Part shown: positions 1 through 64,000 of the stretch, piece after piece
Layout of the letters: each line of letters opens with the position of its first letter
Position numbering within the stretch: position 1 is the stretch's first letter
Assembly (NCBI GenBank): GCA_023703575.1
Contig: CP097969.1
Span: 1,397,517 to 1,461,516, forward strand
Reading direction: 5' to 3'
DNA: 64,000 nt
Source of the DNA: SAR86 cluster bacterium
Lineage (GTDB): Bacteria > Pseudomonadota > Gammaproteobacteria > Magnimaribacterales > Magnimaribacteraceae
Notes under the pieces: generated by a model
What the model was told of the DNA's origin: nothing
Seen by the model: only the letters and a program-made list of their open reading frames with translations
Databases searched by the model: none
Program-made: the position numbers and the translations under genes

Positions 1-859
1 TCAGGCTTTTAATATCTCTATCACCTGCATAATTATTTCTTGATATTATTGCTATTTCTCTGTGTGGACCTTTTTCATCCAATTTGGTTTCTTTCAGTTC
101 AGGATTAGCAACCAATAATTGGTTTACAGCCATCTCAGGCACAAATGTTGTCCCAATATCTCCTTTTACTAATTCTATGGCAGTGCTAAGAGTTGATGCA
201 TTGAAAGTAATTTTTGAAGTATTCTTTATTTTGCATGCATCCAAGATGTGATCTTTTAAACAATTTCCCTCCTCCAACATAATTAACTCATCTAAATCTA
301 TCTCTTTTGCTTTTATGGAAGTTTTTTTTGATCTTGGATCATTTTTTCTGCTAATCCAATAAAAATCTTCAGTCCAAAACTTGTGTACATTGAAGCCATT
401 GGTATTGAAAGGTAGAGCCATTATTGCTAATTCAATTTCTCCTGATGATATCTTGTTAAGTAATACATCAGTTTGAGCCTCAATGATATTAAGATTCAAA
501 TTTGGATAATCCGACTTTAATTTAGGCAGCAAAATAGGCAATAGAAAGGGGCCAATGGTAGGGATTATGCCTAGAGATATTTTATTTGATAGAGGCTCTG
601 CATTTAGCTGGCTAATTTTATTGATACCATCAACTTCAGTCTTGATAACTTTGGCTTTATCGATAACTAAAGAACCTAATTCGGTGAGTATTACCTTTTT
701 GTTATCTCTTTCAAATATCTGAATTCCAAGTTGAATTTCCATTTCCGTTATTGCATTACTTAGTGTCGAGGGAGAAACGAAACACTTATCTGCAGCGCGT
801 TTAAAATGAAGTGTATCTGCTACAGCTAATGCATAGTTAATTTGTTTAAGTGTAATCAT
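1..859 (-). CDS. oxyR: OxyR, hydrogen-peroxide-sensing LysR-type regulator (3' end beyond window)
   Basis: LysR-family activator of the peroxide response, truncated by the window edge after about 286 codons. My translation from the ATG whose A is at 859 starts MITLKQINYALAVAD, a typical LysR N-terminal helix-turn-helix, followed by a substrate-type sensor domain. The redox cysteine pair is present: Cys200 and Cys209, nine residues apart in the context NCLKDHILDAC, matching E. coli Cys199/Cys208. It is divergently transcribed from katG, the classic OxyR target, and a perfect inverted repeat lies just upstream of its start. The cysteine pair and the neighbour make OxyR much more likely than another LysR protein. 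Confidence 0.93.
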   Translation of the reverse strand, partial: MITLKQINYALAVADTLHFKRAADKCFVSPSTLSNAITEMEIQLGIQIFERDNKKVILTELGSLVIDKAKVIKTEVDGINKISQLNAEPLSNKISLGIIPTIGPFLLPILLPKLKSDYPNLNLNIIEAQTDVLLNKISSGEIELAIMALPFNTNGFNVHKFWTEDFYWISRKNDPRSKKTSIKAKEIDLDELIMLEEGNCLKDHILDACKIKNTSKITFNASTLSTAIELVKGDIGTTFVPEMAVNQLLVANPELKETKLDEKGPHREIAIISRNNYAGDRDIKSL

Positions 860-864
860 TGTAC

Positions 865-881
865 ATTCGATTTTATCGAAT
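865..881. promoter_or_regulatory. Candidate OxyR/LysR operator between oxyR and katG
   Basis: A perfect 7-bp inverted repeat, ATTCGAT-TTT-ATCGAAT, lies 5 bp upstream of the oxyR start. It contains the T-N11-A core (T867, A879) typical of LysR-type sites. The position fits autorepression of oxyR and activation of katG from one site. It does not match the full four-element E. coli OxyR consensus, so assignment to OxyR rests on location and symmetry. Confidence 0.45.
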
Positions 882-887
882 TATTAG

Positions 888-3104
<2,217 letters not shown>

Positions 3105-3119
3105 CTAAAGCAAAATATG

Positions 3120-3150
3120 AAAAGGGGTTAATTTATATTAACCCCTTTTT
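3120..3150. terminator. Bidirectional terminator between katG and the PnuC-family gene
   Basis: A 13-bp perfect stem (3120-3132 with 3137-3149) closes a 4-nt loop. The arms begin with four A and end with four T followed by a fifth T, so it reads as an intrinsic terminator on both strands. It ends katG and the convergent thiamin operon. The stop codon of the PnuC-family gene (3138-3140, minus strand) lies inside the stem. Confidence 0.85.
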
Positions 3151-3689
3151 GTTTGAAGCATAGATCTTTTCCAGGCCAGGTAACCAAATACTATTATTAT
3201 TAAATAACCAGTAAAAAGAAAAGCCGTTATGTATAGCTCTCTTGAGATAAATAGAAATACTGATACAAAATCAATTACAAACCAATAAATCCAATTTTCA
3301 AGCAATTTTTTAGCTACCATATAAGTGGCTACAACAGCACCCCAAGTGGTAAATGCATCAAAATATGGAAGCGATGCTTTAGTATATTTAGCTAATAGAT
3401 AACCAGAAATGATTGTCAAAACAATTATCAGCATCAATGATTTTAGATGATTACTAAAATTCCAATTTGTCACAAGTAATTCAGTTTCTTTTACTTGCCA
3501 CTGCGACCATCCATATAAAGCCATCAAAATATAAAATATTTGCAAAAAGGCCTCCATGTAAAGTCCTGCTGAGTACATTATGAAGAAGTAAAGCGATGAG
3601 CTTAAGATAGCCGCAAGCCAACATAGAATATTTTGCTTAACTGCAAGTAAAAGATAAATAATTGCCAAAGAGACAGCAAGAATCTCCAT
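3138..3689 (-). CDS. pnuT: PnuC-family vitamin permease, probable thiamin transporter PnuT
   Basis: Inner-membrane facilitator of the PnuC family (183 aa, about seven hydrophobic segments). The signature W-x2-W-x3-D is visible in ENWIYWFVIDF, and the N-terminal part has the NILCWLAAILSSSLYFF and GWSQW patterns of PnuC proteins. Family members carry nicotinamide riboside (PnuC), riboflavin (PnuX) or thiamin (PnuT). Thiamin is inferred because the gene lies 9 bp downstream of a TonB receptor controlled by a TPP riboswitch. The transported vitamin would then be trapped by phosphorylation in the cytoplasm; no kinase gene is next to it. Confidence 0.85.
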   Translation of the reverse strand: MEILAVSLAIIYLLLAVKQNILCWLAAILSSSLYFFIMYSAGLYMEAFLQIFYILMALYGWSQWQVKETELLVTNWNFSNHLKSLMLIIVLTIISGYLLAKYTKASLPYFDAFTTWGAVVATYMVAKKLLENWIYWFVIDFVSVFLFISRELYITAFLFTGYLIIIVFGYLAWKRSMLQTKRG

Positions 3690-3698
3690 TGATGTTAT

Positions 3699-5792
3699 CT
3701 AAAATTCATATCGGAATGTTAGACCATAATTACGTGGATCCCCATGACGTTCATACAAAGTATCTTCGAAAGCAGGAGGTTCATTACCGAAATAAAACCC
3801 TCTTAAAGAATAATATTCATCAAAAATATTTCGTATCCAGAAATTTAAATTAATTTTATCTTTCTTATAAATCATATTTATATTTGTAAGGATGTAATCA
3901 TCGGAAGTATTATTATGAGAATCTGAATAATAAAAGTCACTTTTGCCATTCAAGTCCAATAGTAATTCCAGATTATTTGATATGTCCCAGCTCAATCCTG
4001 CAGAAAAGCTATAGTCAGGCGCATGTGCTTGCTCCCTCCCCTCTAAATCAGGTCTTGATTGATACTGCCTTATTTCTGTTTCGAGTATTCCTAAGTTTAA
4101 AAACATACTGATAGTGTCTGAAATTTCAGAATTTAGACTTAACTCGGCTCCATAATTTCTACCTTCAGCTGCATTTTTTGTTAAAAATAAGAATGTATTA
4201 GGGTCTTGTGGGTCGACTTGAGTTGATGACAAAACTTGTTGATCTCTTCTGTCTGAATAAAAAATTACTAAATCTAAAAAAGTTTTTGAAGAAAAGAAAT
4301 ATTTGCTTATTCCAAACTCGTAGTTGGTTAGGTATTCGGGTGAATAAGATACTGCTTCTATTAGTGAAGAACTATTTAAACCAGTTCCTAAGTTAAAACC
4401 ACCCTGTTTGTAACCCTTTGCAATGCTCAGATAGTATTTAAGATCATTATCTAAAGAGTTAATGAGAGATATTTTTCCTCCATTCATTGAATCATCAGGT
4501 GTGAATAATTCTTCATTTGAATCTAAATAATCAGCATCCCAATCCTCCCATCTAAAACCAAAAGAGAGCTTTAATGTTTCACTTATAAGGTAATCCAAAT
4601 TTCCAAAAAGGGATTTGCTTTCTGAAGAATAATCACTAGAGAAAAATGATTCACTGTAGAAAGTTCCGAAACCATCGTTTGGATCTCCGTAAGCCCCATC
4701 ATCTTTTCTATCATTGGATTCATCAATTTCATAAAATGAAAATCCAGCTATCCACTGTATTTGATTAGAAAAATTTGTATCCAATTTATTGGATAGTATT
4801 CTAAGTTCTATATTAGAAGTTTCTCTATGTCTAAGAGTTTCAGAAAAATAATCATAGACATAGGGAAAGTGTGACTGTGCATTACCCCAATCGGCATCGT
4901 AACTAAAAACTACATCTGTATCTGTTTTAGAATATAAAACCTTGAGAGTATTTAGCCTGTTTATAAATTCGAGATTTACACCTAGAGCTCTTGTATCTTG
5001 AGAGTCCATACCAGGTCTATCTGAAAGGGTATTTAGAGAGCCATCAATAGTCCATATATCTGCAGGATCATCAAAATTGTTATCAAAATAGACTAGATCA
5101 AAAGAGGTGGCATCATTAATCAACCAATTAGTCTTGAGTCTAAGAGACTGCTCATCTTTCCTAGAAGTGTCATCTCTGTTTAAAAATAAATTTTCCCTGA
5201 ACCCATCAAAATCTTCTTTCCTTATACTTAATCTCGATTTTAAGCCTTTTGTGAAAGGAATATTAATTGACGCACTCAAGTCGTTCCTTCCGTAATTACC
5301 AATGGTTATTTCTCCGTTTGCTTCAAATAAGTCCTTAGGATCCTTAGTTTTAATGTATATCATTCCTGCAAGTGAACTAGCACCCATCCTAGAACCTTGG
5401 GGACCTCTATAAACTTCTACTTGGTCAATATCGTATACAGAAGCTATACCTGCTTGACCTGAAAAGTCTATGTCGTCAATCAAAAATCCAACTGAAGAAT
5501 TTGGAGTTCCTTCATATCCAGATCGTTCTCCAATTCCTCTGATCTGAAAATATCGCGGTCTTGAATCACTAGCGGCAAAATTAAGATTTGGAATTAAGTA
5601 AGTGATATCCTCAAAATGCTTGTATTGCTTTTTTTGGATATCTTCATCATTAACAAGAATGAGACTGCTATCAACTTCACTTAAATTGGTGTCCCGCCAA
5701 TCACCACTTGCGACAATCTCATCAATTGCGTCAGTATGAGCAGGAAAGAGAATAAAGAAAACTGAAAAAAATAAAAATATACGTTTTAGCAT
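3699..5792 (-). CDS. TonB-dependent outer-membrane receptor, probably for thiamin
   Basis: Outer-membrane, TonB-energised receptor (697 aa). The first about 22 residues form a signal peptide (MLKRIFLFFSVFFILFPAHTDA). DEIVASG just after it resembles a TonB box. A plug domain follows with RYFQIRGIGERSG and VEVYRGPQGSRMGASSLAGMI, then a long beta-barrel ending YGLTFRYEF, with the C-terminal aromatic residue needed for barrel assembly. The substrate is inferred to be thiamin or a derivative from the TPP riboswitch immediately upstream and the PnuC-family permease downstream. Expression should fall when TPP is abundant. Confidence 0.9.
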   Translation of the reverse strand: MLKRIFLFFSVFFILFPAHTDAIDEIVASGDWRDTNLSEVDSSLILVNDEDIQKKQYKHFEDITYLIPNLNFAASDSRPRYFQIRGIGERSGYEGTPNSSVGFLIDDIDFSGQAGIASVYDIDQVEVYRGPQGSRMGASSLAGMIYIKTKDPKDLFEANGEITIGNYGRNDLSASINIPFTKGLKSRLSIRKEDFDGFRENLFLNRDDTSRKDEQSLRLKTNWLINDATSFDLVYFDNNFDDPADIWTIDGSLNTLSDRPGMDSQDTRALGVNLEFINRLNTLKVLYSKTDTDVVFSYDADWGNAQSHFPYVYDYFSETLRHRETSNIELRILSNKLDTNFSNQIQWIAGFSFYEIDESNDRKDDGAYGDPNDGFGTFYSESFFSSDYSSESKSLFGNLDYLISETLKLSFGFRWEDWDADYLDSNEELFTPDDSMNGGKISLINSLDNDLKYYLSIAKGYKQGGFNLGTGLNSSSLIEAVSYSPEYLTNYEFGISKYFFSSKTFLDLVIFYSDRRDQQVLSSTQVDPQDPNTFLFLTKNAAEGRNYGAELSLNSEISDTISMFLNLGILETEIRQYQSRPDLEGREQAHAPDYSFSAGLSWDISNNLELLLDLNGKSDFYYSDSHNNTSDDYILTNINMIYKKDKINLNFWIRNIFDEYYSLRGFYFGNEPPAFEDTLYERHGDPRNYGLTFRYEF

Positions 5793-5793
5793 G

Positions 5794-5872
5794 CAATTCC
5801 TCCGCCATTATTGTATGGATCAGGTTCAAAGAGTTTCAATGATCTCAGGCCGAAGCCACCCCTTTGCAATTG
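5794..5872 (-). promoter_or_regulatory. TPP (thiamin pyrophosphate) riboswitch with embedded Shine-Dalgarno
   Basis: Read on the minus strand, the conserved THI-box elements appear in order: GGGGTGGC, GGCCTGAGATC, TTTGAACCTGATCC and GGCGGAGGAA. P1 can form from CAATT (5868-5872) and AATTG (5794-5798). The 3' conserved strand carries GGAGG (5799-5803) only 6 nt before the receptor ATG at 5792, so ligand-stabilised P1 would hide the ribosome binding site directly. No separate expression platform or terminator is needed or seen. Confidence 0.95.
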
Positions 5873-5994
5873 ACTAATTTTAGCAAAGCCTTATAGACTT
5901 AACCAGAAACTTATCTTCAAATAGTCTTCTCGTGAAAAAGAATATAAAATATATAAGCCTTTCAAATTAATTCATAAATTAGCTGCTATAAAGA

Positions 5995-6399
5995 ATGTCG
6001 AATTCTCTTGAAAACTGTGATGTGAGGTCTATATCAATAGGCTCCAAAATTTCACTTCTTTTTAAAGAAAGTGCAATATTTGAAGAGCAAACTGCCCTCA
6101 TAGGAATAGTAGAAACCGTTAAATATTCAGGTGATAAGAATTCTGACTTTCCAGAAATACTGGATTTGCTTGATAAGATATGGATTCAGATTGGTGAAAA
6201 TAAAAGAATATATGGAGATAAAAAAAGGAGTAATGACTCAATCAAGGAAGAAATATTTTTTAGATTAAGCAAACAGATGATAGAAGATTTTAAGCGTACA
6301 GAAATGATGTACGCCGGCGTTAATCATCCCAAATATAATATTAAAACTAAAGAAATAGCATTATCTACCGTGAAAAGTCTCGCAGAAGATTTTAAATAA
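5995..6399 (+). CDS. Hypothetical protein, 134 aa
   Basis: I do not recognise this protein. It is soluble, with no signal peptide or membrane segment, and rich in Lys, Glu, Ile and Ser. The first 50 residues look beta-rich (SISIGSKISLLFKES, ALIGIVETVKYSG); the remainder looks helical and charged. The ATG at 5995 begins about 120 bp from the divergent riboswitch, so this gene probably has its own promoter. A second small orphan gene follows 35 bp downstream on the same strand. The length of the open frame and lineage-like codon use support a real gene. Confidence 0.6.
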   Translation: MSNSLENCDVRSISIGSKISLLFKESAIFEEQTALIGIVETVKYSGDKNSDFPEILDLLDKIWIQIGENKRIYGDKKRSNDSIKEEIFFRLSKQMIEDFKRTEMMYAGVNHPKYNIKTKEIALSTVKSLAEDFK

Positions 6400-6434
6400 A
6401 ATACCAAATTTCTGCTCTCTCCTTTAATAATTTT

Positions 6435-6716
6435 ATGAAACTAAAAGAGCTTAAAAAATTGATTGAAGGATGTCATCCTGAAGATCTTAATAATGATGTT
6501 GAGGCTGTTGTTATATCAAAGAAAAATAAAGTGTTTAAATCGGATAGCATTCGCTTAGATACTGACTCAGGAAGGATTATTATTGCTACTCAGGACTCAG
6601 AGCAATACAAATTGAATAAAATCAATGCAGACAAAGAAATGGGATTCGCTAAGAAAATGCTATCTATAAAATCAAAGAAAAAGACAATTGCAGATATCCT
6701 AAATCAAAAGAAGTAA
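6435..6716 (+). CDS. Hypothetical basic protein, 93 aa
   Basis: Small lysine-rich protein of unknown function with no signal peptide or membrane segment. The C-terminal third is strongly basic (KKMLSIKSKKKTIADILNQKK), which could suit nucleic-acid or ribosome contact, but that is speculation. It follows the 134-aa orphan gene by 35 bp and ends 2 bp before the convergent acyl-CoA dehydrogenase. The two orphan genes may form a two-gene transcript. Confidence 0.55.
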   Translation: MKLKELKKLIEGCHPEDLNNDVEAVVISKKNKVFKSDSIRLDTDSGRIIIATQDSEQYKLNKINADKEMGFAKKMLSIKSKKKTIADILNQKK

Positions 6717-6718
6717 AA

Positions 6719-7936
6719 CTAAGCTGAGTCCACGTACTTTTTGAGTTCCTCTTTAGCAATTGTCCTCATGTGTACCTCATCCGGCCCATCACCTATGCGC
6801 AGATATCTAATTGAACTGTAAAGACTAGCTAAAGGTGTATCTTGAGAAACTCCAGCTCCTCCATGAATTTGTATAGCTCTTTCTATTACTCTAACCGCCA
6901 TTGATGGTACTTCAACTTTCGGTTGTGCTATTTCGCTTTTAGCTTCCTTGTTACCTAAAGTATCCATCATGTATGCTGCCTTAAGAGTTAACAATCTGCA
7001 CATCTCAATTTCATTACGACACTTGGCTATAACATCAAAGTTACCACCTAATTCTGCAATTGCTTTACCAAAGGCTTTGCGTGTTGAGGCTCTTTTACAA
7101 AGTAGTTCTAAGGCAAGTTCAGCAGCTCCAATTATTTTCATACAATGATGAATACGGCCAGGGCCGAGACGGCCTTGAGCAATTTCAAAACCTCTTCCTT
7201 CGCCTAAAATAATATTTTCTTTTGGTATCCTCACATCATCAAATTTTAAATGGGCATGACCATTAGGTGCATGATCTGAACCGTAAACAGTTAACATTCT
7301 TTGCAAAGTTATACCCGGAGTGTCTTTTGGAATAATTATCTGAGATTGTCTTTGATGCTTAGGAGCATCAGGATTTGAAACTCCCATGAAAATCATAAAT
7401 TCACAGTCAGGCCTGCCATACCCAGAAGTCCACCATTTTTCTCCATTGATCACATAATCATCACCATCTTTAGATATAGTGCTGGCAATGTTCGTTGCAT
7501 CTGAAGAGGCCACATTTGGCTCAGTCATGGCAAACGCTGATCGAATCTGACCATCTAATAGAGGCTTTAGCCATTTTTCTTTCTGATAACTACTGCCGTA
7601 CTTATCTAGAACTTCCATATTGCCAGCATCTGGTGCAGATGAATTAAAAACTTCAGATGTCCACCCAACTCCCATCATCTCAGCAAGAGGTGCGAATTCG
7701 AGATTGGTTAGTCCATAACCCTCATCACCCGTTAAGGAAAAATTCCACAAACCTTCTGCTTTTGCTTCTGATTTGAGTTCAGTTAATACTTCCGGAACTT
7801 GCCACGGATTACCGGACTCTCTAAAAGAATTCATAGCCTGAGTATATTCTGCCTCTTTAGGTTTTATCTTTTGATCGATAAAGTCTGAGACTTGCACTAT
7901 AAGATCTTTGGTTTTTTGTGTGTGTTCGAAATTCAT
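6719..7936 (-). CDS. Acyl-CoA dehydrogenase, ACAD10/11-like
   Basis: FAD-dependent acyl-CoA dehydrogenase (405 aa) introducing a 2,3-double bond into an acyl-CoA. Visible family motifs are [25 protein letters not shown], the [20 protein letters not shown] stretch characteristic of the ACAD10/11-like branch, and [16 protein letters not shown] near the C-terminus. The mitochondrial relatives ACAD10/11 carry an N-terminal kinase-like domain. Here that domain is absent, but a separate kinase of this type is encoded at 61642-62706. The gene stands alone on its strand with a divergent amidase 64 bp upstream. Confidence 0.9.
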
Positions 7937-8000
7937 GGTTAATTTAAAATTTTAGTATTAAAAAAATGATAACATCATTTCAATTATTGGAGAGAATACT

Positions 8001-9407
8001 ATGGACTTTAGAGATTATTCATTGAAAGAGTTAGTCAGCAATATTCAAGGAAAGAAAATATCTGCTAGGGAGTTAACACAATCAGCTTTAAATAATATCG
8101 AAAAGTTCGATGGAGAGATAAATGCTTTCTGTTCCATCAATCCGGAAGACGCACTTCTGCAAGCAGAGCAAATTGATTCAGCAATAATGAAAGGTGAAGA
8201 GGTTGGAATACTTGCTGGAATCCCCATCGGTGTAAAAGATCTAGAGGATGCAAAAGGATTTATAACTAGTTTTGGTTCAGAGTTGCATATCAATGATACT
8301 CCAGCAGATGAAGATTCAATTTTAGTCCAAAGAATGAGAGATCAAGGGTGTGTAATCCTTGGTAAAACCAATACACCAGAGTTTGGTCATAAAGGAAAGA
8401 CTGACAATGTACCTTTTGGGAGCACAAAAAATCCATGGAATCTTCAATATTCAGCCGGTGGCTCATCTGGAGGAACTTCAGCGGCTTTAGCTTCGGGAAT
8501 GATTCCTCTTGGAACAGGATCTGATGGAGGTGGATCTATCAGAATACCTGCTGCATTGGGCGGACTATCAGGCATAAAGACATCTCAAGGAAGGATTCCC
8601 ATAGGAGGAAAGACACCCCCAGGATCAGGCCTGTTGACGGTAAAAGGCCCTATGGCTAATACAACTCAAGATAATGCTTTAGCTCTAGACGCAACTATTG
8701 GACCAGATCCAACAGATATTTTTTCTTTAGAATCAGATAATTTAAATTGGTCAGATGAATTAATTAATGACGTACCTAAAACTGCTATATGGTCACCAAC
8801 AATGGGCTTCTCAACCGTAGATGAAGAAGTTCTATCTAAATGTGAAGAGGCTATAAATTTACTTTCCAATGCAGGGGTTGAGATAATAGAAAAAGAAACC
8901 ATATGGAAAGAAAATCCTGTTGATGATTGGATGATATTTTGGGCTTGTGCATGTGCAAGAAGACAACAACACTTAATGGGTACGAAAGACTTTGAGAAAA
9001 TAGATCCTTTACTTAGATTCTTTATCGAAATGGGAACTAACATGGATGGAGCTTCATATGCTTCTGCAATAGACTCATGTCATAAGTTAGGCTATCAGTT
9101 AGAAAAATTCTTCGAAGAAGCTCCTCTAATTATTACACCTGCAACTTGTGGACAGGCACCTAAACTTGAAGGAGACGGTTTTGTAAATGGAAATGAAACT
9201 CCATCTTGGGTTGATTTTACAATGGGTATCAATATGACAAGAAATCCTGCTGGGGTGATCCCAATCTCTTTGTTGGATTCAGGTTTACCTGCTTCCCTTC
9301 AAATTATAGGAGGACAAAGACAAGATTTAGATGTGCTTAGAGCTATGAACTCTTTTGAAGAAATAATAGCCTTCGACGAAAAAGCAGATTTTCCCTTAAA
9401 TACTTAA
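8001..9407 (+). CDS. Amidase of the amidase-signature family
   Basis: Cytoplasmic amidase (468 aa) hydrolysing a carboxamide by the Ser-cisSer-Lys triad. Lys79 is in GVKDLED, cis-Ser155 in the SAGGSSGGTSAALASG motif, and the nucleophile Ser179 in GGGSIRIPAAL; spacing agrees with the family. Substrate cannot be read from sequence. GatA is unlikely because no gatB or gatC is nearby and the C-terminal half is more like catabolic amidases. A GGAGAG ribosome binding site precedes the ATG. It converges on the SDR gene with a 6-bp gap. Confidence 0.88.
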   Translation: MDFRDYSLKELVSNIQGKKISARELTQSALNNIEKFDGEINAFCSINPEDALLQAEQIDSAIMKGEEVGILAGIPIGVKDLEDAKGFITSFGSELHINDTPADEDSILVQRMRDQGCVILGKTNTPEFGHKGKTDNVPFGSTKNPWNLQYSAGGSSGGTSAALASGMIPLGTGSDGGGSIRIPAALGGLSGIKTSQGRIPIGGKTPPGSGLLTVKGPMANTTQDNALALDATIGPDPTDIFSLESDNLNWSDELINDVPKTAIWSPTMGFSTVDEEVLSKCEEAINLLSNAGVEIIEKETIWKENPVDDWMIFWACACARRQQHLMGTKDFEKIDPLLRFFIEMGTNMDGASYASAIDSCHKLGYQLEKFFEEAPLIITPATCGQAPKLEGDGFVNGNETPSWVDFTMGINMTRNPAGVIPISLLDSGLPASLQIIGGQRQDLDVLRAMNSFEEIIAFDEKADFPLNT

Positions 9408-9413
9408 GTCTTA

Positions 9414-10202
9414 CTATTTATCATCATCGAGCATAGTGGCATGATTCCACCACGCTAGATCTGAAAAAGCTCTTAAATCCAATTCATGAGTCCAAGCAGA
9501 TCGATGTTGTTGAGATAAATGATAATACGTTTTTGCTATTTCCTTGGGTAATAGCAGTCCGTCATGTTCCATACCTTTTGTTTCTCTTAGCTGCTGATAC
9601 ATTTCAGGTCCCAACATCTTACCTAGTGTATCTGGAGCATCTACAGCGCCATCTACAATAATGTGTGCAACATGTATTCCTTTGGATGAAAATTCAGCAT
9701 TTAGGGACTGACAAAGCATTCTTCTTGCTGCCATAGCTGCTGCATGAGAATGCTGGGTTGCATTTCCTCTCATCGCAGCGGTGGCTGAAGTCACTAATAT
9801 TGTACCTTTTCCCCTTTCAACCATTAACGGACAAAGCATCTTAGCAACTCTAAATAAACCAAAGCTTGCCATTTTCCATCCCCATTCAAATTCTTTATAA
9901 GTTGTTTGACTCAGCAGCTTCATGCCTGTTTGGGCTCCTAAGTTATAAATAACTACCTCTATCGGACCAACATCAGATTCGACCTTGTTTATGACTTCTT
10001 CTATTGCATCCTCTTCTATTGCATTAAGGAGTTGTCCTGAAGCAGAGCCTCCAGAGGCTTCTATATCTCCAATTAATTTATCTAAACCTTCTTTATCGGA
10101 ACGTCTGCATAAAAAAGAATGATAGCCTTCTTCAGCAAATTTAGCTGCAACTGTTCCACCGATTCCCGCTCCTGCTCCAAATACCAAACATACTGGTTTC
10201 AT
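9414..10202 (-). CDS. SDR-family protein lacking the usual Tyr-x3-Lys
   Basis: Rossmann-fold short-chain dehydrogenase/reductase relative (262 aa). The nucleotide-binding glycine motif is intact (VFGAGAGIGG, residues about 7-16), as are YNLGAQTG in place of NNAG and the serine strand LVTSATAAMRG. Where the catalytic YSASK motif should be, the sequence reads QHSHAAAMAARR, so the Tyr is His and the Lys is Ala. It may therefore be a poor reductase, use other residues, or act as a binding protein. It lies 18 bp downstream of the hotdog thioesterase and has a good GGAGAG ribosome binding site. Confidence 0.82.
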   Translation of the reverse strand: MKPVCLVFGAGAGIGGTVAAKFAEEGYHSFLCRRSDKEGLDKLIGDIEASGGSASGQLLNAIEEDAIEEVINKVESDVGPIEVVIYNLGAQTGMKLLSQTTYKEFEWGWKMASFGLFRVAKMLCPLMVERGKGTILVTSATAAMRGNATQHSHAAAMAARRMLCQSLNAEFSSKGIHVAHIIVDGAVDAPDTLGKMLGPEMYQQLRETKGMEHDGLLLPKEIAKTYYHLSQQHRSAWTHELDLRAFSDLAWWNHATMLDDDK

Positions 10203-10220
10203 ATATCTCTCCTATACTTT

Positions 10221-10628
10221 CTATCCAATATCTACAGGCTGAGCTGTATGCATCAGTGTAGCAACTAACTCACCCTCCAAATTGAATATTCTACCCTCCG
10301 AAGTAGCACTTCTGGTTCCTAATTTTACTAAATTTACTTTCATTTTTGCTTTTCCTAATGCGAGTGGTCGATGAAACGAAATATTTAAATTGGTGCTCAT
10401 AGGGGCCTTTTTTTCTTGATAAGCAACAATCATTGCTGCAGAGGTAGCGTCATCTAAAGCTGCAGAGATCATTCCACCCTGAACGAAACCCATTGGATTT
10501 CCTGACATTTTATTGAATTCACAAGAAAACCAGATTTGCTCATCTTCAATAGAATCATACTTTAGATTAAAAAATTCCATGGACGGTCCACGAAACTCAT
10601 CGTTAAATTTTTCTAATAGTTCTTCCAT
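10221..10628 (-). CDS. PaaI-type hotdog-fold acyl-CoA thioesterase
   Basis: Small hotdog-fold protein (135 aa) of the PaaI/YbgC-like thioesterase family, which hydrolyses acyl- or aryl-CoA thioesters. The motif NPMGFVQGGMISAALDDA matches the HGG...D active-site helix region, with a Gln in place of the common His before GG. APMSTNLNISFHRPL fits the next conserved strand. It is first in a two-gene unit with the SDR protein and diverges from the acyl-CoA dehydrogenase pair, suggesting a role in CoA-ester turnover. The specific substrate is unknown. Confidence 0.82.
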   Translation of the reverse strand: MEELLEKFNDEFRGPSMEFFNLKYDSIEDEQIWFSCEFNKMSGNPMGFVQGGMISAALDDATSAAMIVAYQEKKAPMSTNLNISFHRPLALGKAKMKVNLVKLGTRSATSEGRIFNLEGELVATLMHTAQPVDIG

Positions 10629-10754
10629 AATTTGTTTATCTTAATAGGAAAATGAAAAAAATATTAAAGAATCTTTAAAAGCTCTATTTTCCTAGCTTTC
10701 GAAGTCAAAAAACATTAGTATTTACGCTCATTTTCAACTATTTCATTAATTAAT

Positions 10755-11927
10755 ATGGATATAAATCTAAGCAGTGAAGATCTTGCATTTAGGGATGAAG
10801 TTAGATCTTTTTTCGAAGAAAATAAAATTAAATCTGGAGAAGACTATTTCTCCTGGAGATTGGGCTGGTTTGAAAAAGCCAGAGAAAAAGGCGGCTGGGA
10901 TGTACCTAAGTGGCCAGAAAAATTTGGCGGTCCAGGATGGACTCCAACTCAACATTATATTTGGGAACAGGAGACAGCAAAGGCGAATATCCCTTTTGAT
11001 CTCCCTTTTGGACTCGGTATGTTGGCACCCATATTGATGAATTACGGAAATGAAGAACAGCAAAATAGATTCCTACCCGATATTAGAGATCGAAAGGTAA
11101 ATTGGTGCCAGGGTTATTCCGAGCCCGGAGCTGGTTCAGATTTAGCAAACCTTAAAACAAAAGCTGTGTTGTCAGATGACGGAACTTATTACACAGTAAA
11201 TGGTTCAAAAATATGGACAACTTTGGCTCACGTTGCGGATTGGATATTTTGTCTTACAAGAACAGATGATTCGGGAATTAAACAGCAAGGAATCACCTTT
11301 TTGTTGTTTCCCATGAAGCAAGAAGGTATAGAGGTCAAACCAATAATCACATTAGGAGGTTCACATACTGTTAATACAGTGCATTTTACAGATGTAAAAG
11401 TCCCTGTTGAAAATAGAATTGGTGAAGAGGGTAAAGGTTGGACCTATGCAAAAGGGCTGCTTGAACATGAAAGAACTGGATTGGCAGGATTATCTAAATC
11501 TTTAGTAGAGCTAGAACAACTCAAAGATAATGCTCGATCCATACAAAGAGGGAACGGAAATCTCATGGATAATTCTAGTTATAAATCTAAAGTGGGTGAG
11601 TTAGAAATAGATTTGTTAGCCACGGAGTTCACTGAGTTGAGAAGCTTAGCTTCGGCAGCAGCTGGTGGTGAGCCTGGTCCTGAATCCTCGATCTTAAAAC
11701 TTAAAGGGACAGAGATTAAGCAACGAATTCAGAAACTTACCGTCGAAGCCAGCGGGATATACTCTTCTGCTTGGGGTGACAAAGGTGTTGGCCCTTCTTT
11801 CGCAAAAGGAGGAACGGCAGGATATTTAAATAGTCGATATTTCACAATCTATGGCGGAGCAAGCGAAGTCCAAAAGGATATTGTCGCAAAAAAAGTTCTG
11901 GGTCTCACAAAAAGTAGCTCAAAATGA
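10755..11927 (+). CDS. Acyl-CoA dehydrogenase, first subunit of a pair
   Basis: Acyl-CoA dehydrogenase family protein (390 aa). Visible features include WQ..EPGAGSDLANLKT-like flavin contacts (YSEPGAGSDLA), GSKIWTTLAH, the LLEHERTGLAG helix and the C-terminal RYFTIYGGASEVQKDI. The residue at the medium-chain catalytic Glu position (before G in YEGT) is Gly, so the base is probably elsewhere, for example the Glu in LLEHERTG. It overlaps the next dehydrogenase by ATGA. Paired FadE genes of this sort form heterotetramers acting on steroid or branched side chains in actinobacteria; a similar arrangement is inferred here. Confidence 0.9.
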   Translation: MDINLSSEDLAFRDEVRSFFEENKIKSGEDYFSWRLGWFEKAREKGGWDVPKWPEKFGGPGWTPTQHYIWEQETAKANIPFDLPFGLGMLAPILMNYGNEEQQNRFLPDIRDRKVNWCQGYSEPGAGSDLANLKTKAVLSDDGTYYTVNGSKIWTTLAHVADWIFCLTRTDDSGIKQQGITFLLFPMKQEGIEVKPIITLGGSHTVNTVHFTDVKVPVENRIGEEGKGWTYAKGLLEHERTGLAGLSKSLVELEQLKDNARSIQRGNGNLMDNSSYKSKVGELEIDLLATEFTELRSLASAAAGGEPGPESSILKLKGTEIKQRIQKLTVEASGIYSSAWGDKGVGPSFAKGGTAGYLNSRYFTIYGGASEVQKDIVAKKVLGLTKSSSK

Positions 11928-13051
11928 ATTTTGAACTGTCTGAAGAACAGAAAATGATTCAGCAAAGCGTCGAACGTTTTGTTCAAGAAAACTATGACCT
12001 TTCGAATAGAATAAAAATAAGCTCAGAAGATCCTGGCTTTAGTAAAGAATACTGGTCATCTATGGCCGAATTAGGCTGGCTCGGATTGGCATTTAGTGAA
12101 GAGGATGGAGGGTTTGGTGGTAACCAGATAGATACATTAGTCCTCATGGAGCAATTCGGTAAAGGATTGGTACTTGAACCTTTTTTAGCGAATATAGTTT
12201 TGGGTGGAGGATCTATAAAAAGAGGAGGTTCTAAAGAAATTAAAGACTCAATCATTCCTAAGCTCATAGATGGTAGTTTACAAATTACTCTCGCTTATGC
12301 AGAAGAACAAAGCAGATTTGATATAGAGGATGTTGCAACCTCAGCCAGGGAAGAAGGTGATGGTTTCATTATCAATGGTAAAAAATCTATGGTACTCAAT
12401 GCACAATCGGCAGATAAAATCGTTGTGGTTGCCAGAACAAATGGTAGTCAGGTAGATGAAGACGGGATCAGTTTATTTCTTATAGATGCAGATGCTGAAG
12501 GAATAGACAGAGAGAATTTCCCAACTGTTGACGGTCTTAGGGCTTCTGAAATTTCATTCAAAGATGTACAAGTAACATCAGAATGCCTCATCGGAGAAAA
12601 AGATAAAGGGTTTTCCATTCTTCAAGCAGTGGTAAATGATGCTATCTTGGCTTTAGCAGCCGAGGCTGTCGGAGCCATGGAAGTGTTATATAAAGACACA
12701 GTGGAATACACTCAGCAGAGAGAACAGTTCGATCATCCACTATCAGATTTTCAAGTACTTCAACATCGAATGGTAGATATGTTTATGGAGTATGAACAGT
12801 GTAAATCTCTGTTATTTCGTGCCACCATGGAAACTGTTCAAGATCCGTCTCTTTCTCAAAGAACTATTCATGCTTTAAAACATTTGATTGGTAAATCTGG
12901 AATATTTGTAGGAGAAAGTGCCGTTCAACTTCACGGAGGTATGGGAGTCACCGAAGAGTTAAGGATAGGTCATTTCTTTAAAAGATTACTCGTTATTGAC
13001 TCTCAATTTGGAAATGCTGATTTCCACTTAGATAAATTCACAAGTCTCTAA
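11924..13051 (+). CDS. Acyl-CoA dehydrogenase, second subunit of the pair
   Basis: Acyl-CoA dehydrogenase family protein (375 aa) translationally coupled to the preceding one by a 4-bp ATGA overlap. N-terminal helices (MNFELSEEQKMIQQSVERFV), the central beta region (FIINGKKSMVLNAQSADKIVVVART) and the C-terminal VQLHGGMGVTEELRIGHFFKR are clear. The segment that carries the catalytic Glu in classical enzymes is replaced by LVIDSQFGN, suggesting this is the structural, non-catalytic partner. The downstream beta-lactamase-fold gene begins 1 bp after its stop, so all three are likely one transcript. Confidence 0.9.
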   Translation: MNFELSEEQKMIQQSVERFVQENYDLSNRIKISSEDPGFSKEYWSSMAELGWLGLAFSEEDGGFGGNQIDTLVLMEQFGKGLVLEPFLANIVLGGGSIKRGGSKEIKDSIIPKLIDGSLQITLAYAEEQSRFDIEDVATSAREEGDGFIINGKKSMVLNAQSADKIVVVARTNGSQVDEDGISLFLIDADAEGIDRENFPTVDGLRASEISFKDVQVTSECLIGEKDKGFSILQAVVNDAILALAAEAVGAMEVLYKDTVEYTQQREQFDHPLSDFQVLQHRMVDMFMEYEQCKSLLFRATMETVQDPSLSQRTIHALKHLIGKSGIFVGESAVQLHGGMGVTEELRIGHFFKRLLVIDSQFGNADFHLDKFTSL

Positions 13052-13052
13052 A

Positions 13053-14210
13053 ATGCAAATAGATTCTCCAAAAATAGATAATATTTTAGAGAATGCTGCT
13101 AAGCAAAAAGTCCCCGCTATATCGGCTGCGGTTATATCTAGGGACAGTAACCTATACAAAGGTCATTTTGGTTTTAATGATCTAGAGAATAAAAATCCAG
13201 TTGATGATAATACGCTTTTTAGAATTGCTTCTATGACCAAGGCAATAACCTCAACGTGTATTTATCAATTGATAGATAGAGATATTCTTTCCCTAGATAC
13301 AAATTTAAAAGATTTTTTTCCAGAAATTAGCGATAAAAAAGTCATTCAAGGATTTGATGAGAACGGTGACGCAATATTAACTGATGTATCAAATGATATA
13401 AATATCGGACATCTGTTAACACATACCTCTGGTTTTGCTTACGAAATATGGAACGAATCAATAGCTAAACTTGTTGAGAGAGGTGATTTACAAAGTGCCT
13501 TCGCAAATAATGACGAGTTTCTAAAAGCTCCACTAATCTTTGAACCCGGTACAAGCTGGGAATATGGTATTGGGATTGATTGGCTGGGTGTGTTGATAGA
13601 GAAAATCAGTGAATGCTCTCTACAAGAATACATGCATACTAATATTTTTGAGCCATTAGAAATGGCTAACACATCTTATGATCTTGATAAAAGCAAACAT
13701 TCACGAGTAGCTAAAGTTTACGGACGAAATGACAATGAATACTTTGAAATGCCCTTCGAAGTTCCTGAAAAATCCTCATTTTACTCCGGTGGAGGAAACC
13801 TTATATCCAGCATTGAAGATTATTCGAAGTTTCTTAAGATTTTCCTGAATGCAGGCCAAGGACCTGACAGACAGATAATTTCTATCTCTTCCCATAAGTC
13901 TATGCTCAAAAGCCTGAATGAAGAGTTAGTTATGAAACAAATGCTTTCGCAGGCACCCATGCTTTCTGAGGATGTAGATTTTTTTCCCTCATCCACCAAA
14001 TCTTGGAGTCCAGGTTTCATGATTAATCATGAAGACATAGATTCCGGGCGACCGAAGAATAGTGCAGGATGGGCTGGCTTATTTAACTCGTTTTTTTGGA
14101 TTGATCCAAAAAATGAAATTGCCGCAGTCATTTTAATGCAAATGCTTCCTTTTTCTGAAGGCGGATGCCTTAATACCCTTAAAGAATTTGAAAGTTCTAT
14201 TTATAGCTAA
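13053..14210 (+). CDS. Serine hydrolase of the beta-lactamase/esterase (class C-like) fold
   Basis: Penicillin-binding-protein-like hydrolase (385 aa) without a signal peptide, so probably cytoplasmic. Ser60 and Lys63 lie in ASMTK, the SxxK nucleophile motif; the tyrosine motif is WEYGIGIDWLG, with Tyr followed by Gly-Ile rather than x-Asn. This pattern fits the EstB/LACTB esterase-lactamase group better than true AmpC. Likely substrate is an ester or lactone. It directly follows the acyl-CoA dehydrogenase pair (1-bp gap), suggesting it acts on the same catabolic substrate. A lipoprotein gene follows 6 bp later. Confidence 0.88.
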   Translation: MQIDSPKIDNILENAAKQKVPAISAAVISRDSNLYKGHFGFNDLENKNPVDDNTLFRIASMTKAITSTCIYQLIDRDILSLDTNLKDFFPEISDKKVIQGFDENGDAILTDVSNDINIGHLLTHTSGFAYEIWNESIAKLVERGDLQSAFANNDEFLKAPLIFEPGTSWEYGIGIDWLGVLIEKISECSLQEYMHTNIFEPLEMANTSYDLDKSKHSRVAKVYGRNDNEYFEMPFEVPEKSSFYSGGGNLISSIEDYSKFLKIFLNAGQGPDRQIISISSHKSMLKSLNEELVMKQMLSQAPMLSEDVDFFPSSTKSWSPGFMINHEDIDSGRPKNSAGWAGLFNSFFWIDPKNEIAAVILMQMLPFSEGGCLNTLKEFESSIYS

Positions 14211-14216
14211 ACAAGA

Positions 14217-14678
14217 ATGAAACAATTTATTCTACTAATAACTTATATCTGTTTTCTAACAAGTTGTGCCAATTCATCTCTAAAACCTGATACGTACGAT
14301 CGTGACTCTTCACAAAGAATTTCAAATGTACTTTACGGAGAAGTAGTCTCTTTAAAAAGAGTATCAATAGAAGGAGAGACAAAGTCCGGAACTATCGTAG
14401 GTGGATTAGTAGGTGCTGCAGCAGGAAGTCAAGTAAGTGACTCTAAACCTGAATCTGAAATAGGAGCTGTATTAGGAGGAGCTATAGGAGCTACCATAGG
14501 TGGCAATGTATCTAAAAATATTCAGTCTGTTGAAGGAATCCAGCTGACCATCAATATGGACGATGGGAGAACAATTTCTGTAGTACAAGAAATTAGTGAT
14601 TATAAATTTGAAGTTGGTGATCTTGTTGAAGTCATAACCATAAAAGGTAGAACAAGAATATCTCCTTCGGGCGCATGA
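14217..14678 (+). CDS. Glycine-zipper outer-membrane lipoprotein (SlyB-like)
   Basis: Lipoprotein of 153 aa with a type II signal peptide ending LTSC (lipidated Cys about residue 17). The central part, GTIVGGLVGAAAGSQ to GAVLGGAIGATIGGNVS, is a two-helix glycine zipper as in SlyB and the rickettsial 17-kDa antigen family. The C-terminal part is a small beta domain (TINMDDGRTISVVQE). These proteins sit in the outer membrane and support envelope integrity. It ends before a hairpin shared with a convergent PDZ protein. Confidence 0.87.
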   Translation: MKQFILLITYICFLTSCANSSLKPDTYDRDSSQRISNVLYGEVVSLKRVSIEGETKSGTIVGGLVGAAAGSQVSDSKPESEIGAVLGGAIGATIGGNVSKNIQSVEGIQLTINMDDGRTISVVQEISDYKFEVGDLVEVITIKGRTRISPSGA

Positions 14679-14688
14679 TATAAGAATT

Positions 14689-14717
14689 AATGGCAGCCCA
14701 TGATATGAACTGCCATT
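14689..14717. terminator. Hairpin between convergent genes, possible weak terminator
   Basis: An 8-bp perfect stem (AATGGCAG at 14689-14696, CTGCCATT at 14710-14717) closes a 13-nt loop in the 48-bp gap between two convergent genes. There is no clear T-run on either side, so termination strength is doubtful. Confidence 0.45.
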
Positions 14718-14726
14718 TGAATTAAA

Positions 14727-15452
14727 TTATCTTGTAAGAGAGAATCCTAATTGACTTTGCGCAAGTCTTTCCTCTGAAAGATCTCCTATAGCTATAACCT
14801 TTCCTTCATCATTAAAAGCAAGTCTTGTCACAACATTTTGTTCAAATTCTAAATCAAAAGTTCTATTAAGGGATTTATGCCAGTGCCAAACATAAACAGT
14901 ATTATCACTCATATTAGAAGCAACTTCGTTTATACGATGTTCAATGGTGGTCCAGTTTCCTGCATCTGCGCCGGATAAATTTTCTAGAACTTGTGACTTC
15001 GTATTGGATGAATTAACAATCCCTCGCGTCACAGCAATGTTCATTTCCTCACCATTACGTAATATCACTGCGTTTACTATCTTTCCTGGGAGCCCAGAAA
15101 AAGGTAATTTCTCATCATCAATATTTTTTTGATTCACCTCAATACCTTCTACAGAAATAAATTCATCGCCTGGCTCTAAAATTCCTTCTGCAGGACTACC
15201 TGAGATTACTCTTTGGACAATCATTTTTCCTTCATCTAAGTCTGGATTCCAATTGAATCCAAATCCAACAAACCTACCTGGATAATTCAAACCATCTTCT
15301 GCCATATTATCTCTGACTGAGGCGATCATCTCCTCTTTTCCAGTATAGGCAGCATTTATCCAAGATCTAGCGGTATCTTCATTTGAAGCAAATGAATTGC
15401 TTGCAATAAATGATAAAGAAATTATGGTAAATAATGTTCTTATGATATTCAT
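14727..15452 (-). CDS. Periplasmic PDZ-domain protein
   Basis: Exported protein (241 aa) with a signal peptide cut near NSFASNED (about residue 22). Residues about 55-125 form a PDZ domain: VGFGFNWNPD, RVISGSPAEGILEPGDEFISVEG and GLPGKIVNAVILRNGEEMNIAVTR. No protease triad or other catalytic domain is present. The C-terminal half contains YVWHWHKSLNRTFDLEFEQNVV, which looks beta-rich, and is not recognised. A strong AAGGAG ribosome binding site precedes the ATG. Its role is unknown; PDZ domains bind protein C-termini. Confidence 0.8.
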   Translation of the reverse strand: MNIIRTLFTIISLSFIASNSFASNEDTARSWINAAYTGKEEMIASVRDNMAEDGLNYPGRFVGFGFNWNPDLDEGKMIVQRVISGSPAEGILEPGDEFISVEGIEVNQKNIDDEKLPFSGLPGKIVNAVILRNGEEMNIAVTRGIVNSSNTKSQVLENLSGADAGNWTTIEHRINEVASNMSDNTVYVWHWHKSLNRTFDLEFEQNVVTRLAFNDEGKVIAIGDLSEERLAQSQLGFSLTR

Positions 15453-15552
15453 AATTTTATCTCCTTATAATCATGAATCTAAAATATAACTTAAGTGGGG
15501 AAAAAACAAAAAAATATTTTATTCATATAAGACCTTATTCTGTAAGATTGTT

Positions 15553-17667
15553 ATGCATTTGCCGATAATTATGATAAGAATTTCTTTAACTTTAATCATT
15601 TTAGTGATGCTTATCTCATGTAAGTCTATGGATGATTCGCAGATTAGCATCTACCTTGAAAAATCTAGCTCATATAAAGCACAAATTACAAGAGATGTTT
15701 GGGGGGTACCTCACGTCTACGGTAAGACTGATGCAGATGCTGCCTTTGGATTAGCTTATGCACATGCAGAGGATGACTTTAAAAATATTGCAGAAAATAT
15801 GTATCTGTATAGAGCAGAAATGGGTCTAAAAGATGGAATTGATGGTGCCATACAAGATTATCTAATTAAGGTTCTTAAGATAAGAGAACAAATTGATGAA
15901 AACTATACAAATGATTTAAATGCAGATGTTCGTAAAGTTATTGAAGCTTATGCAGCAGGTATAAATTATTGGATGATAAAAAATCCAAGTAATGGCTATA
16001 ACCACTTCTTTCCAGTTACAGAAAAAGATATTGTGGCAGGGTTCTCAATACAGAATCTTTTCTTTTCTGGTGTTGTAAGTTCTATAGAGAAACTTCAGAG
16101 AGAATCCGATCTAAAAGAGGAATATACAAGCTTGTATCGAAATCAAGAATTTGTAACCGGTTCTAATGTTTTAGCTGTCAACTCTCGTAAGACGTATGAT
16201 CAATCTACAAGAATTATTATTAATTCGCATCAACCACTCGACGGACCTTTAGCTTGGTATGAAGCGCATGTGAGAAGTGATGAAGGATGGAATATGATGG
16301 GTGGCCTTTTTCCTGGCTCACCTTTTGTATTTGTAGGGTTTAATGAAAATATAGCTTGGGGATTTACAGTCAATAAACCCGATCTTTCTGATAGTTACTT
16401 GCTCGAAGTTAATCCAGAAAATGAAAATCAATACCTACTTGATGGAGAATGGGTAGATTTCAAAATTGAGATGGTAAGACTTCCAATCAAACTATTTGGA
16501 CCTCTCAAATGGACGGTTAAGAGAGAGGCAAAGTATTCAGTTCATGGCCCTGTATTGGAAGTAGCTGATAAAAGCTATGCCCTTAGGTTTTCGGGAATGA
16601 GTGATATCAAACAAGTCAATCAATGGTACGCGATGAATAAATCAAATTCTCTTGAAGATTGGCTAGAAGCTATGAAAATGAGATCTATAATATCTTTCAA
16701 CGGTGTTTATGCCGATAGAGAAGATAATATATATTTCCTTCATAATTCTTCCTCACCGCTTAGAAAAGAGGGAATAGATTGGAAAAATGTCATCGATGGT
16801 TCAAGGTCTGATCTTGTTTGGGATAAATATGTAAATTTTGAGTCAATTCCACAACTTCAAAACCCATCCTCAGGATGGATTGCGAGCACAAATCAAGATC
16901 CATTCAAGGTAACGGGTGAGAAAGACAACTTGTTATCAAATAATTATTCTCCTACTTTGGGTCTACAAACTAGGATGACTAATAGAGCATACAGATCAAT
17001 TGAACTTTTTAGCCAAAACAACAAGCTAAACGAAAAGGATTTTGATGACATAAAGTTTGATAATAAATACTCAAGGCAATCTAGATCTTACAAGTACGTA
17101 TCTGAATTATTCAACAAAGATTTCGAGTCTGATGAACTAAATTATGCGCGAGATATTTTAAAAAAGTGGGACTTGGCAACAGATTTTAAGAATACTTCTG
17201 CGGCACTCGGGGTATGTGTACTGTCGAGTGAATGGATTTCTGAACAGGGGCAAAGAATTCCTCAAGATCCTGAAATATCCTTTAGAGAATGCGTGAAAGA
17301 ATTAATGCAAACTTACGGAAGAGTTGACCCGCCTTGGTCAGAAAGAAATTTTATTGTTAGGGGAAGTAAAAAAGAGTCAGTGCAAGGCGGTCCCGATGTT
17401 CTAAGGGCTATTTATGGAAGAAATGATGAAGCAGGAGATTTAAAAGCTGCGGGAGGAGATGGACTTTACATTCATGTAAGTTGGGATAAGGATGGTCAAC
17501 AAAAATCTAAAAGCATTCATCAATATGGTAGTGCTACTCAAGACGAGAGCTCTACGCATTTTGCTGATCAAATGGATTTGTACATTCAAGAAGAATACAA
17601 ACCTACTTTCTTCGACAAAGAAGATTTATCAAAAAATATCTCAAAAATTTATAATGTTCCTTATTAA
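15553..17667 (+). CDS. Penicillin acylase / acyl-homoserine lactone acylase family lipoprotein
   Basis: N-terminal-nucleophile amidohydrolase (704 aa) made as a precursor. VWGVPHVYGKTDADAAFGLAYAHAEDDF marks the alpha chain (quoted here as the family hallmark). Autocleavage is expected before Ser204 in VTGSNVLAVNSR, giving the beta chain; GFNENIAWGFTVNKPDLSD is the conserved beta-chain region. A lipobox (LISC) follows a short hydrophobic signal, so it is probably an anchored lipoprotein. Start may be 15553 or ATG 15571. The family hydrolyses amide-linked acyl groups, including AHL signals (PvdQ, QuiP). The actual substrate is unknown. Confidence 0.88.
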   Translation: MHLPIIMIRISLTLIILVMLISCKSMDDSQISIYLEKSSSYKAQITRDVWGVPHVYGKTDADAAFGLAYAHAEDDFKNIAENMYLYRAEMGLKDGIDGAIQDYLIKVLKIREQIDENYTNDLNADVRKVIEAYAAGINYWMIKNPSNGYNHFFPVTEKDIVAGFSIQNLFFSGVVSSIEKLQRESDLKEEYTSLYRNQEFVTGSNVLAVNSRKTYDQSTRIIINSHQPLDGPLAWYEAHVRSDEGWNMMGGLFPGSPFVFVGFNENIAWGFTVNKPDLSDSYLLEVNPENENQYLLDGEWVDFKIEMVRLPIKLFGPLKWTVKREAKYSVHGPVLEVADKSYALRFSGMSDIKQVNQWYAMNKSNSLEDWLEAMKMRSIISFNGVYADREDNIYFLHNSSSPLRKEGIDWKNVIDGSRSDLVWDKYVNFESIPQLQNPSSGWIASTNQDPFKVTGEKDNLLSNNYSPTLGLQTRMTNRAYRSIELFSQNNKLNEKDFDDIKFDNKYSRQSRSYKYVSELFNKDFESDELNYARDILKKWDLATDFKNTSAALGVCVLSSEWISEQGQRIPQDPEISFRECVKELMQTYGRVDPPWSERNFIVRGSKKESVQGGPDVLRAIYGRNDEAGDLKAAGGDGLYIHVSWDKDGQQKSKSIHQYGSATQDESSTHFADQMDLYIQEEYKPTFFDKEDLSKNISKIYNVPY

Positions 17668-17688
17668 AATATATAAAAATTAAAAGTT

Positions 17689-18081
17689 ATGTTATTTGCT
17701 CAAATCTTAATTTCAGGTTTAGTTTGTGGTTTGATTATATTTCAGTCCGCCTTTGTTGCACCTACAGTTTTTCGAGACTTACCCGAAGAAAGCAGACCAG
17801 TAATATTAAGATCTCTATTTCCAAAACTTTTTAAGTCAATAACTCTAGCTGGGATTTTATTAACCTTATTAGCCTTTTTAGAGGGCTCTAATTTAATAAT
17901 CGCATATTGCGTTGGAGTTTTTACCTTCTTAGCAGGTTTAATCTGCAATTCCATGATAGGAGCAACAAATAGGGCTAGAGATGATGGAAATGATAAACTT
18001 TTTGCTACTCTTCATCGAATTAGTGTGTTACTGACAATATCAGTTTTACTGACAAATCTCATTTGGGTATTTATAGTTTAA
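17689..18081 (+). CDS. DUF4149 family membrane protein
   Basis: Integral membrane protein (130 aa) with four predicted transmembrane helices. The N-terminal pattern GLIIFQSAFVAPTVFRDLP and the Pro/Phe-rich LRSLFPKLFKSITLAG match DUF4149, a TMEM205-like family. Function is unknown. It follows the acylase by 21 bp and precedes another small membrane protein, so the three may be co-transcribed. Confidence 0.75.
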   Translation: MLFAQILISGLVCGLIIFQSAFVAPTVFRDLPEESRPVILRSLFPKLFKSITLAGILLTLLAFLEGSNLIIAYCVGVFTFLAGLICNSMIGATNRARDDGNDKLFATLHRISVLLTISVLLTNLIWVFIV

Positions 18082-18083
18082 TT

Positions 18084-18512
18084 ATGAAAGAAAGATTTAA
18101 TAAATTTCTTAACACCGGCATGAATAAAGGTTTGAGTTGGACCACCATAGCAAGTGAAAAATTACTTCTAGCACTAATTGGAATATCAACATGTATAGCT
18201 TCGGCCATGTATCTCTATGAGATGATCTTACAAAGAGAAATCTTACTAGGTGATCTATTCATGCTTTTTATTTATGCAGAAATCCTCGCCATGGTTGGGG
18301 CTTTCTATAGCACTAATAGGATACCTGTTACTCTTCCAATCATTGTTGCAATCACTGCTCTGTGTCGTTTGATTATAATGCAAACGAAAGAAATGGATGC
18401 GATTATGGTCATGTGGGAGGCAGGTGCAATTTTTATTCTTGCAGGTTCAGCCTATCTAATGAGCCTCAAAGACAAAATAAGTCTAGAGAAATTAAAACAG
18501 TCGGAAGAATAA
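18084..18512 (+). CDS. PsiE-like membrane protein
   Basis: Small membrane protein (142 aa from ATG 18084) with four hydrophobic segments and a charged C-terminal tail. LFMLFIYAEILAMVGAFY and PIIVAITALCRLIIMQTK resemble the phosphate-starvation-inducible PsiE family. The open frame starts at 18063, but that start overlaps the preceding stop; ATG 18084 two bases after the previous gene is more natural. Function of the family is poorly known. Confidence 0.68.
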   Translation: MKERFNKFLNTGMNKGLSWTTIASEKLLLALIGISTCIASAMYLYEMILQREILLGDLFMLFIYAEILAMVGAFYSTNRIPVTLPIIVAITALCRLIIMQTKEMDAIMVMWEAGAIFILAGSAYLMSLKDKISLEKLKQSEE

Positions 18513-18513
18513 C

Positions 18514-18978
18514 TTATAAATAAGAACTAAACCTTTCCGATCTCCAAGAATTGATGAGGTCTTTGGAAGATTCATCTCTGGAAAACCAAACCTTGTCTGA
18601 TTCATTATTTATCTGATGAACCTTGAGTTCTTCTAGTCCTGAAGGTGATGAATCATTAAAAAACTCCATCATGAATTTTGCATATAAATTTCGTTGGTTT
18701 AACTCCAACAAATAGTTTGACACTCTTTTTATCTCTTGTATTTCTCTGTAGTGATAAATATACAGAAAAGAATCCTCAGCTTGATTTTCCTCTGTAAAGA
18801 TCGGATCATCTTTGAGAACAAGTTCCTTAAATTTATCGCGTACCTCAGACATATCTAATTTCTTTAAATCAAGGTTTAACTCCTCTTTAAAAAATACCTC
18901 AAAGTCTTTATGGGTTTTTTCTATTTGTTCACTTATCTTCAAAATAAACACGCTCCAACAAAATTTTTTATGTGACAA
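18514..18978 (-). CDS. Hypothetical protein, about 154 aa
   Basis: Not recognised. A soluble, mostly helical, acidic protein with a run of charged helices (EQIEKTHKDFEVFFKEELN, EVRDKFKELVLKDD) and two Trp near the C-terminus. The first about ten residues are uncertain; a downstream start is possible because the ATG at 18978 sits within an AT-rich gap without a clear ribosome binding site. It converges on the PsiE-like gene with no gap and is divergent from the TPR gene. Confidence 0.55.
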   Translation of the reverse strand: MSHKKFCWSVFILKISEQIEKTHKDFEVFFKEELNLDLKKLDMSEVRDKFKELVLKDDPIFTEENQAEDSFLYIYHYREIQEIKRVSNYLLELNQRNLYAKFMMEFFNDSSPSGLEELKVHQINNESDKVWFSRDESSKDLINSWRSERFSSYL

Positions 18979-19070
18979 AGAGATACTTTAAAACTTTCAA
19001 AAAAACCTGAATGCTTTAAAATTATGTTCATTGCTGCTTGCCTGCCTGAATTTATATTCTTAAATATTAT

Positions 19071-19538
19071 ATGAAAAAATTCTTAAAAGTTGGTCTGATT
19101 ATTTTGACACTCTCTTCGCTAGTGGCTATGCCAATAAAAGCAGCAAAATACGACAAAAAAAAGCCATCAGACCTTTATTCAAAAGCGATAGAACATCTAG
19201 ACAAAAACCAATATGGTAAAGCTCAAAAGGTACTCCGAATCTATACTAGAAAAAAGAAAGATGATGCTGACGGATGGACACTCCTAGCCTTCTCGTCAAG
19301 AAAACTCGGCAGTTATGCAAATGCCGAAAAATACTATGAAAAAGCTTTAGATTTAGATCCCGAGAACAAAGCAGCCCTAGAATATCAAGGAGAGCTTTTT
19401 GTTGTACTAGATAAACTTCAGTTGGCTAATGAAAATTTGAATAAACTAAAGACTTTATGTCCAGATTCATGCGATGAATTGGAAAAACTAGAAGATTTTA
19501 TCTCCAGTAAAATAGAGAAAGAAAAAATTAATATCTAA
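19071..19538 (+). CDS. Exported TPR-repeat protein
   Basis: Protein of 155 aa with an N-terminal signal peptide (about residues 1-23, ending near PIKAAKY). Two to three tetratricopeptide repeats follow: SDLYSKAIEHLDKNQYGKA, GWTLLAFSSRKLGSYANAEK and ALEYQGELFVVLDKLQLA. TPR domains bind partner proteins; the partner is unknown. A C-terminal Cys pair (LCPDSCDELEK) could form a disulfide in the periplasm. Monocistronic by position. Confidence 0.8.
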   Translation: MKKFLKVGLIILTLSSLVAMPIKAAKYDKKKPSDLYSKAIEHLDKNQYGKAQKVLRIYTRKKKDDADGWTLLAFSSRKLGSYANAEKYYEKALDLDPENKAALEYQGELFVVLDKLQLANENLNKLKTLCPDSCDELEKLEDFISSKIEKEKINI

Positions 19539-19611
19539 TTGATATCCCTAACTCTAAATATCAGAGTTGCTATCATTGAAATGAGTTATGAATTATTTAT
19601 TGAATAAATTA

Positions 19612-20514
19612 TTAAAATTCTAAATCTATGTAGAATTGACTACTTTTGAGATTAAAGCTTTCTATCTCTTTAGATTTAATCCATTTAAAGAAATCGTCAA
19701 AGACTTTAGGATCGATTTTTCCGAAACTTTCATCATCACCGAAGTAATCTTTTGAAAACTCCAAAGAATTAACCAAATCAATATTTCTTTCCTCAAGAGG
19801 GACATTAGGTCTCAGGATGTTAGTTGACTCCTCAGTATGTTTGAAAGAATACAACAAACCTTTTTTTGTTGCCGAGAGAAATCTTCTTAGTTCATCCTTA
19901 CTTCTCTCGATCAATAAGTGAGGTACAACTATCAATGGTGAATATGAATAAGGAATTCCGTAATCTTCTAATTTAAAAAACTTAAAGTTAGGTCTCTGTA
20001 TACCTTCCCAATTGAGAAATATCCAAGTTGCATCTAAATTTTGATTAATCAAAGCATTCCATACCCCTAGTCTATCGGGATAATGTATGTCTAAATCACC
20101 TACTCCTCCATCTTTTTTAATTAATTCTTTTACAATTAGATCTTCGTATCTAGCTCCATAAGATGCATAAGACTTTGAATCCAGGTCCATTGGTCTATTA
20201 ACATTTGAATCTTCTCGAACAGCAATAGCGCTAACATCTCTTTGGAAAAGAGTAGCTATTGCCATTAAACTAAAAGGTGAATCTTTTGTTCTAAAACTTA
20301 TTATTGACTCTGTTGGACACAGGGCAATATCAGCCAAGCCCAATTCCACTTTTTTCGCAGGTGAATGTTCGTAATTATCAGCTTCAGGTGAAATTATCTC
20401 TAAATCTATTCCCTTCTCTTGATAAAACTCTTTTTTTTGAGCAACAAAAAAACCGATATGGTTAATATTTGGAGTCCAGTCTAGGGCAAGCTTAAAAGTT
20501 TTTGGTCTTTTCAA
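19612..20514 (-). CDS. NMT1/THI5-like periplasmic-binding-fold protein without signal peptide
   Basis: Type 2 solute-binding fold (300 aa) of the SsuA/THI5-like family: FKLALDWTPNINHIGFFVAQ at the N-terminus, GLADIALCPTESIISF, and WIFLNWEGIQRPNF. The family includes pyrimidine-binding ThiY and the HMP-phosphate synthase THI5. No signal peptide precedes the fold: the frame opens with TTG at 20514 and meets a TAG a few codons upstream. The position of the yeast THI5 substrate His (His66) appears to be Glu, so THI5-type synthesis is not supported. No ABC transporter genes are adjacent. It follows an exported SnoaL-like gene by 24 bp. Confidence 0.72.
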   Translation of the reverse strand: MKRPKTFKLALDWTPNINHIGFFVAQKKEFYQEKGIDLEIISPEADNYEHSPAKKVELGLADIALCPTESIISFRTKDSPFSLMAIATLFQRDVSAIAVREDSNVNRPMDLDSKSYASYGARYEDLIVKELIKKDGGVGDLDIHYPDRLGVWNALINQNLDATWIFLNWEGIQRPNFKFFKLEDYGIPYSYSPLIVVPHLLIERSKDELRRFLSATKKGLLYSFKHTEESTNILRPNVPLEERNIDLVNSLEFSKDYFGDDESFGKIDPKVFDDFFKWIKSKEIESFNLKSSQFYIDLEF

Positions 20515-20538
20515 TGCAGGTAAACCCTCAATAGGCTA

Positions 20539-20988
20539 TTACATTGGAGAGTTATGTGTATGCGCTATTCCCCAATTTCCATCTTCCTCAACTAATACGA
20601 GAGTAATGTACGTAAATGTTGGTGGACTCATCTCGCCCATACTCGGAATAAAATCTGTTCGCCTCACAAAATCTGCAATAGCTACCTCGCCATAAATTCT
20701 CACTTCTGGAGAAGATATAGTAGAAATTAACTTTAAGTCAGGATCTCGTGAAAGGCTTGCAGCCCTTCTCTCCTTTTGAATCATTAAATTCTCTGCCTGA
20801 TTAGGCCATCTTTTGGAGGTTATCATAACCCGATCATCCCTTATTAGTTCTGCCTGAGCATCAAGGTCACCCTCTAAGGCAGACCATTTATATATCGTAT
20901 CCAGGACATCCTTTTCGGAACTGAAACTAAAAAACGATAAGCTTGATAAAAATATTACACTTATTATTTTAGAAATTAAATTTTTCAT
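20539..20988 (-). CDS. Exported SnoaL/NTF2-fold protein
   Basis: Protein of 149 aa with a signal peptide (about residues 1-23, ending FFSFSSEKD). The mature part resembles the SnoaL/NTF2 cone fold: a helical start with YKWSALEGDLDAQAELI, then strands DRVMITS, VRIYGEVAIADFVRRTDF, TFTYITLVLVEEDGNWGIAHTHNSP. Many such proteins are small hydrolases, isomerases or ligand binders, so function is open. It has an AAGGAG ribosome binding site and is first in a two-gene unit with the THI5-like gene. Confidence 0.72.
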   Translation of the reverse strand: MKNLISKIISVIFLSSLSFFSFSSEKDVLDTIYKWSALEGDLDAQAELIRDDRVMITSKRWPNQAENLMIQKERRAASLSRDPDLKLISTISSPEVRIYGEVAIADFVRRTDFIPSMGEMSPPTFTYITLVLVEEDGNWGIAHTHNSPM

Positions 20989-21087
20989 TATGTACTCCTT
21001 TACATTACAAAATTTATATTTTGGATTTAAACTGCCAGTGAATGATAAATCAAGACCTTTAGGTTAAGCCGACACTGAATATAACCA

Positions 21088-21163
21088 TGGTGCCCCCTGT
21101 AGGACTCGAACCTACGACCAAGTGATTAAGAGTCACCTGCTCTACCAACTGAGCTAAGGAGGC
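21088..21163 (-). tRNA. tRNA-Lys (anticodon CUU)
   Basis: Complete 76-nt cloverleaf on the minus strand: acceptor GCCTCCT/AGGGGGC, D arm GCTCAGTTGGTAGAGC, anticodon arm GGTGA-CTCTTAA-TCACT, T arm GTAGG-TTCGAGT-CCTAC, A73 and encoded CCA. The loop gives anticodon CTT, reading AAG. It begins 13 nt after the stop codon of the DUF3429 gene, so it may be co-transcribed with that gene and the photolyase. Confidence 0.95.
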
Positions 21164-21176
21164 AATAATAGTTTTT

Positions 21177-21605
21177 TTACCAAGTGTAAGTTGCTAAACA
21201 AACGATATAAGAAATAGTTACCAATATGGTCAAATTTGCTCTTAAGTTTCTATATTTCACTTGCTTCATCTTCTCTGAGACTCTCAATTCAAATAGATAG
21301 AATAAAATAAATGTAAGGAGACTTAGGCATAGACTGTAATAAAGAAACATATTGGAGAGTGCAATTATCAAAAAACCGGCTAGTGAAACTAAAATACCCA
21401 CTATTAATGAAAGATTATTTTCATCCTCTCCTTCCCATCCCCAAGTCATACCTCCTAGGAAAGATAGTATTACACCTCCGTAAAATGATAAAATTAGATT
21501 GAAGACATAACCCTCAGGAAAATCTAAAAAGAGCGGATAAAAGGATAAAAAAATAAAGGGAATAACCCCCAGATATCCTAATATTCGTCTAGTTCTAATG
21601 TTCAT
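21177..21605 (-). CDS. DUF3429 membrane protein
   Basis: Integral membrane protein (142 aa) with four to five hydrophobic helices. GYLGVIPFIFLSFYPLF and the hallmark FYGGVILSFLGGMTWGWE match DUF3429. Its function is unknown, but the family is commonly found beside photolyase genes, as here, where it starts 2 bp after the photolyase stop. Tight coupling suggests a linked role in light or oxidative stress, which is inference. Confidence 0.8.
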   Translation of the reverse strand: MNIRTRRILGYLGVIPFIFLSFYPLFLDFPEGYVFNLILSFYGGVILSFLGGMTWGWEGEDENNLSLIVGILVSLAGFLIIALSNMFLYYSLCLSLLTFILFYLFELRVSEKMKQVKYRNLRANLTILVTISYIVCLATYTW

Positions 21606-21607
21606 TT

Positions 21608-23014
21608 TTAACTTCTTTTTCTACTGCCATGTTTATAATAAACAGATCTAGCAATCTTTTTAAACTCATCTCCTTTTCTTATTGACCAAATAGTATCTCT
21701 TGCATATTTTGCTGATTGTTTTAAGTCTACGACTGGAGAAATGTAAGCTGTCTGTAAATCTGCGGAATGTATTTTTTTTGGATCAATATCATTGAGACTT
21801 GGGATTATTTGTTTTATCCATTTTGCTTCAGGATCTTGATCTAAGCTCTGTTTATTGACTGAATAAATTCTAGGTAGATTTATTCCAGTAACTCCACTTT
21901 GCATCTGTACTTGGGGAATGTGTATACCTGGTTCATAGTCGACAAACAGTTCTCCAAGCAAAGGAGATGTGGATTGCCATGGCTGCCATAAATTATAAGA
22001 TGCAAATGACATGATCATCGCTCTCATTCTAAAATTGATCCAACCCTTTTCTCTAAGATAAAGCATACATGCATCCATAAAAGGAAATCCTGTTTTACCA
22101 TTAATCCATCTATCAATAAATTCTTTATTCTCAGATTCTCTGAGGTTATCACACATTCTGTGCATGGAATTAAATTCCAACTCGGGTTCTGTTTCCAATT
22201 TTTGTATGAAATGACAATGCCAATATAATCTTTTCCTGAACGAATAGAGATCTCTCTTGAATTGTGATTGAGGATAATAAGACTCAAGTTTTTGATATAT
22301 TTCCCTAATCGATATTGTACCGAATGCTATGTGAGGAGAAAGTCTTGAACATGATTCTTCAGCTTCATGAGGGCTGGACATTTTTTTTGAATACCCTTCA
22401 GATCTCATCTCAAAGAAAGATTCAAGTAACACATTTGCTTCTTTTGTACCTCCTTTCTGAAAACTTTTTTGAATGATATTCTGGGAATCTAAAAAGTCAT
22501 CGAGAGTCATTAAATCTGTAGGTTCATGGTTAAGATTAGATTTTGGTAGCTCAAGTCGTTCTTTTCTCATTTGTTTATTCCAATCATAAGACCACCTGTC
22601 TCTATTAAATTGCTGAGTTTGTATTCCAAAATCTTCATATACTTTTAGTCTTTGAGATTCCTTATAAATATTCTTGAATTTGCTCATTTGATCTCTGAAA
22701 TAGGATGTATCAGTAGAATGATTAAGATGAATCCTTGACTCGGGATAGTTTGTCTCAATATAAGTTGTTAAATCAGAATAACTACCCTGAAAAATCTCAA
22801 TACATGAATTAAGTTTAGTAAGGCCTATTTGAAGTTCTTTCAAACAATCTACAAAAAATGAAAATTGTCTTGGAGATCGCCCATCTGACGACCAGTAATG
22901 TTTGTCATAAACATAGAGAACTCGATAATTCTGCTTTTGGGAACCGTGGAAAAGAGCTGAATTGTCCTCTAATCTCAGATTTCTATGTAGTATGATAATA
23001 TCCACTTTGAACAA
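21608..23014 (-). CDS. Cryptochrome/photolyase family flavoprotein
   Basis: Photolyase/cryptochrome superfamily protein (468 aa) using FAD to repair UV-damaged DNA in light. The N-terminal Rossmann-like antenna domain begins VDIIILHRNLRLEDNSAL. The FAD-binding helical domain shows SCSRLSPHIAFGTIS, RKRLYWHCHFIQKLE, TGFPFMDACMLYLRE and INFRMRAMIMSFASYNLW. The start is uncertain: TTG at 23014 or GTG at 23005 are the candidates, neither with a clear ribosome binding site. Whether it repairs cyclobutane dimers, 6-4 products, or signals cannot be decided by eye. Confidence 0.9.
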   Translation of the reverse strand: MFKVDIIILHRNLRLEDNSALFHGSQKQNYRVLYVYDKHYWSSDGRSPRQFSFFVDCLKELQIGLTKLNSCIEIFQGSYSDLTTYIETNYPESRIHLNHSTDTSYFRDQMSKFKNIYKESQRLKVYEDFGIQTQQFNRDRWSYDWNKQMRKERLELPKSNLNHEPTDLMTLDDFLDSQNIIQKSFQKGGTKEANVLLESFFEMRSEGYSKKMSSPHEAEESCSRLSPHIAFGTISIREIYQKLESYYPQSQFKRDLYSFRKRLYWHCHFIQKLETEPELEFNSMHRMCDNLRESENKEFIDRWINGKTGFPFMDACMLYLREKGWINFRMRAMIMSFASYNLWQPWQSTSPLLGELFVDYEPGIHIPQVQMQSGVTGINLPRIYSVNKQSLDQDPEAKWIKQIIPSLNDIDPKKIHSADLQTAYISPVVDLKQSAKYARDTIWSIRKGDEFKKIARSVYYKHGSRKRS

Positions 23015-23098
23015 GTGAGCGCGGACGTATTTTACTTGATTGCGTAGTAATTAATAGTCCTGAAATATTCATCGAAGTTATAGACTTTATGATGTAAA

Positions 23099-23116
23099 TA
23101 TAATCTTTAAAAAGGA
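23099..23116 (+). promoter_or_regulatory. Pribnow box and ribosome binding site for the GTG-start kinase gene
   Basis: A perfect TATAAT lies at 23099-23104 and AAGGAG at about 23111-23116, ahead of the GTG start at 23126. No good -35 hexamer is seen at 16-18 bp. The -10 and the ribosome binding site are so close that the leader would be only about 15-20 nt, if this -10 is used. Confidence 0.4.
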
Positions 23117-23125
23117 GTTTTTTTA

Positions 23126-24340
23126 GTGAATAAAGTATCAAGAGATTTTCCTCTTCATCCTGAAGAGGTTACGAATGAGTTTCTCTCGAAGTGTTTTAAC
23201 GGAAAAGTCATATCATTTGAATTAGATACGAGCATGACAGCTGGCGGAGTTTTAGCGGATGCATTTAGAGTCTTTAATATTTCTTATGATGGAATTAATG
23301 ATCTTCCAAAAAGCTGTTTTCTTAAATGTACAAAAGAAATTCCGGAAGTTGTTGAAATGTGTTTATCTACTCAAGTATATGCAAAAGAAGTTTATTTTTA
23401 CTCGACTCTCATTCATAAAGTAAAAGATGTCATTAGAGTTCCGGAATGTTATGGAATCTTCAAAGCAGATGATGATATTGAATGTAAGGAATTTTGCTTA
23501 GTTCTAGAAGATTTTGATGAAGATAATTGGGTTCCATTTGATCAGTTTGATAATCCCATGACTTATGACGATACAATTCAATTCATGAAGGACCTTGGGT
23601 ACTTTCATGCAGCTTGCTGGGGGGAACCTGTATCGAATGATGCTGGATTGGGACCCTTTAGAGCCCACTGGCAAAATTTAAATGATGATTATTGGGAAGA
23701 CGGAGAAACAACGTGGGACAGAGCTGTCCCTAAATGGGAAGACGTTTATGGGGAATCACTGCTTTCAATGGTAAGTGATGAGGTAGGTGAAACAATAAAA
23801 AAACTTGTGGATATTTATGCCTCCAAAAACGGAAAAAAAATACAAGAAGAATTACTCAAGGAACTGCAAAAGAGGCCACGAACGATTACTCATGGTGATG
23901 CACGAGGGAATAATATCTTTAAATCTAAGAATGATGGCAGCATGGGAATAATAGATTGGCAGATGTGGGTAGCTGGCCCAGCAAGTAATGAATTCGGACA
24001 AGTTTGGTTTAATTCATTTTCATTGGATAGCGGAATGATACACAGGCTCGATGAAATGACATCGATATATTATGAGGCCATGATTTCTAAGAAACCTGAA
24101 ATTAAAGACGAATATCCTTATGAAGTTCTCCTTGATGATCTTAAGCTTCTTTTTATTAATATATGGCCTGAATATTTGGGCTTCACAGTTGGATCTATTG
24201 ATGGATATAAGGATCCCGAACAACTCAAATCAAAAGAAAACTGGAGAGAGATGATGAAGCGAAATATGGAAACTGTTCATTATTCAGGATGTCTTGAGTC
24301 TTTTGAGAATTTTATTTCCAAACTTGGTCTCGATAATTGA
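23126..24340 (+). CDS. Aminoglycoside-phosphotransferase-fold kinase of the CHK/ecdysteroid-kinase-like group
   Basis: Kinase-fold protein (404 aa). The catalytic loop is ITHGDARGNNIF (Asp base and Asn metal ligand) and the second metal site is GIIDWQMW with Asp-x-Gln. LVLEDFDEDNWVPFDQFDNP and LKCTKEIPEVVEM fit the CHK-like (DUF1679/ecdysteroid-kinase-like) branch of choline-kinase/APH proteins. Substrate is unknown, probably a small hydroxylated molecule. Translation starts at GTG 23126. A phosphatase-fold gene follows 40 bp later, and the pair could act on the same compound, which is inference. Confidence 0.83.
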   Translation: MNKVSRDFPLHPEEVTNEFLSKCFNGKVISFELDTSMTAGGVLADAFRVFNISYDGINDLPKSCFLKCTKEIPEVVEMCLSTQVYAKEVYFYSTLIHKVKDVIRVPECYGIFKADDDIECKEFCLVLEDFDEDNWVPFDQFDNPMTYDDTIQFMKDLGYFHAACWGEPVSNDAGLGPFRAHWQNLNDDYWEDGETTWDRAVPKWEDVYGESLLSMVSDEVGETIKKLVDIYASKNGKKIQEELLKELQKRPRTITHGDARGNNIFKSKNDGSMGIIDWQMWVAGPASNEFGQVWFNSFSLDSGMIHRLDEMTSIYYEAMISKKPEIKDEYPYEVLLDDLKLLFINIWPEYLGFTVGSIDGYKDPEQLKSKENWREMMKRNMETVHYSGCLESFENFISKLGLDN

Positions 24341-24357
24341 GCTTTAATAAAGCTTTT
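24340..24357 (+). terminator. Short hairpin after the kinase gene
   Basis: Six-bp stem AGCTTT/AAAGCT with a 3-nt loop, followed by TTTT. It overlaps the kinase stop codon by one base. It is weak and may only attenuate transcription into the phosphatase gene. Confidence 0.3.
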
Positions 24358-24380
24358 CATAGGTATTAAGAGTTAACGAT

Positions 24381-25097
24381 ATGAAAGAAAATATGTCTTT
24401 AGATGGACTTACAAGAAAAAGAATTTATTTATTTAGGCATGGAGAAGTAAATTATATGCCCTCAGGTAAAGTTGTTGCAGATCCAAATTTAGTAGACTTA
24501 ACTGACAAAGGTCTTTTGCAAGCGAAGTTAATTGATGAGAATACAAAGGATATATATTTTGAAAGAATTCTTAGTTCAGGCTTACCGAGAACTCTTCAGA
24601 CAGGTGCTCATATGGCCAAAAGAAGGAACATAATTATAGAAGCTTATCCAGAGCTGAGAGAATACCAATGGGATCCTAAATCTTTTAGAGATAATGATGT
24701 AAAAAAATTTGGATATCTATTTGAAAGCTCTAAGTCAAAAAATGCAATAGGTGGAATTGAAGAAGCAGACGAATTTTATAATAGAGTAACAAATCAATTA
24801 GAAAAAATTTTACAAGAAGATTGGAGTCAAATTGCCATTGTTTTACATGGTGCAGTTAATGCTGCAATCATGTGTTGGTTAAATGACATTGATATAAGTC
24901 TAGCATCGAAATTTGATCAGGATCATGCCGCTTTGAACATTATTGATATCGATAAAAATAAAAGTGGTGACATCGTAAGAAAATCAATAAGACGTTATAA
25001 CATTCCTCCAGACTTATCTAATATAGACTCCGACATTAGATCTTCCTGGGAATCTACAGCAAGCAAAATAATTAGCTTTAATGAGTCAGCCAGTTAA
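24381..25097 (+). CDS. Histidine phosphatase (phosphoglycerate-mutase-like)
   Basis: Cytoplasmic histidine-phosphatase superfamily protein (238 aa). The catalytic LFRHGEVNY (RHG) lies near residue 18, a second Arg in ILSSGLPRTLQTG, and the second His in AIVLHGAVNAAIM. Such enzymes remove phosphate from sugars, phosphoglycerate or other small molecules. The substrate is unknown. The 3' end overlaps the convergent hydrolase by 20 bp. It sits 40 bp after the CHK-like kinase. Confidence 0.87.
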   Translation: MKENMSLDGLTRKRIYLFRHGEVNYMPSGKVVADPNLVDLTDKGLLQAKLIDENTKDIYFERILSSGLPRTLQTGAHMAKRRNIIIEAYPELREYQWDPKSFRDNDVKKFGYLFESSKSKNAIGGIEEADEFYNRVTNQLEKILQEDWSQIAIVLHGAVNAAIMCWLNDIDISLASKFDQDHAALNIIDIDKNKSGDIVRKSIRRYNIPPDLSNIDSDIRSSWESTASKIISFNESAS

Positions 25098-25875
25098 TTA
25101 TGTCCTGGAAGGCATTGGTATCCTGTATTAGAAATAAATGACCCCCTTCATAGAACTCTAACTTACTATTACGAATTTTTTGATGCATCTTCTCCATGTT
25201 TAACATAGGAGCTATACCATCATATTTGCCTCCCAATAAAAAAGTTGGAATGTTGATATCATCTAAATCTGAGTAAGTATTATGGTCCTTTCTTGCCAGG
25301 AGTTGTTTAAGGAGGTTTCTTGGCTTTGGTTTAAATGCGTTCCTATTTTTTGCCTGTTCTTTTATAGATCGCCATAAATCCTTATTTTGCTCTATCCATT
25401 CATCAGTAATTCTTAGATCATTTATTTTGATACTTTTCTCAAGTTTCTCCTCTTCACTCAACTCTTCTAATATGTGTAAAGGATAAGAAGAGCCACCCTC
25501 TCCACCTGAGGAAGTGCAAGCCAAGACTAGTTTACTTACTCTAGATGAATGCCTTTTTATAAATTCTTGAGCAACCATGCCACCAAAAGAAACACCCATA
25601 ACCGGAATAGTATTTATTTGAAGGACATCAAGAAGATGAGCAGCATCATCAGCATATTGTTGCATTGAATAAGCTCCAGATGGGCTAGATGTCTGACCTA
25701 AGCCTCTTTGATCATAACTAATAATTTCAAAATATTCTGAAAGAGGTGAATGAAGCTGATTAGGCTTATTACGTAAGTCTCCACCTGTTCCTCCTATAAA
25801 CAATAATGGCCCATTAGAGCGAGGTGCACTCCTTTCAAAATATATATCTAACTCTTTTGTGCTTATAATGGTCAT
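25078..25875 (-). CDS. Alpha/beta-fold hydrolase
   Basis: Alpha/beta hydrolase (265 aa), cytoplasmic. The oxyanion strand is FIGGTGGDLRNKP, the nucleophile is Ser in GVSFGGMVAQ, the acid is likely Asp in LGGKYDGIAP and the His is in YEGGHLFLIQD. Proline/thioesterase-like lid region lies in between. Substrate cannot be predicted. It overlaps the histidine phosphatase 3' end by 20 bp on the opposite strand and is divergent from a small exported protein gene. Confidence 0.87.
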   Translation of the reverse strand: MTIISTKELDIYFERSAPRSNGPLLFIGGTGGDLRNKPNQLHSPLSEYFEIISYDQRGLGQTSSPSGAYSMQQYADDAAHLLDVLQINTIPVMGVSFGGMVAQEFIKRHSSRVSKLVLACTSSGGEGGSSYPLHILEELSEEEKLEKSIKINDLRITDEWIEQNKDLWRSIKEQAKNRNAFKPKPRNLLKQLLARKDHNTYSDLDDINIPTFLLGGKYDGIAPMLNMEKMHQKIRNSKLEFYEGGHLFLIQDTNAFQDIINWLTH

Positions 25876-25909
25876 GCTCAGTCAGTATGAATTATAGAAT
25901 AAAAAAATT

Positions 25910-26119
25910 ATGAAAAAGTCTTTTATACTAACCGTGTTTATCACTTTATTCGTTTATCCATCAACTTCATTTGCAAATGAGTTCAGTCTCTTTATAAAAC
26001 CCTGTAAAAGTTGTGAATGGTTAACCTATTCCACTCCTTTTCGTCTTAAAGAGCAATGTGAAATAGCAAGACAAGGTATTTTTATACAAGGCATGACTAA
26101 ATGTCTAAAGACTGACTAA
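25910..26119 (+). CDS. Small exported cysteine-containing protein, 69 aa
   Basis: Short protein with a clear signal peptide (about residues 1-23, MKKSFILTVFITLFVYPSTSFA). The mature part of about 47 residues has four Cys: a CxxC (KPCKSCEW) and two later (EQCEIA, TKCLKTD), which could make two disulfides in the periplasm. No family recognised. It ends 3 bp before the glycosidase-like gene and is probably co-transcribed with it. Confidence 0.6.
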   Translation: MKKSFILTVFITLFVYPSTSFANEFSLFIKPCKSCEWLTYSTPFRLKEQCEIARQGIFIQGMTKCLKTD

Positions 26120-26122
26120 ATA

Positions 26123-27187
26123 ATGACTAAATGGACAGAGTCGGAAGCCTTTAAATGGTATAAAGACCAAGATTGGATAGTTGGATGCAACTATCTACCC
26201 AGTAATGCAATAAATCAGCTGGAAATGTTTCAACCAGAAACATTTGATATTGAAATTAATGAGAGGGAATTATCTTGGGCAAATAATTTAGGCTTTAACT
26301 CAGTTAGAGTTTATCTGCATGACTTACTTTGGAATGATCCAGAAACTTTTAAAAATATCTTAGATCAATTTCTAGATATTTGTGCCCAAAATAAGATAAG
26401 GCCAATGTTAGTTTTATTTGATGACTGTCACAGACCTTATCCAAAACTTGGTGTCCAACCCAAACCAGTCAAAGGTGTTCATAATTCAGGTTGGAAGCAA
26501 AGCCCAGGTATGGCCCTTGTAAGTGAAATTCATGATAATGATAGTCATCCAGGAATTCCTAGACTTAAGAGTTTTGTTCAAGAAATACTCGAGCACTATG
26601 GCGATGATCAGAGAATTCTTCTTTGGGATATTTACAATGAACCTGGTCAATTTGGAATAGGTGACAAATCTTTAGCTTTATTAAAATTAGTTTGGGAATG
26701 GGCACTGGAAGTAAGGCCCTCCCAACCATTAACAGCCTGTTTAGATGGCTCCGTAGGTGAAGAGATTATTCAATTAAATCAAAAAAACTCTGATGTAATT
26801 ACTTTTCACACTTACGAGGGCGAAAAACTTCAAGAGACAATCGACAGACTAAAAAATTTCAATAGACCTTTAATATGTACTGAGTATATGGCTAGAGAAT
26901 TTGGGTCAACTTTTGAATTTAGCTTACCTATTTTTAAAAAAAATAATATTGGATGTTTTAACTGGGGACTCGTAGCTGGAAAAAGCCAAACACATTTTGG
27001 CTGGTCTACAATCTTAGACCTAAAAAAGAAAAAGGAAGAAGGTGATTTTTTAAATGAAGGTGATGATATACCTGAGCCTGAAGTATGGTTTCATGACATT
27101 TTAAGAGCTGATGGTAGCCCTTACTCTTCGGAAGAGGAGATTTTTATAAAAGAAATGACTTCTTCCAAGACCTTAGTTTGGGAGTAG
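26123..27187 (+). CDS. Glycoside hydrolase, GH5-like (clan A TIM barrel)
   Basis: TIM-barrel glycosidase-like protein (354 aa) with no signal peptide, so apparently cytoplasmic. The acid/base Glu is in LLWDIYNEPGQ and the nucleophile Glu is probably in PLICTEYMAREFG, at the expected spacing for clan GH-A. FNSVRVYLHDLLW and DDCHRPYPKLG are further barrel elements. Annotated relatives are often called cellulase or 1,4-beta-xylanase, but substrate is not evident and a cytoplasmic location argues for small glycosides or oligosaccharides. Starts 3 bp after the small Cys protein. Confidence 0.85.
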   Translation: MTKWTESEAFKWYKDQDWIVGCNYLPSNAINQLEMFQPETFDIEINERELSWANNLGFNSVRVYLHDLLWNDPETFKNILDQFLDICAQNKIRPMLVLFDDCHRPYPKLGVQPKPVKGVHNSGWKQSPGMALVSEIHDNDSHPGIPRLKSFVQEILEHYGDDQRILLWDIYNEPGQFGIGDKSLALLKLVWEWALEVRPSQPLTACLDGSVGEEIIQLNQKNSDVITFHTYEGEKLQETIDRLKNFNRPLICTEYMAREFGSTFEFSLPIFKKNNIGCFNWGLVAGKSQTHFGWSTILDLKKKKEEGDFLNEGDDIPEPEVWFHDILRADGSPYSSEEEIFIKEMTSSKTLVWE

Positions 27188-27190
27188 ATT

Positions 27191-27709
27191 TCAATCGATA
27201 TCAATATACTTTGTCCATTCCTCATCTCTAAAGTTATAAGACGAATCTAAATAAGATCTCATCATATGCTTTAAGGTTGGCTTCTTAGGCGTCGTCAATG
27301 GCTTCAAATCAGAATTCCCTTTTTTGTTATTACAAACTTTACACGAAGTAGTGACATTCTCCCAAGACGTATCGCCTCCTTTAGAAATTGGAATTACATG
27401 ATCTAAAGTAAGGTCATTTCTCGGAAATTTTTTTTCACAGTACTGGCATACATAATTATCCCTGAAAAAAACATTAGATCTCGAAAACTTTACCTCTTTT
27501 TTTAGATGATGATAATTTGAGAGCATGATTATGCTTGGAACATTGAAGGCCATGCTTGGAGACCTTACAACCCAATCACTATGATCTTTCACAACGAAGA
27601 CTTTTCGGTTTAAAGTGAGTTTTATTGCGGAGTGCCAGTCGACTACTGAAAGTGGAAAAAAGCTCAGAGGCCTTCCGTCTCTATTCAATATCAAACAATC
27701 TGCAGACAC
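27191..27709 (-). CDS. HNH endonuclease-fold protein
   Basis: HNH-domain protein (172 aa). The zinc-binding CQYC and CKVCNNKK flank the core LTLDHVIPISKGG (Asp-His) and WENVTTSC (Asn), a complete HNH set. The N-terminal 65 residues (LILNRDGRPLSFFPLSVVDWHSAIKL) are typical of the widespread housekeeping-like HNH proteins of marine bacteria and cyanobacteria rather than restriction or intron enzymes. Function is unknown. It converges on the glycosidase gene with a 3-bp gap. Confidence 0.85.
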   Translation of the reverse strand: MSADCLILNRDGRPLSFFPLSVVDWHSAIKLTLNRKVFVVKDHSDWVVRSPSMAFNVPSIIMLSNYHHLKKEVKFSRSNVFFRDNYVCQYCEKKFPRNDLTLDHVIPISKGGDTSWENVTTSCKVCNNKKGNSDLKPLTTPKKPTLKHMMRSYLDSSYNFRDEEWTKYIDID

Positions 27710-27798
27710 AAAGGTAATATAATATTTTTTTTTTACTTTTTCTAGACCGATAAAGTTACTTTCTAGTTACTTTTTTTGTATGTAAAATTTATTTTAGG

Positions 27799-28395
27799 AT
27801 GAATAAATTATTTACCTTGATAGCAGCACTTTTTATTGCTCATTCGTCATATTCTGAAGAACCTAAGAAAGTTTTATGTGAATTGGAAGGTAATTATTCC
27901 ATCACTTATGATGACTTCAGAAGAAATTATTTTAATGAAGCTGTAGAGATTGCAAAAAATGTAGCTGTTACCACAACTCAATCAATATTTTTTTTAAATA
28001 GAGCAAAACAAACGCTTAATAAAGACGCATGGGATAAAAATAAAATTGATGTGATCCAATATTGGGCCTTGGATGAAAGTTCAGATGATCTCCTAAAACT
28101 AGACTATGTTGTCGAGCCTGCTCCAGTCTGGGTTACGCAAAGTGATTGGGTAAAGGAGAAAAAAGAGACCGGCATTACGGTAACTCATTTCATTGAGAAT
28201 GGAGCAATGCATCCAAATTATCCTGAATATAAAGTTGATATTTATAAAATAAACAACGAGATAAATTGGTTTACTGGTAAAGCAAGAATTAAGGGAGACA
28301 TTTGGCTAAAAAGAGTAGATGGTAAAAAGGGTAAAGATCCAAAAATAGAAATTCTTGCAAAAGGAAACTGCGAAAAACAAAAGAAAAAGTTTTAA
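27799..28395 (+). CDS. Exported hypothetical protein, 198 aa
   Basis: Not recognised. Signal peptide about residues 1-19 (MNKLFTLIAALFIAHSSYS). Two Cys at each end of the mature chain (KVLCELEGN, AKGNCEKQ) could form a disulfide joining N- and C-termini. The middle alternates beta-like segments with a YWALDESSDDLLKL helix. The C-terminus is very basic (GKKGKDPKIE, EKQKKKF). Convergent, with no gap, to the YeiH-type permease gene. Confidence 0.65.
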   Translation: MNKLFTLIAALFIAHSSYSEEPKKVLCELEGNYSITYDDFRRNYFNEAVEIAKNVAVTTTQSIFFLNRAKQTLNKDAWDKNKIDVIQYWALDESSDDLLKLDYVVEPAPVWVTQSDWVKEKKETGITVTHFIENGAMHPNYPEYKVDIYKINNEINWFTGKARIKGDIWLKRVDGKKGKDPKIEILAKGNCEKQKKKF

Positions 28396-29352
28396 TTAAA
28401 GGCCTTGCACCAATAATAAAGAACTTGGAATAATTATCGACCAAATTAAGCATGCCAACGCTATCGGCTTGAATTGAAGCTTACTCAAGCTATCTCTATT
28501 TATCTGAGTTCCAATACAAAAAAGACCTATCAAAAGGCAAATTCGATTAATTTCCTTAAAGTAGTCTGTAATAATCTCATCAGGTTGGAGAAAAGAATTT
28601 AATAAAGCGGCAATCAAGAAGAATATTACAAAAAGAGGTAACCCTAGTCCTTCATTCTTACTTCTATAAAGCCAAGCTGCAAAAATTACTAAGGGGACTA
28701 TCCAGATAGTCCTTGCAACTTTAAGTGTTGCAGCAACTTCAACTGATAATTCACCTACACTAGAAGCAGCGCCAACGACAGATGCCGTATCGTGTATTGC
28801 AAGTGCAACCCATGCACCAAACTGAACTTCGTTTAGTTGAATGAAGTTATTTAAGGTGGGAAATAATAAAACAGCGGCGGCATTTAATAAAAAAACTATC
28901 GTGATAGCCATTGTTAAGTCTTCTGGTCTAGCTTTAATTGAAGGTGCAACTGAAGCGATAGCAGTTCCGCCACAAACCGCTGTTCCGGAAGCCAAAAGAA
29001 AGGATAGCTTTTGAGAAACACCCAATATTTTACCGAGCAATATAACTGCACCGAATGCCAAAACCACATACAGCGAAATCCAAAAGAAATAAACTGAATT
29101 GGTCTCGTAAAGTGAATCTAAACTCAAACTGCCTCCTAAAAAAACGATGCCTGTTTGTAAAATTCTGGATCCATACTTTTGAGTAAGAAAATCTTTGGGT
29201 AATTTATAAAAGAGCGCTAGAGATATACCCAAAAATAGTGAGACTGCTGAATTACCAATCCATAAGCTTATTGCAATGATGATTATCGTAATAAAGTGAA
29301 GCATTATTGAAGTTTGGTGAGTCACATATGAAATTGATGTGTAACAACTCAA
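28396..29352 (-). CDS. YeiH-family (UPF0324) membrane protein
   Basis: Polytopic membrane protein (318 aa, about nine to ten helices) of the YeiH/UPF0324 family. Hallmarks are [23 protein letters not shown] and [13 protein letters not shown]. Relatives have been proposed as sulfate or sulfonate-linked exporters, but evidence is thin. The open frame starts at 29352; a Met 17 codons in ([14 protein letters not shown]) is also plausible. The gene is divergent from the COG0523 gene across a 148-bp region with promoter-like elements. Confidence 0.85.
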
Positions 29353-29450
29353 TTATGAGAGTATTAATAGGATAAATCAATCTTACAACAGATCTTTCAA
29401 GCGGCAATTAACTCAAAAACTCCTTTTTTTATCAATCTTCAAGGGGGGGC

Positions 29451-29482
29451 TTGACAACTATGCTATGTTATTTAGATATAAC
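29451..29482 (+). promoter_or_regulatory. Promoter region with dyad resembling a Zur-type operator
   Basis: TTGACA at 29451-29456 matches the -35 consensus; TATAAC at 29477-29482 is a possible -10, although 20 bp away. The dyad GTTAT-N6-ATAAC (29467-29482) overlaps this -10. Gammaproteobacterial Zur boxes have a GTTA...TAAC core, and COG0523/DUF1826 genes are known Zur targets. The spacing here is a few bases longer than the classical core. Confidence 0.4.
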
Positions 29483-29500
29483 TATTTTTTAAGGGCAAAT

Positions 29501-30706
29501 ATGGAAAATCTTCTGAGCAATAAACTCCCAGTTACTGTACTTTCCGGTTTCCTGGGCGCAGGTAAAACGACCGTACTAAGTCACATCTTAAATAACAGAG
29601 AAAATAAAAGAGTAGCTGTAATAGTGAATGATATGAGTGAAATTAATATAGACGCTGCTATCGTTCAAAATGAAGTTTCTTTAAACCGCAGTGAAGAGAA
29701 ATTGATTGAAATGAGTAATGGTTGTATCTGCTGTACGCTTAGAGAAGATCTCCTTGAAGAGGTTAATAAACTTGCGCAAGAAGGTAGATTTGATTATCTA
29801 GTCATCGAATCCACAGGAATATCTGAACCTCTTCCTGTAGCAGAAACATTCACTTTTGAAGATGAAAACGGTGTTTCTTTGTCCGACGTAGCTAATTTGG
29901 ACACAATGGTGACAATAGTTGATTCCGTAAACTTCTTAAAAGATTATGATGAAGCAAAGTATCTACAAGATACTGGTGAATCTTTAGGTGAAGAGGATGA
30001 GCGGAGTGTCGCAGACCTTCTTGTTGATCAAGTTGAATTCGCTGATATTATTTTATTGAGTAAAACCGATTTAGTTAGTCCAAAAGAAATAGAACGTTTA
30101 GAAGCCATTTTAAAAACACTTAATACTGAAGCCAAAATAGTACCTATTGCCCATGGAAAAGTTGATATAGATGAGGTTTTAGATACAGGTCTTTTCGACT
30201 TTGAGCGTGCTCAACAAGCTCCAGGTTGGTTAAAAGAAATGCGTGGTGAACACGTTCCAGAAACTGAGGAATATGGAATTGGTAGTTTCACATATGAAGC
30301 GAGAAGACCCTTTCATCCTGACAAATTTTTCAAATTTCTTCATGGTACTAAACAGTTTGGTAAGCTTATCCGCTCAAAAGGTTATTTTTGGTTAGCCACT
30401 CGTCCTGAGTTTGCAGGACAATGGAGTCAAGCTGGTGGCATTGCTCATTATGGATTTGCAGGGATGTTCTGGAAATCTGTACCGAAGAAGGATTGGCCTT
30501 TAGATGAAGAATACTTAGATGCAATTAGAAAGATGTGGGTGGAACCTTTCGGTGACATGCGTCAAGAATTGGTCTTTATTGGTCAAGGGTTAGATCAAAA
30601 AAAGATGATAGAAAGACTTGATGAGTGTCTTTTGAGCGAAGATGAAGTTCTAAAAGGTAAAGCATACTGGAAAACATTAAATGATCCGTTCCCAGCATGG
30701 CAATAA
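29501..30706 (+). CDS. COG0523 (CobW-like) GTP-dependent metallochaperone
   Basis: G3E-family P-loop GTPase (401 aa) thought to deliver metal, usually zinc, to client proteins. Walker A is [10 protein letters not shown] (Lys22), the metal-binding CxCC is Cys75-x-Cys77-Cys78 in NGCICCTLR, and LSKTDLVS is the NKxD-like motif; a C-terminal CobW_C domain follows. I start at ATG 29501 because the longer frame from 29465 would begin inside the promoter/operator dyad. The following DUF1826 gene, 19 bp downstream, supports a zinc-limitation role as in ZigA/YciC-type subgroups. Confidence 0.9.
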
Positions 30707-30725
30707 AGTTTCTTAACTCTTAATA

Positions 30726-31343
30726 ATGATGAATTCAGTTATAGGAGATCAATTAGCCTGCTTTACAGATATACATCTTGACGACGTCGAATTAGTCAGT
30801 GTTAAAAGGCAAAAATTTGATGCCATTAAAGGTTTATCTACAAATTTTATTAAATCAAGAGAGGTCTTAAAACTTCAATGGCATCAAGATTTAAATGACT
30901 CCAGGACGATTCAAGAAATCTTCCCCGAGTCAGTAGAAACATCTTTTAGGTCAATGTTAATTGATTTGATTTTGGAAAGTGGTGAAGTGCTGGGAAGTCT
31001 TGTAGATTGTAAAAAAATTGGAGTTAAAATCGCCACTCTAAGATCACCTATGTGCCCGCTCTTTCATGTAGATAATATTAAATGCAGAATGCTCATTACT
31101 TTGTGCGGAGAGGGAACGCAATGGATCTCAAATCAAGACGTTGATTGGGAAATCTTTCTTGATAGAAAAAATAAACACATACCCATTAAGGAAAATGCAG
31201 ATATTAAACAACTGGTCACAGGTCATTGGTCTTTACTTAAAGGCGGTGCTTGGAATAATAATTTTAACGGCGTCGTACACCGATCGCCTCATGATGAAAA
31301 AGATAGATTGATTTTGTCAATCGACCCCATTTTTGAACTGTGA
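30726..31343 (+). CDS. DUF1826 family protein
   Basis: Protein of 205 aa matching DUF1826, a family commonly adjacent to COG0523 chaperones in Zur regulons. Conserved-looking residues are CPLFHVDNIKCRMLITLCGEGT (a His-x-Asp iron- or zinc-enzyme-like segment) and HRSPHDEKDRLILSID with a His/Asp/Arg set. The HxD...H pattern hints at a cupin-like metal site, which is inference. Located 19 bp after the COG0523 gene. Confidence 0.83.
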   Translation: MMNSVIGDQLACFTDIHLDDVELVSVKRQKFDAIKGLSTNFIKSREVLKLQWHQDLNDSRTIQEIFPESVETSFRSMLIDLILESGEVLGSLVDCKKIGVKIATLRSPMCPLFHVDNIKCRMLITLCGEGTQWISNQDVDWEIFLDRKNKHIPIKENADIKQLVTGHWSLLKGGAWNNNFNGVVHRSPHDEKDRLILSIDPIFEL

Positions 31344-31411
31344 AGCAGGATTTAACCTTTCTAGATTAGACGTTCATATTCAAAGAGGTGCAGAAAGTAT
31401 AAAATAAATAT

Positions 31412-31882
31412 ATGGAAAAAATATATTCTGGTTTTTTGTTGTTTCTATTAACCTCACTCTTAGGAGCTTCTGACATCAGTAAACAAAATAGTGAATCTAA
31501 TTTTGAACTACTGGTTCATAAAACTCCGACTTGTGGCTGTTGCAAAATGTGGGTTAATCACATGGAAGAGAACGGATTTATTGTAAATACAAAAGATCAC
31601 CAAAGCCTTGTAAAAATTAAAGAAGAACTAAAAATAGAACCTGAGTATAGATCATGTCATACCGGAGTTTCCTTGCAAGGACACTTTTTTGAAGGGCATA
31701 TTCCAAGTAAATATGTCGTACAATTTCTTTCAGAAAGTAATCCAGATGCAGTAGGCCTATCCGTTCCTGGAATGCCATTGGGCTCACCGGGCATGGAAGT
31801 TGAGGATCGTTTTACACCTTACGATGTACTTATACATTACAAAGACGGGTCAACTAAAGTTTATGCAGAAATAAGAAAATAA
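31412..31882 (+). CDS. Exported DUF411 protein, copper-associated
   Basis: DUF411 family protein (156 aa) with an N-terminal signal sequence (about residues 1-19). The metal-type motif CGCC (TPTCGCCKMW) is followed by CHTGVSLQGHFFEGHIP with conserved Cys, His and Glu, and by GLSVPGMPLGSPGM. The family is thioredoxin-like and is often found with copper resistance genes. A metal-binding periplasmic role is inferred. It is 68 bp downstream of the DUF1826 gene with its own probable start region. Confidence 0.85.
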   Translation: MEKIYSGFLLFLLTSLLGASDISKQNSESNFELLVHKTPTCGCCKMWVNHMEENGFIVNTKDHQSLVKIKEELKIEPEYRSCHTGVSLQGHFFEGHIPSKYVVQFLSESNPDAVGLSVPGMPLGSPGMEVEDRFTPYDVLIHYKDGSTKVYAEIRK

Positions 31883-31964
31883 AATCCTTTTTCAAGCGTG
31901 TTTTCTGAATCTAGCAAATAGCTTTTAATTAAACAGGAGAGTGAATATTTATCAAAATTAGAGT

Positions 31965-32804
31965 ATGAGTGTAAAAGTATATGGTTTTACTCACTCTCCT
32001 TGGGTACAAGCAGTCTTACTTGCCCTATATGATAAAGATTTGGAATATGATCTTCATATACGACCACCTTATGAAGTCTTCAGAAAATGGGGTGTCTACA
32101 TGCCTGCAGTTTCACTAAATGAAGAACCATGGGAAATTGAGTCAACTCAAATACTTACTAAATTAGGTTATAAACCTATACTCGCTAATGAACTAAAAGC
32201 TGCCAATAATGCTTGGCAAGGAGTGCTGCATCGAACTGATAATCCATTTAAATTTTTTCAATACTTTGCTCGCGGAGGACAAATTTCTGGGTCTTTAATT
32301 AATAATATTGTAAATAACTTTCTTTTAAGCTTTGTTGCCTTCTACATGTTTGCGTTAATAAATATTGGCAAATGGACATTAAAACAAAAGGAACCTGATG
32401 ACTTTGGTAACCAGTTTTTATATTGGGAAAATATACTTCACGCTTCCAAATGTCCTTTTATAGATGGCGAGAAGCCTGGAACTAGAGACTTTATTTTATT
32501 TGGGATAGTACAATGCCATTCCAGCATTCCGGTTCCAGCGCTGGAATCATTATTAAATGACGAGAGGCTAAAAAATTTACGAACATGGATATTAACAATG
32601 CAAAAAAGATTTCAGGAATACCCTTATCTTTACTCTATTAAATATTTTGAATCTAATGCATCCCAACCCAAAAGTGCTGGAATTTTCCAAATGGGAGTAT
32701 TTTTCATAGGGTTATTTATAGTGTTTTTATTATTACCGATATCTATAGCTGCAGTTTTAAAATTAATGAGCAGGGTAGAGGATTATAGAATTAAACATTT
32801 TTAG
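31965..32804 (+). CDS. Glutathione S-transferase-like protein with C-terminal membrane anchor
   Basis: Protein of 279 aa with an N-terminal thioredoxin-like GST domain (VYGFTHSPWVQAVLLALYDKDL, with PAVSLNEEPWEIEST) and a helical middle. One hydrophobic segment lies near residues 112-132 and another strong one near 246-268 (MGVFFIGLFIVFLLLPISIAA), suggesting membrane attachment. Trp in place of the usual Ser/Tyr/Cys near the first motif makes catalysis uncertain. It precedes the lipid-modification cluster by about 120 bp. Confidence 0.72.
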   Translation: MSVKVYGFTHSPWVQAVLLALYDKDLEYDLHIRPPYEVFRKWGVYMPAVSLNEEPWEIESTQILTKLGYKPILANELKAANNAWQGVLHRTDNPFKFFQYFARGGQISGSLINNIVNNFLLSFVAFYMFALINIGKWTLKQKEPDDFGNQFLYWENILHASKCPFIDGEKPGTRDFILFGIVQCHSSIPVPALESLLNDERLKNLRTWILTMQKRFQEYPYLYSIKYFESNASQPKSAGIFQMGVFFIGLFIVFLLLPISIAAVLKLMSRVEDYRIKHF

Positions 32805-32830
32805 TCTGAAAATCTTTTAGTCTGAAAATC
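32799..32830 (+). repeat. Tandem direct repeat, two copies of 16 bp
   Basis: TTTTAGTCTGAAAATC occurs twice head to tail (32799-32814 and 32815-32830). The first copy includes the TAG stop of the GST-like gene. It is either a slippage duplication or a binding site array; nothing else supports the second option. Confidence 0.7.
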
Positions 32831-32845
32831 CTTACGAAGGAAAAT

Positions 32846-32932
32846 ATGCTGGAAGCAATATCTTTATTCCACAGCTTGAATGCAAAGTCATCCATGATCA
32901 ATTCCTATTGTCGAAAAGAGGTAATGCTATGA
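32846..32932 (+). CDS. Possible 28-codon upstream ORF coupled to the COG2907 gene
   Basis: ATG at 32846 with GAAGGA four bases ahead opens a 28-codon frame (MLEAISLFHSLNAKSS at its start) that ends in an ATGA overlap with the COG2907 start. It could be a leader peptide that couples translation, a degraded remnant, or chance. No homology recognised. Confidence 0.25.
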   Translation: MLEAISLFHSLNAKSSMINSYCRKEVML

Positions 32933-34122
32933 AAATTGCAATTATAGGATCTGGAATATCAGGCCTCTCGGCTGCTTACTATTTATCCAATGAGCATGAA
33001 GTAGACTTATTTGAAAAAGATTTGAGACTGGGTGGGCATACACATACGCACACTTTAGAGCTTGAAAAGAAAATAAGAGTTGATTCAGGCTTCATCGTGA
33101 TGAATGATAGGAATTATCCACTTCTTACAGAGTTGTTTTTGAATCTGGGGGTTGAACTTCATCCAACGTCAATGTCTTTCGGAGTAGAGACAGAGAATCT
33201 TAAGTGGTGCTCAAATGATTTCCTAAAATTAAGATTTTTAAATAGTTTTAAGAAGATAAGACTTTTTGTTGAAATAATGAGATTTAATAAACTCGCATCT
33301 AATGTCGAGATAAATTCTTCTGTTGAAAATTGGCTAAGAAAAAATAATTTTTCAGATTTCTTCATCGAAAACTACATACTCCCTATGTCCTCATCGATAT
33401 GGTCATCATCTCAAGAATCAATAAAAAGATTTCCTATGAAATCACTATCAAGTTTTTTTAAAAACCATGGTCTCTTAGATTTAATTAAAAGGCCACAATG
33501 GTTCACGGTCCTAGGGGGAAGCGATAACTACGTAGAAAAAATAATGAAAGTCTCTGATATAAATAATGTTATTACTGATGCTGAACTGCTTATAAAGCGA
33601 GAAGGAAAAAAAGTAACACTTCAAAATAAAGGCATAATCAGCCAATATGATTTATTAATTTTTGCCTGTCATGCAAATCAAATTGAAGAAATACTTACTG
33701 ATATTTCTCCCAAGGAGACTGGAATCTTATCTATGTTTGAATATACCAGCAATAATGTGTTGCTTCATGATGATAAAAATCTTATGCCAAAGGAAGAATC
33801 TCTTTGGTCCTCTTGGAACTCTTTTAAAAGTAAAAATTATGATTACGTTACTTATTGGATGAATAATTTACAAAAATTGGATACAGAAAAAGAAATTTTT
33901 GTAACGTTAGGTAATTGCCCTGAAATAGATCAAGAGAGAGTTTTTAAAAAAATGTGTTATGAGCATCCTTTGTACAGTGAAAATACCCTTGAAGGACAAA
34001 AATACCTTAAATCTATCCAAGGGGAAAATAATACATATTTTGTTGGTGCGCATCTGGGGTACGGATTCCATGAAGATGGGATAAAATCAACGGCTGAAAT
34101 GTTAAAAAATTTTAATGAATAA
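32929..34122 (+). CDS. COG2907 FAD/NAD(P)-binding amine-oxidase-like flavoprotein
   Basis: Flavin-dependent oxidoreductase (397 aa). The Rossmann FAD motif is IAIIGSGISGLSAAYYLS at residues about 2-19, then the conserved GGHTHTHTLE and VDSGFIVMN, and a C-terminal YFVGAHLGYGFHEDGI. COG2907 proteins sit beside DUF1365 and cyclopropane-synthase-like genes and relatives act in membrane fatty-acid modification, including furan fatty acids. I start at ATG 32929 with AAAGAGG before it; an upstream TTG at 32908 is less likely. Overlaps DUF1365 by 8 bp. Confidence 0.87.
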   Translation: MKIAIIGSGISGLSAAYYLSNEHEVDLFEKDLRLGGHTHTHTLELEKKIRVDSGFIVMNDRNYPLLTELFLNLGVELHPTSMSFGVETENLKWCSNDFLKLRFLNSFKKIRLFVEIMRFNKLASNVEINSSVENWLRKNNFSDFFIENYILPMSSSIWSSSQESIKRFPMKSLSSFFKNHGLLDLIKRPQWFTVLGGSDNYVEKIMKVSDINNVITDAELLIKREGKKVTLQNKGIISQYDLLIFACHANQIEEILTDISPKETGILSMFEYTSNNVLLHDDKNLMPKEESLWSSWNSFKSKNYDYVTYWMNNLQKLDTEKEIFVTLGNCPEIDQERVFKKMCYEHPLYSENTLEGQKYLKSIQGENNTYFVGAHLGYGFHEDGIKSTAEMLKNFNE

Positions 34123-34855
34123 TACAAGATTGAAATTCTTTGATGGTACTGTATTTCACAAAAGAGTGGGCTCTAACAAGCACGAGTTTAAATATACATA
34201 TAAATCAGCTTTCATTGAAGAGGTCTATGATTTCAATTCAGAAAGTTTTCTATATGCGCACTCAAAAATTTTGAGTTTCGAAAAAAAATACTCTGATATG
34301 TCAGAGAAAGTTATTAAGAAAATGAGATTATTTATTAAAGAAAATAATATTAATTCTGATGCATGTCGTATTAACTTATTGAGAACTCCAAACATAGGTT
34401 TTATTAAATCTTTCAATCCCGTATGTTTTTGGTTTTTAGAAACTGATGAAGGTTGTAAATTTTTTACTGCAGAGGTTGAAAATACTTTCCATGAAAAACA
34501 AATGTATGTCATTGAGAACAAAGGAGATACGATTTCTCAAAATATCTGGATGGAAGTGAAGAAAAATATGTACGTTTCGCCATTTGCGGAAAAATCTGGA
34601 TTTTATAAATTTAATCTATCTAGTGATCCTTTTGAAATAAAAATAAATCAATTTAATAAAGAAAAAAAAGCAGAAATAGTCACAAATATTAGGGGATCAA
34701 TTATTCAAGCTAAAGGCCTAAGAAAATTTAGGTTTTATATAGGATTGATTTCAAGTTCTCTACTTGTGCTTCTAAGAATTCATATACAAGCATTCATTCT
34801 TTGGTTGAAAAGATTCAAAGTTTTTCCACATGGAAGTAACGGATATGCTGACTAA
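34115..34855 (+). CDS. DUF1365 family protein
   Basis: DUF1365 protein (246 aa), a family almost always encoded between COG2907 and cyclopropane-fatty-acyl-phospholipid-synthase-like genes. RLKFFDGTVFHKRVGSNKHEFKY at the N-terminus and FNPVCFWFLETDEGCKFFTAEVENTFHEKQMY are diagnostic, as is VSPFAEKSGFYKFNL. A hydrophobic C-terminal helix (IGLISSSLLVLLRIHIQ) suggests membrane association, suiting a lipid substrate. The exact reaction is unknown. Overlaps both neighbours. Confidence 0.87.
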   Translation: MNNTRLKFFDGTVFHKRVGSNKHEFKYTYKSAFIEEVYDFNSESFLYAHSKILSFEKKYSDMSEKVIKKMRLFIKENNINSDACRINLLRTPNIGFIKSFNPVCFWFLETDEGCKFFTAEVENTFHEKQMYVIENKGDTISQNIWMEVKKNMYVSPFAEKSGFYKFNLSSDPFEIKINQFNKEKKAEIVTNIRGSIIQAKGLRKFRFYIGLISSSLLVLLRIHIQAFILWLKRFKVFPHGSNGYAD

Positions 34856-36008
34856 AGTTATTCAAAATTTTTTAAATAAAAATATCGGAAAATTAGAAAA
34901 AGAAAATCTTTCTTTAGTTCTTCCAAATGAGAAAAAAATTCAATTAGGAGATAATCTAGACTCTCTAGAAATTCGTTTTAACTCATGGCTTGGTGTATGG
35001 CTTATTCTAAGACGGGGTGCTTTAGGACTGACTGAAGGATATATGAAAAATTATTGGCAAACAGATAAATTAATGGAATTGATGGATTATCTTCCTAAAA
35101 ATTTAAATGCGCTTTCAAAAATCTCAAATGGAATACTTTTTTTTAATATCTTCGCAAGAATTAATCACTTCCTTAATAAAAATACTATCAAAGGAAGTAG
35201 GAAAAATATTGAAGCACACTATGATCTAGGTAATGACTTTTTTAGTCTTTGGCTGGATAACACTATGACTTATTCTTCAGGAATATTTTATCAAGATACA
35301 AAAAGCCTTTGTGAAGCTCAAAATAATAAATATCAATCAATCTTGGATTTACTGGACTTAAAAGAGGGATCGAAAATACTCGAAATTGGATGTGGCTGGG
35401 GAGGATTCCTAGAATATGCAACCAAAAAGGGTTTTGATGTTAAGGGAATAACAATATCACCAAGCCAACTTGAGTTTGCAAAAACTAGGCTTCAAAAAAT
35501 TAAAGAAAACCCTGAGATAGAGCTTATAGATTATAGAAAAGTTTCGGGAAAATATGATGCTATTGTATCGATTGAGATGTTCGAGGCTGTTGGATCGCAA
35601 TATTGGGATACATTTTTCTCCAAAATTAAATCATTATTAAAAAAAGATGGTAAAGCAGCTATCCAAACTATAACTATTGGAGATCATTTATTTGAATACT
35701 ATAAAAATAATCCTGATTTTATTCAGACATATATTTTTCCTGGAGGTATGCTTGCCAGTAATCAAATAATTCATAATCTTGCCGAAAAAAATGAACTCAA
35801 ATCAGAAATCCAAATAGATTTTTCCCAATCTTATGCAAAAACATTAGAGACATGGTTCGACAATTTTCAAAAATACTGGCAGCAAATCGAAACTTTAAAC
35901 TTCGATAAAAAATTTAAGAATACTTGGGATATGTATCTTGCTTATTGTAGAGGCGGGTTCTTAAATGAAAGAATCTCTGTTTCACAATATTTATTGGAAA
36001 ATAAATGA
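34830..36008 (+). CDS. Cyclopropane-fatty-acyl-phospholipid synthase-like methyltransferase
   Basis: SAM-dependent enzyme (392 aa) of the CFA synthase family, methylating or cyclopropanating unsaturated acyl chains in phospholipids. Lipid-site motif IEAHYDLGNDFFSLWLD and SAM motif LEIGCGWGGFLEYA are intact; FIQTYIFPGGMLAS and YCRGGFLNERISVSQ are the conserved C-terminal elements. Starts at 34830 or, less overlapping, ATG 34845. The frame overlaps DUF1365 by 26 bp and the next methyltransferase by ATGA, so the four genes form one translationally coupled unit. Confidence 0.9.
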   Translation: MEVTDMLTKVIQNFLNKNIGKLEKENLSLVLPNEKKIQLGDNLDSLEIRFNSWLGVWLILRRGALGLTEGYMKNYWQTDKLMELMDYLPKNLNALSKISNGILFFNIFARINHFLNKNTIKGSRKNIEAHYDLGNDFFSLWLDNTMTYSSGIFYQDTKSLCEAQNNKYQSILDLLDLKEGSKILEIGCGWGGFLEYATKKGFDVKGITISPSQLEFAKTRLQKIKENPEIELIDYRKVSGKYDAIVSIEMFEAVGSQYWDTFFSKIKSLLKKDGKAAIQTITIGDHLFEYYKNNPDFIQTYIFPGGMLASNQIIHNLAEKNELKSEIQIDFSQSYAKTLETWFDNFQKYWQQIETLNFDKKFKNTWDMYLAYCRGGFLNERISVSQYLLENK

Positions 36009-37018
36009 CAAAAATAATATTACATTTAACAGAAAAAGGATTTGTTCCAGATTTTATAATAAAAAAAGCCGCTCTTTATTTATCTAAGAGAAGGCTTGCG
36101 GAACCAGGTATCGGCAAGAATAAGGAAAAAGTAATCAAATTACTATCAGATGGAGACGTTGCGGAAAAAACAGTTGATGCAAACGAACAACACTATGAGG
36201 TACCTCCAGAATTTTTTAAAAAAGTTCTTGGAAAGAGATTGAAATATTCATGCTCATTATTTAATGACAGAGTAAGTTTAGATGAAGCTGAAGTAAAAAT
36301 GTTGGATTTGTATATTGATCGAGCCGGTATAAAAAATGGTCAAGAAATCTTAGATCTTGGTTGTGGATGGGGTAGTTTTTCGTTATACGTTGCAGCAAAA
36401 TTTCCTGAGTCAAAAATAACTTCGCTAAGTAATTCAATAGATCAAATTAATTTTATTAATAATCAGGCAGAAACAAGAAATCTAAAGAATATAAATGCTC
36501 TTAAGATGGATGTAAATGAACTGACTTTAAATAAGAAATTTGATCGTATTCTTTCTATTGAAATGTTTGAACATCTCAGGAATTATCAATCAATACTAGC
36601 CTCTTTGAGTAATCTTCTTTTGGAGGATGGAAAGTTATTTATCCATATTTTTTGTAATAAAGAAGTAGCTTATTTTTATGAAGTTAAAAATGATCTTGAC
36701 TGGATGACTAAATATTTCTTTTTGGGGGGAATAATGCCAAGTAGAGATATTTTTAGTTACTTTAATGAAAATCTAACCTTGGTAAATCAGTGGGATGTTA
36801 ATGGTAATCATTACTCTAGAACTTCAAAGGGGTGGCTTGAAAATCTTTACAGAAATAAAAAAGAAATAATGGATATTTTCAGAGATCATTACGATGAACC
36901 TATAATTTGGTTCAATAGATGGAGAGTATTTTTTCTTACTTGCGAAGTTTTTTTCGGAATGAATAAAGGGAATGAGTTTTTTGTTTCACATTACCTTTTT
37001 GAAAAGGCTAAATCTTAA
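36005..37018 (+). CDS. Second CFA-like / coclaurine N-methyltransferase-like SAM methyltransferase
   Basis: SAM-dependent methyltransferase (337 aa) related to the cyclopropane synthase superfamily but closer in pattern to the coclaurine-N-methyltransferase-like branch: EQHYEVPPEFFKKVLGKRLKYS, LDLGCGWGSFSLYVA, LSIEMFEHLRNYQ and NGNHYSRTSKGWLENL. Its presence beside the CFA-like enzyme suggests a second methylation in the same lipid pathway. Starts by ATGA overlap with the previous gene. The last gene of the cluster, followed by 67 bp and then tRNA-Ile2 on the other strand. Confidence 0.85.
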   Translation: MTKIILHLTEKGFVPDFIIKKAALYLSKRRLAEPGIGKNKEKVIKLLSDGDVAEKTVDANEQHYEVPPEFFKKVLGKRLKYSCSLFNDRVSLDEAEVKMLDLYIDRAGIKNGQEILDLGCGWGSFSLYVAAKFPESKITSLSNSIDQINFINNQAETRNLKNINALKMDVNELTLNKKFDRILSIEMFEHLRNYQSILASLSNLLLEDGKLFIHIFCNKEVAYFYEVKNDLDWMTKYFFLGGIMPSRDIFSYFNENLTLVNQWDVNGNHYSRTSKGWLENLYRNKKEIMDIFRDHYDEPIIWFNRWRVFFLTCEVFFGMNKGNEFFVSHYLFEKAKS

Positions 37019-37085
37019 TTTGAACGAATATTAAATCAAAATATTTTAAGTAATTACTGGGATATTTCTGATAGATTCTCTTATG

Positions 37086-37162
37086 TGGTGGGCCCGGGAG
37101 GACTCGAACCTCCGACCAATGGATTATGAGTCCACTGCTCTAACCAACTGAGCTACAGGCCC
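37086..37162 (-). tRNA. tRNA-Ile2 (anticodon CAU, lysidine type)
   Basis: Complete 77-nt tRNA on the minus strand with encoded CCA. Anticodon loop CTCATAA gives CAU. The acceptor stem GGGCCTG/CGGGCCC supplies C4-G69 and C5-G68, the TilS recognition pairs that separate tRNA-Ile2 from elongator tRNA-Met. E. coli ileX also lies just beyond rpoD. Position 1 (37162) directly abuts the rpoD stop codon (37163-37165). Confidence 0.88.
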
Positions 37163-39034
37163 TTATTCGTCTAGGAAACCTTTCAAGTGAGAGGATCTAG
37201 TTGGGTGTCTTAATTTTCTCAATGCTTTAGCTTCTATTTGTCTAATTCTCTCTCGAGTTACATCAAACTGCTTACCGACTTCTTCCAGAGTATGATCAGT
37301 ATTCATTCCAATACCAAATCTCATCCTCAAAACCTTAGCTTCTCTTGCTGTAAGGCTGCCTAATATATCATCAGTAGCACCTTCAAGATTTTCTTCTATA
37401 GCCGCTATATCAGGTGCATCGATAGAAGTATCTTCAATAAAATCACCTAAGGTTGTATCTTCTTCATCTCCGATTGGGGTCTCGGTTGAAATCGGCTCTT
37501 TGGCTATTTTTAATACTCTTCTAACTTTATCTTCTGGAAGATCCATACGTTCACCCAGTTCTTCAGGGGTTGGTTCCCTTCCCATTTCTTGAACCATCTG
37601 ACGTGAAACACGATTAAGTTTGTTGATAGTTTCTATCATATGTACCGGTATACGAATAGTTCTTGCCTGATCAGCGATCGAACGAGTAATTGCCTGACGG
37701 ATCCACCAGGTGGCATAAGTAGAAAATTTATAGCCTCTTCTGTACTCAAATTTATCCACTGCTTTCATGAGGCCAATATTACCTTCTTGAATAAGATCTA
37801 AAAATTGGAGCCCTCTATTGGTGTATTTTTTGGCTATAGAAATTACCAGTCTAAGATTCGCTTCTACCATGTCTTTCTTAGCTCTACGTATTTTCGCTTC
37901 TCCTATAGACATCTTTCTATTTATATCTTTAATTTCACTGATAGGTAATTGAATAATTTTCTCGAGTTTAGAAAGCTTATTTTGTAACCTCACGATCTCA
38001 GCCAAATTTTCTTTTACTTCTTTTGCCCAAGGTTTTCTCGATTTAGCCATCTTTTCAGACCAAGAAGCGTTAGCTTCATTTCCAGCATAATCTTGGATAA
38101 ATTCTTTTCTTGGCATCTTCCCCCTCTTTACATAGATGGTAAAAAGATATTTTTCAACTTCTCTAATAATTTCAAGAGCGTCTCTTGCGGGATCAGCTAT
38201 AATTTCGAATTGAGTGGGAGATAATTTAAGAAATTGAAAAATTTCACCTAATTTTTCTTGTTCTTGAATAGCTGCTTTACTTGTTCTTGTTCTGGCACAA
38301 GCTTTATTCGTTTTATTGAATTGCCTTTTAAGTGAGCTAAAGCGTTTCTTGACTTCAACTGGATCAGGACCTGAGGCTTCATCTTCATCAGAATCACCCT
38401 TCTCTTCTTTCTCTTTCTTTTGAGCTAAAGCAGGTGGCGGAATACCCTCTTCTATATCCATAAATCCGACTAATACTTCCGATAACCTTCTATCTCCTGC
38501 TACAACCTCTTGATATTCATCTAAAATTCTATCGACAATACCCGGGTAGAAACAACATGCCTGCAATAGTTCTCGTGCGCCTTCTTCAATTCTTTTGGCT
38601 ATTGCTATTTCACCTTCCCTCGTAAGGAGATCTACTGTTCCCATTTCTCTCATATAGAGACGAACAGGATCAGTTGTCCTTCCTACCTCTGACTCAACAG
38701 TAGTCAATGTAGTTCTGGTATCTGCAATAGTTTCTGGGGCGGCCTCAGAATTGTCATCACCAGCAGAATTATTTGATTCAAGAACTTCTATACCAATGTC
38801 CATCAACATCTGAATAGTCTCTTCAACCTGATCAGGATCGGATATATCTTCAGGTAGCATGGAGTTTATGTCCTCGTAGGTAAGAAAACCTTGATCTTTT
38901 CCTTTATCTACAAGTTCTCTAAGCCCTGAGTTTTCTAAGTCTTCTTCTCCAAAAAGGGCTTCATCAGAGGCTTCAACAGCCTCTACTTCTTTTTCTTTTG
39001 ACTCAACGGGTGGATTTTTTGCTTTTCTTGCCAT
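37163..39034 (-). CDS. rpoD: RNA polymerase primary sigma factor RpoD (sigma-70)
   Basis: Housekeeping sigma factor (623 aa, normal length). Region 1.1 is acidic at the N-terminus; region 1.2 is [20 protein letters not shown]; region 2 includes [20 protein letters not shown] and [20 protein letters not shown]; region 3 [13 protein letters not shown]; and region 4 [18 protein letters not shown]. The stop codon directly abuts tRNA-Ile2. Starts 60 bp after dnaG on the same strand. Confidence 0.98.
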
Positions 39035-39094
39035 AACAAATTTTCAGGGTGGGCAATTATATTAGTTTTTTCCACAAAATGCCTCACTTTTAAT

Positions 39095-40915
39095 TTAATT
39101 AGCTTTTTGACTAAGTTCTCTTAATAGATTCTTCTCTGGCTCTTCAAGTCGATGAAGATTAGTCAACAAATGTTGTTGAAGCTCAAAAGTCTCATCCTCG
39201 GATAATTTTCCTGTTTCAAATATTTCTTTTAGTTCGATTATTCTTGTTATGGAATCCGATTTCCTCAATTTCGATATACAGTCATTCAAATAATCAATAG
39301 CATTTTGCTCATCTATAGCATCGTGTGTTGAAATCAATGCACCTATGAAAGAAGCTGATTCCTTATCCAGCGTGCTTAAGAGATCAGAAATACCTACATC
39401 AGGATTTTGTTTAAAAAATGACACTACTGTTATCATCAGCCGAACTTCAGGCTCATGAAAGTCACTAAACTTTTCAAGATTATTGATCTGATTAGCCAAG
39501 TAGGGATAAGTTAGAACTAAAGATAAAATTTTAGATCCCAATAAGGTAGAGTCATAACTTATTCTATCTTCTCCAAGATCAGCTTTTGAATTTTTGATTT
39601 CACGTCTGGGATAACTTATTTTTTTGCTATGAGTTTTGATATCTTTAATTTCTAAACCTGTTAGCTTAGAAACCTCGCCTTCCAATAATTTCTTAATCGA
39701 ACTTTCTTGCATGCCAGAAAGTAATTCCATAGCTTTAGAGGCCAGTGAAGCTTTCTGTTCTAGTGAAGTGACTTCAGATGCCATGGTTAATCTATCTATA
39801 AAATATTCAGATAATAATGTTGCATTATTAGATTTTGCTTTCAATTCCTCAACAGAATTTTTTTCTAACAAACTAGCAGGATCCTCTCCTTCAGGTAGAA
39901 ATAAAAATTTTATCGTTTTACCATCGGTTACAGCTGGTAAGACATTTTTAAGAGCACCCCATGCAGCTCCTCTTCCGGCATCATCACCGTCAAAGCAAAA
40001 AATTATTTCGTTCACTATTTGTAATAGCTTTTGAATGTGAAATCTGTTCGTTGCAATTCCTAGTGTGGCAACTGAATTTGTCATGCCATGTTCATACATA
40101 GCTATAGAATCCATATAACCTTCGACTACAAAAATTTCTTTTATGTCTTTTCTAAATTCTAAGGCCTCATAAAATCCATAAAGTTCTCTATTTTTCTGAA
40201 AAACTGGGGTTTCTCCCGTATTTAAATATTTTGGTTGATCCTCGGGATTCATGACTCTGCCACCAAAACCAACCACTCTGCCTTTCCGATCTTTTATTGG
40301 AAACATCAACCTATCCCTAAAGAAATCAAATAACTTTTCATCTTTATTTTTTTTTGATAAACCTGCTTTGATTAGAACTTCTTCTTTTATGCCTTTATTT
40401 AGCATTTCTTTAGATAGTGCATCCCATGAATTACTAGCATATCCTAAAGAAAATTTTCTACAGACTTCACTCGAAATCTTTCTATTGTTAAGTATGTAAT
40501 TTCGAACATGTTCCGAATCCTTAGAATCTGATAGATTCTTTTCAAAAATCTCCATTGCCATTTCTAATGCAGCGTATAAGGGGTCTTTTTCACTTGTAAA
40601 TGACTGGTTATTTTCATAGGGAACTTCCACACCAGCTCTAGCTGCCAATGCCTCTATGGATTCGATAAAATCATATCCTTGATAGGACTGTAAAAAACCA
40701 ATCACATTCCCTGTAGCTCTGCACTTAAAACAATAATAAAATTGTTTCTGGTCACTGACACTGAATGAGGGATTTTTTCCATCATCACAAAAAGGACATT
40801 GACCAAAATGGTCTTTACCTTTCTTTTTCAGGGGTAAAAAGGATTCCACTAGAGAAACAATATCAGTCATGTCTACGATTTCTCTAATGAAGTCTTTTGG
40901 TATAGAACCTGACAT
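39095..40915 (-). CDS. dnaG: DNA primase DnaG
   Basis: Primase making RNA primers for replication (606 aa). Zinc ribbon residues are Cys40, Cys43, Cys62 and Cys65, in CPFC and YYCFKC; the usual CHC2 His (CPFH) is Cys here. The TOPRIM domain shows FVVEGYMDSIAMYEHG and FCFDGDDAGRGAA with the acidic metal ligands. The C-terminal helicase-binding domain is shorter and divergent, as common. It overlaps or touches the ruvX stop (1 base) upstream, and precedes rpoD. Confidence 0.96.
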   Translation of the reverse strand: MSGSIPKDFIREIVDMTDIVSLVESFLPLKKKGKDHFGQCPFCDDGKNPSFSVSDQKQFYYCFKCRATGNVIGFLQSYQGYDFIESIEALAARAGVEVPYENNQSFTSEKDPLYAALEMAMEIFEKNLSDSKDSEHVRNYILNNRKISSEVCRKFSLGYASNSWDALSKEMLNKGIKEEVLIKAGLSKKNKDEKLFDFFRDRLMFPIKDRKGRVVGFGGRVMNPEDQPKYLNTGETPVFQKNRELYGFYEALEFRKDIKEIFVVEGYMDSIAMYEHGMTNSVATLGIATNRFHIQKLLQIVNEIIFCFDGDDAGRGAAWGALKNVLPAVTDGKTIKFLFLPEGEDPASLLEKNSVEELKAKSNNATLLSEYFIDRLTMASEVTSLEQKASLASKAMELLSGMQESSIKKLLEGEVSKLTGLEIKDIKTHSKKISYPRREIKNSKADLGEDRISYDSTLLGSKILSLVLTYPYLANQINNLEKFSDFHEPEVRLMITVVSFFKQNPDVGISDLLSTLDKESASFIGALISTHDAIDEQNAIDYLNDCISKLRKSDSITRIIELKEIFETGKLSEDETFELQQHLLTNLHRLEEPEKNLLRELSQKAN

Positions 40916-41340
40916 TAATACTTGCCCCTAAACCAATCTTCCAAAATAATTTGTGCAGAAATACTATGTTTATTTCTTGAATCTTTTATTCCCATCTGGA
41001 TATTTTCTAACCTTTCTTTAGCCTCTCTACTGGATAATCTCTCATCGGTTTTTTCTATACTGATATCATATCTTTTGCTGAGAACAGTAGAAAATTTATC
41101 GGATGAATCTTGAATCTTGCTCCTAGTTCCATCCATATTTAGTGGATCGCCTACAACAAATAGATCAGGATTCCATTCTTTGACGATCATATCTAATTCT
41201 ACCCAATCAGGTAAGCCGTCATTTGCATGAATAGAGTAAAATGTCGATGCTGTTTCAGTTATTTCTTGTCCTATCGCAATACCAATATTTTTAGTACCAA
41301 AATCAAAAGCCATTATCACTCTAGGAGAATCTTTGCTCAT
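40915..41340 (-). CDS. ruvX: RuvX/YqgF RNase H-fold nuclease
   Basis: Putative pre-16S rRNA nuclease/Holliday-junction resolvase fold (141 aa). Acidic motif IMAFDFGTKNIGIAIGQ and a second VVGDPLNMDGTRS, with EKTDERLSSREAKERL at the C-terminus, all match YqgF. It overlaps gshB by 4 bp upstream, an arrangement of the gammaproteobacterial gshB-yqgE-yqgF cluster, but yqgE is missing. It touches dnaG by one base. Confidence 0.95.
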   Translation of the reverse strand: MSKDSPRVIMAFDFGTKNIGIAIGQEITETASTFYSIHANDGLPDWVELDMIVKEWNPDLFVVGDPLNMDGTRSKIQDSSDKFSTVLSKRYDISIEKTDERLSSREAKERLENIQMGIKDSRNKHSISAQIILEDWFRGKY

Positions 41341-42317
41341 TTAGAAAATTCTTCTACCGATTCAATAAAAATTTCGGCTACGTCAATATCACAAAGCTCT
41401 TTGTATTCCTTAAAGCATGTTGGACTTGTTACATTTATCTCTGTTAAATAATCTCCAATAATATCAAGACCTACTAATAAAAGTCCTTTTTTCACTAATG
41501 ATGGGCCTAGTTCTTCACATATCCACAAGTCTCTTTCTGATAGAGACTTTGCAACCGCAGAAGCGCCTGCAGCTAAATTACCTCGAAGCTCACCTTCTGC
41601 AGGCACTCTAGCAATTGAAGCATTCATGGGTTTTCCATTCACAATGAGAATACGTTTATCTCCTTCAGATATTTCAGGTATGAATTCTTGGATCATGACC
41701 TTTTCAGTGAATTGATCAGTTATTGTTTCTAAAATGACATTTAAATTTGGATCATTAGACTTCACTCTAAAAATAGAAGCTCCACCCATTCCGTCTAATG
41801 GCTTAATGACAGTATCTTTATTTTCCAGTACAAAATCGGTTAGAAAATCTTTTCGGCTTGTAACAAGGTGCCTAGTGCAACATTGAGGAAATTCGGAGGC
41901 GTAAACCTTCTCATTACAGTCTCTCAAGCTTCTAGGATTATTAAAGATATTAACTCCTTGTCTTTCAGCCATTTCTAAAACGTAAGTGTTGTAAATATAT
42001 CCTGAATTAAAAGGAGGATCTTGCCTCATTAAAATTGAATCTAGTTCGCTAAGTTCAATTATTATTTCCTCTTCTTTGGTAAACCAGTCAGAGGGATTAT
42101 TTCTAACCTCTAATTTATTGGAACTTGCATAGGGAATACCCGAATCAATGAATAAAGAATCAGGAGTGATATAAATGATTTCATGACCTTTTCTTTGAGC
42201 TTCTATCATCATCGCTAAAGTACTATCTTTTTTAAAATTAATAGTCTCGATGGGATCCATAACAACACCTAGCTTCATCTTTAGTCTGACTCCTGAATTA
42301 AAATTCTTTTGCAGCAT
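41337..42317 (-). CDS. gshB: Glutathione synthetase
   Basis: ATP-grasp enzyme (about 326 aa; probable start at the internal MKLGVVMDPIETI Met, 42279) ligating gamma-glutamylcysteine and glycine to glutathione. Motifs are IKPLDGMGGASIFRV, VMIQEFIPEISEGDKRIL and NVTSPTCFKE (usual T-S-P-T). The longer frame would overlap rsmE by 20 bp. Glutathione fits the GST-like protein and the oxidative stress genes nearby. Next gene ruvX overlaps by 4 bp. Confidence 0.96.
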   Translation of the reverse strand: MLQKNFNSGVRLKMKLGVVMDPIETINFKKDSTLAMMIEAQRKGHEIIYITPDSLFIDSGIPYASSNKLEVRNNPSDWFTKEEEIIIELSELDSILMRQDPPFNSGYIYNTYVLEMAERQGVNIFNNPRSLRDCNEKVYASEFPQCCTRHLVTSRKDFLTDFVLENKDTVIKPLDGMGGASIFRVKSNDPNLNVILETITDQFTEKVMIQEFIPEISEGDKRILIVNGKPMNASIARVPAEGELRGNLAAGASAVAKSLSERDLWICEELGPSLVKKGLLLVGLDIIGDYLTEINVTSPTCFKEYKELCDIDVAEIFIESVEEFSK

Positions 42318-43032
42318 ATCTTAAAGCACTTATAACTGATATTGCTGCAGTTTCTGCTCTTAAAATACGTGATCCTATAGTAACAGGAATAAAACCTACC
42401 TCTTTCAAACCCCCAATCTCCTTCTGAGTGAAATCACCCTCAGGACCAATAGCGATTGAAATAGAATCTTTTATTTCTATTTCTGACAACATTATTTCTG
42501 CATCTGGATAGAGAACTATCTTAATATCTGAGTTGATTCCCAAAGACCAATCCTCGATCTTAAGAGGCTTAGTTATTTCGGGAATCCAATTCTCGCCACA
42601 TTGCGCGCATGCTCCTCTAGCTATTTGATTCCATTTTTCTATTCTTTTTTCTAAATTAACATTTGTTCTATTTACTGTGACTCTTTCAGTCAACAAGGGC
42701 GAAAAGCTCCCAACACCTAATTCTGTAGCTTTTTGGACTGTTAAGTTAAAAGGATCATTCTTTATCAGAGACTGACCTAAATTAATTTGAATTCCATGTC
42801 TATTAGATAGTGGATAATTTTCTATGATTAAAATCTTAAGAATTTTCTTTTCAATATCTAGAATCTCAGCTAAAGCCGAGCTCCCCTTCCCATCGAAAAC
42901 TGTAAACCTATCCCCAGCTCTTTTCCTAAGAACATTAAGTTCATGATGAAAATCTTTTTTATATAGTGATATAACTTCCCCTTCAATATAGGGAAGATCT
43001 AGAAATGTTCTTGTATATTCGTTATTACTCAT
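42298..43032 (-). CDS. rsmE: 16S rRNA (uracil1498-N3)-methyltransferase RsmE
   Basis: SPOUT-family rRNA methyltransferase (244 aa). N-terminal PUA-like start (RTFLDLPYIEGEVISLYKKD) and the knot region ISIAIGPEGDFTQKEIGG and RILRAETAAISVISALRY are diagnostic. Modifies U1498 of 16S rRNA. First gene of the rsmE-gshB-ruvX-dnaG-rpoD-tRNA run on this strand, divergent from fis. Confidence 0.96.
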   Translation of the reverse strand: MSNNEYTRTFLDLPYIEGEVISLYKKDFHHELNVLRKRAGDRFTVFDGKGSSALAEILDIEKKILKILIIENYPLSNRHGIQINLGQSLIKNDPFNLTVQKATELGVGSFSPLLTERVTVNRTNVNLEKRIEKWNQIARGACAQCGENWIPEITKPLKIEDWSLGINSDIKIVLYPDAEIMLSEIEIKDSISIAIGPEGDFTQKEIGGLKEVGFIPVTIGSRILRAETAAISVISALRYAAKEF

Positions 43033-43106
43033 TGAAGGGTATATTAAATCATCAAATCTATTTTTAAGGCATCGTAAAAAAAGTGTTCAATATTTCACTA
43101 AACTCC

Positions 43107-43134
43107 TTGAAAGAAAAAATATGTTGGGTATTAT
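43107..43134 (+). promoter_or_regulatory. Candidate sigma-70 promoter for fis-purH-purD-coq7
   Basis: TTGAAA (43107-43112) and TATTAT (43129-43134), each 5 of 6 consensus bases, are separated by 16 bp. They lie about 44 bp before the fis start in the rsmE/fis divergent gap. No other convincing pair is seen for this operon. Confidence 0.42.
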
Positions 43135-43177
43135 TCTTAATCCCTTCAGTAAATAAAGATGACGAAAATTTAGTAAA

Positions 43178-43441
43178 GTGACAAAGAACAAGAAAAAGAA
43201 ATTCAACGGTGAAGGCAAGCAGTTAAGTCATCAAGTTTCCAAAAGTATGCACAAGTATTTCGAGCAGTTAGACGGCGAAAATCCTACTGATATTTACAAT
43301 ATGGTTTTAAAAGAAGTTGAACTTCCTCTGCTAGAGATAGTAATGAAGCAGTGTGGTGATAATCAATCAAAGGCCAGTAAGATATTAGGCATAAATAGAG
43401 GTACCCTTAGAACTAAACTAAAGGAACATAATCTACTCTAA
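43178..43441 (+). CDS. fis: Fis-family nucleoid/transcription protein
   Basis: DNA-bending helix-turn-helix protein (87 aa). The C-terminal [25 protein letters not shown] matches Fis (E. coli [23 protein letters not shown]), described here by its key residues. The start is GTG 43178; an earlier ATG at 43159 meets a stop at once. The gene normally follows dusB; dusB is absent here, but fis-purH-purD order is as in Pseudomonas. It precedes purH by 7 bp, so promoter strength sets both. Confidence 0.93.
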   Translation: [87 protein letters not shown]

Positions 43442-43448
43442 ACTATAG

Positions 43449-45017
43449 ATGGCTCAAACTGCCAACCCAAAGATTAAAAGAGCTTTAGTAAGTGTGTCTG
43501 ATAAAGAAGGCATCGTAGATTTTTGTTCATCTTTATCTAATGATTTTGGGATAGAAATTATTTCTACAGGAGGTACTCTAAAAACCCTATTAGATGCCGG
43601 AATCAAAGCAATAGATATTTCTAAACATACTGGATTTCCTGAAATGATGGATGGGAGAGTTAAAACCCTTCATCCCAAAGTGCACGGAGGAATACTTGCC
43701 AGAAGAGATATCGATCAGCAAGTCATGTTAGAAAATGAGATAAAAGCAATCGACTTAGTAATTGTAAATCTTTATCCATTTATTGAAACCATCGCAAAAG
43801 AAAATACTACTCTAGAGACTGCAATTGAAAATATTGATATCGGTGGACCTAGTATGGTTAGGTCAGCCGCAAAAAATAATTTATATGTGGGCGTGGTAGT
43901 GGAGCCAAATGATTATGAAAGGATACTTCAAGAGATTAAAGATAATGAGGGGTCACTTACTTTAGATACTAGAAGAAATTTAGCGGCTAAAGCATTTAGC
44001 CATACAGCAAATTATGATTCAGCTATCTCGGATTACCTCAACCACAAACAAAAAACGAAACCGGGGCATTTGTTTGGCAGATATCAACTTAAACAAGAAC
44101 TAAGATATGGTGAGAATCCGCATCAATCTGCAGCCTTCTACGTCAATACAAGTCAGTCCAAGGGAAATAACGTCTCATCTGCCAAACAGATACAAGGCAA
44201 AGAACTTTCCTACAATAATATTGCGGATACAGATGCTGCCTACGAATGTGTGAAAGTTTTTTCTGAACCGGCTTGCGTTATAGTAAAACATGCCAATCCT
44301 TGTGGAATAGCACTTGGGTCTAATATTAAAGAAGCATATGAAAAAGCTTTTGCTTCAGATGAAACATCAGCGTTTGGCGGAATAATAGCTTTTAATCGCT
44401 CTCTTGATCAATCTACCACTAAAAAAATTATTGAAAATCAGTTTGTGGAGGTAATTATTGCTCCAGGAGTAGATCATCAGGCACGTGAAATCCTATCTAA
44501 AAAAGAAAATGTCAGACTTTTAGATACAGAGGAATTGGGTGAACCTACAAAAGAACCAAAAATATTGAGTGTTAATGGTGGATTATTAATCCAAGATAAT
44601 GACTCAGCGGTTATCACGAGTGCAGATCTAGAATTAGTATCTAGCCGTAAACCAAGTAAAGACGAAATAGACAACTGTCTTTTCGCTTGGAAAGTATGTA
44701 AGTTTGTTAAATCAAATGCCATTGTGTATACAAAAGATTATCAAACAATTGGCATAGGTGCCGGACAAATGAGTAGGATTGATAGTGCAGAGATAGCAGC
44801 CTCTAAGGCGGAAGAAAGAGGTTTTGAAACACAAGGATGCTCTATGGCGTCTGATGCTTTCTTTCCTTTCAGAGATGGAATTGATGCCGCAGCTAAAATA
44901 GGGATCACATCTGTCATCCAGCCAGGAGGTTCGATGCGCGATCAAGAAGTAATTGATGCTGCTAATGAAGCGGGTATGGCCATGCTATTCACCGGCGTGA
45001 GACACTTTAGACATTGA
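43449..45017 (+). CDS. purH: Bifunctional AICAR transformylase/IMP cyclohydrolase
   Basis: Last two steps of IMP synthesis (522 aa). N-terminal cyclohydrolase domain: [15 protein letters not shown] and [22 protein letters not shown]-terminal transformylase: [21 protein letters not shown] and [15 protein letters not shown]. Length and domain order are standard. Follows fis and is 3 bp before purD. Confidence 0.98.
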
Positions 45018-45020
45018 TAA

Positions 45021-46307
45021 ATGAAGGTCTTGATAGTTGGGTCAGGTGGAAGAGAACACGCTCTATCGTGGAAAATATCTAAAAGCCCCTTGGTTAAAAA
45101 AATTTTTGTTGCTCCTGGAAATGGGGGAACAGAATTGGAAAATTCTATTATCAATATTGATATACAAGCTGATGATATTGAAGAATTGGTACAGTTTGCC
45201 ATCAATAAACAAATCGACTTGACTGTCATTGGACCCGAAAATCCTTTGGTCAATGGAATAACTGATAAATTCGAAGAATCAGGATTAAGGTGTTTTGGGC
45301 CATCAAAAGGAGCCGCACAACTTGAAGGGTCAAAGGAGTTCATGAAGGATTTCCTTAGAAAATATAATATCCCTACGGCAGAATATTCCTCGTTCACCGA
45401 CTCCATTAAAGCAATCGACTATGTAAGAGAAAAAGGATGCCCTATTGTAATAAAAGCTGATGGTCTAGCTGCTGGAAAAGGTGTAACAATTGCAAATAAT
45501 ATTGATGAGGCCAAAGAAGCAATAGATCTGGCGCTAGAATCTGAAATTTTTGGAGAAGCCGGAAGAAAAATTGTAATAGAGGAGTTCCTAAACGGAGAAG
45601 AAGCGAGTTTTATCGTAATGACCGATGGGATTAATGCTATTCCGTTTCCTTCTTCACAAGATCACAAAGCAAGAGATGAAAAGGATAGAGGACCAAATAC
45701 CGGTGGTATGGGTGCATATTCTCCAGCACCAGTAGTTGATAGCATTGTCCATGAGAAAATCATGCAAGATGTAATTTATCCTACGCTAAATGGTTTGCGA
45801 GAAGAGGGATATAAGTATGTTGGTTTTTTATATGCCGGGATGATGATAGATCAAGATAAAAATCTAAAAGTACTCGAATTTAATTGCCGTTTTGGTGATC
45901 CTGAGACGCAACCCATAATGATGAGACTCAAATCGGATCTAGCTGACCTTTGTTTTAAAGCATGTGAAAGTGATCTTAGTAATGAAACGCTTGAGTGGGA
46001 TGAAAAAAAATCTCTAGGAGTGGTGATTGCTGCAGAGGGATATCCTTCAAAGTATGAAATAAATAAAAAGATTAAAAACATCCCTTCAGAAAAAAATGAT
46101 CTTAAGGTTTTCCATGCCGGTACTAGATTCCAAGAAGATAGCTTAACTTCAAATGGAGGAAGGGTAATGTGCGTCACTGCACTGGGCTCTTCAATTCAAT
46201 CTGCTCAAAAAAAAGTTTATAATGCGATATCTGAAATTGCATATGAAGATGCTTTTTACAGAAAAGATATAGGTTACAGAGCAATAGATAGAGAAAAAGA
46301 AAAATGA
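45021..46307 (+). CDS. purD: Phosphoribosylamine-glycine ligase
   Basis: ATP-grasp GAR synthetase (428 aa), second step of purine synthesis. LIVGSGGREHALSWKISKSP at the N-terminus, IKADGLAAGKGVTIA in the ATP-grasp fold, PSSQDHKARDEKDRGPNTGGMGAY and the metal site LEFNCRFGDPETQPI are intact. Overlaps coq7 by ATGA. Confidence 0.98.
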   Translation: MKVLIVGSGGREHALSWKISKSPLVKKIFVAPGNGGTELENSIINIDIQADDIEELVQFAINKQIDLTVIGPENPLVNGITDKFEESGLRCFGPSKGAAQLEGSKEFMKDFLRKYNIPTAEYSSFTDSIKAIDYVREKGCPIVIKADGLAAGKGVTIANNIDEAKEAIDLALESEIFGEAGRKIVIEEFLNGEEASFIVMTDGINAIPFPSSQDHKARDEKDRGPNTGGMGAYSPAPVVDSIVHEKIMQDVIYPTLNGLREEGYKYVGFLYAGMMIDQDKNLKVLEFNCRFGDPETQPIMMRLKSDLADLCFKACESDLSNETLEWDEKKSLGVVIAAEGYPSKYEINKKIKNIPSEKNDLKVFHAGTRFQEDSLTSNGGRVMCVTALGSSIQSAQKKVYNAISEIAYEDAFYRKDIGYRAIDREKEK

Positions 46308-46933
46308 GCTTAATAGATAAATTTATCACTGAGATCGATAAAGGTTTGAAGTTTTCTACACATAACTACCAGAAAGAATCGAGGCAGTATCCTGCACAAA
46401 ACATTGATAAAGACTCTTTGAATGAACTTGAAAGAAGTATTTCTGCAAGCCTGATGAGAATAAATCATGCTGGTGAAGTTTCTGCTCAAGGCTTATATAG
46501 AGGCCAGGCCCTAACGGCTAGACTTGATGGCACTAGAGAAAAAATGGATGAAGCGGCTGAAGAGGAACTTGATCATTTGGCATGGTGCAATAAAAGACTT
46601 GAAGAACTTGATGAGAAACCAAGTATTTTCAATCCTATCTGGTATGGACTATCTTTCACTATGGGGGCAATTGCTGGCATGGCTGGAGATAAATGGAGTT
46701 TAGGTTTTGTCCATGAAACAGAAGAGCAAGTTGTTAAGCATCTGAAAAGTCATATGGATAGGATTCCAGCTAGCGACGCAAGGACTGCTTCAATTCTAGA
46801 ACAAATGGCCATTGACGAAGCACATCATAGCGAAGAAGCTCTACAATCAGGTGCTGTTGAGTTACCTGATAATGTAAAAAAACTAATGGCTGGCATTGCT
46901 AAAATAATGACTAAATCCAGTTATTATGTTTAG
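46304..46933 (+). CDS. coq7: 2-nonaprenyl-3-methyl-6-methoxy-1,4-benzoquinol hydroxylase Coq7
   Basis: Di-iron hydroxylase of ubiquinone synthesis (209 aa). Iron ligands appear as two E...ExxH sets: MRINHAGEVSAQG, EEELDHLAW, ETEEQVVKHL and IDEAHHSEEAL. Membrane-facing hydrophobic helix about GLSFTMGAIAGMAG. Placement after purD suggests a single transcript, with ATGA coupling. Ubiquinone implies aerobic respiration. Confidence 0.95.
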   Translation: MSLIDKFITEIDKGLKFSTHNYQKESRQYPAQNIDKDSLNELERSISASLMRINHAGEVSAQGLYRGQALTARLDGTREKMDEAAEEELDHLAWCNKRLEELDEKPSIFNPIWYGLSFTMGAIAGMAGDKWSLGFVHETEEQVVKHLKSHMDRIPASDARTASILEQMAIDEAHHSEEALQSGAVELPDNVKKLMAGIAKIMTKSSYYV

Positions 46934-47028
46934 TAAAAAATTATTTTTAAATTACCCATTGCTAATTAAATCTACACAGGTATAGTTGCGCGCGTAGCAA
47001 TTATGCTATGTTTTTTGAAAAGGATAAT

Positions 47029-47274
47029 ATGAATATATACGTTGGAAATATTCCCTGGAGTACATCTGAGGAAGAATTAGAAGCTCATTTTGCTCAATAC
47101 GGAAACGTCAACGCAGTCAGGATAATCACTGAAGGTCACTCAGGTAGATCGAAAGGTTTCGGATTTGTAGAGATGGAATCAAAAGAAGCAGGTCAAGCAG
47201 CAATTGAAGCGCTTGACGGAAATGATTTTGGTGGTAGAGATTTAAGAGTAAACGAAGCCAAACCTAGAGACTAG
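47029..47274 (+). CDS. RRM RNA-binding protein
   Basis: Single RNA recognition motif protein (81 aa). RNP2 is NIYVGNIPW and RNP1 is RSKGFGFVEM; both are intact, so RNA binding is expected. The length resembles cyanobacterial and proteobacterial Rbp cold- or stress-associated proteins. I start at ATG 47029, with AAAGGAT before it, rather than the 7-codon-longer start at 47008. Two hairpins follow the gene. Confidence 0.9.
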   Translation: MNIYVGNIPWSTSEEELEAHFAQYGNVNAVRIITEGHSGRSKGFGFVEMESKEAGQAAIEALDGNDFGGRDLRVNEAKPRD

Positions 47275-47281
47275 CTCTCAC

Positions 47282-47305
47282 TAGAAGAATTAATCTTTTC
47301 TTCTA
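47282..47305 (+). other. First 3' hairpin after the RRM gene
   Basis: Eight-bp perfect inverted repeat TAGAAGAA/TTCTTCTA with an 8-nt loop, 8 bp after the stop. No T-run of its own; it lies before a stronger terminator and could protect the mRNA end or be an RNA target. Confidence 0.4.
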
Positions 47306-47322
47306 AATAAAGAAACAAAGTT

Positions 47323-47358
47323 CAAAGCCCAGATATTATCTTGGCTTTGCTTTTTTTT
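47323..47358 (+). terminator. Strong intrinsic terminator after the RRM gene
   Basis: Stem CAAAGCC-c-AGAT/ATCT-t-GGCTTTG, with one mismatch and a 3-nt loop, followed by C and eight T. It separates the plus-strand RRM gene from the minus-strand trp operon end. Confidence 0.85.
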
Positions 47359-47369
47359 GTATTTCCAGT

Positions 47370-48164
47370 TTATTCTGGGGAGAAAAAAAGCTTTCTTAGT
47401 TCAGTTCCTGGATTTTCTGCTCTCATAAAAGACTCCCCGACTAGAAAGTTTAAAACATCGTAATTGAGTATTTGGTCTATATCTTCTCTTGTCTTTATTC
47501 CACTTTCAGAGACGATTAGTTTGTCTTTTAAATTTAGAGATAATTCTTTGGTAGTTTTAAGGTCTACTTCAAAAGTACTCAAATTCCGATTATTAATGCC
47601 AATAAATGGAAAATCTATTGGTTGAATACGTTCCAGTTCAGCTTGGTTATGAATCTCCACCAAAACATCTAGATCTAGACTTTTAGCAATATTTTTAAAC
47701 TCCTTAAGTTGACTATCTGATAAAGCAGATACGATTAATAAAATACAATCTGCACCATATAATTTGCTCTGATAAATCTGATACTCATTAATAATAAAAT
47801 CTTTTCTTAAAAGAGGAATCTCTACTTTAGACCTTATCTTCTTGAGATACTCTAAAGAGCCATGAAAGAATTTTTTGTCAGTCAGTATGCTCAGACAAGT
47901 GGCATTATTTTCCTCATATTGTTTAGCGATAGTTTCAGGTGAGAAGTTCTCTCTGATCACACCTTTGCTAGGAGAAGCCTTTTTTATCTCTGCAATTACA
48001 GATACAAGGCCTTTATTATTTCTTTGCTGGATAGATTGAATAAATCCTCGTCTTGGAGGCAAATCTAAAATCTTAGATTTGATATCTTCTAAGCTTTCTC
48101 TTCTCTCTTCCTCAGCTACTACTGAGTGTTTATCTTTTATAATTTCGTCAAGGTAGCTTGCCAT
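47370..48164 (-). CDS. trpC: Indole-3-glycerol-phosphate synthase
   Basis: TIM-barrel IGPS (264 aa), not fused to TrpF. Typical segments are SVIAEIKKASPSKGVIRE, PLLRKDFIINEYQIYQSKLYGAD, IGINNRNLSTFEVDL and VSESGIKTREDI. Converts CdRP to indole-glycerol phosphate. Stop and start with trpD overlap by one base. Confidence 0.97.
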   Translation of the reverse strand: MASYLDEIIKDKHSVVAEEERRESLEDIKSKILDLPPRRGFIQSIQQRNNKGLVSVIAEIKKASPSKGVIRENFSPETIAKQYEENNATCLSILTDKKFFHGSLEYLKKIRSKVEIPLLRKDFIINEYQIYQSKLYGADCILLIVSALSDSQLKEFKNIAKSLDLDVLVEIHNQAELERIQPIDFPFIGINNRNLSTFEVDLKTTKELSLNLKDKLIVSESGIKTREDIDQILNYDVLNFLVGESFMRAENPGTELRKLFFSPE

Positions 48165-49180
48165 TAGAATTTAGAGGAGTATTCAACTAATTGATTAAGT
48201 TTTTCAATCCCACCGCCATCTTTTACACATTCATTAGCTAATCTAATACCCGCCTCCAATGAGCTTGATACTTCAGAAACATATAGTGCAGCACCAGCTG
48301 CCATCGAGATCATAGAAGAAGCTTCTGGATGTTTATCAGCTAGCCCTAATTTTACGAGATTAAGACTTTCTTCTGGAGAATTCACTTGTAATCCATTAAG
48401 CGAAGAAGTTGTAAAATTAAAATCTTCTGGGTTAATAGTATACTCAGAGATATCTCCATCTTTCATCTCTACAACCAAGGTTGGAGAGGCGATACTTATC
48501 TCATCCAAGCCATCTTTAGAGTGAACAATCATGGTATGTTCACTTCCCAATTCCTTTAATACATTTGTAATGGGCTTCATCCACTTCTTATCATAAACAC
48601 CCATAACTTGTCTTTTAGCAGATGCGGGATTAGTCAAGGGCCCAAGGACATTGAAAATACTCTTTTGAGCAATTTCTTTCCTAGGACCAACAACATGCTT
48701 CATAGCACTATGATGGGCTGGAGCAAACATGAATCCTAAGCCGATATTTTTTATACAATCTGCTACTTCAGTAGGTTTAAGTGCAAGAGGAACACCTGCT
48801 TGTTCAAGAAGATCAGCGCTACCGCTGCTCCTCGTCGCTGACCTATTGCCATGTTTTGCGACTTTTGCTCCACATTGACTTGCAACAAATGCAGAAGCTG
48901 TTGATACATTAAAAATACCAATTCCCGATCCTCCTGTACCGCAAGTATCTACTAGGTGAGTTAAATCAGTTTTGACTTTTAAAGAAAGTTCTCTCATTAC
49001 TTCAACTGCGCCAATTACTTCTTCAACCGTTTCTCCTTTCATCGATAAAGCTATTAAAAAAGCACCGATTTGAGCATCAGTAGCCTTACCTTCTAATATC
49101 TCAAACATAACAGAAGACATTTCTTGTTTTTGAAGATCTTGATTTGAGACTACTTTGCTTATTCCTTCCTGTATATTCAT
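48164..49180 (-). CDS. trpD: Anthranilate phosphoribosyltransferase
   Basis: Standard TrpD (338 aa). Motifs VDTCGTGGSGIGIFNVST, KHGNRSATRSSGSADLLE and FAPAHHSAMKHVVGPRKEIA identify it. Transfers phosphoribosyl to anthranilate. Separated by 2 bp from trpG, as in the trpGDC arrangement of pseudomonads. Confidence 0.97.
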   Translation of the reverse strand: MNIQEGISKVVSNQDLQKQEMSSVMFEILEGKATDAQIGAFLIALSMKGETVEEVIGAVEVMRELSLKVKTDLTHLVDTCGTGGSGIGIFNVSTASAFVASQCGAKVAKHGNRSATRSSGSADLLEQAGVPLALKPTEVADCIKNIGLGFMFAPAHHSAMKHVVGPRKEIAQKSIFNVLGPLTNPASAKRQVMGVYDKKWMKPITNVLKELGSEHTMIVHSKDGLDEISIASPTLVVEMKDGDISEYTINPEDFNFTTSSLNGLQVNSPEESLNLVKLGLADKHPEASSMISMAAGAALYVSEVSSSLEAGIRLANECVKDGGGIEKLNQLVEYSSKF

Positions 49181-49182
49181 AT

Positions 49183-49749
49183 CTAGTAAGTATCCAAAAA
49201 GTTCTTAAGAAGAGATTTGCCGTGTTCAGTCGCGATGGATTCAGGATGAAACTGTATTCCGGTGATTGGTTCTGAATTATGTTGAATGGCCATTATGGTC
49301 CCGTCTTCAGATCTAGCCGTGATATCAAATTCTTTTGAAAGTGATGATTCTTCAATAACAAGGGAATGGTATCTTGTAGCGAGAAAGTCTTTTTCTACTG
49401 AAGAGAATATACCTTTTCCATTATGACTAATTTTCGAAAGCTTGCCGTGCATAATCTCATTAGCTTTTATTATATTTGCACCATAAGCAGCACCAATGGA
49501 TTGATGGCCTAAGCAAACACCTAAAATGGGTACTTTACCTGAAAATTTTTTGATCACTTCAACCGATATTCCAGCTTCTTTTGGGGTACAGGGGCCAGGA
49601 GATATAACAATATAATCTGGAGATTTATTTTTAATTTCCTGAACGCTTATTGCATCATTCCTATGTACCTCTACTTCCTGTGACATTTCGTAAAAGTATT
49701 GAACAAGGTTGTATGTAAAAGAATCATAGTTATCGATCATCAGTAACAT
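49183..49749 (-). CDS. trpG: Anthranilate synthase glutaminase subunit
   Basis: Class I glutamine amidotransferase (188 aa). Catalytic Cys in GVCLGHQSIG, His/Glu in IQFHPESIATEHGK, and oxyanion region ISPGPCTPKEAG. Supplies ammonia to TrpE. Could also serve as PabA. Three bp from trpE. Confidence 0.96.
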   Translation of the reverse strand: MLLMIDNYDSFTYNLVQYFYEMSQEVEVHRNDAISVQEIKNKSPDYIVISPGPCTPKEAGISVEVIKKFSGKVPILGVCLGHQSIGAAYGANIIKANEIMHGKLSKISHNGKGIFSSVEKDFLATRYHSLVIEESSLSKEFDITARSEDGTIMAIQHNSEPITGIQFHPESIATEHGKSLLKNFLDTY

Positions 49750-49752
49750 ATC

Positions 49753-51195
49753 TCAACCTTCTAGTTTTTCCTGTACCATTTCTGCAGCTTTGAAAATAGC
49801 TCGACCTTTATTTAGTGACTCTTTCCATTCTAGATCCGGAACTGAGTCTGCAACCCAGCCTCCTCCTGCCTGAATATAGAGTACTTCGTCTTTAATGACT
49901 GCTGTCCTGATTGCAATTGCCATATCCATATTACCCTGCCAAGAAAGGTATCCTATTGCTCCACCGTAAATACCTCTTTTCACAGGCTCGAATTCATCGA
50001 TGATCTCCATAGCTCTGATTTTAGGAGCACCTGATACGGTTCCTGCTGGAAAAGTAGCCTTAAATAAATCAATGGCAGACAAGCCGTCTTCCAATTCAGC
50101 TTCAACATTAGAAACCATATGCATAACGTGACTGTATCTTTCTATCCCGAATTGTTCAGTAACATTTACAGTTCCAGGTTTAGCAATTCGTCCTACATCA
50201 TTTCTTCCTAAATCGATTAACATGAGATGTTCCGCAATTTCTTTAGGGTCATTAACCATATCTTTTTCCATAGCTATATCATCTGCATCATCTTTACCTC
50301 TTCTTCTAGTGCCGGCAATTGGTCTTACCGTAACCTTATTATCTTCAAGTCTTGCTAAGATTTCTGGAGAGGATCCCACTATATGAAAATCATGCAAGTT
50401 TAAATAATACATATAAGGTGATGGATTTAATTGCCTTATAGATCTATATAACGCAACCGGATCGGCAGTAAAAGGAATTGACATACGCTGCGAACAAACC
50501 ACTTGCATGATGTCTCCCTCTTCGATGTATTTTTTTGCTTTCTCTACTGATTTTTTAAATTCATATTCACCAAATCCAGATGTGAAATCAGATTCATTTA
50601 TAGTTTTTTCAGGTTTCTTGAAATCTTCAAATATAAGAGGCTCTTTAAGCTTTTCCTCTAACTCATCTAATCGTCTCTCCGCAATATCTCGATCATCTTC
50701 TCTATCAATTAATATAATTAAATGAAGTTTATTCTTTAAATTATCAAATACAGCAACTTCTTCAGAGACCATAAATAATGCATCTGGTGTCCCTAAGGAA
50801 TCTGGAGGAACAGATTCGATCAATTTCTTTTCAATGTATCTGACACAATCATATGAAAAATAACCGACAAGACCGCCATTGAACTTTGGTAAATTTGTAT
50901 CTTCTTCAAGAGTGAAGCTTTTCTGTAGCTGGTCTAAATAATCTAAGGGATCATCTATTGTTATGGTCTCAATTTGCTTTCCATCTTGAAGAATTACAAC
51001 TTCATTTTTTACAACCTTTATTAATCTCCTGGCTTTTAAGCCGATAAGGGAGTATCTTGCCCACTTATCTCCGCCTTCAACCGACTCAAACAAATAACTA
51101 TAAGAACAGTTAGCTAATTTCCTGTAGACACTAAGAGGGGTCTCCATATCGACTAGGATTTCGCGAGAAATTGGAATTTTTTTTTGTATATCCAC
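49753..51195 (-). CDS. trpE: Anthranilate synthase component I
   Basis: Chorismate-using TrpE (480 aa). C-terminal MPxG-type chorismate core includes GDIMQVVCSQRM, SSPEILARLEDN, RPIAGTRRRG and GRNDVGRIAKPG; N-terminal SYSYLFESVEGGDKWARYS is the tryptophan feedback region. Starts 4 bp after rpe. No attenuation leader is seen because it is not first in the run. Confidence 0.97.
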   Translation of the reverse strand: MDIQKKIPISREILVDMETPLSVYRKLANCSYSYLFESVEGGDKWARYSLIGLKARRLIKVVKNEVVILQDGKQIETITIDDPLDYLDQLQKSFTLEEDTNLPKFNGGLVGYFSYDCVRYIEKKLIESVPPDSLGTPDALFMVSEEVAVFDNLKNKLHLIILIDREDDRDIAERRLDELEEKLKEPLIFEDFKKPEKTINESDFTSGFGEYEFKKSVEKAKKYIEEGDIMQVVCSQRMSIPFTADPVALYRSIRQLNPSPYMYYLNLHDFHIVGSSPEILARLEDNKVTVRPIAGTRRRGKDDADDIAMEKDMVNDPKEIAEHLMLIDLGRNDVGRIAKPGTVNVTEQFGIERYSHVMHMVSNVEAELEDGLSAIDLFKATFPAGTVSGAPKIRAMEIIDEFEPVKRGIYGGAIGYLSWQGNMDMAIAIRTAVIKDEVLYIQAGGGWVADSVPDLEWKESLNKGRAIFKAAEMVQEKLEG

Positions 51196-51199
51196 TATT

Positions 51200-51874
51200 T
51201 TAGAGAGCTTCTAAAGAGGATCTCATTTGTTTGATTATCTTAGAATAATCTTCTTGATTAAAAATAGCTGATCCAGCAACAAAAGTATCGGCACCTGCTT
51301 CAGCTACAGAAGCAATATTTTCTAAGTTAATTCCACCATCAACCTCAAGCCTTATATCTAAATTTTTCTTATCGATCGTATCTCTTACTTTTGTGACTTT
51401 CGTAAGTACAGAATCAATAAATTTTTGTCCTCCAAAACCGGGGTTAACGGACATTAGCAGAATCATATCTAATTTATCGATTGACTCCTCAATTAAACTA
51501 ACTGGAGTTGCAGGATTTAAGACTAAACCAGCTTTACAATCATGGCTTTTGATAAGTTCTATTGACCTATCTATATGATCAGTAGCTTCAGGGTGAAAAG
51601 TGATATAAGTTGATCCTGCTTTTGCAAAACTCTCTATTAAACTATCCACTGGTTTGACCATCAAATGAGTGTCTATAGGCGCTTTAATTCCATAATCCCG
51701 CAGTGCCTTACATACCATAGGCCCAATAGTTAGATTGGGCACATAATGATTGTCCATAACATCAAAATGAATCCAGTCAGCACCAGAATTTAAAACGCTC
51801 TTAGATTCTTCTCCCAGGCGAGCAAAGTCCGCTGATAAAATAGAAGGCGCGATTATGTAGTCTTTAGTTGTCAT
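51200..51874 (-). CDS. rpe: Ribulose-phosphate 3-epimerase
   Basis: TIM-barrel pentose-phosphate enzyme (224 aa). [49 protein letters not shown] and [11 protein letters not shown] are conserved, including metal-binding His and Asp. Order rpe-trpE resembles pseudomonads, but gph (phosphoglycolate phosphatase) that normally stands between them is missing. Confidence 0.97.
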
Positions 51875-51886
51875 GAGGGTGCAAGT

Positions 51887-52552
51887 TTACTCCTCGCTCA
51901 GTAAACCGTCTAATCTTTCAACATCTTCTAGTGTATTGAGATTCTCGTATCTTCCCTTAAATATCTCACCTGAAACAAGATTATTTGAGGAAGCTGGTTT
52001 TAGAATATCATTCCAAAGTTCCATAGGTCCCGTCTCGGATAAACTAAACAAATCTGGTGAAATAATCATTATTCCGGAAAAAGTATATTTATTTTCTTCT
52101 AGGTCAGACCTAACATAACCATTAATAAGCGAAACATCTCCTTTTGGATTGCTCTCAGGATTAGGAATAAGAATCATATGCGCCAAAAAATCATCCTTAA
52201 GCTCTAAATTATTAAAATCAAAATCTGTCCATATATCTGAACTAAGAACAAAAAAAGGTTCCTCGAAGTGATGAATAGCATTTTGTATCCCACCACCCGT
52301 GCCCAAAAGTTCTTTTTCCAGGGAATAGGAAATCTTGAGCCCATAATCTGAGCCATCTCCTAGTAAGTTCACAATCTTTTCACCTCGATGGTGAAGATTA
52401 ATAACAATTTCTTGAATATTGGTATTTTTTAAAATCTTAATAATCCTTTCAATCAAGGAAACTCCGCCAACTTTTACCAATGGCTTAGGGTTATCCTCTG
52501 TGAATGGAAGAAGTCTTTTGCCCTTCCCGGCTGCAAGTAAAAATGCTTTCAT
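51887..52552 (-). CDS. murU: MurNAc-1-phosphate uridylyltransferase MurU
   Basis: Nucleotidyltransferase (221 aa). N-terminal LLAAGKGKRLLPFTEDNPKPLVKVGG is the pyrophosphorylase signature, with GTGGGIQNAIHHF and SSDIWTDFDF. In the anhydro-MurNAc recycling route MurU makes UDP-MurNAc after AmgK. Overlaps amgK by 4 bp. Assignment relies on the pairing with the kinase and on the lptD neighbourhood. Confidence 0.9.
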   Translation of the reverse strand: MKAFLLAAGKGKRLLPFTEDNPKPLVKVGGVSLIERIIKILKNTNIQEIVINLHHRGEKIVNLLGDGSDYGLKISYSLEKELLGTGGGIQNAIHHFEEPFFVLSSDIWTDFDFNNLELKDDFLAHMILIPNPESNPKGDVSLINGYVRSDLEENKYTFSGIMIISPDLFSLSETGPMELWNDILKPASSNNLVSGEIFKGRYENLNTLEDVERLDGLLSEE

Positions 52553-53562
52553 GGATTATTTCTTAAAATTTTAATAAGTTTTGGTTCAACTTTTTCTGTT
52601 AAGAAAGTAGCCAATTCTTTCGAAGCAGGATATTTTTCTAAATCTGTTTGAAGATATTTTAGAGTCTGTTTTAAATCCTTAAGTCTAAAAGATTTTTTAT
52701 CTCTAAGGTGTAACCTAGATAGTGTTCCTAAAATCCTAAACTGACGTTGGAAGCCAGCAAAATCTAAATCCTTTTCAAGATCTGAGAGTTTTAACTCTTC
52801 TAATTTGTTGCCCTTGATACCTTCCTTATAGAATTTAAGATAATTTAGTAAATCTTCATGACTCAAGGGGTTTTCTATATCTTTTAAAATAGACACAAGA
52901 TCTATAGCATAAGGTCCAAAGCATAAATCTTGGAAATCTAATATTCCAATTTCATTTTTTTCTAAAAGCATGAGATTTCGGAATTCGAAATCAAAATGAC
53001 ATATTACATGTGATTGTTGTGAACACTCTTTAACTATCAAGTCCCAACTATCATTTAGCATTTTTTTATCATTAGTAGAATAATCTAATTCTAGAAAACT
53101 CGTCAAAAACCAATCTTCAAAAAGATACATTTGCTGTTTCAACATCTTCGGCGTAAGCTTGAGAAGATCATCAGGTGGTTTAATTTCTTGAAGTTGATGG
53201 ATTTTTTGTAATGATTTTTTAAAAAGGAATTCTTTGTTTTCTTCATTAATTTCCAGTTGAACGACTTTGTCACCAAAATCCTCTAAAATCATAAAGCCTT
53301 TAAGATGATCAAAAGCTTCAACTTTGGGTACTCTAATGCCATTTTTTCTCAGAAAATTGGAATGAATCTCAAATAGTTCATTTTGTTTGGAATTAGGCTC
53401 AGATATCATGCCTATTTTTGTTCCTGTATCGGTCTGAAATCTGAAATAATTCCTCAGACTTGCTTGCTCTCTAAGAGGCTGCAAGCTTTCAATATCTTTA
53501 AATCCTAAACTTGATCCTTGCATTAAGGCCCAATTTAACAAGTCATCTTTCATCTCTGTCAT
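52549..53562 (-). CDS. amgK: Anomeric MurNAc/GlcNAc kinase AmgK
   Basis: Aminoglycoside-phosphotransferase-fold kinase (337 aa). Catalytic loop VICHFDFEFRNLML (Asp, Asn) and IGILDFQDLCFGPYAIDLVS metal site. With MurU forms the peptidoglycan sugar recycling shunt that bypasses de novo UDP-MurNAc synthesis. Divergent from lptD with an 87-bp gap, as in Pseudomonas. Confidence 0.9.
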   Translation of the reverse strand: MTEMKDDLLNWALMQGSSLGFKDIESLQPLREQASLRNYFRFQTDTGTKIGMISEPNSKQNELFEIHSNFLRKNGIRVPKVEAFDHLKGFMILEDFGDKVVQLEINEENKEFLFKKSLQKIHQLQEIKPPDDLLKLTPKMLKQQMYLFEDWFLTSFLELDYSTNDKKMLNDSWDLIVKECSQQSHVICHFDFEFRNLMLLEKNEIGILDFQDLCFGPYAIDLVSILKDIENPLSHEDLLNYLKFYKEGIKGNKLEELKLSDLEKDLDFAGFQRQFRILGTLSRLHLRDKKSFRLKDLKQTLKYLQTDLEKYPASKELATFLTEKVEPKLIKILRNNP

Positions 53563-53649
53563 AATATTATAGTAATCTGAAGAGGTCTTCCTTTATGATC
53601 TGAATAAGTTTATGGAACAATCACTGCCAAAAATACTCTAATTTGTGCT

Positions 53650-55863
53650 ATGTCTAAAAAGTACTCCTTTATTTTATTGATAATCATTTCTTCTATGATT
53701 TTTTTTTCAAACTTCTTGAAGGGAAATGAAGACAAAACTCTAAGGATAAATTCTATTGACGCCGAAGTTATAGAATCCTTAGATCAGGAAATTCTTAGTT
53801 TAACGGGCAATGTTGTTATTAAAACTGATATTGTTCAATTATGGTCAGATAAAGCCATTTATGACCGTGAAAACCAAACCATACAGCTTGAGGGAAATAT
53901 CAAGGCGTTGTCTAAAAACCTTTCTATTGAAGCTCAAAACATGGAAGCTGATTTTATTGATAATGAGTTCTACATCTCAAGCTCTAGTTATAACTTTATG
54001 GAAAGAGGATTTGGCGAAGCTCAATTTATAAATTTCAAGTTTAATGGCGATATTGAATTATTAAATATTTCAATTACAAGTTGCAAAAAGGAAGACCTAT
54101 CTTGGAATTTAAATTCCAAGAGAATAATTGTTCTTGAAGATAGAAAGAATGCTGTTATTAAAGACGTGACAATTGAAGTTAATGAGGTACCAATCTTTTA
54201 TTTGCCTTATGCGAGGACAGCAATAGGAAAAGAAAAATTCTCTGGGTTTTTAGCACCATCTATTAAACAAGGCAAAGATGGACTAGATCTATCAGTGCCT
54301 TACTTTTTTAGTTTAGCTCCAAACTATGATCTAACAATCTCACCACGATATATAGAAAAAAGAGGATCCGGGATCAGTTCCGAAGGAAGGTTTCTTACTC
54401 AAGATTCTGAGGGCCTTATAGCATTCTCATATTTTATCAATGATAGAAGATTTCAAGATCAAACTGGAGAAAATAAAAAAAGATGGGCAACAAAAGTATA
54501 CAGTCAAACAAATTTAGGTTCTAACTTATACCTCAGCATTGGTACTGAACACGTAAGCGATGACCTATACTTTGAAGACTTAAATGACGATATCTTAGGA
54601 ACTCAACAAAAGGATTTCTTGAAAAGAAATCTCAACGTCGCCCTCAATACAAAAAATTTGAAAATAATAGGTAGTTTGAAGCAATTTCATAATTTAAATC
54701 CTTTTTCTGCCAACGAATATAAAACTCAACCTCGCTTAAATGTTGAATATCAAGGAAATATCTTTGGTGTGTCCGCAAGGTTAGTAACCGACTATGCGAA
54801 ATTTTCATTTGATGAAGAATTTAATCCATTAGAAAAAGAGGCAGATATAAAGAGAATATACATCGAACCCTCATTATTATTTGAAAAGGGAAATAGATCT
54901 TCTCTCACTTCATTCAAGGTCGGAAGAAGAGAAACAGAGTACCGAACTAAATTGGATCCTGTTGATAACTCATACAACTGGGCTGAACTTAGTTATAGAA
55001 TTTATATGGAAAAGAAATCGAAAAATGAATTCCATAGTCTTACTCCGATATTTAAGTATGTTTACATTGATGGAGAAAATAATTACGAGAAAGGGATAGA
55101 TTCAAAACTTGAAAATTTAAACTTTGATACTTTGTTCAAAAGGAACTGGTACTCTGGTTCAGATTTTTTTTTAGAGCAGAATAGATTAATTCTTGGTTTT
55201 GAACATAATTTCTATAACGCCAGTACTGGTGATGAAAGATATTTCTCTTTAGGAAGAGCATTCTTTCGTGATAAAGAAAATAGTCTGAATAATAAGATTT
55301 CCAAAAAATCTTCTATTGTTACTGAGTTCAAAGCCGACATATCAAGTCATCTGAAAATCAATAGTTCATTAGCGTTTGATTCTGACTTGGAAAAAATATC
55401 TAGAGGAAGTTTAGGAATCGTTTATGAAAGAGAAGAAAGAAAAAACATACAAATAAGATCTACTTATAAGAGAGAACCAAAATATCTTAATTTAATAGGT
55501 GGTTGGTCTGATGATGGATTGCCAATAAATGAAATTGAACTAATTTCTCAGTGGGAACTTTCAAATAAATTTTTAGCCTTTGGAAAAGTCTCCAGGGATT
55601 ATGAAAAAAATTATTCAAGAGATCTATCCTATGGCATAGAGTATGCTAATTGTTGCTTAAAATTAGGCTTAATGAAAAGAAAATGGCTTGATCAAAATTA
55701 CTATGCTTTTTTTGGAATGAATAAAGAAGATATTAATTTAATTGAAAATAGACCTTTTTCCGAAAGGGAAAGAGATAATATTTATTTATTTTTTGAGCTA
55801 ACTGAATTAGGTAGATTTGGAAAGAGGATATCAGAAGTTTTGAGCTCTAGACGATTTCAGTAA
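53650..55863 (+). CDS. lptD: LPS-assembly outer-membrane protein LptD
   Basis: Outer-membrane LPS translocon (737 aa) with signal peptide (about residues 1-24), a periplasmic OstA/jellyroll domain (residues about 35-190, NSIDAEVIESLDQEILSLTG) and a C-terminal barrel. Three Cys are seen: Cys145 and the adjacent pair Cys668/Cys669; the N-terminal Cys of the E. coli four-Cys set (Cys31) is missing. Ends in RRFQ rather than the usual aromatic. Upstream of surA, as in Pseudomonas. Confidence 0.95.
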   Translation: MSKKYSFILLIIISSMIFFSNFLKGNEDKTLRINSIDAEVIESLDQEILSLTGNVVIKTDIVQLWSDKAIYDRENQTIQLEGNIKALSKNLSIEAQNMEADFIDNEFYISSSSYNFMERGFGEAQFINFKFNGDIELLNISITSCKKEDLSWNLNSKRIIVLEDRKNAVIKDVTIEVNEVPIFYLPYARTAIGKEKFSGFLAPSIKQGKDGLDLSVPYFFSLAPNYDLTISPRYIEKRGSGISSEGRFLTQDSEGLIAFSYFINDRRFQDQTGENKKRWATKVYSQTNLGSNLYLSIGTEHVSDDLYFEDLNDDILGTQQKDFLKRNLNVALNTKNLKIIGSLKQFHNLNPFSANEYKTQPRLNVEYQGNIFGVSARLVTDYAKFSFDEEFNPLEKEADIKRIYIEPSLLFEKGNRSSLTSFKVGRRETEYRTKLDPVDNSYNWAELSYRIYMEKKSKNEFHSLTPIFKYVYIDGENNYEKGIDSKLENLNFDTLFKRNWYSGSDFFLEQNRLILGFEHNFYNASTGDERYFSLGRAFFRDKENSLNNKISKKSSIVTEFKADISSHLKINSSLAFDSDLEKISRGSLGIVYEREERKNIQIRSTYKREPKYLNLIGGWSDDGLPINEIELISQWELSNKFLAFGKVSRDYEKNYSRDLSYGIEYANCCLKLGLMKRKWLDQNYYAFFGMNKEDINLIENRPFSERERDNIYLFFELTELGRFGKRISEVLSSRRFQ

Positions 55864-55925
55864 TTGCAACAACTAAAAAAAAGAAGACAATAGTAAATAT
55901 GGATCTAACAAAAATACTTTTAATC

Positions 55926-57218
55926 ATGATTTCAATTAAGAAAAGGACAGTCTTTATCTTGCTTGGTTTTCTGGTGTCTACAAATACTTATACGAAAATT
56001 GAGCTGATCGATAGAGTCGTAGCTGTTGTAGATTCAGGAGTGATAATGGAATCTCAACTAAATTCTAGAGTTGAAGAGATACTTGTAAGATTAAAAAATG
56101 ATAAAGCCGAACTACCTCCTTTAAACCTCCTGGAAGAGCAAGTTTTAGATAGATTAATCATTGAAGAAATACAGCTTCAGCTTGCGGACAGGGCCGGCAT
56201 AAAAATTAGTGATTCAGAGCTAAATCAAACTCTTTCCAGAGTTTCATCACAAAATAATCTCAGTTTGGAAGAATTCAGACTGAAGCTAGAGGCGGAAGGA
56301 ACTTCTTATAAATCTTTCAGGGATACTATAAAGAAAGAACTAATAATCCAAAGAGTGCAAAGAGGTAAAGTTGGTGCAAAGATAGATATTTCTGAACAGG
56401 AACTTGAAAATTTTATCAATTCTGAAGAAGGCAGAACTCAGCTAGCTGAGCAATATAATGTTCAGCATATCCTCTTGCCTGTTAAAAGTGGTTTATCTGA
56501 AATAGAAATAGAAACAATTGAAAACGAAGCAATTTCATTATTAGAAAGACTTGAAAGCGGAGAAAGTTTTGAAAAGCTTGCCGCATCTTACTCTGCAGGA
56601 CAAAAGGCTCTGGAGGGCGGTTTCCTCGGCTGGAGAACTTCTGCAGAATTACCAAGTCTTTTTGCTGAAGTAGTAACAGGACTAACAGTTGGAGAAGTAG
56701 CGCAACCAGTAAGGAGTGGAGCTGGGTTCCACATACTTAAATTAACTGAGAAAAGAGGAAATACTGTTAAGTTCCTAGATCAAACTCTAGCAAGACATAT
56801 TCTTGTCCAGCCCTCTGAAATAAGAACAGAGAATCAAACTAAAATGCTAATCAATGATATCTACAACAGATTAAAAGAAGGAGAAGATTTTAAACAACTT
56901 GCCCGACAATTCTCTGAAGATCCTGGGTCAAAAATGGATGGGGGTGAGTTGGGTTGGAGTAATCCTGGAGATTATGATCCTGCATTTGAAATGACTTTGA
57001 ATGCAACTGAAATAGGCCAGCTATCCGAACCTGTTAAGTCTTCTTTTGGATGGCATATCATTGAGGTCATGGATCGAAGAAATGAGGACGTAAGTCAAGA
57101 AGAACAAAAAAATAGGGCCTATCAAATAATTTTTAAAAGAAAATTTGATCAAGAACTACAAAGTACTCTGATAGAGCTAAGAGCAGAGGCTTATGTAGAT
57201 ATAAAACTAACCTCATGA
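55926..57218 (+). CDS. surA: Periplasmic chaperone/prolyl isomerase SurA
   Basis: Outer-membrane protein chaperone (430 aa from ATG 55926; the frame opens at 55899). Signal peptide then VVAVVDSGVIMESQL, an N-terminal chaperone domain, and two parvulin domains: NVQHILLPVKSG with GGFLGWRTSAELP, and ARHILVQPSE with GGELGWSNPGDYDPAFE. Both rotamase cores look complete. Works with LptD and other barrels. Overlaps pdxA by ATGA. Confidence 0.96.
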   Translation: MISIKKRTVFILLGFLVSTNTYTKIELIDRVVAVVDSGVIMESQLNSRVEEILVRLKNDKAELPPLNLLEEQVLDRLIIEEIQLQLADRAGIKISDSELNQTLSRVSSQNNLSLEEFRLKLEAEGTSYKSFRDTIKKELIIQRVQRGKVGAKIDISEQELENFINSEEGRTQLAEQYNVQHILLPVKSGLSEIEIETIENEAISLLERLESGESFEKLAASYSAGQKALEGGFLGWRTSAELPSLFAEVVTGLTVGEVAQPVRSGAGFHILKLTEKRGNTVKFLDQTLARHILVQPSEIRTENQTKMLINDIYNRLKEGEDFKQLARQFSEDPGSKMDGGELGWSNPGDYDPAFEMTLNATEIGQLSEPVKSSFGWHIIEVMDRRNEDVSQEEQKNRAYQIIFKRKFDQELQSTLIELRAEAYVDIKLTS

Positions 57219-58213
57219 CCAAAATTGCTGTCTCTTCTGGAGATCCAGCTGGTATAGGTCCCGATATCTGCATTAAAGCTTTTGGTCAGAAGAAATCACT
57301 AGCCTATAGACCAGTAATTTTTGGAAATATAGATCTCTTGAAAGAAAGAGCTGATGAAATCAAGATTAAGGTTGATATAAAGAAATACAATGGTGAAGAT
57401 TCAAATTCTCTAACTGATGAATCTTTATGGGTAGTAGATAGACCTATAAGTTCGGAAGTAAAACCAGGTATTCCTGAATCAAGCACTGCTAAATACATAA
57501 TGTCTATTTTCGAAGAGTCAGTTAAAAAAACCATTTCAAAGGAATTCAATGCATTAGTAACGTGTCCAATAAATAAAAAATTAATGAATGAAGGAGGCGT
57601 ATCATTTACTGGCCATACTGAAGAACTAGCAAGTCTTGGTAATACCAAGCATGTTGTAATGATGTTAGCTAATGAGAAAATCAAGATAGCATTAGCTACA
57701 ACTCATCTACCTCTCAGTGAAGTTCCCTCTCATATAAATGAAAATCTTCTAATCAACGCGATATCTATAATTAATCAGTCTCTGAAAAATCACTGGAAAT
57801 TAGAAAATCCAATTATCAAAGTGCTCGGCTTGAATCCTCATGCCGGAGATGGAGGTTATTTGGGTACGGAAGAAAAAGATATTATTGGCCCTACTTTGGA
57901 CAAATTAAGAGAGCAAGGTCTAGAAATAATAGGCCCAGTTTCTGCAGATACAGCCTTTGTTGAATTAGATAATACTCAAAAGGCAGATGCTTTTCTTGCA
58001 ATGTTCCATGATCAAGGACTTCCAGTAATTAAAACTATGGGATTCGGTGAGACCGTTAATATCACTTTAGGACTACCATTCATACGCACCTCTGTGGATC
58101 ATGGAACTGCATATGATAAGACTGGAACTGGTCAAGCTGATGAATCAAGTCTTCTTGCAGCAACAGAAATGGCATACTCAATGAGCAAAAGATCTAAAAA
58201 TGCCAAAAGCTAA
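57215..58213 (+). CDS. pdxA: 4-hydroxythreonine-4-phosphate dehydrogenase
   Basis: Vitamin B6 synthesis (332 aa). IAVSSGDPAGIGPDICIKAF, the metal-binding His sites in FTGHTEELA and LGLNPHAGDGG, and AMFHDQGLPVIKT plus TSVDHGTAYD are diagnostic. Overlaps surA by 4 bp and rsmA by 14 bp. A DXP-dependent PLP pathway is implied. Confidence 0.97.
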   Translation: MTKIAVSSGDPAGIGPDICIKAFGQKKSLAYRPVIFGNIDLLKERADEIKIKVDIKKYNGEDSNSLTDESLWVVDRPISSEVKPGIPESSTAKYIMSIFEESVKKTISKEFNALVTCPINKKLMNEGGVSFTGHTEELASLGNTKHVVMMLANEKIKIALATTHLPLSEVPSHINENLLINAISIINQSLKNHWKLENPIIKVLGLNPHAGDGGYLGTEEKDIIGPTLDKLREQGLEIIGPVSADTAFVELDNTQKADAFLAMFHDQGLPVIKTMGFGETVNITLGLPFIRTSVDHGTAYDKTGTGQADESSLLAATEMAYSMSKRSKNAKS

Positions 58214-58964
58214 AAAAAGTTTAGGGCAGAATTTTCTAATTGATCCAGCTGTTACAAACCAAATACTTCAGTTTATCAATCCAGATTCCAAAGATATTTT
58301 TTTAGAAATAGGACCAGGCAAAGGAGCAATTACTCAACAACTTGCGCGTAGAGTAGATACCACTCATGCAGTTGAAATAGATAAGGAATTATCTTACAAA
58401 CTAAAGAAATTAGAAGACGAAAAAAATTTCTATGTTCATAACAAAAGCATATTAGATTTTAATCCTATAGAAATTTTTACAAGTAAAGTAAGAGTCGTTG
58501 GAAACTTACCATATAACTTATCTACGCCTATCATGTTTTGGAGTTTTAAATATTTAGGTAATTTTTATGATATGCACTTTATGTTACAAAAGGAATTTGG
58601 AGAGAGGCTTATTGCTAAAAATGATAATAAAGACTTTGGGAGAATCACAGTTATTACTCAATACCTAACGAAGCCAGAGTATTGTTTTTTAATCTCGCCT
58701 GAAAGCTTTTCACCAAAACCGAAAGTGGAGAGTGTCTTTATAAAATTTAATCCTATTGCGGGAAGAAGTATAGATGATCCAGTTGCAATAAGATTACAAG
58801 AAGTAACGCGTATTGCTTTTATGCATAAAAGAAAGATGGTTGGAAAATCTCTTGAAAAAATTATATCTTCTGAAGAACTAGATGACTTAGGTATAGATAG
58901 AAAATGTAGACCAGAAAATATATCAGTTGAAGATTATGTAAAAATTTCTGGAGCTCTCATCTGA
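58200..58964 (+). CDS. rsmA: 16S rRNA dimethyladenosine transferase RsmA (KsgA)
   Basis: Dimethylates A1518/A1519 of 16S rRNA (254 aa). KKSLGQNFLIDPAVTNQI, FLEIGPGKGAITQQLA, and VVGNLPYNLSTPIMFW (NLPY catalytic motif) are conserved. It directly abuts apaH (1-base overlap); apaG, usually between them, is absent. Confidence 0.97.
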   Translation: MPKAKKSLGQNFLIDPAVTNQILQFINPDSKDIFLEIGPGKGAITQQLARRVDTTHAVEIDKELSYKLKKLEDEKNFYVHNKSILDFNPIEIFTSKVRVVGNLPYNLSTPIMFWSFKYLGNFYDMHFMLQKEFGERLIAKNDNKDFGRITVITQYLTKPEYCFLISPESFSPKPKVESVFIKFNPIAGRSIDDPVAIRLQEVTRIAFMHKRKMVGKSLEKIISSEELDDLGIDRKCRPENISVEDYVKISGALI

Positions 58965-59797
58965 TGTCAAATTATGCTATTGGTGATTTGCAAGGTTGCT
59001 ATGGTGAGTTGCAATGCCTGTTAAAAAAAATCTCATTTAATAAAACTGAAGATTCATTGTGGTTTTGTGGTGATCTAGTAAACAGAGGTTCTGAATCTCT
59101 GAACTGTCTTCAGTTTCTTTATTCTATAAGGGAAAGATGCCATATTGTCCTAGGAAATCATGATCTCCACTTAATTGCAGTGCAAAACTCAATCAGAGAT
59201 ATAAGCAAAAATGATACATTCCAAGATATTTTATATAGCTCAAAAGATAACTTTTTAATTGATTGGTTAAGATCGCTTCCCTTTCACTTCATTAAGACAA
59301 TTGATACAAAAGAAGGTGAAAAAGAATTTGTAATGACCCATGCCGGTATCCCACCTCATTGGACAAAAAAAGAGTTGGTTAGTCATTCAAATAAGCTTAG
59401 TTCGAATCTTGCAAGTAATGACTACCGTAATTTTCTTAAAAAAATATTCGGAAATAAACCTGATCATCCAGATAAATGTAAAAAAGATGAAGAAGTATTG
59501 AGGTTAAATATTAATTTTTTAACGAGAATGAGATTTTATAACGCCGACGGGTCCCTTGAATTGGATTACAAAGGGAAGGTTGAAACAGCTCCCAATAATT
59601 TAAAACCTTGGTTTGAATATAAGCTTAAAATTTTAGAAGAAAATACGCACATACTTTTTGGGCATTGGGCGGCATTAAATGGTGTTACTGGGAAAGATAA
59701 CATAACGGCCCTAGATACAGGTTGTGCATGGGGCAATAAGTTAACAGCGATAAGGCTAGAAGATAGAGCAACCTTTAGCTGTGATAAGCTAAATTAG
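58964..59797 (+). CDS. apaH: Diadenosine tetraphosphatase ApaH
   Basis: Symmetrical Ap4A hydrolase (277 aa). Metallophosphoesterase motifs YAIGDLQGCYGEL, FCGDLVNRG, VLGNHDLHL and VMTHAGIPPHW. Limits Ap4A alarmone and unmasks NpnN-capped RNA. One base overlap with rsmA and 4 bp before cca. Confidence 0.96.
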   Translation: MSNYAIGDLQGCYGELQCLLKKISFNKTEDSLWFCGDLVNRGSESLNCLQFLYSIRERCHIVLGNHDLHLIAVQNSIRDISKNDTFQDILYSSKDNFLIDWLRSLPFHFIKTIDTKEGEKEFVMTHAGIPPHWTKKELVSHSNKLSSNLASNDYRNFLKKIFGNKPDHPDKCKKDEEVLRLNINFLTRMRFYNADGSLELDYKGKVETAPNNLKPWFEYKLKILEENTHILFGHWAALNGVTGKDNITALDTGCAWGNKLTAIRLEDRATFSCDKLN

Positions 59798-59801
59798 TTA
59801 T

Positions 59802-60866
59802 ATGAATATTTTTTTAGTTGGCGGGGCAGTTAGAGATGCCCTATTGAATATAGAGGTTCAAGAAAGAGACTGGGTTGTTGTAGGTGCCTCTGAAAGTGAG
59901 CTAATTGATAAGGGATATAAAAAAATTGGTAAAGATTTTCCCGTTTTCTTACATCCCAAAACTAAGGAAGAATATGCGCTTGCAAGGCAAGAACGAAAGA
60001 CGGCCCTAGGACATAAAGGTTTTGAATTTAAATTTGATACTTCTGTAACGTTGGAAGAAGATTTGCTGAGACGAGACCTGACAATCAACGCGATAGCAGA
60101 GGATAAAGATGGTAATTTAATTGATCCATACGGCGGGATGGAGGATATTAAAAATAAATTACTCAAAAGTGTCTCTACTTCTTTTGATGAGGATCCTTTG
60201 AGAGTCCTAAGAGTTGCAAGATTTGCTTCTAAGCTCAAATTCTTAGATTTTAAAATAGAAAATAATACATTAGAACAAATGAAAAAAATTAGCTCTTCAG
60301 GAGAAATAGAGACTCTAAGCAAAGAGAGAGTCTGGTCGGAAACATATAAAGCTCTATCTACAAGCAATCCTGAGGAATATTTTTCTATTCTTTTAAAGGT
60401 AGGTGCCCTAGAAAAAATTTGCCAACCTATAGATCTCAATCTAAATGCTCTAGAAAAGACATCATCAGACAATCAAGATCACACTATAAAGTGGTCCGTT
60501 TCGGTTTCAGAAAATGAGAATATAGAGAAAATAAATAACTCTTTTAATGCTCCCAAAGAGTTCAGCGAAATATCTGAAATCTGTAGTCAGATAAATTTAT
60601 TTTCTGGTAAAAAGGTATCCCCTGAATCTTTGATGGATCTAGTAAATAAATGTGACTTGTTAAGAAAGCCCGAAAGATTCTATAAAGCTTCAAAAGCTTC
60701 CTCATATATAATTGAATCATCATTAAAGCCCGAAAAATGGATAGAAATTTATGATCTACTCAGTGATGTCAGCGTTGATAAAACATTAAGAGAAGGTAAG
60801 TTGATTGCAAAAAAATTAAATACAGATAGATTAGCTGCCGTTAAAAATTATTTAGATAAATTATGA
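59802..60866 (+). CDS. cca: tRNA nucleotidyltransferase (CCA-adding enzyme)
   Basis: Class II CCA-adding enzyme (354 aa). LVGGAVRDALL, DLTINAIAEDKDG and DPLRVLRVARFASKL are standard. The catalytic DxD is Glu21-x-Asp23 (QERDWVVVG). At 354 aa it lacks most of the C-terminal HD phosphohydrolase domain of the E. coli protein (412 aa). Adds or repairs CCA; both tRNAs in this window carry encoded CCA, so repair is the main need. Overlaps the SDR by 4 bp. Confidence 0.93.
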   Translation: MNIFLVGGAVRDALLNIEVQERDWVVVGASESELIDKGYKKIGKDFPVFLHPKTKEEYALARQERKTALGHKGFEFKFDTSVTLEEDLLRRDLTINAIAEDKDGNLIDPYGGMEDIKNKLLKSVSTSFDEDPLRVLRVARFASKLKFLDFKIENNTLEQMKKISSSGEIETLSKERVWSETYKALSTSNPEEYFSILLKVGALEKICQPIDLNLNALEKTSSDNQDHTIKWSVSVSENENIEKINNSFNAPKEFSEISEICSQINLFSGKKVSPESLMDLVNKCDLLRKPERFYKASKASSYIIESSLKPEKWIEIYDLLSDVSVDKTLREGKLIAKKLNTDRLAAVKNYLDKL

Positions 60867-61594
60867 AACAAAAATTTATCTTCCTTACTGGTGGTGCAAA
60901 AAGAATTGGGAAGAGTACTTGTCAACATTTCCACAATGAAGGTTTCAATATCATATTCCACTACAATTCCTCTGAATCAGAAGCGAATGAGATTAAGAAA
61001 ACTTTAAACAAAATTAGAAAAGACTCTTGTTTCACTTTACAGGCAGATTTTGATGAGGAATCTTCAATTAAAAAATTGACTCAAGGCTTGTCTGAAATAA
61101 CTGACGAGCTATCAGTTTTAATAAATAATGCATCTAGTTTCTACCCTACTCCAATAGAAGATGCATCAATGGACGAGTGGAATAACTTAATGGCCACTAA
61201 CGCAACAACTCCGTTATTCTTGACCCAAGCCCTTCTGCCCTTCTTAAAAAAAGGCAAGGGATGCATCATAAATATTTCTGACACATTAGCTCCAAGTGGT
61301 ATAAAAAATTTCAGTCTGTACTCGGGTGCCAAATCTGCTTTGGAAGGTATTACTAAGTCTTTAGCAAAGGAGTTAGCCCCAGATATAAGGGTAAATGCAA
61401 TATCTCCCGGAGCGATACTATGGCCTGAGGATGAAGACTTGAGTGAAGATCAACAAAAGCAAAGATTAGCAAAAGTCCCCTTAGGGAGGATTGGCTGTCC
61501 AGAGGATATTTCATCTTTGGCAGTCTTTTTATCCGAGGCAGAATATATAACGGGTCAGGTGATAAAAGTTGATGGTGGTCGATCCATAAACTAG
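60863..61594 (+). CDS. FolM-like pteridine reductase (SDR)
   Basis: Short-chain reductase (243 aa). The N-terminal FLTGGAKRIGKSTC fits the TGxxxRxG motif of pteridine reductases such as FolM (a general SDR has TGxxxGIG). Ser in INISDT, and Tyr/Lys in SLYSGAKSALEGI, complete a canonical active site. Likely reduces dihydrofolate or dihydromonapterin. Overlaps cca by 4 bp. Confidence 0.85.
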   Translation: MKQKFIFLTGGAKRIGKSTCQHFHNEGFNIIFHYNSSESEANEIKKTLNKIRKDSCFTLQADFDEESSIKKLTQGLSEITDELSVLINNASSFYPTPIEDASMDEWNNLMATNATTPLFLTQALLPFLKKGKGCIINISDTLAPSGIKNFSLYSGAKSALEGITKSLAKELAPDIRVNAISPGAILWPEDEDLSEDQQKQRLAKVPLGRIGCPEDISSLAVFLSEAEYITGQVIKVDGGRSIN

Positions 61595-61641
61595 ATAAAT
61601 TTTTTCTTTTATCATTTTTACATCTATCTTATTATTGAGTT

Positions 61642-62706
61642 ATGGGGAATGAATTGCACGAGACTGACGAAAATACTGGAACAATGGAAGTTCTGGAGAG
61701 ACATCAGTTTGATGTCTCTAAACTTCAAGATTTCATGTATGAAAATATAGAAGGTTTTGAAGGAAATATTAAATTAGAAGAATTTAAAGGTGGTCAATCT
61801 AATCCAACTTACAAAGTAATAACGCCGAACCAATCCTATGTTCTAAGACGTAAACCTCCTGGTAAATTATTAAAATCTGCTCATGCAGTGGATAGAGAAT
61901 ATAAAGTTATTACTGGTCTTAATAAAACTGATGTTCCTGTGCCAAAAAGCTACGCTCTTTGTGAAGATGATGATGTGATTGGTACTGCATTCTACTTAAT
62001 GGAATTTAAAGATGGAAGAGTTTTATGGGATGCAGCAATGGAAGATAGTGATAAGGATGAGGCTTTAGGCGTTTACAAATCTATGAATGATTCTATGGCT
62101 AAACTACATTTAGTAAACCCTAGTGAGATTGGTTTGGAGGATTTTGGAAAACCTGGGAATTATGTTGGTCGCCAAGTTTCTAGATGGTCAAAACAATATG
62201 TTGATTCTGAAACTGAAAATATTGACTCGATGAATTGTCTAATCGAATGGTTACCCAAGAATTTACCCTCAGAAAAAAGAACTGGAATTGTTCATGGGGA
62301 CTATAGTTTAACGAATGTCATGATAGGGAAAAATGATCCAAATGTAATTGCTATACTGGATTGGGAGCTTTCAACTTTGGGCGATCCTTGTGCTGACTTT
62401 AATTATCACTGCCTTCAATACATAATGAACCCAAAATTAGCTGATAAAGATTATTGTAGAAATCAGGGTATTCCTGTGATTGATGATTACGTAAAAATGT
62501 ATTCAGAAAAAATCAATGTAGATTTAACTGAAGAATGGGATCTATATTCTGCATATAATTTGTTTAAATTAGCTGGTATTTTACAAGGCATATTAGGTAG
62601 AGTAAGAGATGGGACAGCCGCTCACGAAAATGCTGCCGAGAGAGCTAGCGGAGTAAGGAACTTGTCTGATAAAGCATGGGATTTAGTAAAAAAGAATTTT
62701 TTATAG
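61642..62706 (+). CDS. ACAD10-type phosphotransferase (APH fold)
   Basis: Aminoglycoside-phosphotransferase-fold enzyme (354 aa). Nucleotide-binding KGGQSNPTYKV, catalytic loop GIVHGDYSLTNVMIG (HGD...N) and AILDWELSTLGDPCADF fit the branch fused to acyl-CoA dehydrogenase in ACAD10/11, where it phosphorylates 4-hydroxyacyl substrates. ATG 61642 or the later Met 16 codons in may be used. It is 9 bp before a MaoC-type gene pair, supporting a role in CoA-ester metabolism. The matching dehydrogenase branch is at 6719-7936. Confidence 0.87.
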   Translation: MGNELHETDENTGTMEVLERHQFDVSKLQDFMYENIEGFEGNIKLEEFKGGQSNPTYKVITPNQSYVLRRKPPGKLLKSAHAVDREYKVITGLNKTDVPVPKSYALCEDDDVIGTAFYLMEFKDGRVLWDAAMEDSDKDEALGVYKSMNDSMAKLHLVNPSEIGLEDFGKPGNYVGRQVSRWSKQYVDSETENIDSMNCLIEWLPKNLPSEKRTGIVHGDYSLTNVMIGKNDPNVIAILDWELSTLGDPCADFNYHCLQYIMNPKLADKDYCRNQGIPVIDDYVKMYSEKINVDLTEEWDLYSAYNLFKLAGILQGILGRVRDGTAAHENAAERASGVRNLSDKAWDLVKKNFL

Positions 62707-62715
62707 GAGAGGAAT

Positions 62716-63219
62716 ATGGCGATTGAGAAATTTTTAGTAGAGGCTAGTCATATCATGATGTTTGCAAGATCGGTAGGAGATGCAAACCCAATTTATCATG
62801 ATGAGGATTACGCTAAAGAAACAGAATTAGGGGGAATAATTGCTCCACCCACATTTGCACAATCTAGTGCGCAGTTTGATCCTGACTACTTTCTTAGGCC
62901 TAAGATAGGCGGTGAAGGTTGGTTTGGTTCAGGTAAAGAAGCATCTGGGGCAAAGCCCTCAAAAGATAAGGGTGGTGGCGGAGGTGGTGCAGCTATGGGT
63001 CTTCATGCTGAGCAACACTTTGAATATCATCTGCCTGTGAAGGCTGGAGATGTTTTAACTGCTACAACCAAACCAGGAAATACATGGGAAAAAGAAAGTA
63101 AAAGAGCTGGAAAATTAAAATTTAGTGAAAGTGTAACTGAATACAGAAATCAAAATGGTGAATTAGTTATAACTGCAACAGGTGTTGGAGTTCAAACTGA
63201 AAGAGCCGTAGATAGTTAG
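62716..63219 (+). CDS. MaoC-like dehydratase, N-terminal/FAS1-type subunit
   Basis: Hotdog-fold hydratase subunit (167 aa). ARSVGDANPIYHDEDYA resembles the hydratase-2 motif, but His falls one place later than in the partner, so it is probably the non-catalytic subunit. A Gly run (KDKGGGGGGAAMG, about residues 82-94) looks like a flexible loop over the substrate tunnel. PPTFAQSSAQFDPDYF is the FAS1-like dehydratase region. Ribosome binding site AGGAGAGG. Next gene starts 9 bp later. Confidence 0.85.
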   Translation: MAIEKFLVEASHIMMFARSVGDANPIYHDEDYAKETELGGIIAPPTFAQSSAQFDPDYFLRPKIGGEGWFGSGKEASGAKPSKDKGGGGGGAAMGLHAEQHFEYHLPVKAGDVLTATTKPGNTWEKESKRAGKLKFSESVTEYRNQNGELVITATGVGVQTERAVDS

Positions 63220-63228
63220 GAGAAACAG

Positions 63229-63648
63229 ATGCTAAAAGAAAATGAAATAAAAGTCGGGGATACTCATACAGCTATATTGGTAGAGGACTTAAAAAGAACC
63301 CAAATAGTTCAATATGCTGGAGCTTCAGGTGATTATAACCCTCTGCATACCGATGAAATATTTACAACGCAAGTAGCAGGATATCCCAGTGTTTTTGCAC
63401 ATGGCATGTTATCCATGGGACTTACTGGGACAATGCTCACAAATTATGTTGGCGACGGCGCGTTAAAGAAATACGGAGTTAGATTCACAAATCAAGTTTG
63501 GCCCGGTGATACACTGACTGGAAAAGCCACAATTATTGAAATCCGTGAAGAAGAAGGGTCTAAAGTAGTTGATCTAATGATTGAAACAACAAATCAGAAT
63601 GATGTTGCGGTAATTACTGGCAATGCAACTGCAATCATAGAAACTTAA
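63229..63648 (+). CDS. MaoC-family enoyl-CoA hydratase, catalytic subunit
   Basis: Hotdog-fold hydratase (139 aa). The catalytic hydratase-2 motif is intact: GASGDYNPLHTDEIF with Asp and His at the D-x3-P-x-H-like spacing. AHGMLSMGLTGTMLTNYV is the substrate-binding helix. With the previous gene it resembles HadAB/ChsH2-type heterodimers. Good AGGAG ribosome binding site. It precedes the MFS gene. Confidence 0.88.
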   Translation: MLKENEIKVGDTHTAILVEDLKRTQIVQYAGASGDYNPLHTDEIFTTQVAGYPSVFAHGMLSMGLTGTMLTNYVGDGALKKYGVRFTNQVWPGDTLTGKATIIEIREEEGSKVVDLMIETTNQNDVAVITGNATAIIET

Positions 63649-63677
63649 GAATAAAGTAAATTAAATAAGGAAAGACT

Positions 63678-64000
63678 TTGTCAGAAGATAAAAGTTCTGA
63701 GGTAGGAGGCTATCACGCAAAAATTGCTTTAAGCCTTCTAGTGTTGGTTTATATTTTTAATTTCATTGATAGACAAATACTTTCGATATTAGCCGAAGAT
63801 ATAAAAGCTGATTTAGGGATCTCTAACAGCGATATAGGTTTTTTATTTGGGACAGCATTTGGTGTTTTTTACTCAGTTGTAGGCATCCCGATGGGAAAAT
63901 TAGCTGATTCTTGGAATAGAAAAAACTTAATCAGTATTGGTCTGGCTTTTTGGAGCTTCATGACATTCCTTTCAGGAACAGCAAAATCTTTTCTAAGTTT
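63678..64000 (+). CDS. MFS transporter (3' end beyond window)
   Basis: Partial major-facilitator transporter, about 107 codons visible. TTG at 63678 follows AAGGAAAG. The translation shows a first helix (ALSLLVLVYIFNFIDRQIL), a second helix after GISNSDIGFLFG, and the MFS loop motif GKLADSWNRKNLISIG. This Spinster-like branch often carries acyl or aromatic acids; co-location with the hydratase pair suggests uptake of their substrate. Confidence 0.85.
   Translation, partial: MSEDKSSEVGGYHAKIALSLLVLVYIFNFIDRQILSILAEDIKADLGISNSDIGFLFGTAFGVFYSVVGIPMGKLADSWNRKNLISIGLAFWSFMTFLSGTAKSFLS

Follow-up and report, generated by a model that had tools for sequence, protein, structure and literature searches.

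A TPP riboswitch on the minus strand of the window (the whole 64,000-nucleotide stretch of SAR86 cluster bacterium DNA analyzed here) carries, within its own 3' part, both the Shine-Dalgarno (SD) sequence of a TonB-dependent receptor gene and the base that opens that gene's start codon. Judged by sequence and covariation, the element is a real TPP riboswitch, and it very probably represses translation by direct occlusion of the SD and the AUG. The aptamer, the genes and this type of overlap are already known. What this case contributes is an order-wide, near-invariant fusion in gammaproteobacteria and its comparison with spacer-bearing relatives. The features of the locus are as follows.

5877 to 5882, minus strand: -10-like box TAAAAT, from a positional statistic, with TG at 5885-5884
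5780 to 5873, minus strand: RF00059 aptamer match, model positions 1-105, the last 12 positions being coding sequence
5864 to 5868, minus strand: 5' strand of P1, UGCAA (RF00059 alignment, covariation)
5821 to 5824, minus strand: 5' strand of P4, CCUG, its fourth base in a G-G apposition in place of the usual G-U pair
5805 to 5818, minus strand: P5 stem-loop (RF00059 alignment, covariation)
5799 to 5803, minus strand: SD sequence GGAGG, its first G being the G of the conserved junction 'CG' and GAGG the 3' strand of P4
5792 to 5796, minus strand: 3' strand of P1, UUGCA, its final base being the A of the ATG (5792) (RF00059 alignment, covariation)
3699 to 5792, minus strand: TonB-dependent receptor (omr1/OMthi-like), 697 aa, Pfam Plug and beta-barrel domains
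3138 to 3689, minus strand: PnuC/PnuT-family permease, 183 aa, PF04973 at 168.5 bits, 9 nt after the receptor

The match to the TPP model RF00059 runs from 5873 to 5780 on the minus strand and spans model positions 1-105 of 105, with a score of 56.8 bits (E 1.8e-8) that exceeds the curated gathering cut-off of 54.3 bits by only 2.5 bits. No other RF00059 match was found in the genome (1,591,815 bases on one contig, 95.4% complete). The sequence-only reading had recognized all the THI-box elements on this strand, which the full-length match corroborates, and had named the lack of a covariance-model hit as grounds for giving up the assignment; a hit was found. Its span, 5794 to 5872, was about right and ended 2 nt short at the 3' end, where P1 reaches 5792. 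In the 3' part of the aptamer, GGCGGAGGAATTGCATGC, GGAGG at 5803-5799 is separated from the ATG by a 6-nt spacer (AATTGC), just as had been read. The overlap had been described as one of P1 and SD; it is the start codon that enters P1, and the SD is shared between P4 and the junction next to it. This junction G contacts the bound ligand in the thiM structure of E. coli. Relative to the RF00059 family, the window aptamer matches over the full length of the model, but its score is close to the cut-off and its fourth P4 pair is non-standard.

Covariation was assessed in a MAFFT alignment of 47 sequences (48 distinct aptamers from the first 54 matches in the order, with L014 left out), using a structure written by hand from the RF00059 alignment for the pair counts. 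Forty-nine of the 95 columns were invariant and standard pairs filled 92.7% of cells. Both sides of a pair had changed in 45 cells, where shuffles averaged 12.8, and none of 500 shuffles reached the observed covariation score. Counted by pair, both-side changes were not distinctive (6 pairs, against a shuffle mean of 4.7, reached in 94 of 500). P1 was paired in every sequence, with a middle pair that was C-G in 34, U-A in 11 and U-G in 2, and compensatory changes were found in P1, P3 and P5. The fourth P4 pair was G-G in 53 of 54 order sequences and G-A in the other, and standard in none, as compared to 76 of the 113 scored sequences from other Pseudomonadota (5 of the 118 were unscorable). 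Covariation therefore backs the P1-P5 architecture, with the exception of the fourth P4 pair (0/47).

Across 199 genomes of the order, 105 RF00059 matches were found, in 104 of the genomes. A match was present in 18 of the 40 most complete ones, in a search whose strict filters may miss weak matches and over an order in which many genomes are incomplete. The start codon lay between -1 and +2 nt from the end of P1 in 104 of the 105 matches, which are related by kinship and are not independent events. Its A coincided with the last base of P1 in 75 matches, followed it by 2 nt in 27 and preceded it by 1 nt in 2, as placed from the end of the Infernal match (model position 93 being the last P1 base), from which small nearby indels can shift it by 1-2 bases. 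The sole exception was L014 (genome G019), where the ATG lies within the aptamer, 1 nt past GGAGG; this layout fits the occlusion model badly. Because 104 of the 105 TPP matches repeat the window's layout and P1 shows compensatory changes, its occurrence in the window is not due to chance. The SD and the first base of the start codon are part of the aptamer, which is one of the features expected of a direct-occlusion riboswitch.

Sequences upstream of the aptamer were inspected for a predicted mRNA start. The -10-like region of the window reads TGCTAAAAT, and the TG together with TAAAAT is what we take to be an extended -10 form. Of 53 distinct upstream sequences, 51 had a TANNNT that begins 17 to 13 nt before P1; 300 mononucleotide shuffles gave a mean of 13.9 and a maximum of 22, and other 5-nt windows gave 2-20. 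In a second set from the order the box was found in 49 of 50 (one of the 51 had no upstream sequence). The -35 region of the order's upstream sequences showed weak similarity only, with no single clear position for a box. A generic promoter scan missed the TAAAAT box, and its two predictions were at chance level. The position of the box, about 15 nt before P1, suggests an mRNA start at about 5869-5872, 1-4 nt before P1, which is the 5' end of the aptamer. If the predicted promoter is right, the 5' leader would be the aptamer alone. A probable -10 box, the aptamer, the ribosome site and the start codon would then occupy about 100 nt, making this a very compact vitamin riboswitch.

Ligand-free folding was carried out with ViennaRNA on 53 order sequences (L030, with GAAGG as its SD, was skipped). 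The median of the mean P1 pair probability was 0.14, from calculations that include neither tertiary contacts nor TPP and so show no more than that P1 on its own is weak. The median cost of opening the SD was 3.8 kcal/mol, and P4 paired AGG with CCU in the four folds printed. Part of the SD is thus already paired in P4 without ligand, leaving the predicted ON state less than fully open. In the 100 nt that follow the aptamer, the order sequences showed no excess of complement to the aptamer 3' strand (mean z +0.69, 0/54 below -2), compared to a mean z of -0.64 with 15% below -2 in 118 other Pseudomonadota. The claim of the sequence-only reading that aptamer and switch are one element is supported on three counts: there is no gap before the start codon, the 5' end is predicted at the aptamer and there is no downstream excess of complement. 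The sequence comparisons support the view that no separate expression platform is present, with the 5' end as a prediction.

Taken together, the layout points to the following mechanism. The transcript would begin 1-4 nt before P1, with the aptamer as its whole 5' leader. When TPP is absent, P1, with its five A/U-rich pairs, would be mostly open and P4 would hold the SD by only three standard pairs, such that a 30S subunit could compete for GGAGG and the AUG. When TPP binds, the two arms would be held together and P1 would close, a step that we infer from what is well established for the TPP aptamer. P4 and the junction would then bury the SD, and P1 the A of the AUG. Only at low TPP would the cell make the TonB receptor and, from what is probably the same transcript, the PnuC permease. 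They would import thiamin or a phosphorylated form into a cell in which neither ThiC nor TPK is recognizable and ThiE is not confidently found.

The known system nearest in function is E. coli tbpA, where, in the available part of the source, TPP hides the SD of the thiamin transport operon, an anti-P1 stem forms in the ON state, and both translation and mRNA level are controlled (PMC11487190). The tbpA (thiB) start codon is about 43 nt past P1, a gap that SAR86 does not have. By analogy with the mRNA-level effect at tbpA, occlusion in SAR86 could be merely the trigger, with blocked translation leading to Rho-dependent termination or decay. We consider such control at the RNA level a minority possibility of some weight: it agrees with the generic scan, which found no intrinsic terminator in 5700-6050, but with the SD and AUG placed as they are, an effect on translation is the simplest initial event. 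The anti-P1 stem of tbpA offers another precedent, in which a strand hidden either upstream in the leader or early in the coding sequence would compete with the aptamer by strand exchange. A candidate in the window, an upstream CUUUGC that could pair with GCAAAG as an antisequestor, was rejected; it overlaps the proposed extended -10 and, by eye, is missing from most of the 54 upstream sequences. Excess complementarity was absent both upstream and downstream in the 54 SAR86 sequences, and strand exchange appears unlikely. That the element is a relic, no longer responsive to TPP and kept as a good ribosome binding site, could be read from the low RF00059 score and the non-standard fourth P4 pair in 54 of 54, but is highly improbable given that 47 distinct sequences share 49 invariant columns and have compensated pairs in three stems (P1, P3 and P5), and P2-P5 would be needless for a ribosome binding site alone.

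Direct occlusion by the aptamer itself can be compared with what has been described elsewhere. According to the available text of PMC1262725, THI elements are among the riboswitches that hide the SD and start codon, and base stems that overlap the translation start without extra hairpins seemed to occur only in Actinobacteria. The stem and start overlap in the same way here, and the window case belongs to a gammaproteobacterial order. In direct-occlusion riboswitches such as SAM-III, preQ1-II and others, aptamer and expression platform form one unit, as the portion of a review available states (PMC10907184); the single-unit design is common to these and to the SAR86 element, and the aptamers differ. 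No description of the SD/start overlap in SAR86 was found in open-licence literature, and an earlier mention is possible.

The 118 comparison matches from other Pseudomonadota comprise 89 from a class search (rows above the cut-off outside SAR86, minus G333:C186) and 29 from a phylum search (new rows that came with a locus). Eight of the 118 had a start codon between -3 and +7 nt from the end of P1, a count that was curated partly by eye. The automatic criterion also gave eight direct cases (L079, L085, L090, L129, L145, L185, L186 and L187), from which L085 and L090 were dropped as N-terminal extensions of thiC; L122 (ATG at +1, with an SD-like AGGG outside the motif list) and L169 (ATG at +7) were added by eye. 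L088 was left uncounted, its open reading frame having 19 codons. This frame runs from the end of P1 with thiE-like coding next (by eye) and is possibly a leader ORF or the result of a frameshift. The direct cases precede genes for PQ-loop proteins (L079, L145), a PnuC-family protein (L122), ABC ATPases (L129, L169 and, by eye, L185), a sodium:solute symporter (L186) and a TonB receptor without a BLAST match to the window receptor (L187). At L079 and L145 the aptamer overlaps the start of small PQ-loop membrane proteins, which are possible thiamin transporters.

Counting only ATGs that follow an SD and lie more than 8 nt beyond P1, the first was at quartiles of 57, 74 and 96 nt (n = 96 of 118). 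By tblastn, thiC lay downstream of 80 of the 118 aptamers and of no direct case (0/8 versus 80/110 others, p 6.7e-5; 84/110 when four assigned by eye are counted, p 2.5e-5). This association of direct occlusion with transporters was seen post hoc and should be taken only as a lead. The automatic direct cases outside SAR86 were not significantly enriched for G at the SD position (3/8 versus 19/110, p 0.17). Four receptors of other Gammaproteobacteria resembling that of the window (32-34% identity; L074, L075, L173 and L189) start 48, 73, 68 and 50-53 nt downstream, respectively. These related receptor genes have a spacer that SAR86 does not, which allows an evolutionary comparison, at one kind of gene, of a switch with a spacer and a switch without one. 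SAR86 may have lost the spacer rather than never having had one. By eye, the aptamer 3' strand at the gammaproteobacterial receptor genes L075, L161 and L173 seems able to pair with a strand before a T-run, a terminator-like arrangement.

A broader proposal, to which we give equal measures of belief and doubt, is that the SAR86 omr1 riboswitch shed its expression platform and fused aptamer, SD and AUG, giving up the fourth P4 pair for a perfect GGAGG, and that direct occlusion by TPP aptamers may arise repeatedly, mainly at transporter genes as opposed to thiC.

The controlled genes had been named as a TonB receptor and a PnuC-family permease, and Pfam domains match both. The order is receptor then PnuC in all 33 loci tested (20 picked to spread over genera and 13 named). 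By hand count, riboswitch and PnuC were both present in 36 of 61 genomes and both absent in 22; the riboswitch occurred alone in two (G029 and G037), and PnuC alone in one, G008, as a fragment at a contig start. All nine relatives in family f3 of the SAR86 order (G036, G039, G042, G045, G048, G051, G054, G057 and G060) had neither riboswitch nor PnuC. A receptor search of genome contigs gave 14 loci, comprising 12 from the SAR86 cluster, one from Gammaproteobacteria MED-G142 and one distant locus in Steroidobacter. For the permease, TIGR01528 (PnuC, nicotinamide riboside transporter) scored 66.2 bits against a cut-off of 42.45, and no NCBIfam receptor model scored above its cut-off for the window receptor. 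Since NCBIfam names the permease PnuC and no receptor model fits, thiamin specificity rests on the riboswitch and on precedent, by analogy with which thiamin, not nicotinamide riboside, would be the permease substrate.

That precedent comes in part from Bacteroides, where the available text describes the TonB receptor OMthi and PnuT adjoining TPP riboswitches, and their loss raising the thiamin need of a biosynthesis mutant (PMC5613172). omr is listed among TPP-riboswitch genes in metagenomes in the portion available of PMC2211319. In two SAR86 clusters omr1 lies near a TDP riboswitch, and SAR86 members are called auxotrophs, in what is available of PMC10881298. The gene kinds in the window are the same as in these omr1 and OMthi-pnuT systems; the SD/start overlap is absent from the descriptions in the accessible parts of PMC5613172 and PMC10881298.

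Thiamin scavenging, as the sequence-only reading had suggested, fits the gene content of the genome. Neither the ThiC nor the TPK Pfam model matched in the genome, the latter being a model that matches 7 of 14 controls and does not match E. coli. ThiE reached only 18.7 bits, below the 27-bit cut-off, with an internal stop. ThiL was present at 257.7 bits. Seven APH-family kinase matches were found, and assignment of a named thiamin kinase was rejected, the best scores with the ThiK model (41.3 and 40.4 bits) falling far under its cut-off of 299.45. With ThiL present but no TPK match and no kinase at the ThiK cut-off (G000:C1:214401-215297 and 581379-582065 of this genome), either an APH-family kinase acts on imported thiamin or what enters the cell already carries phosphate (TMP/TPP). 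Through this locus, uncultured marine bacteria of the SAR86 type are linked to the regulated uptake of vitamin B1 or a related compound. Beside the permease, at 930-3104, lies a catalase-peroxidase-like ORF, recognized by eye.
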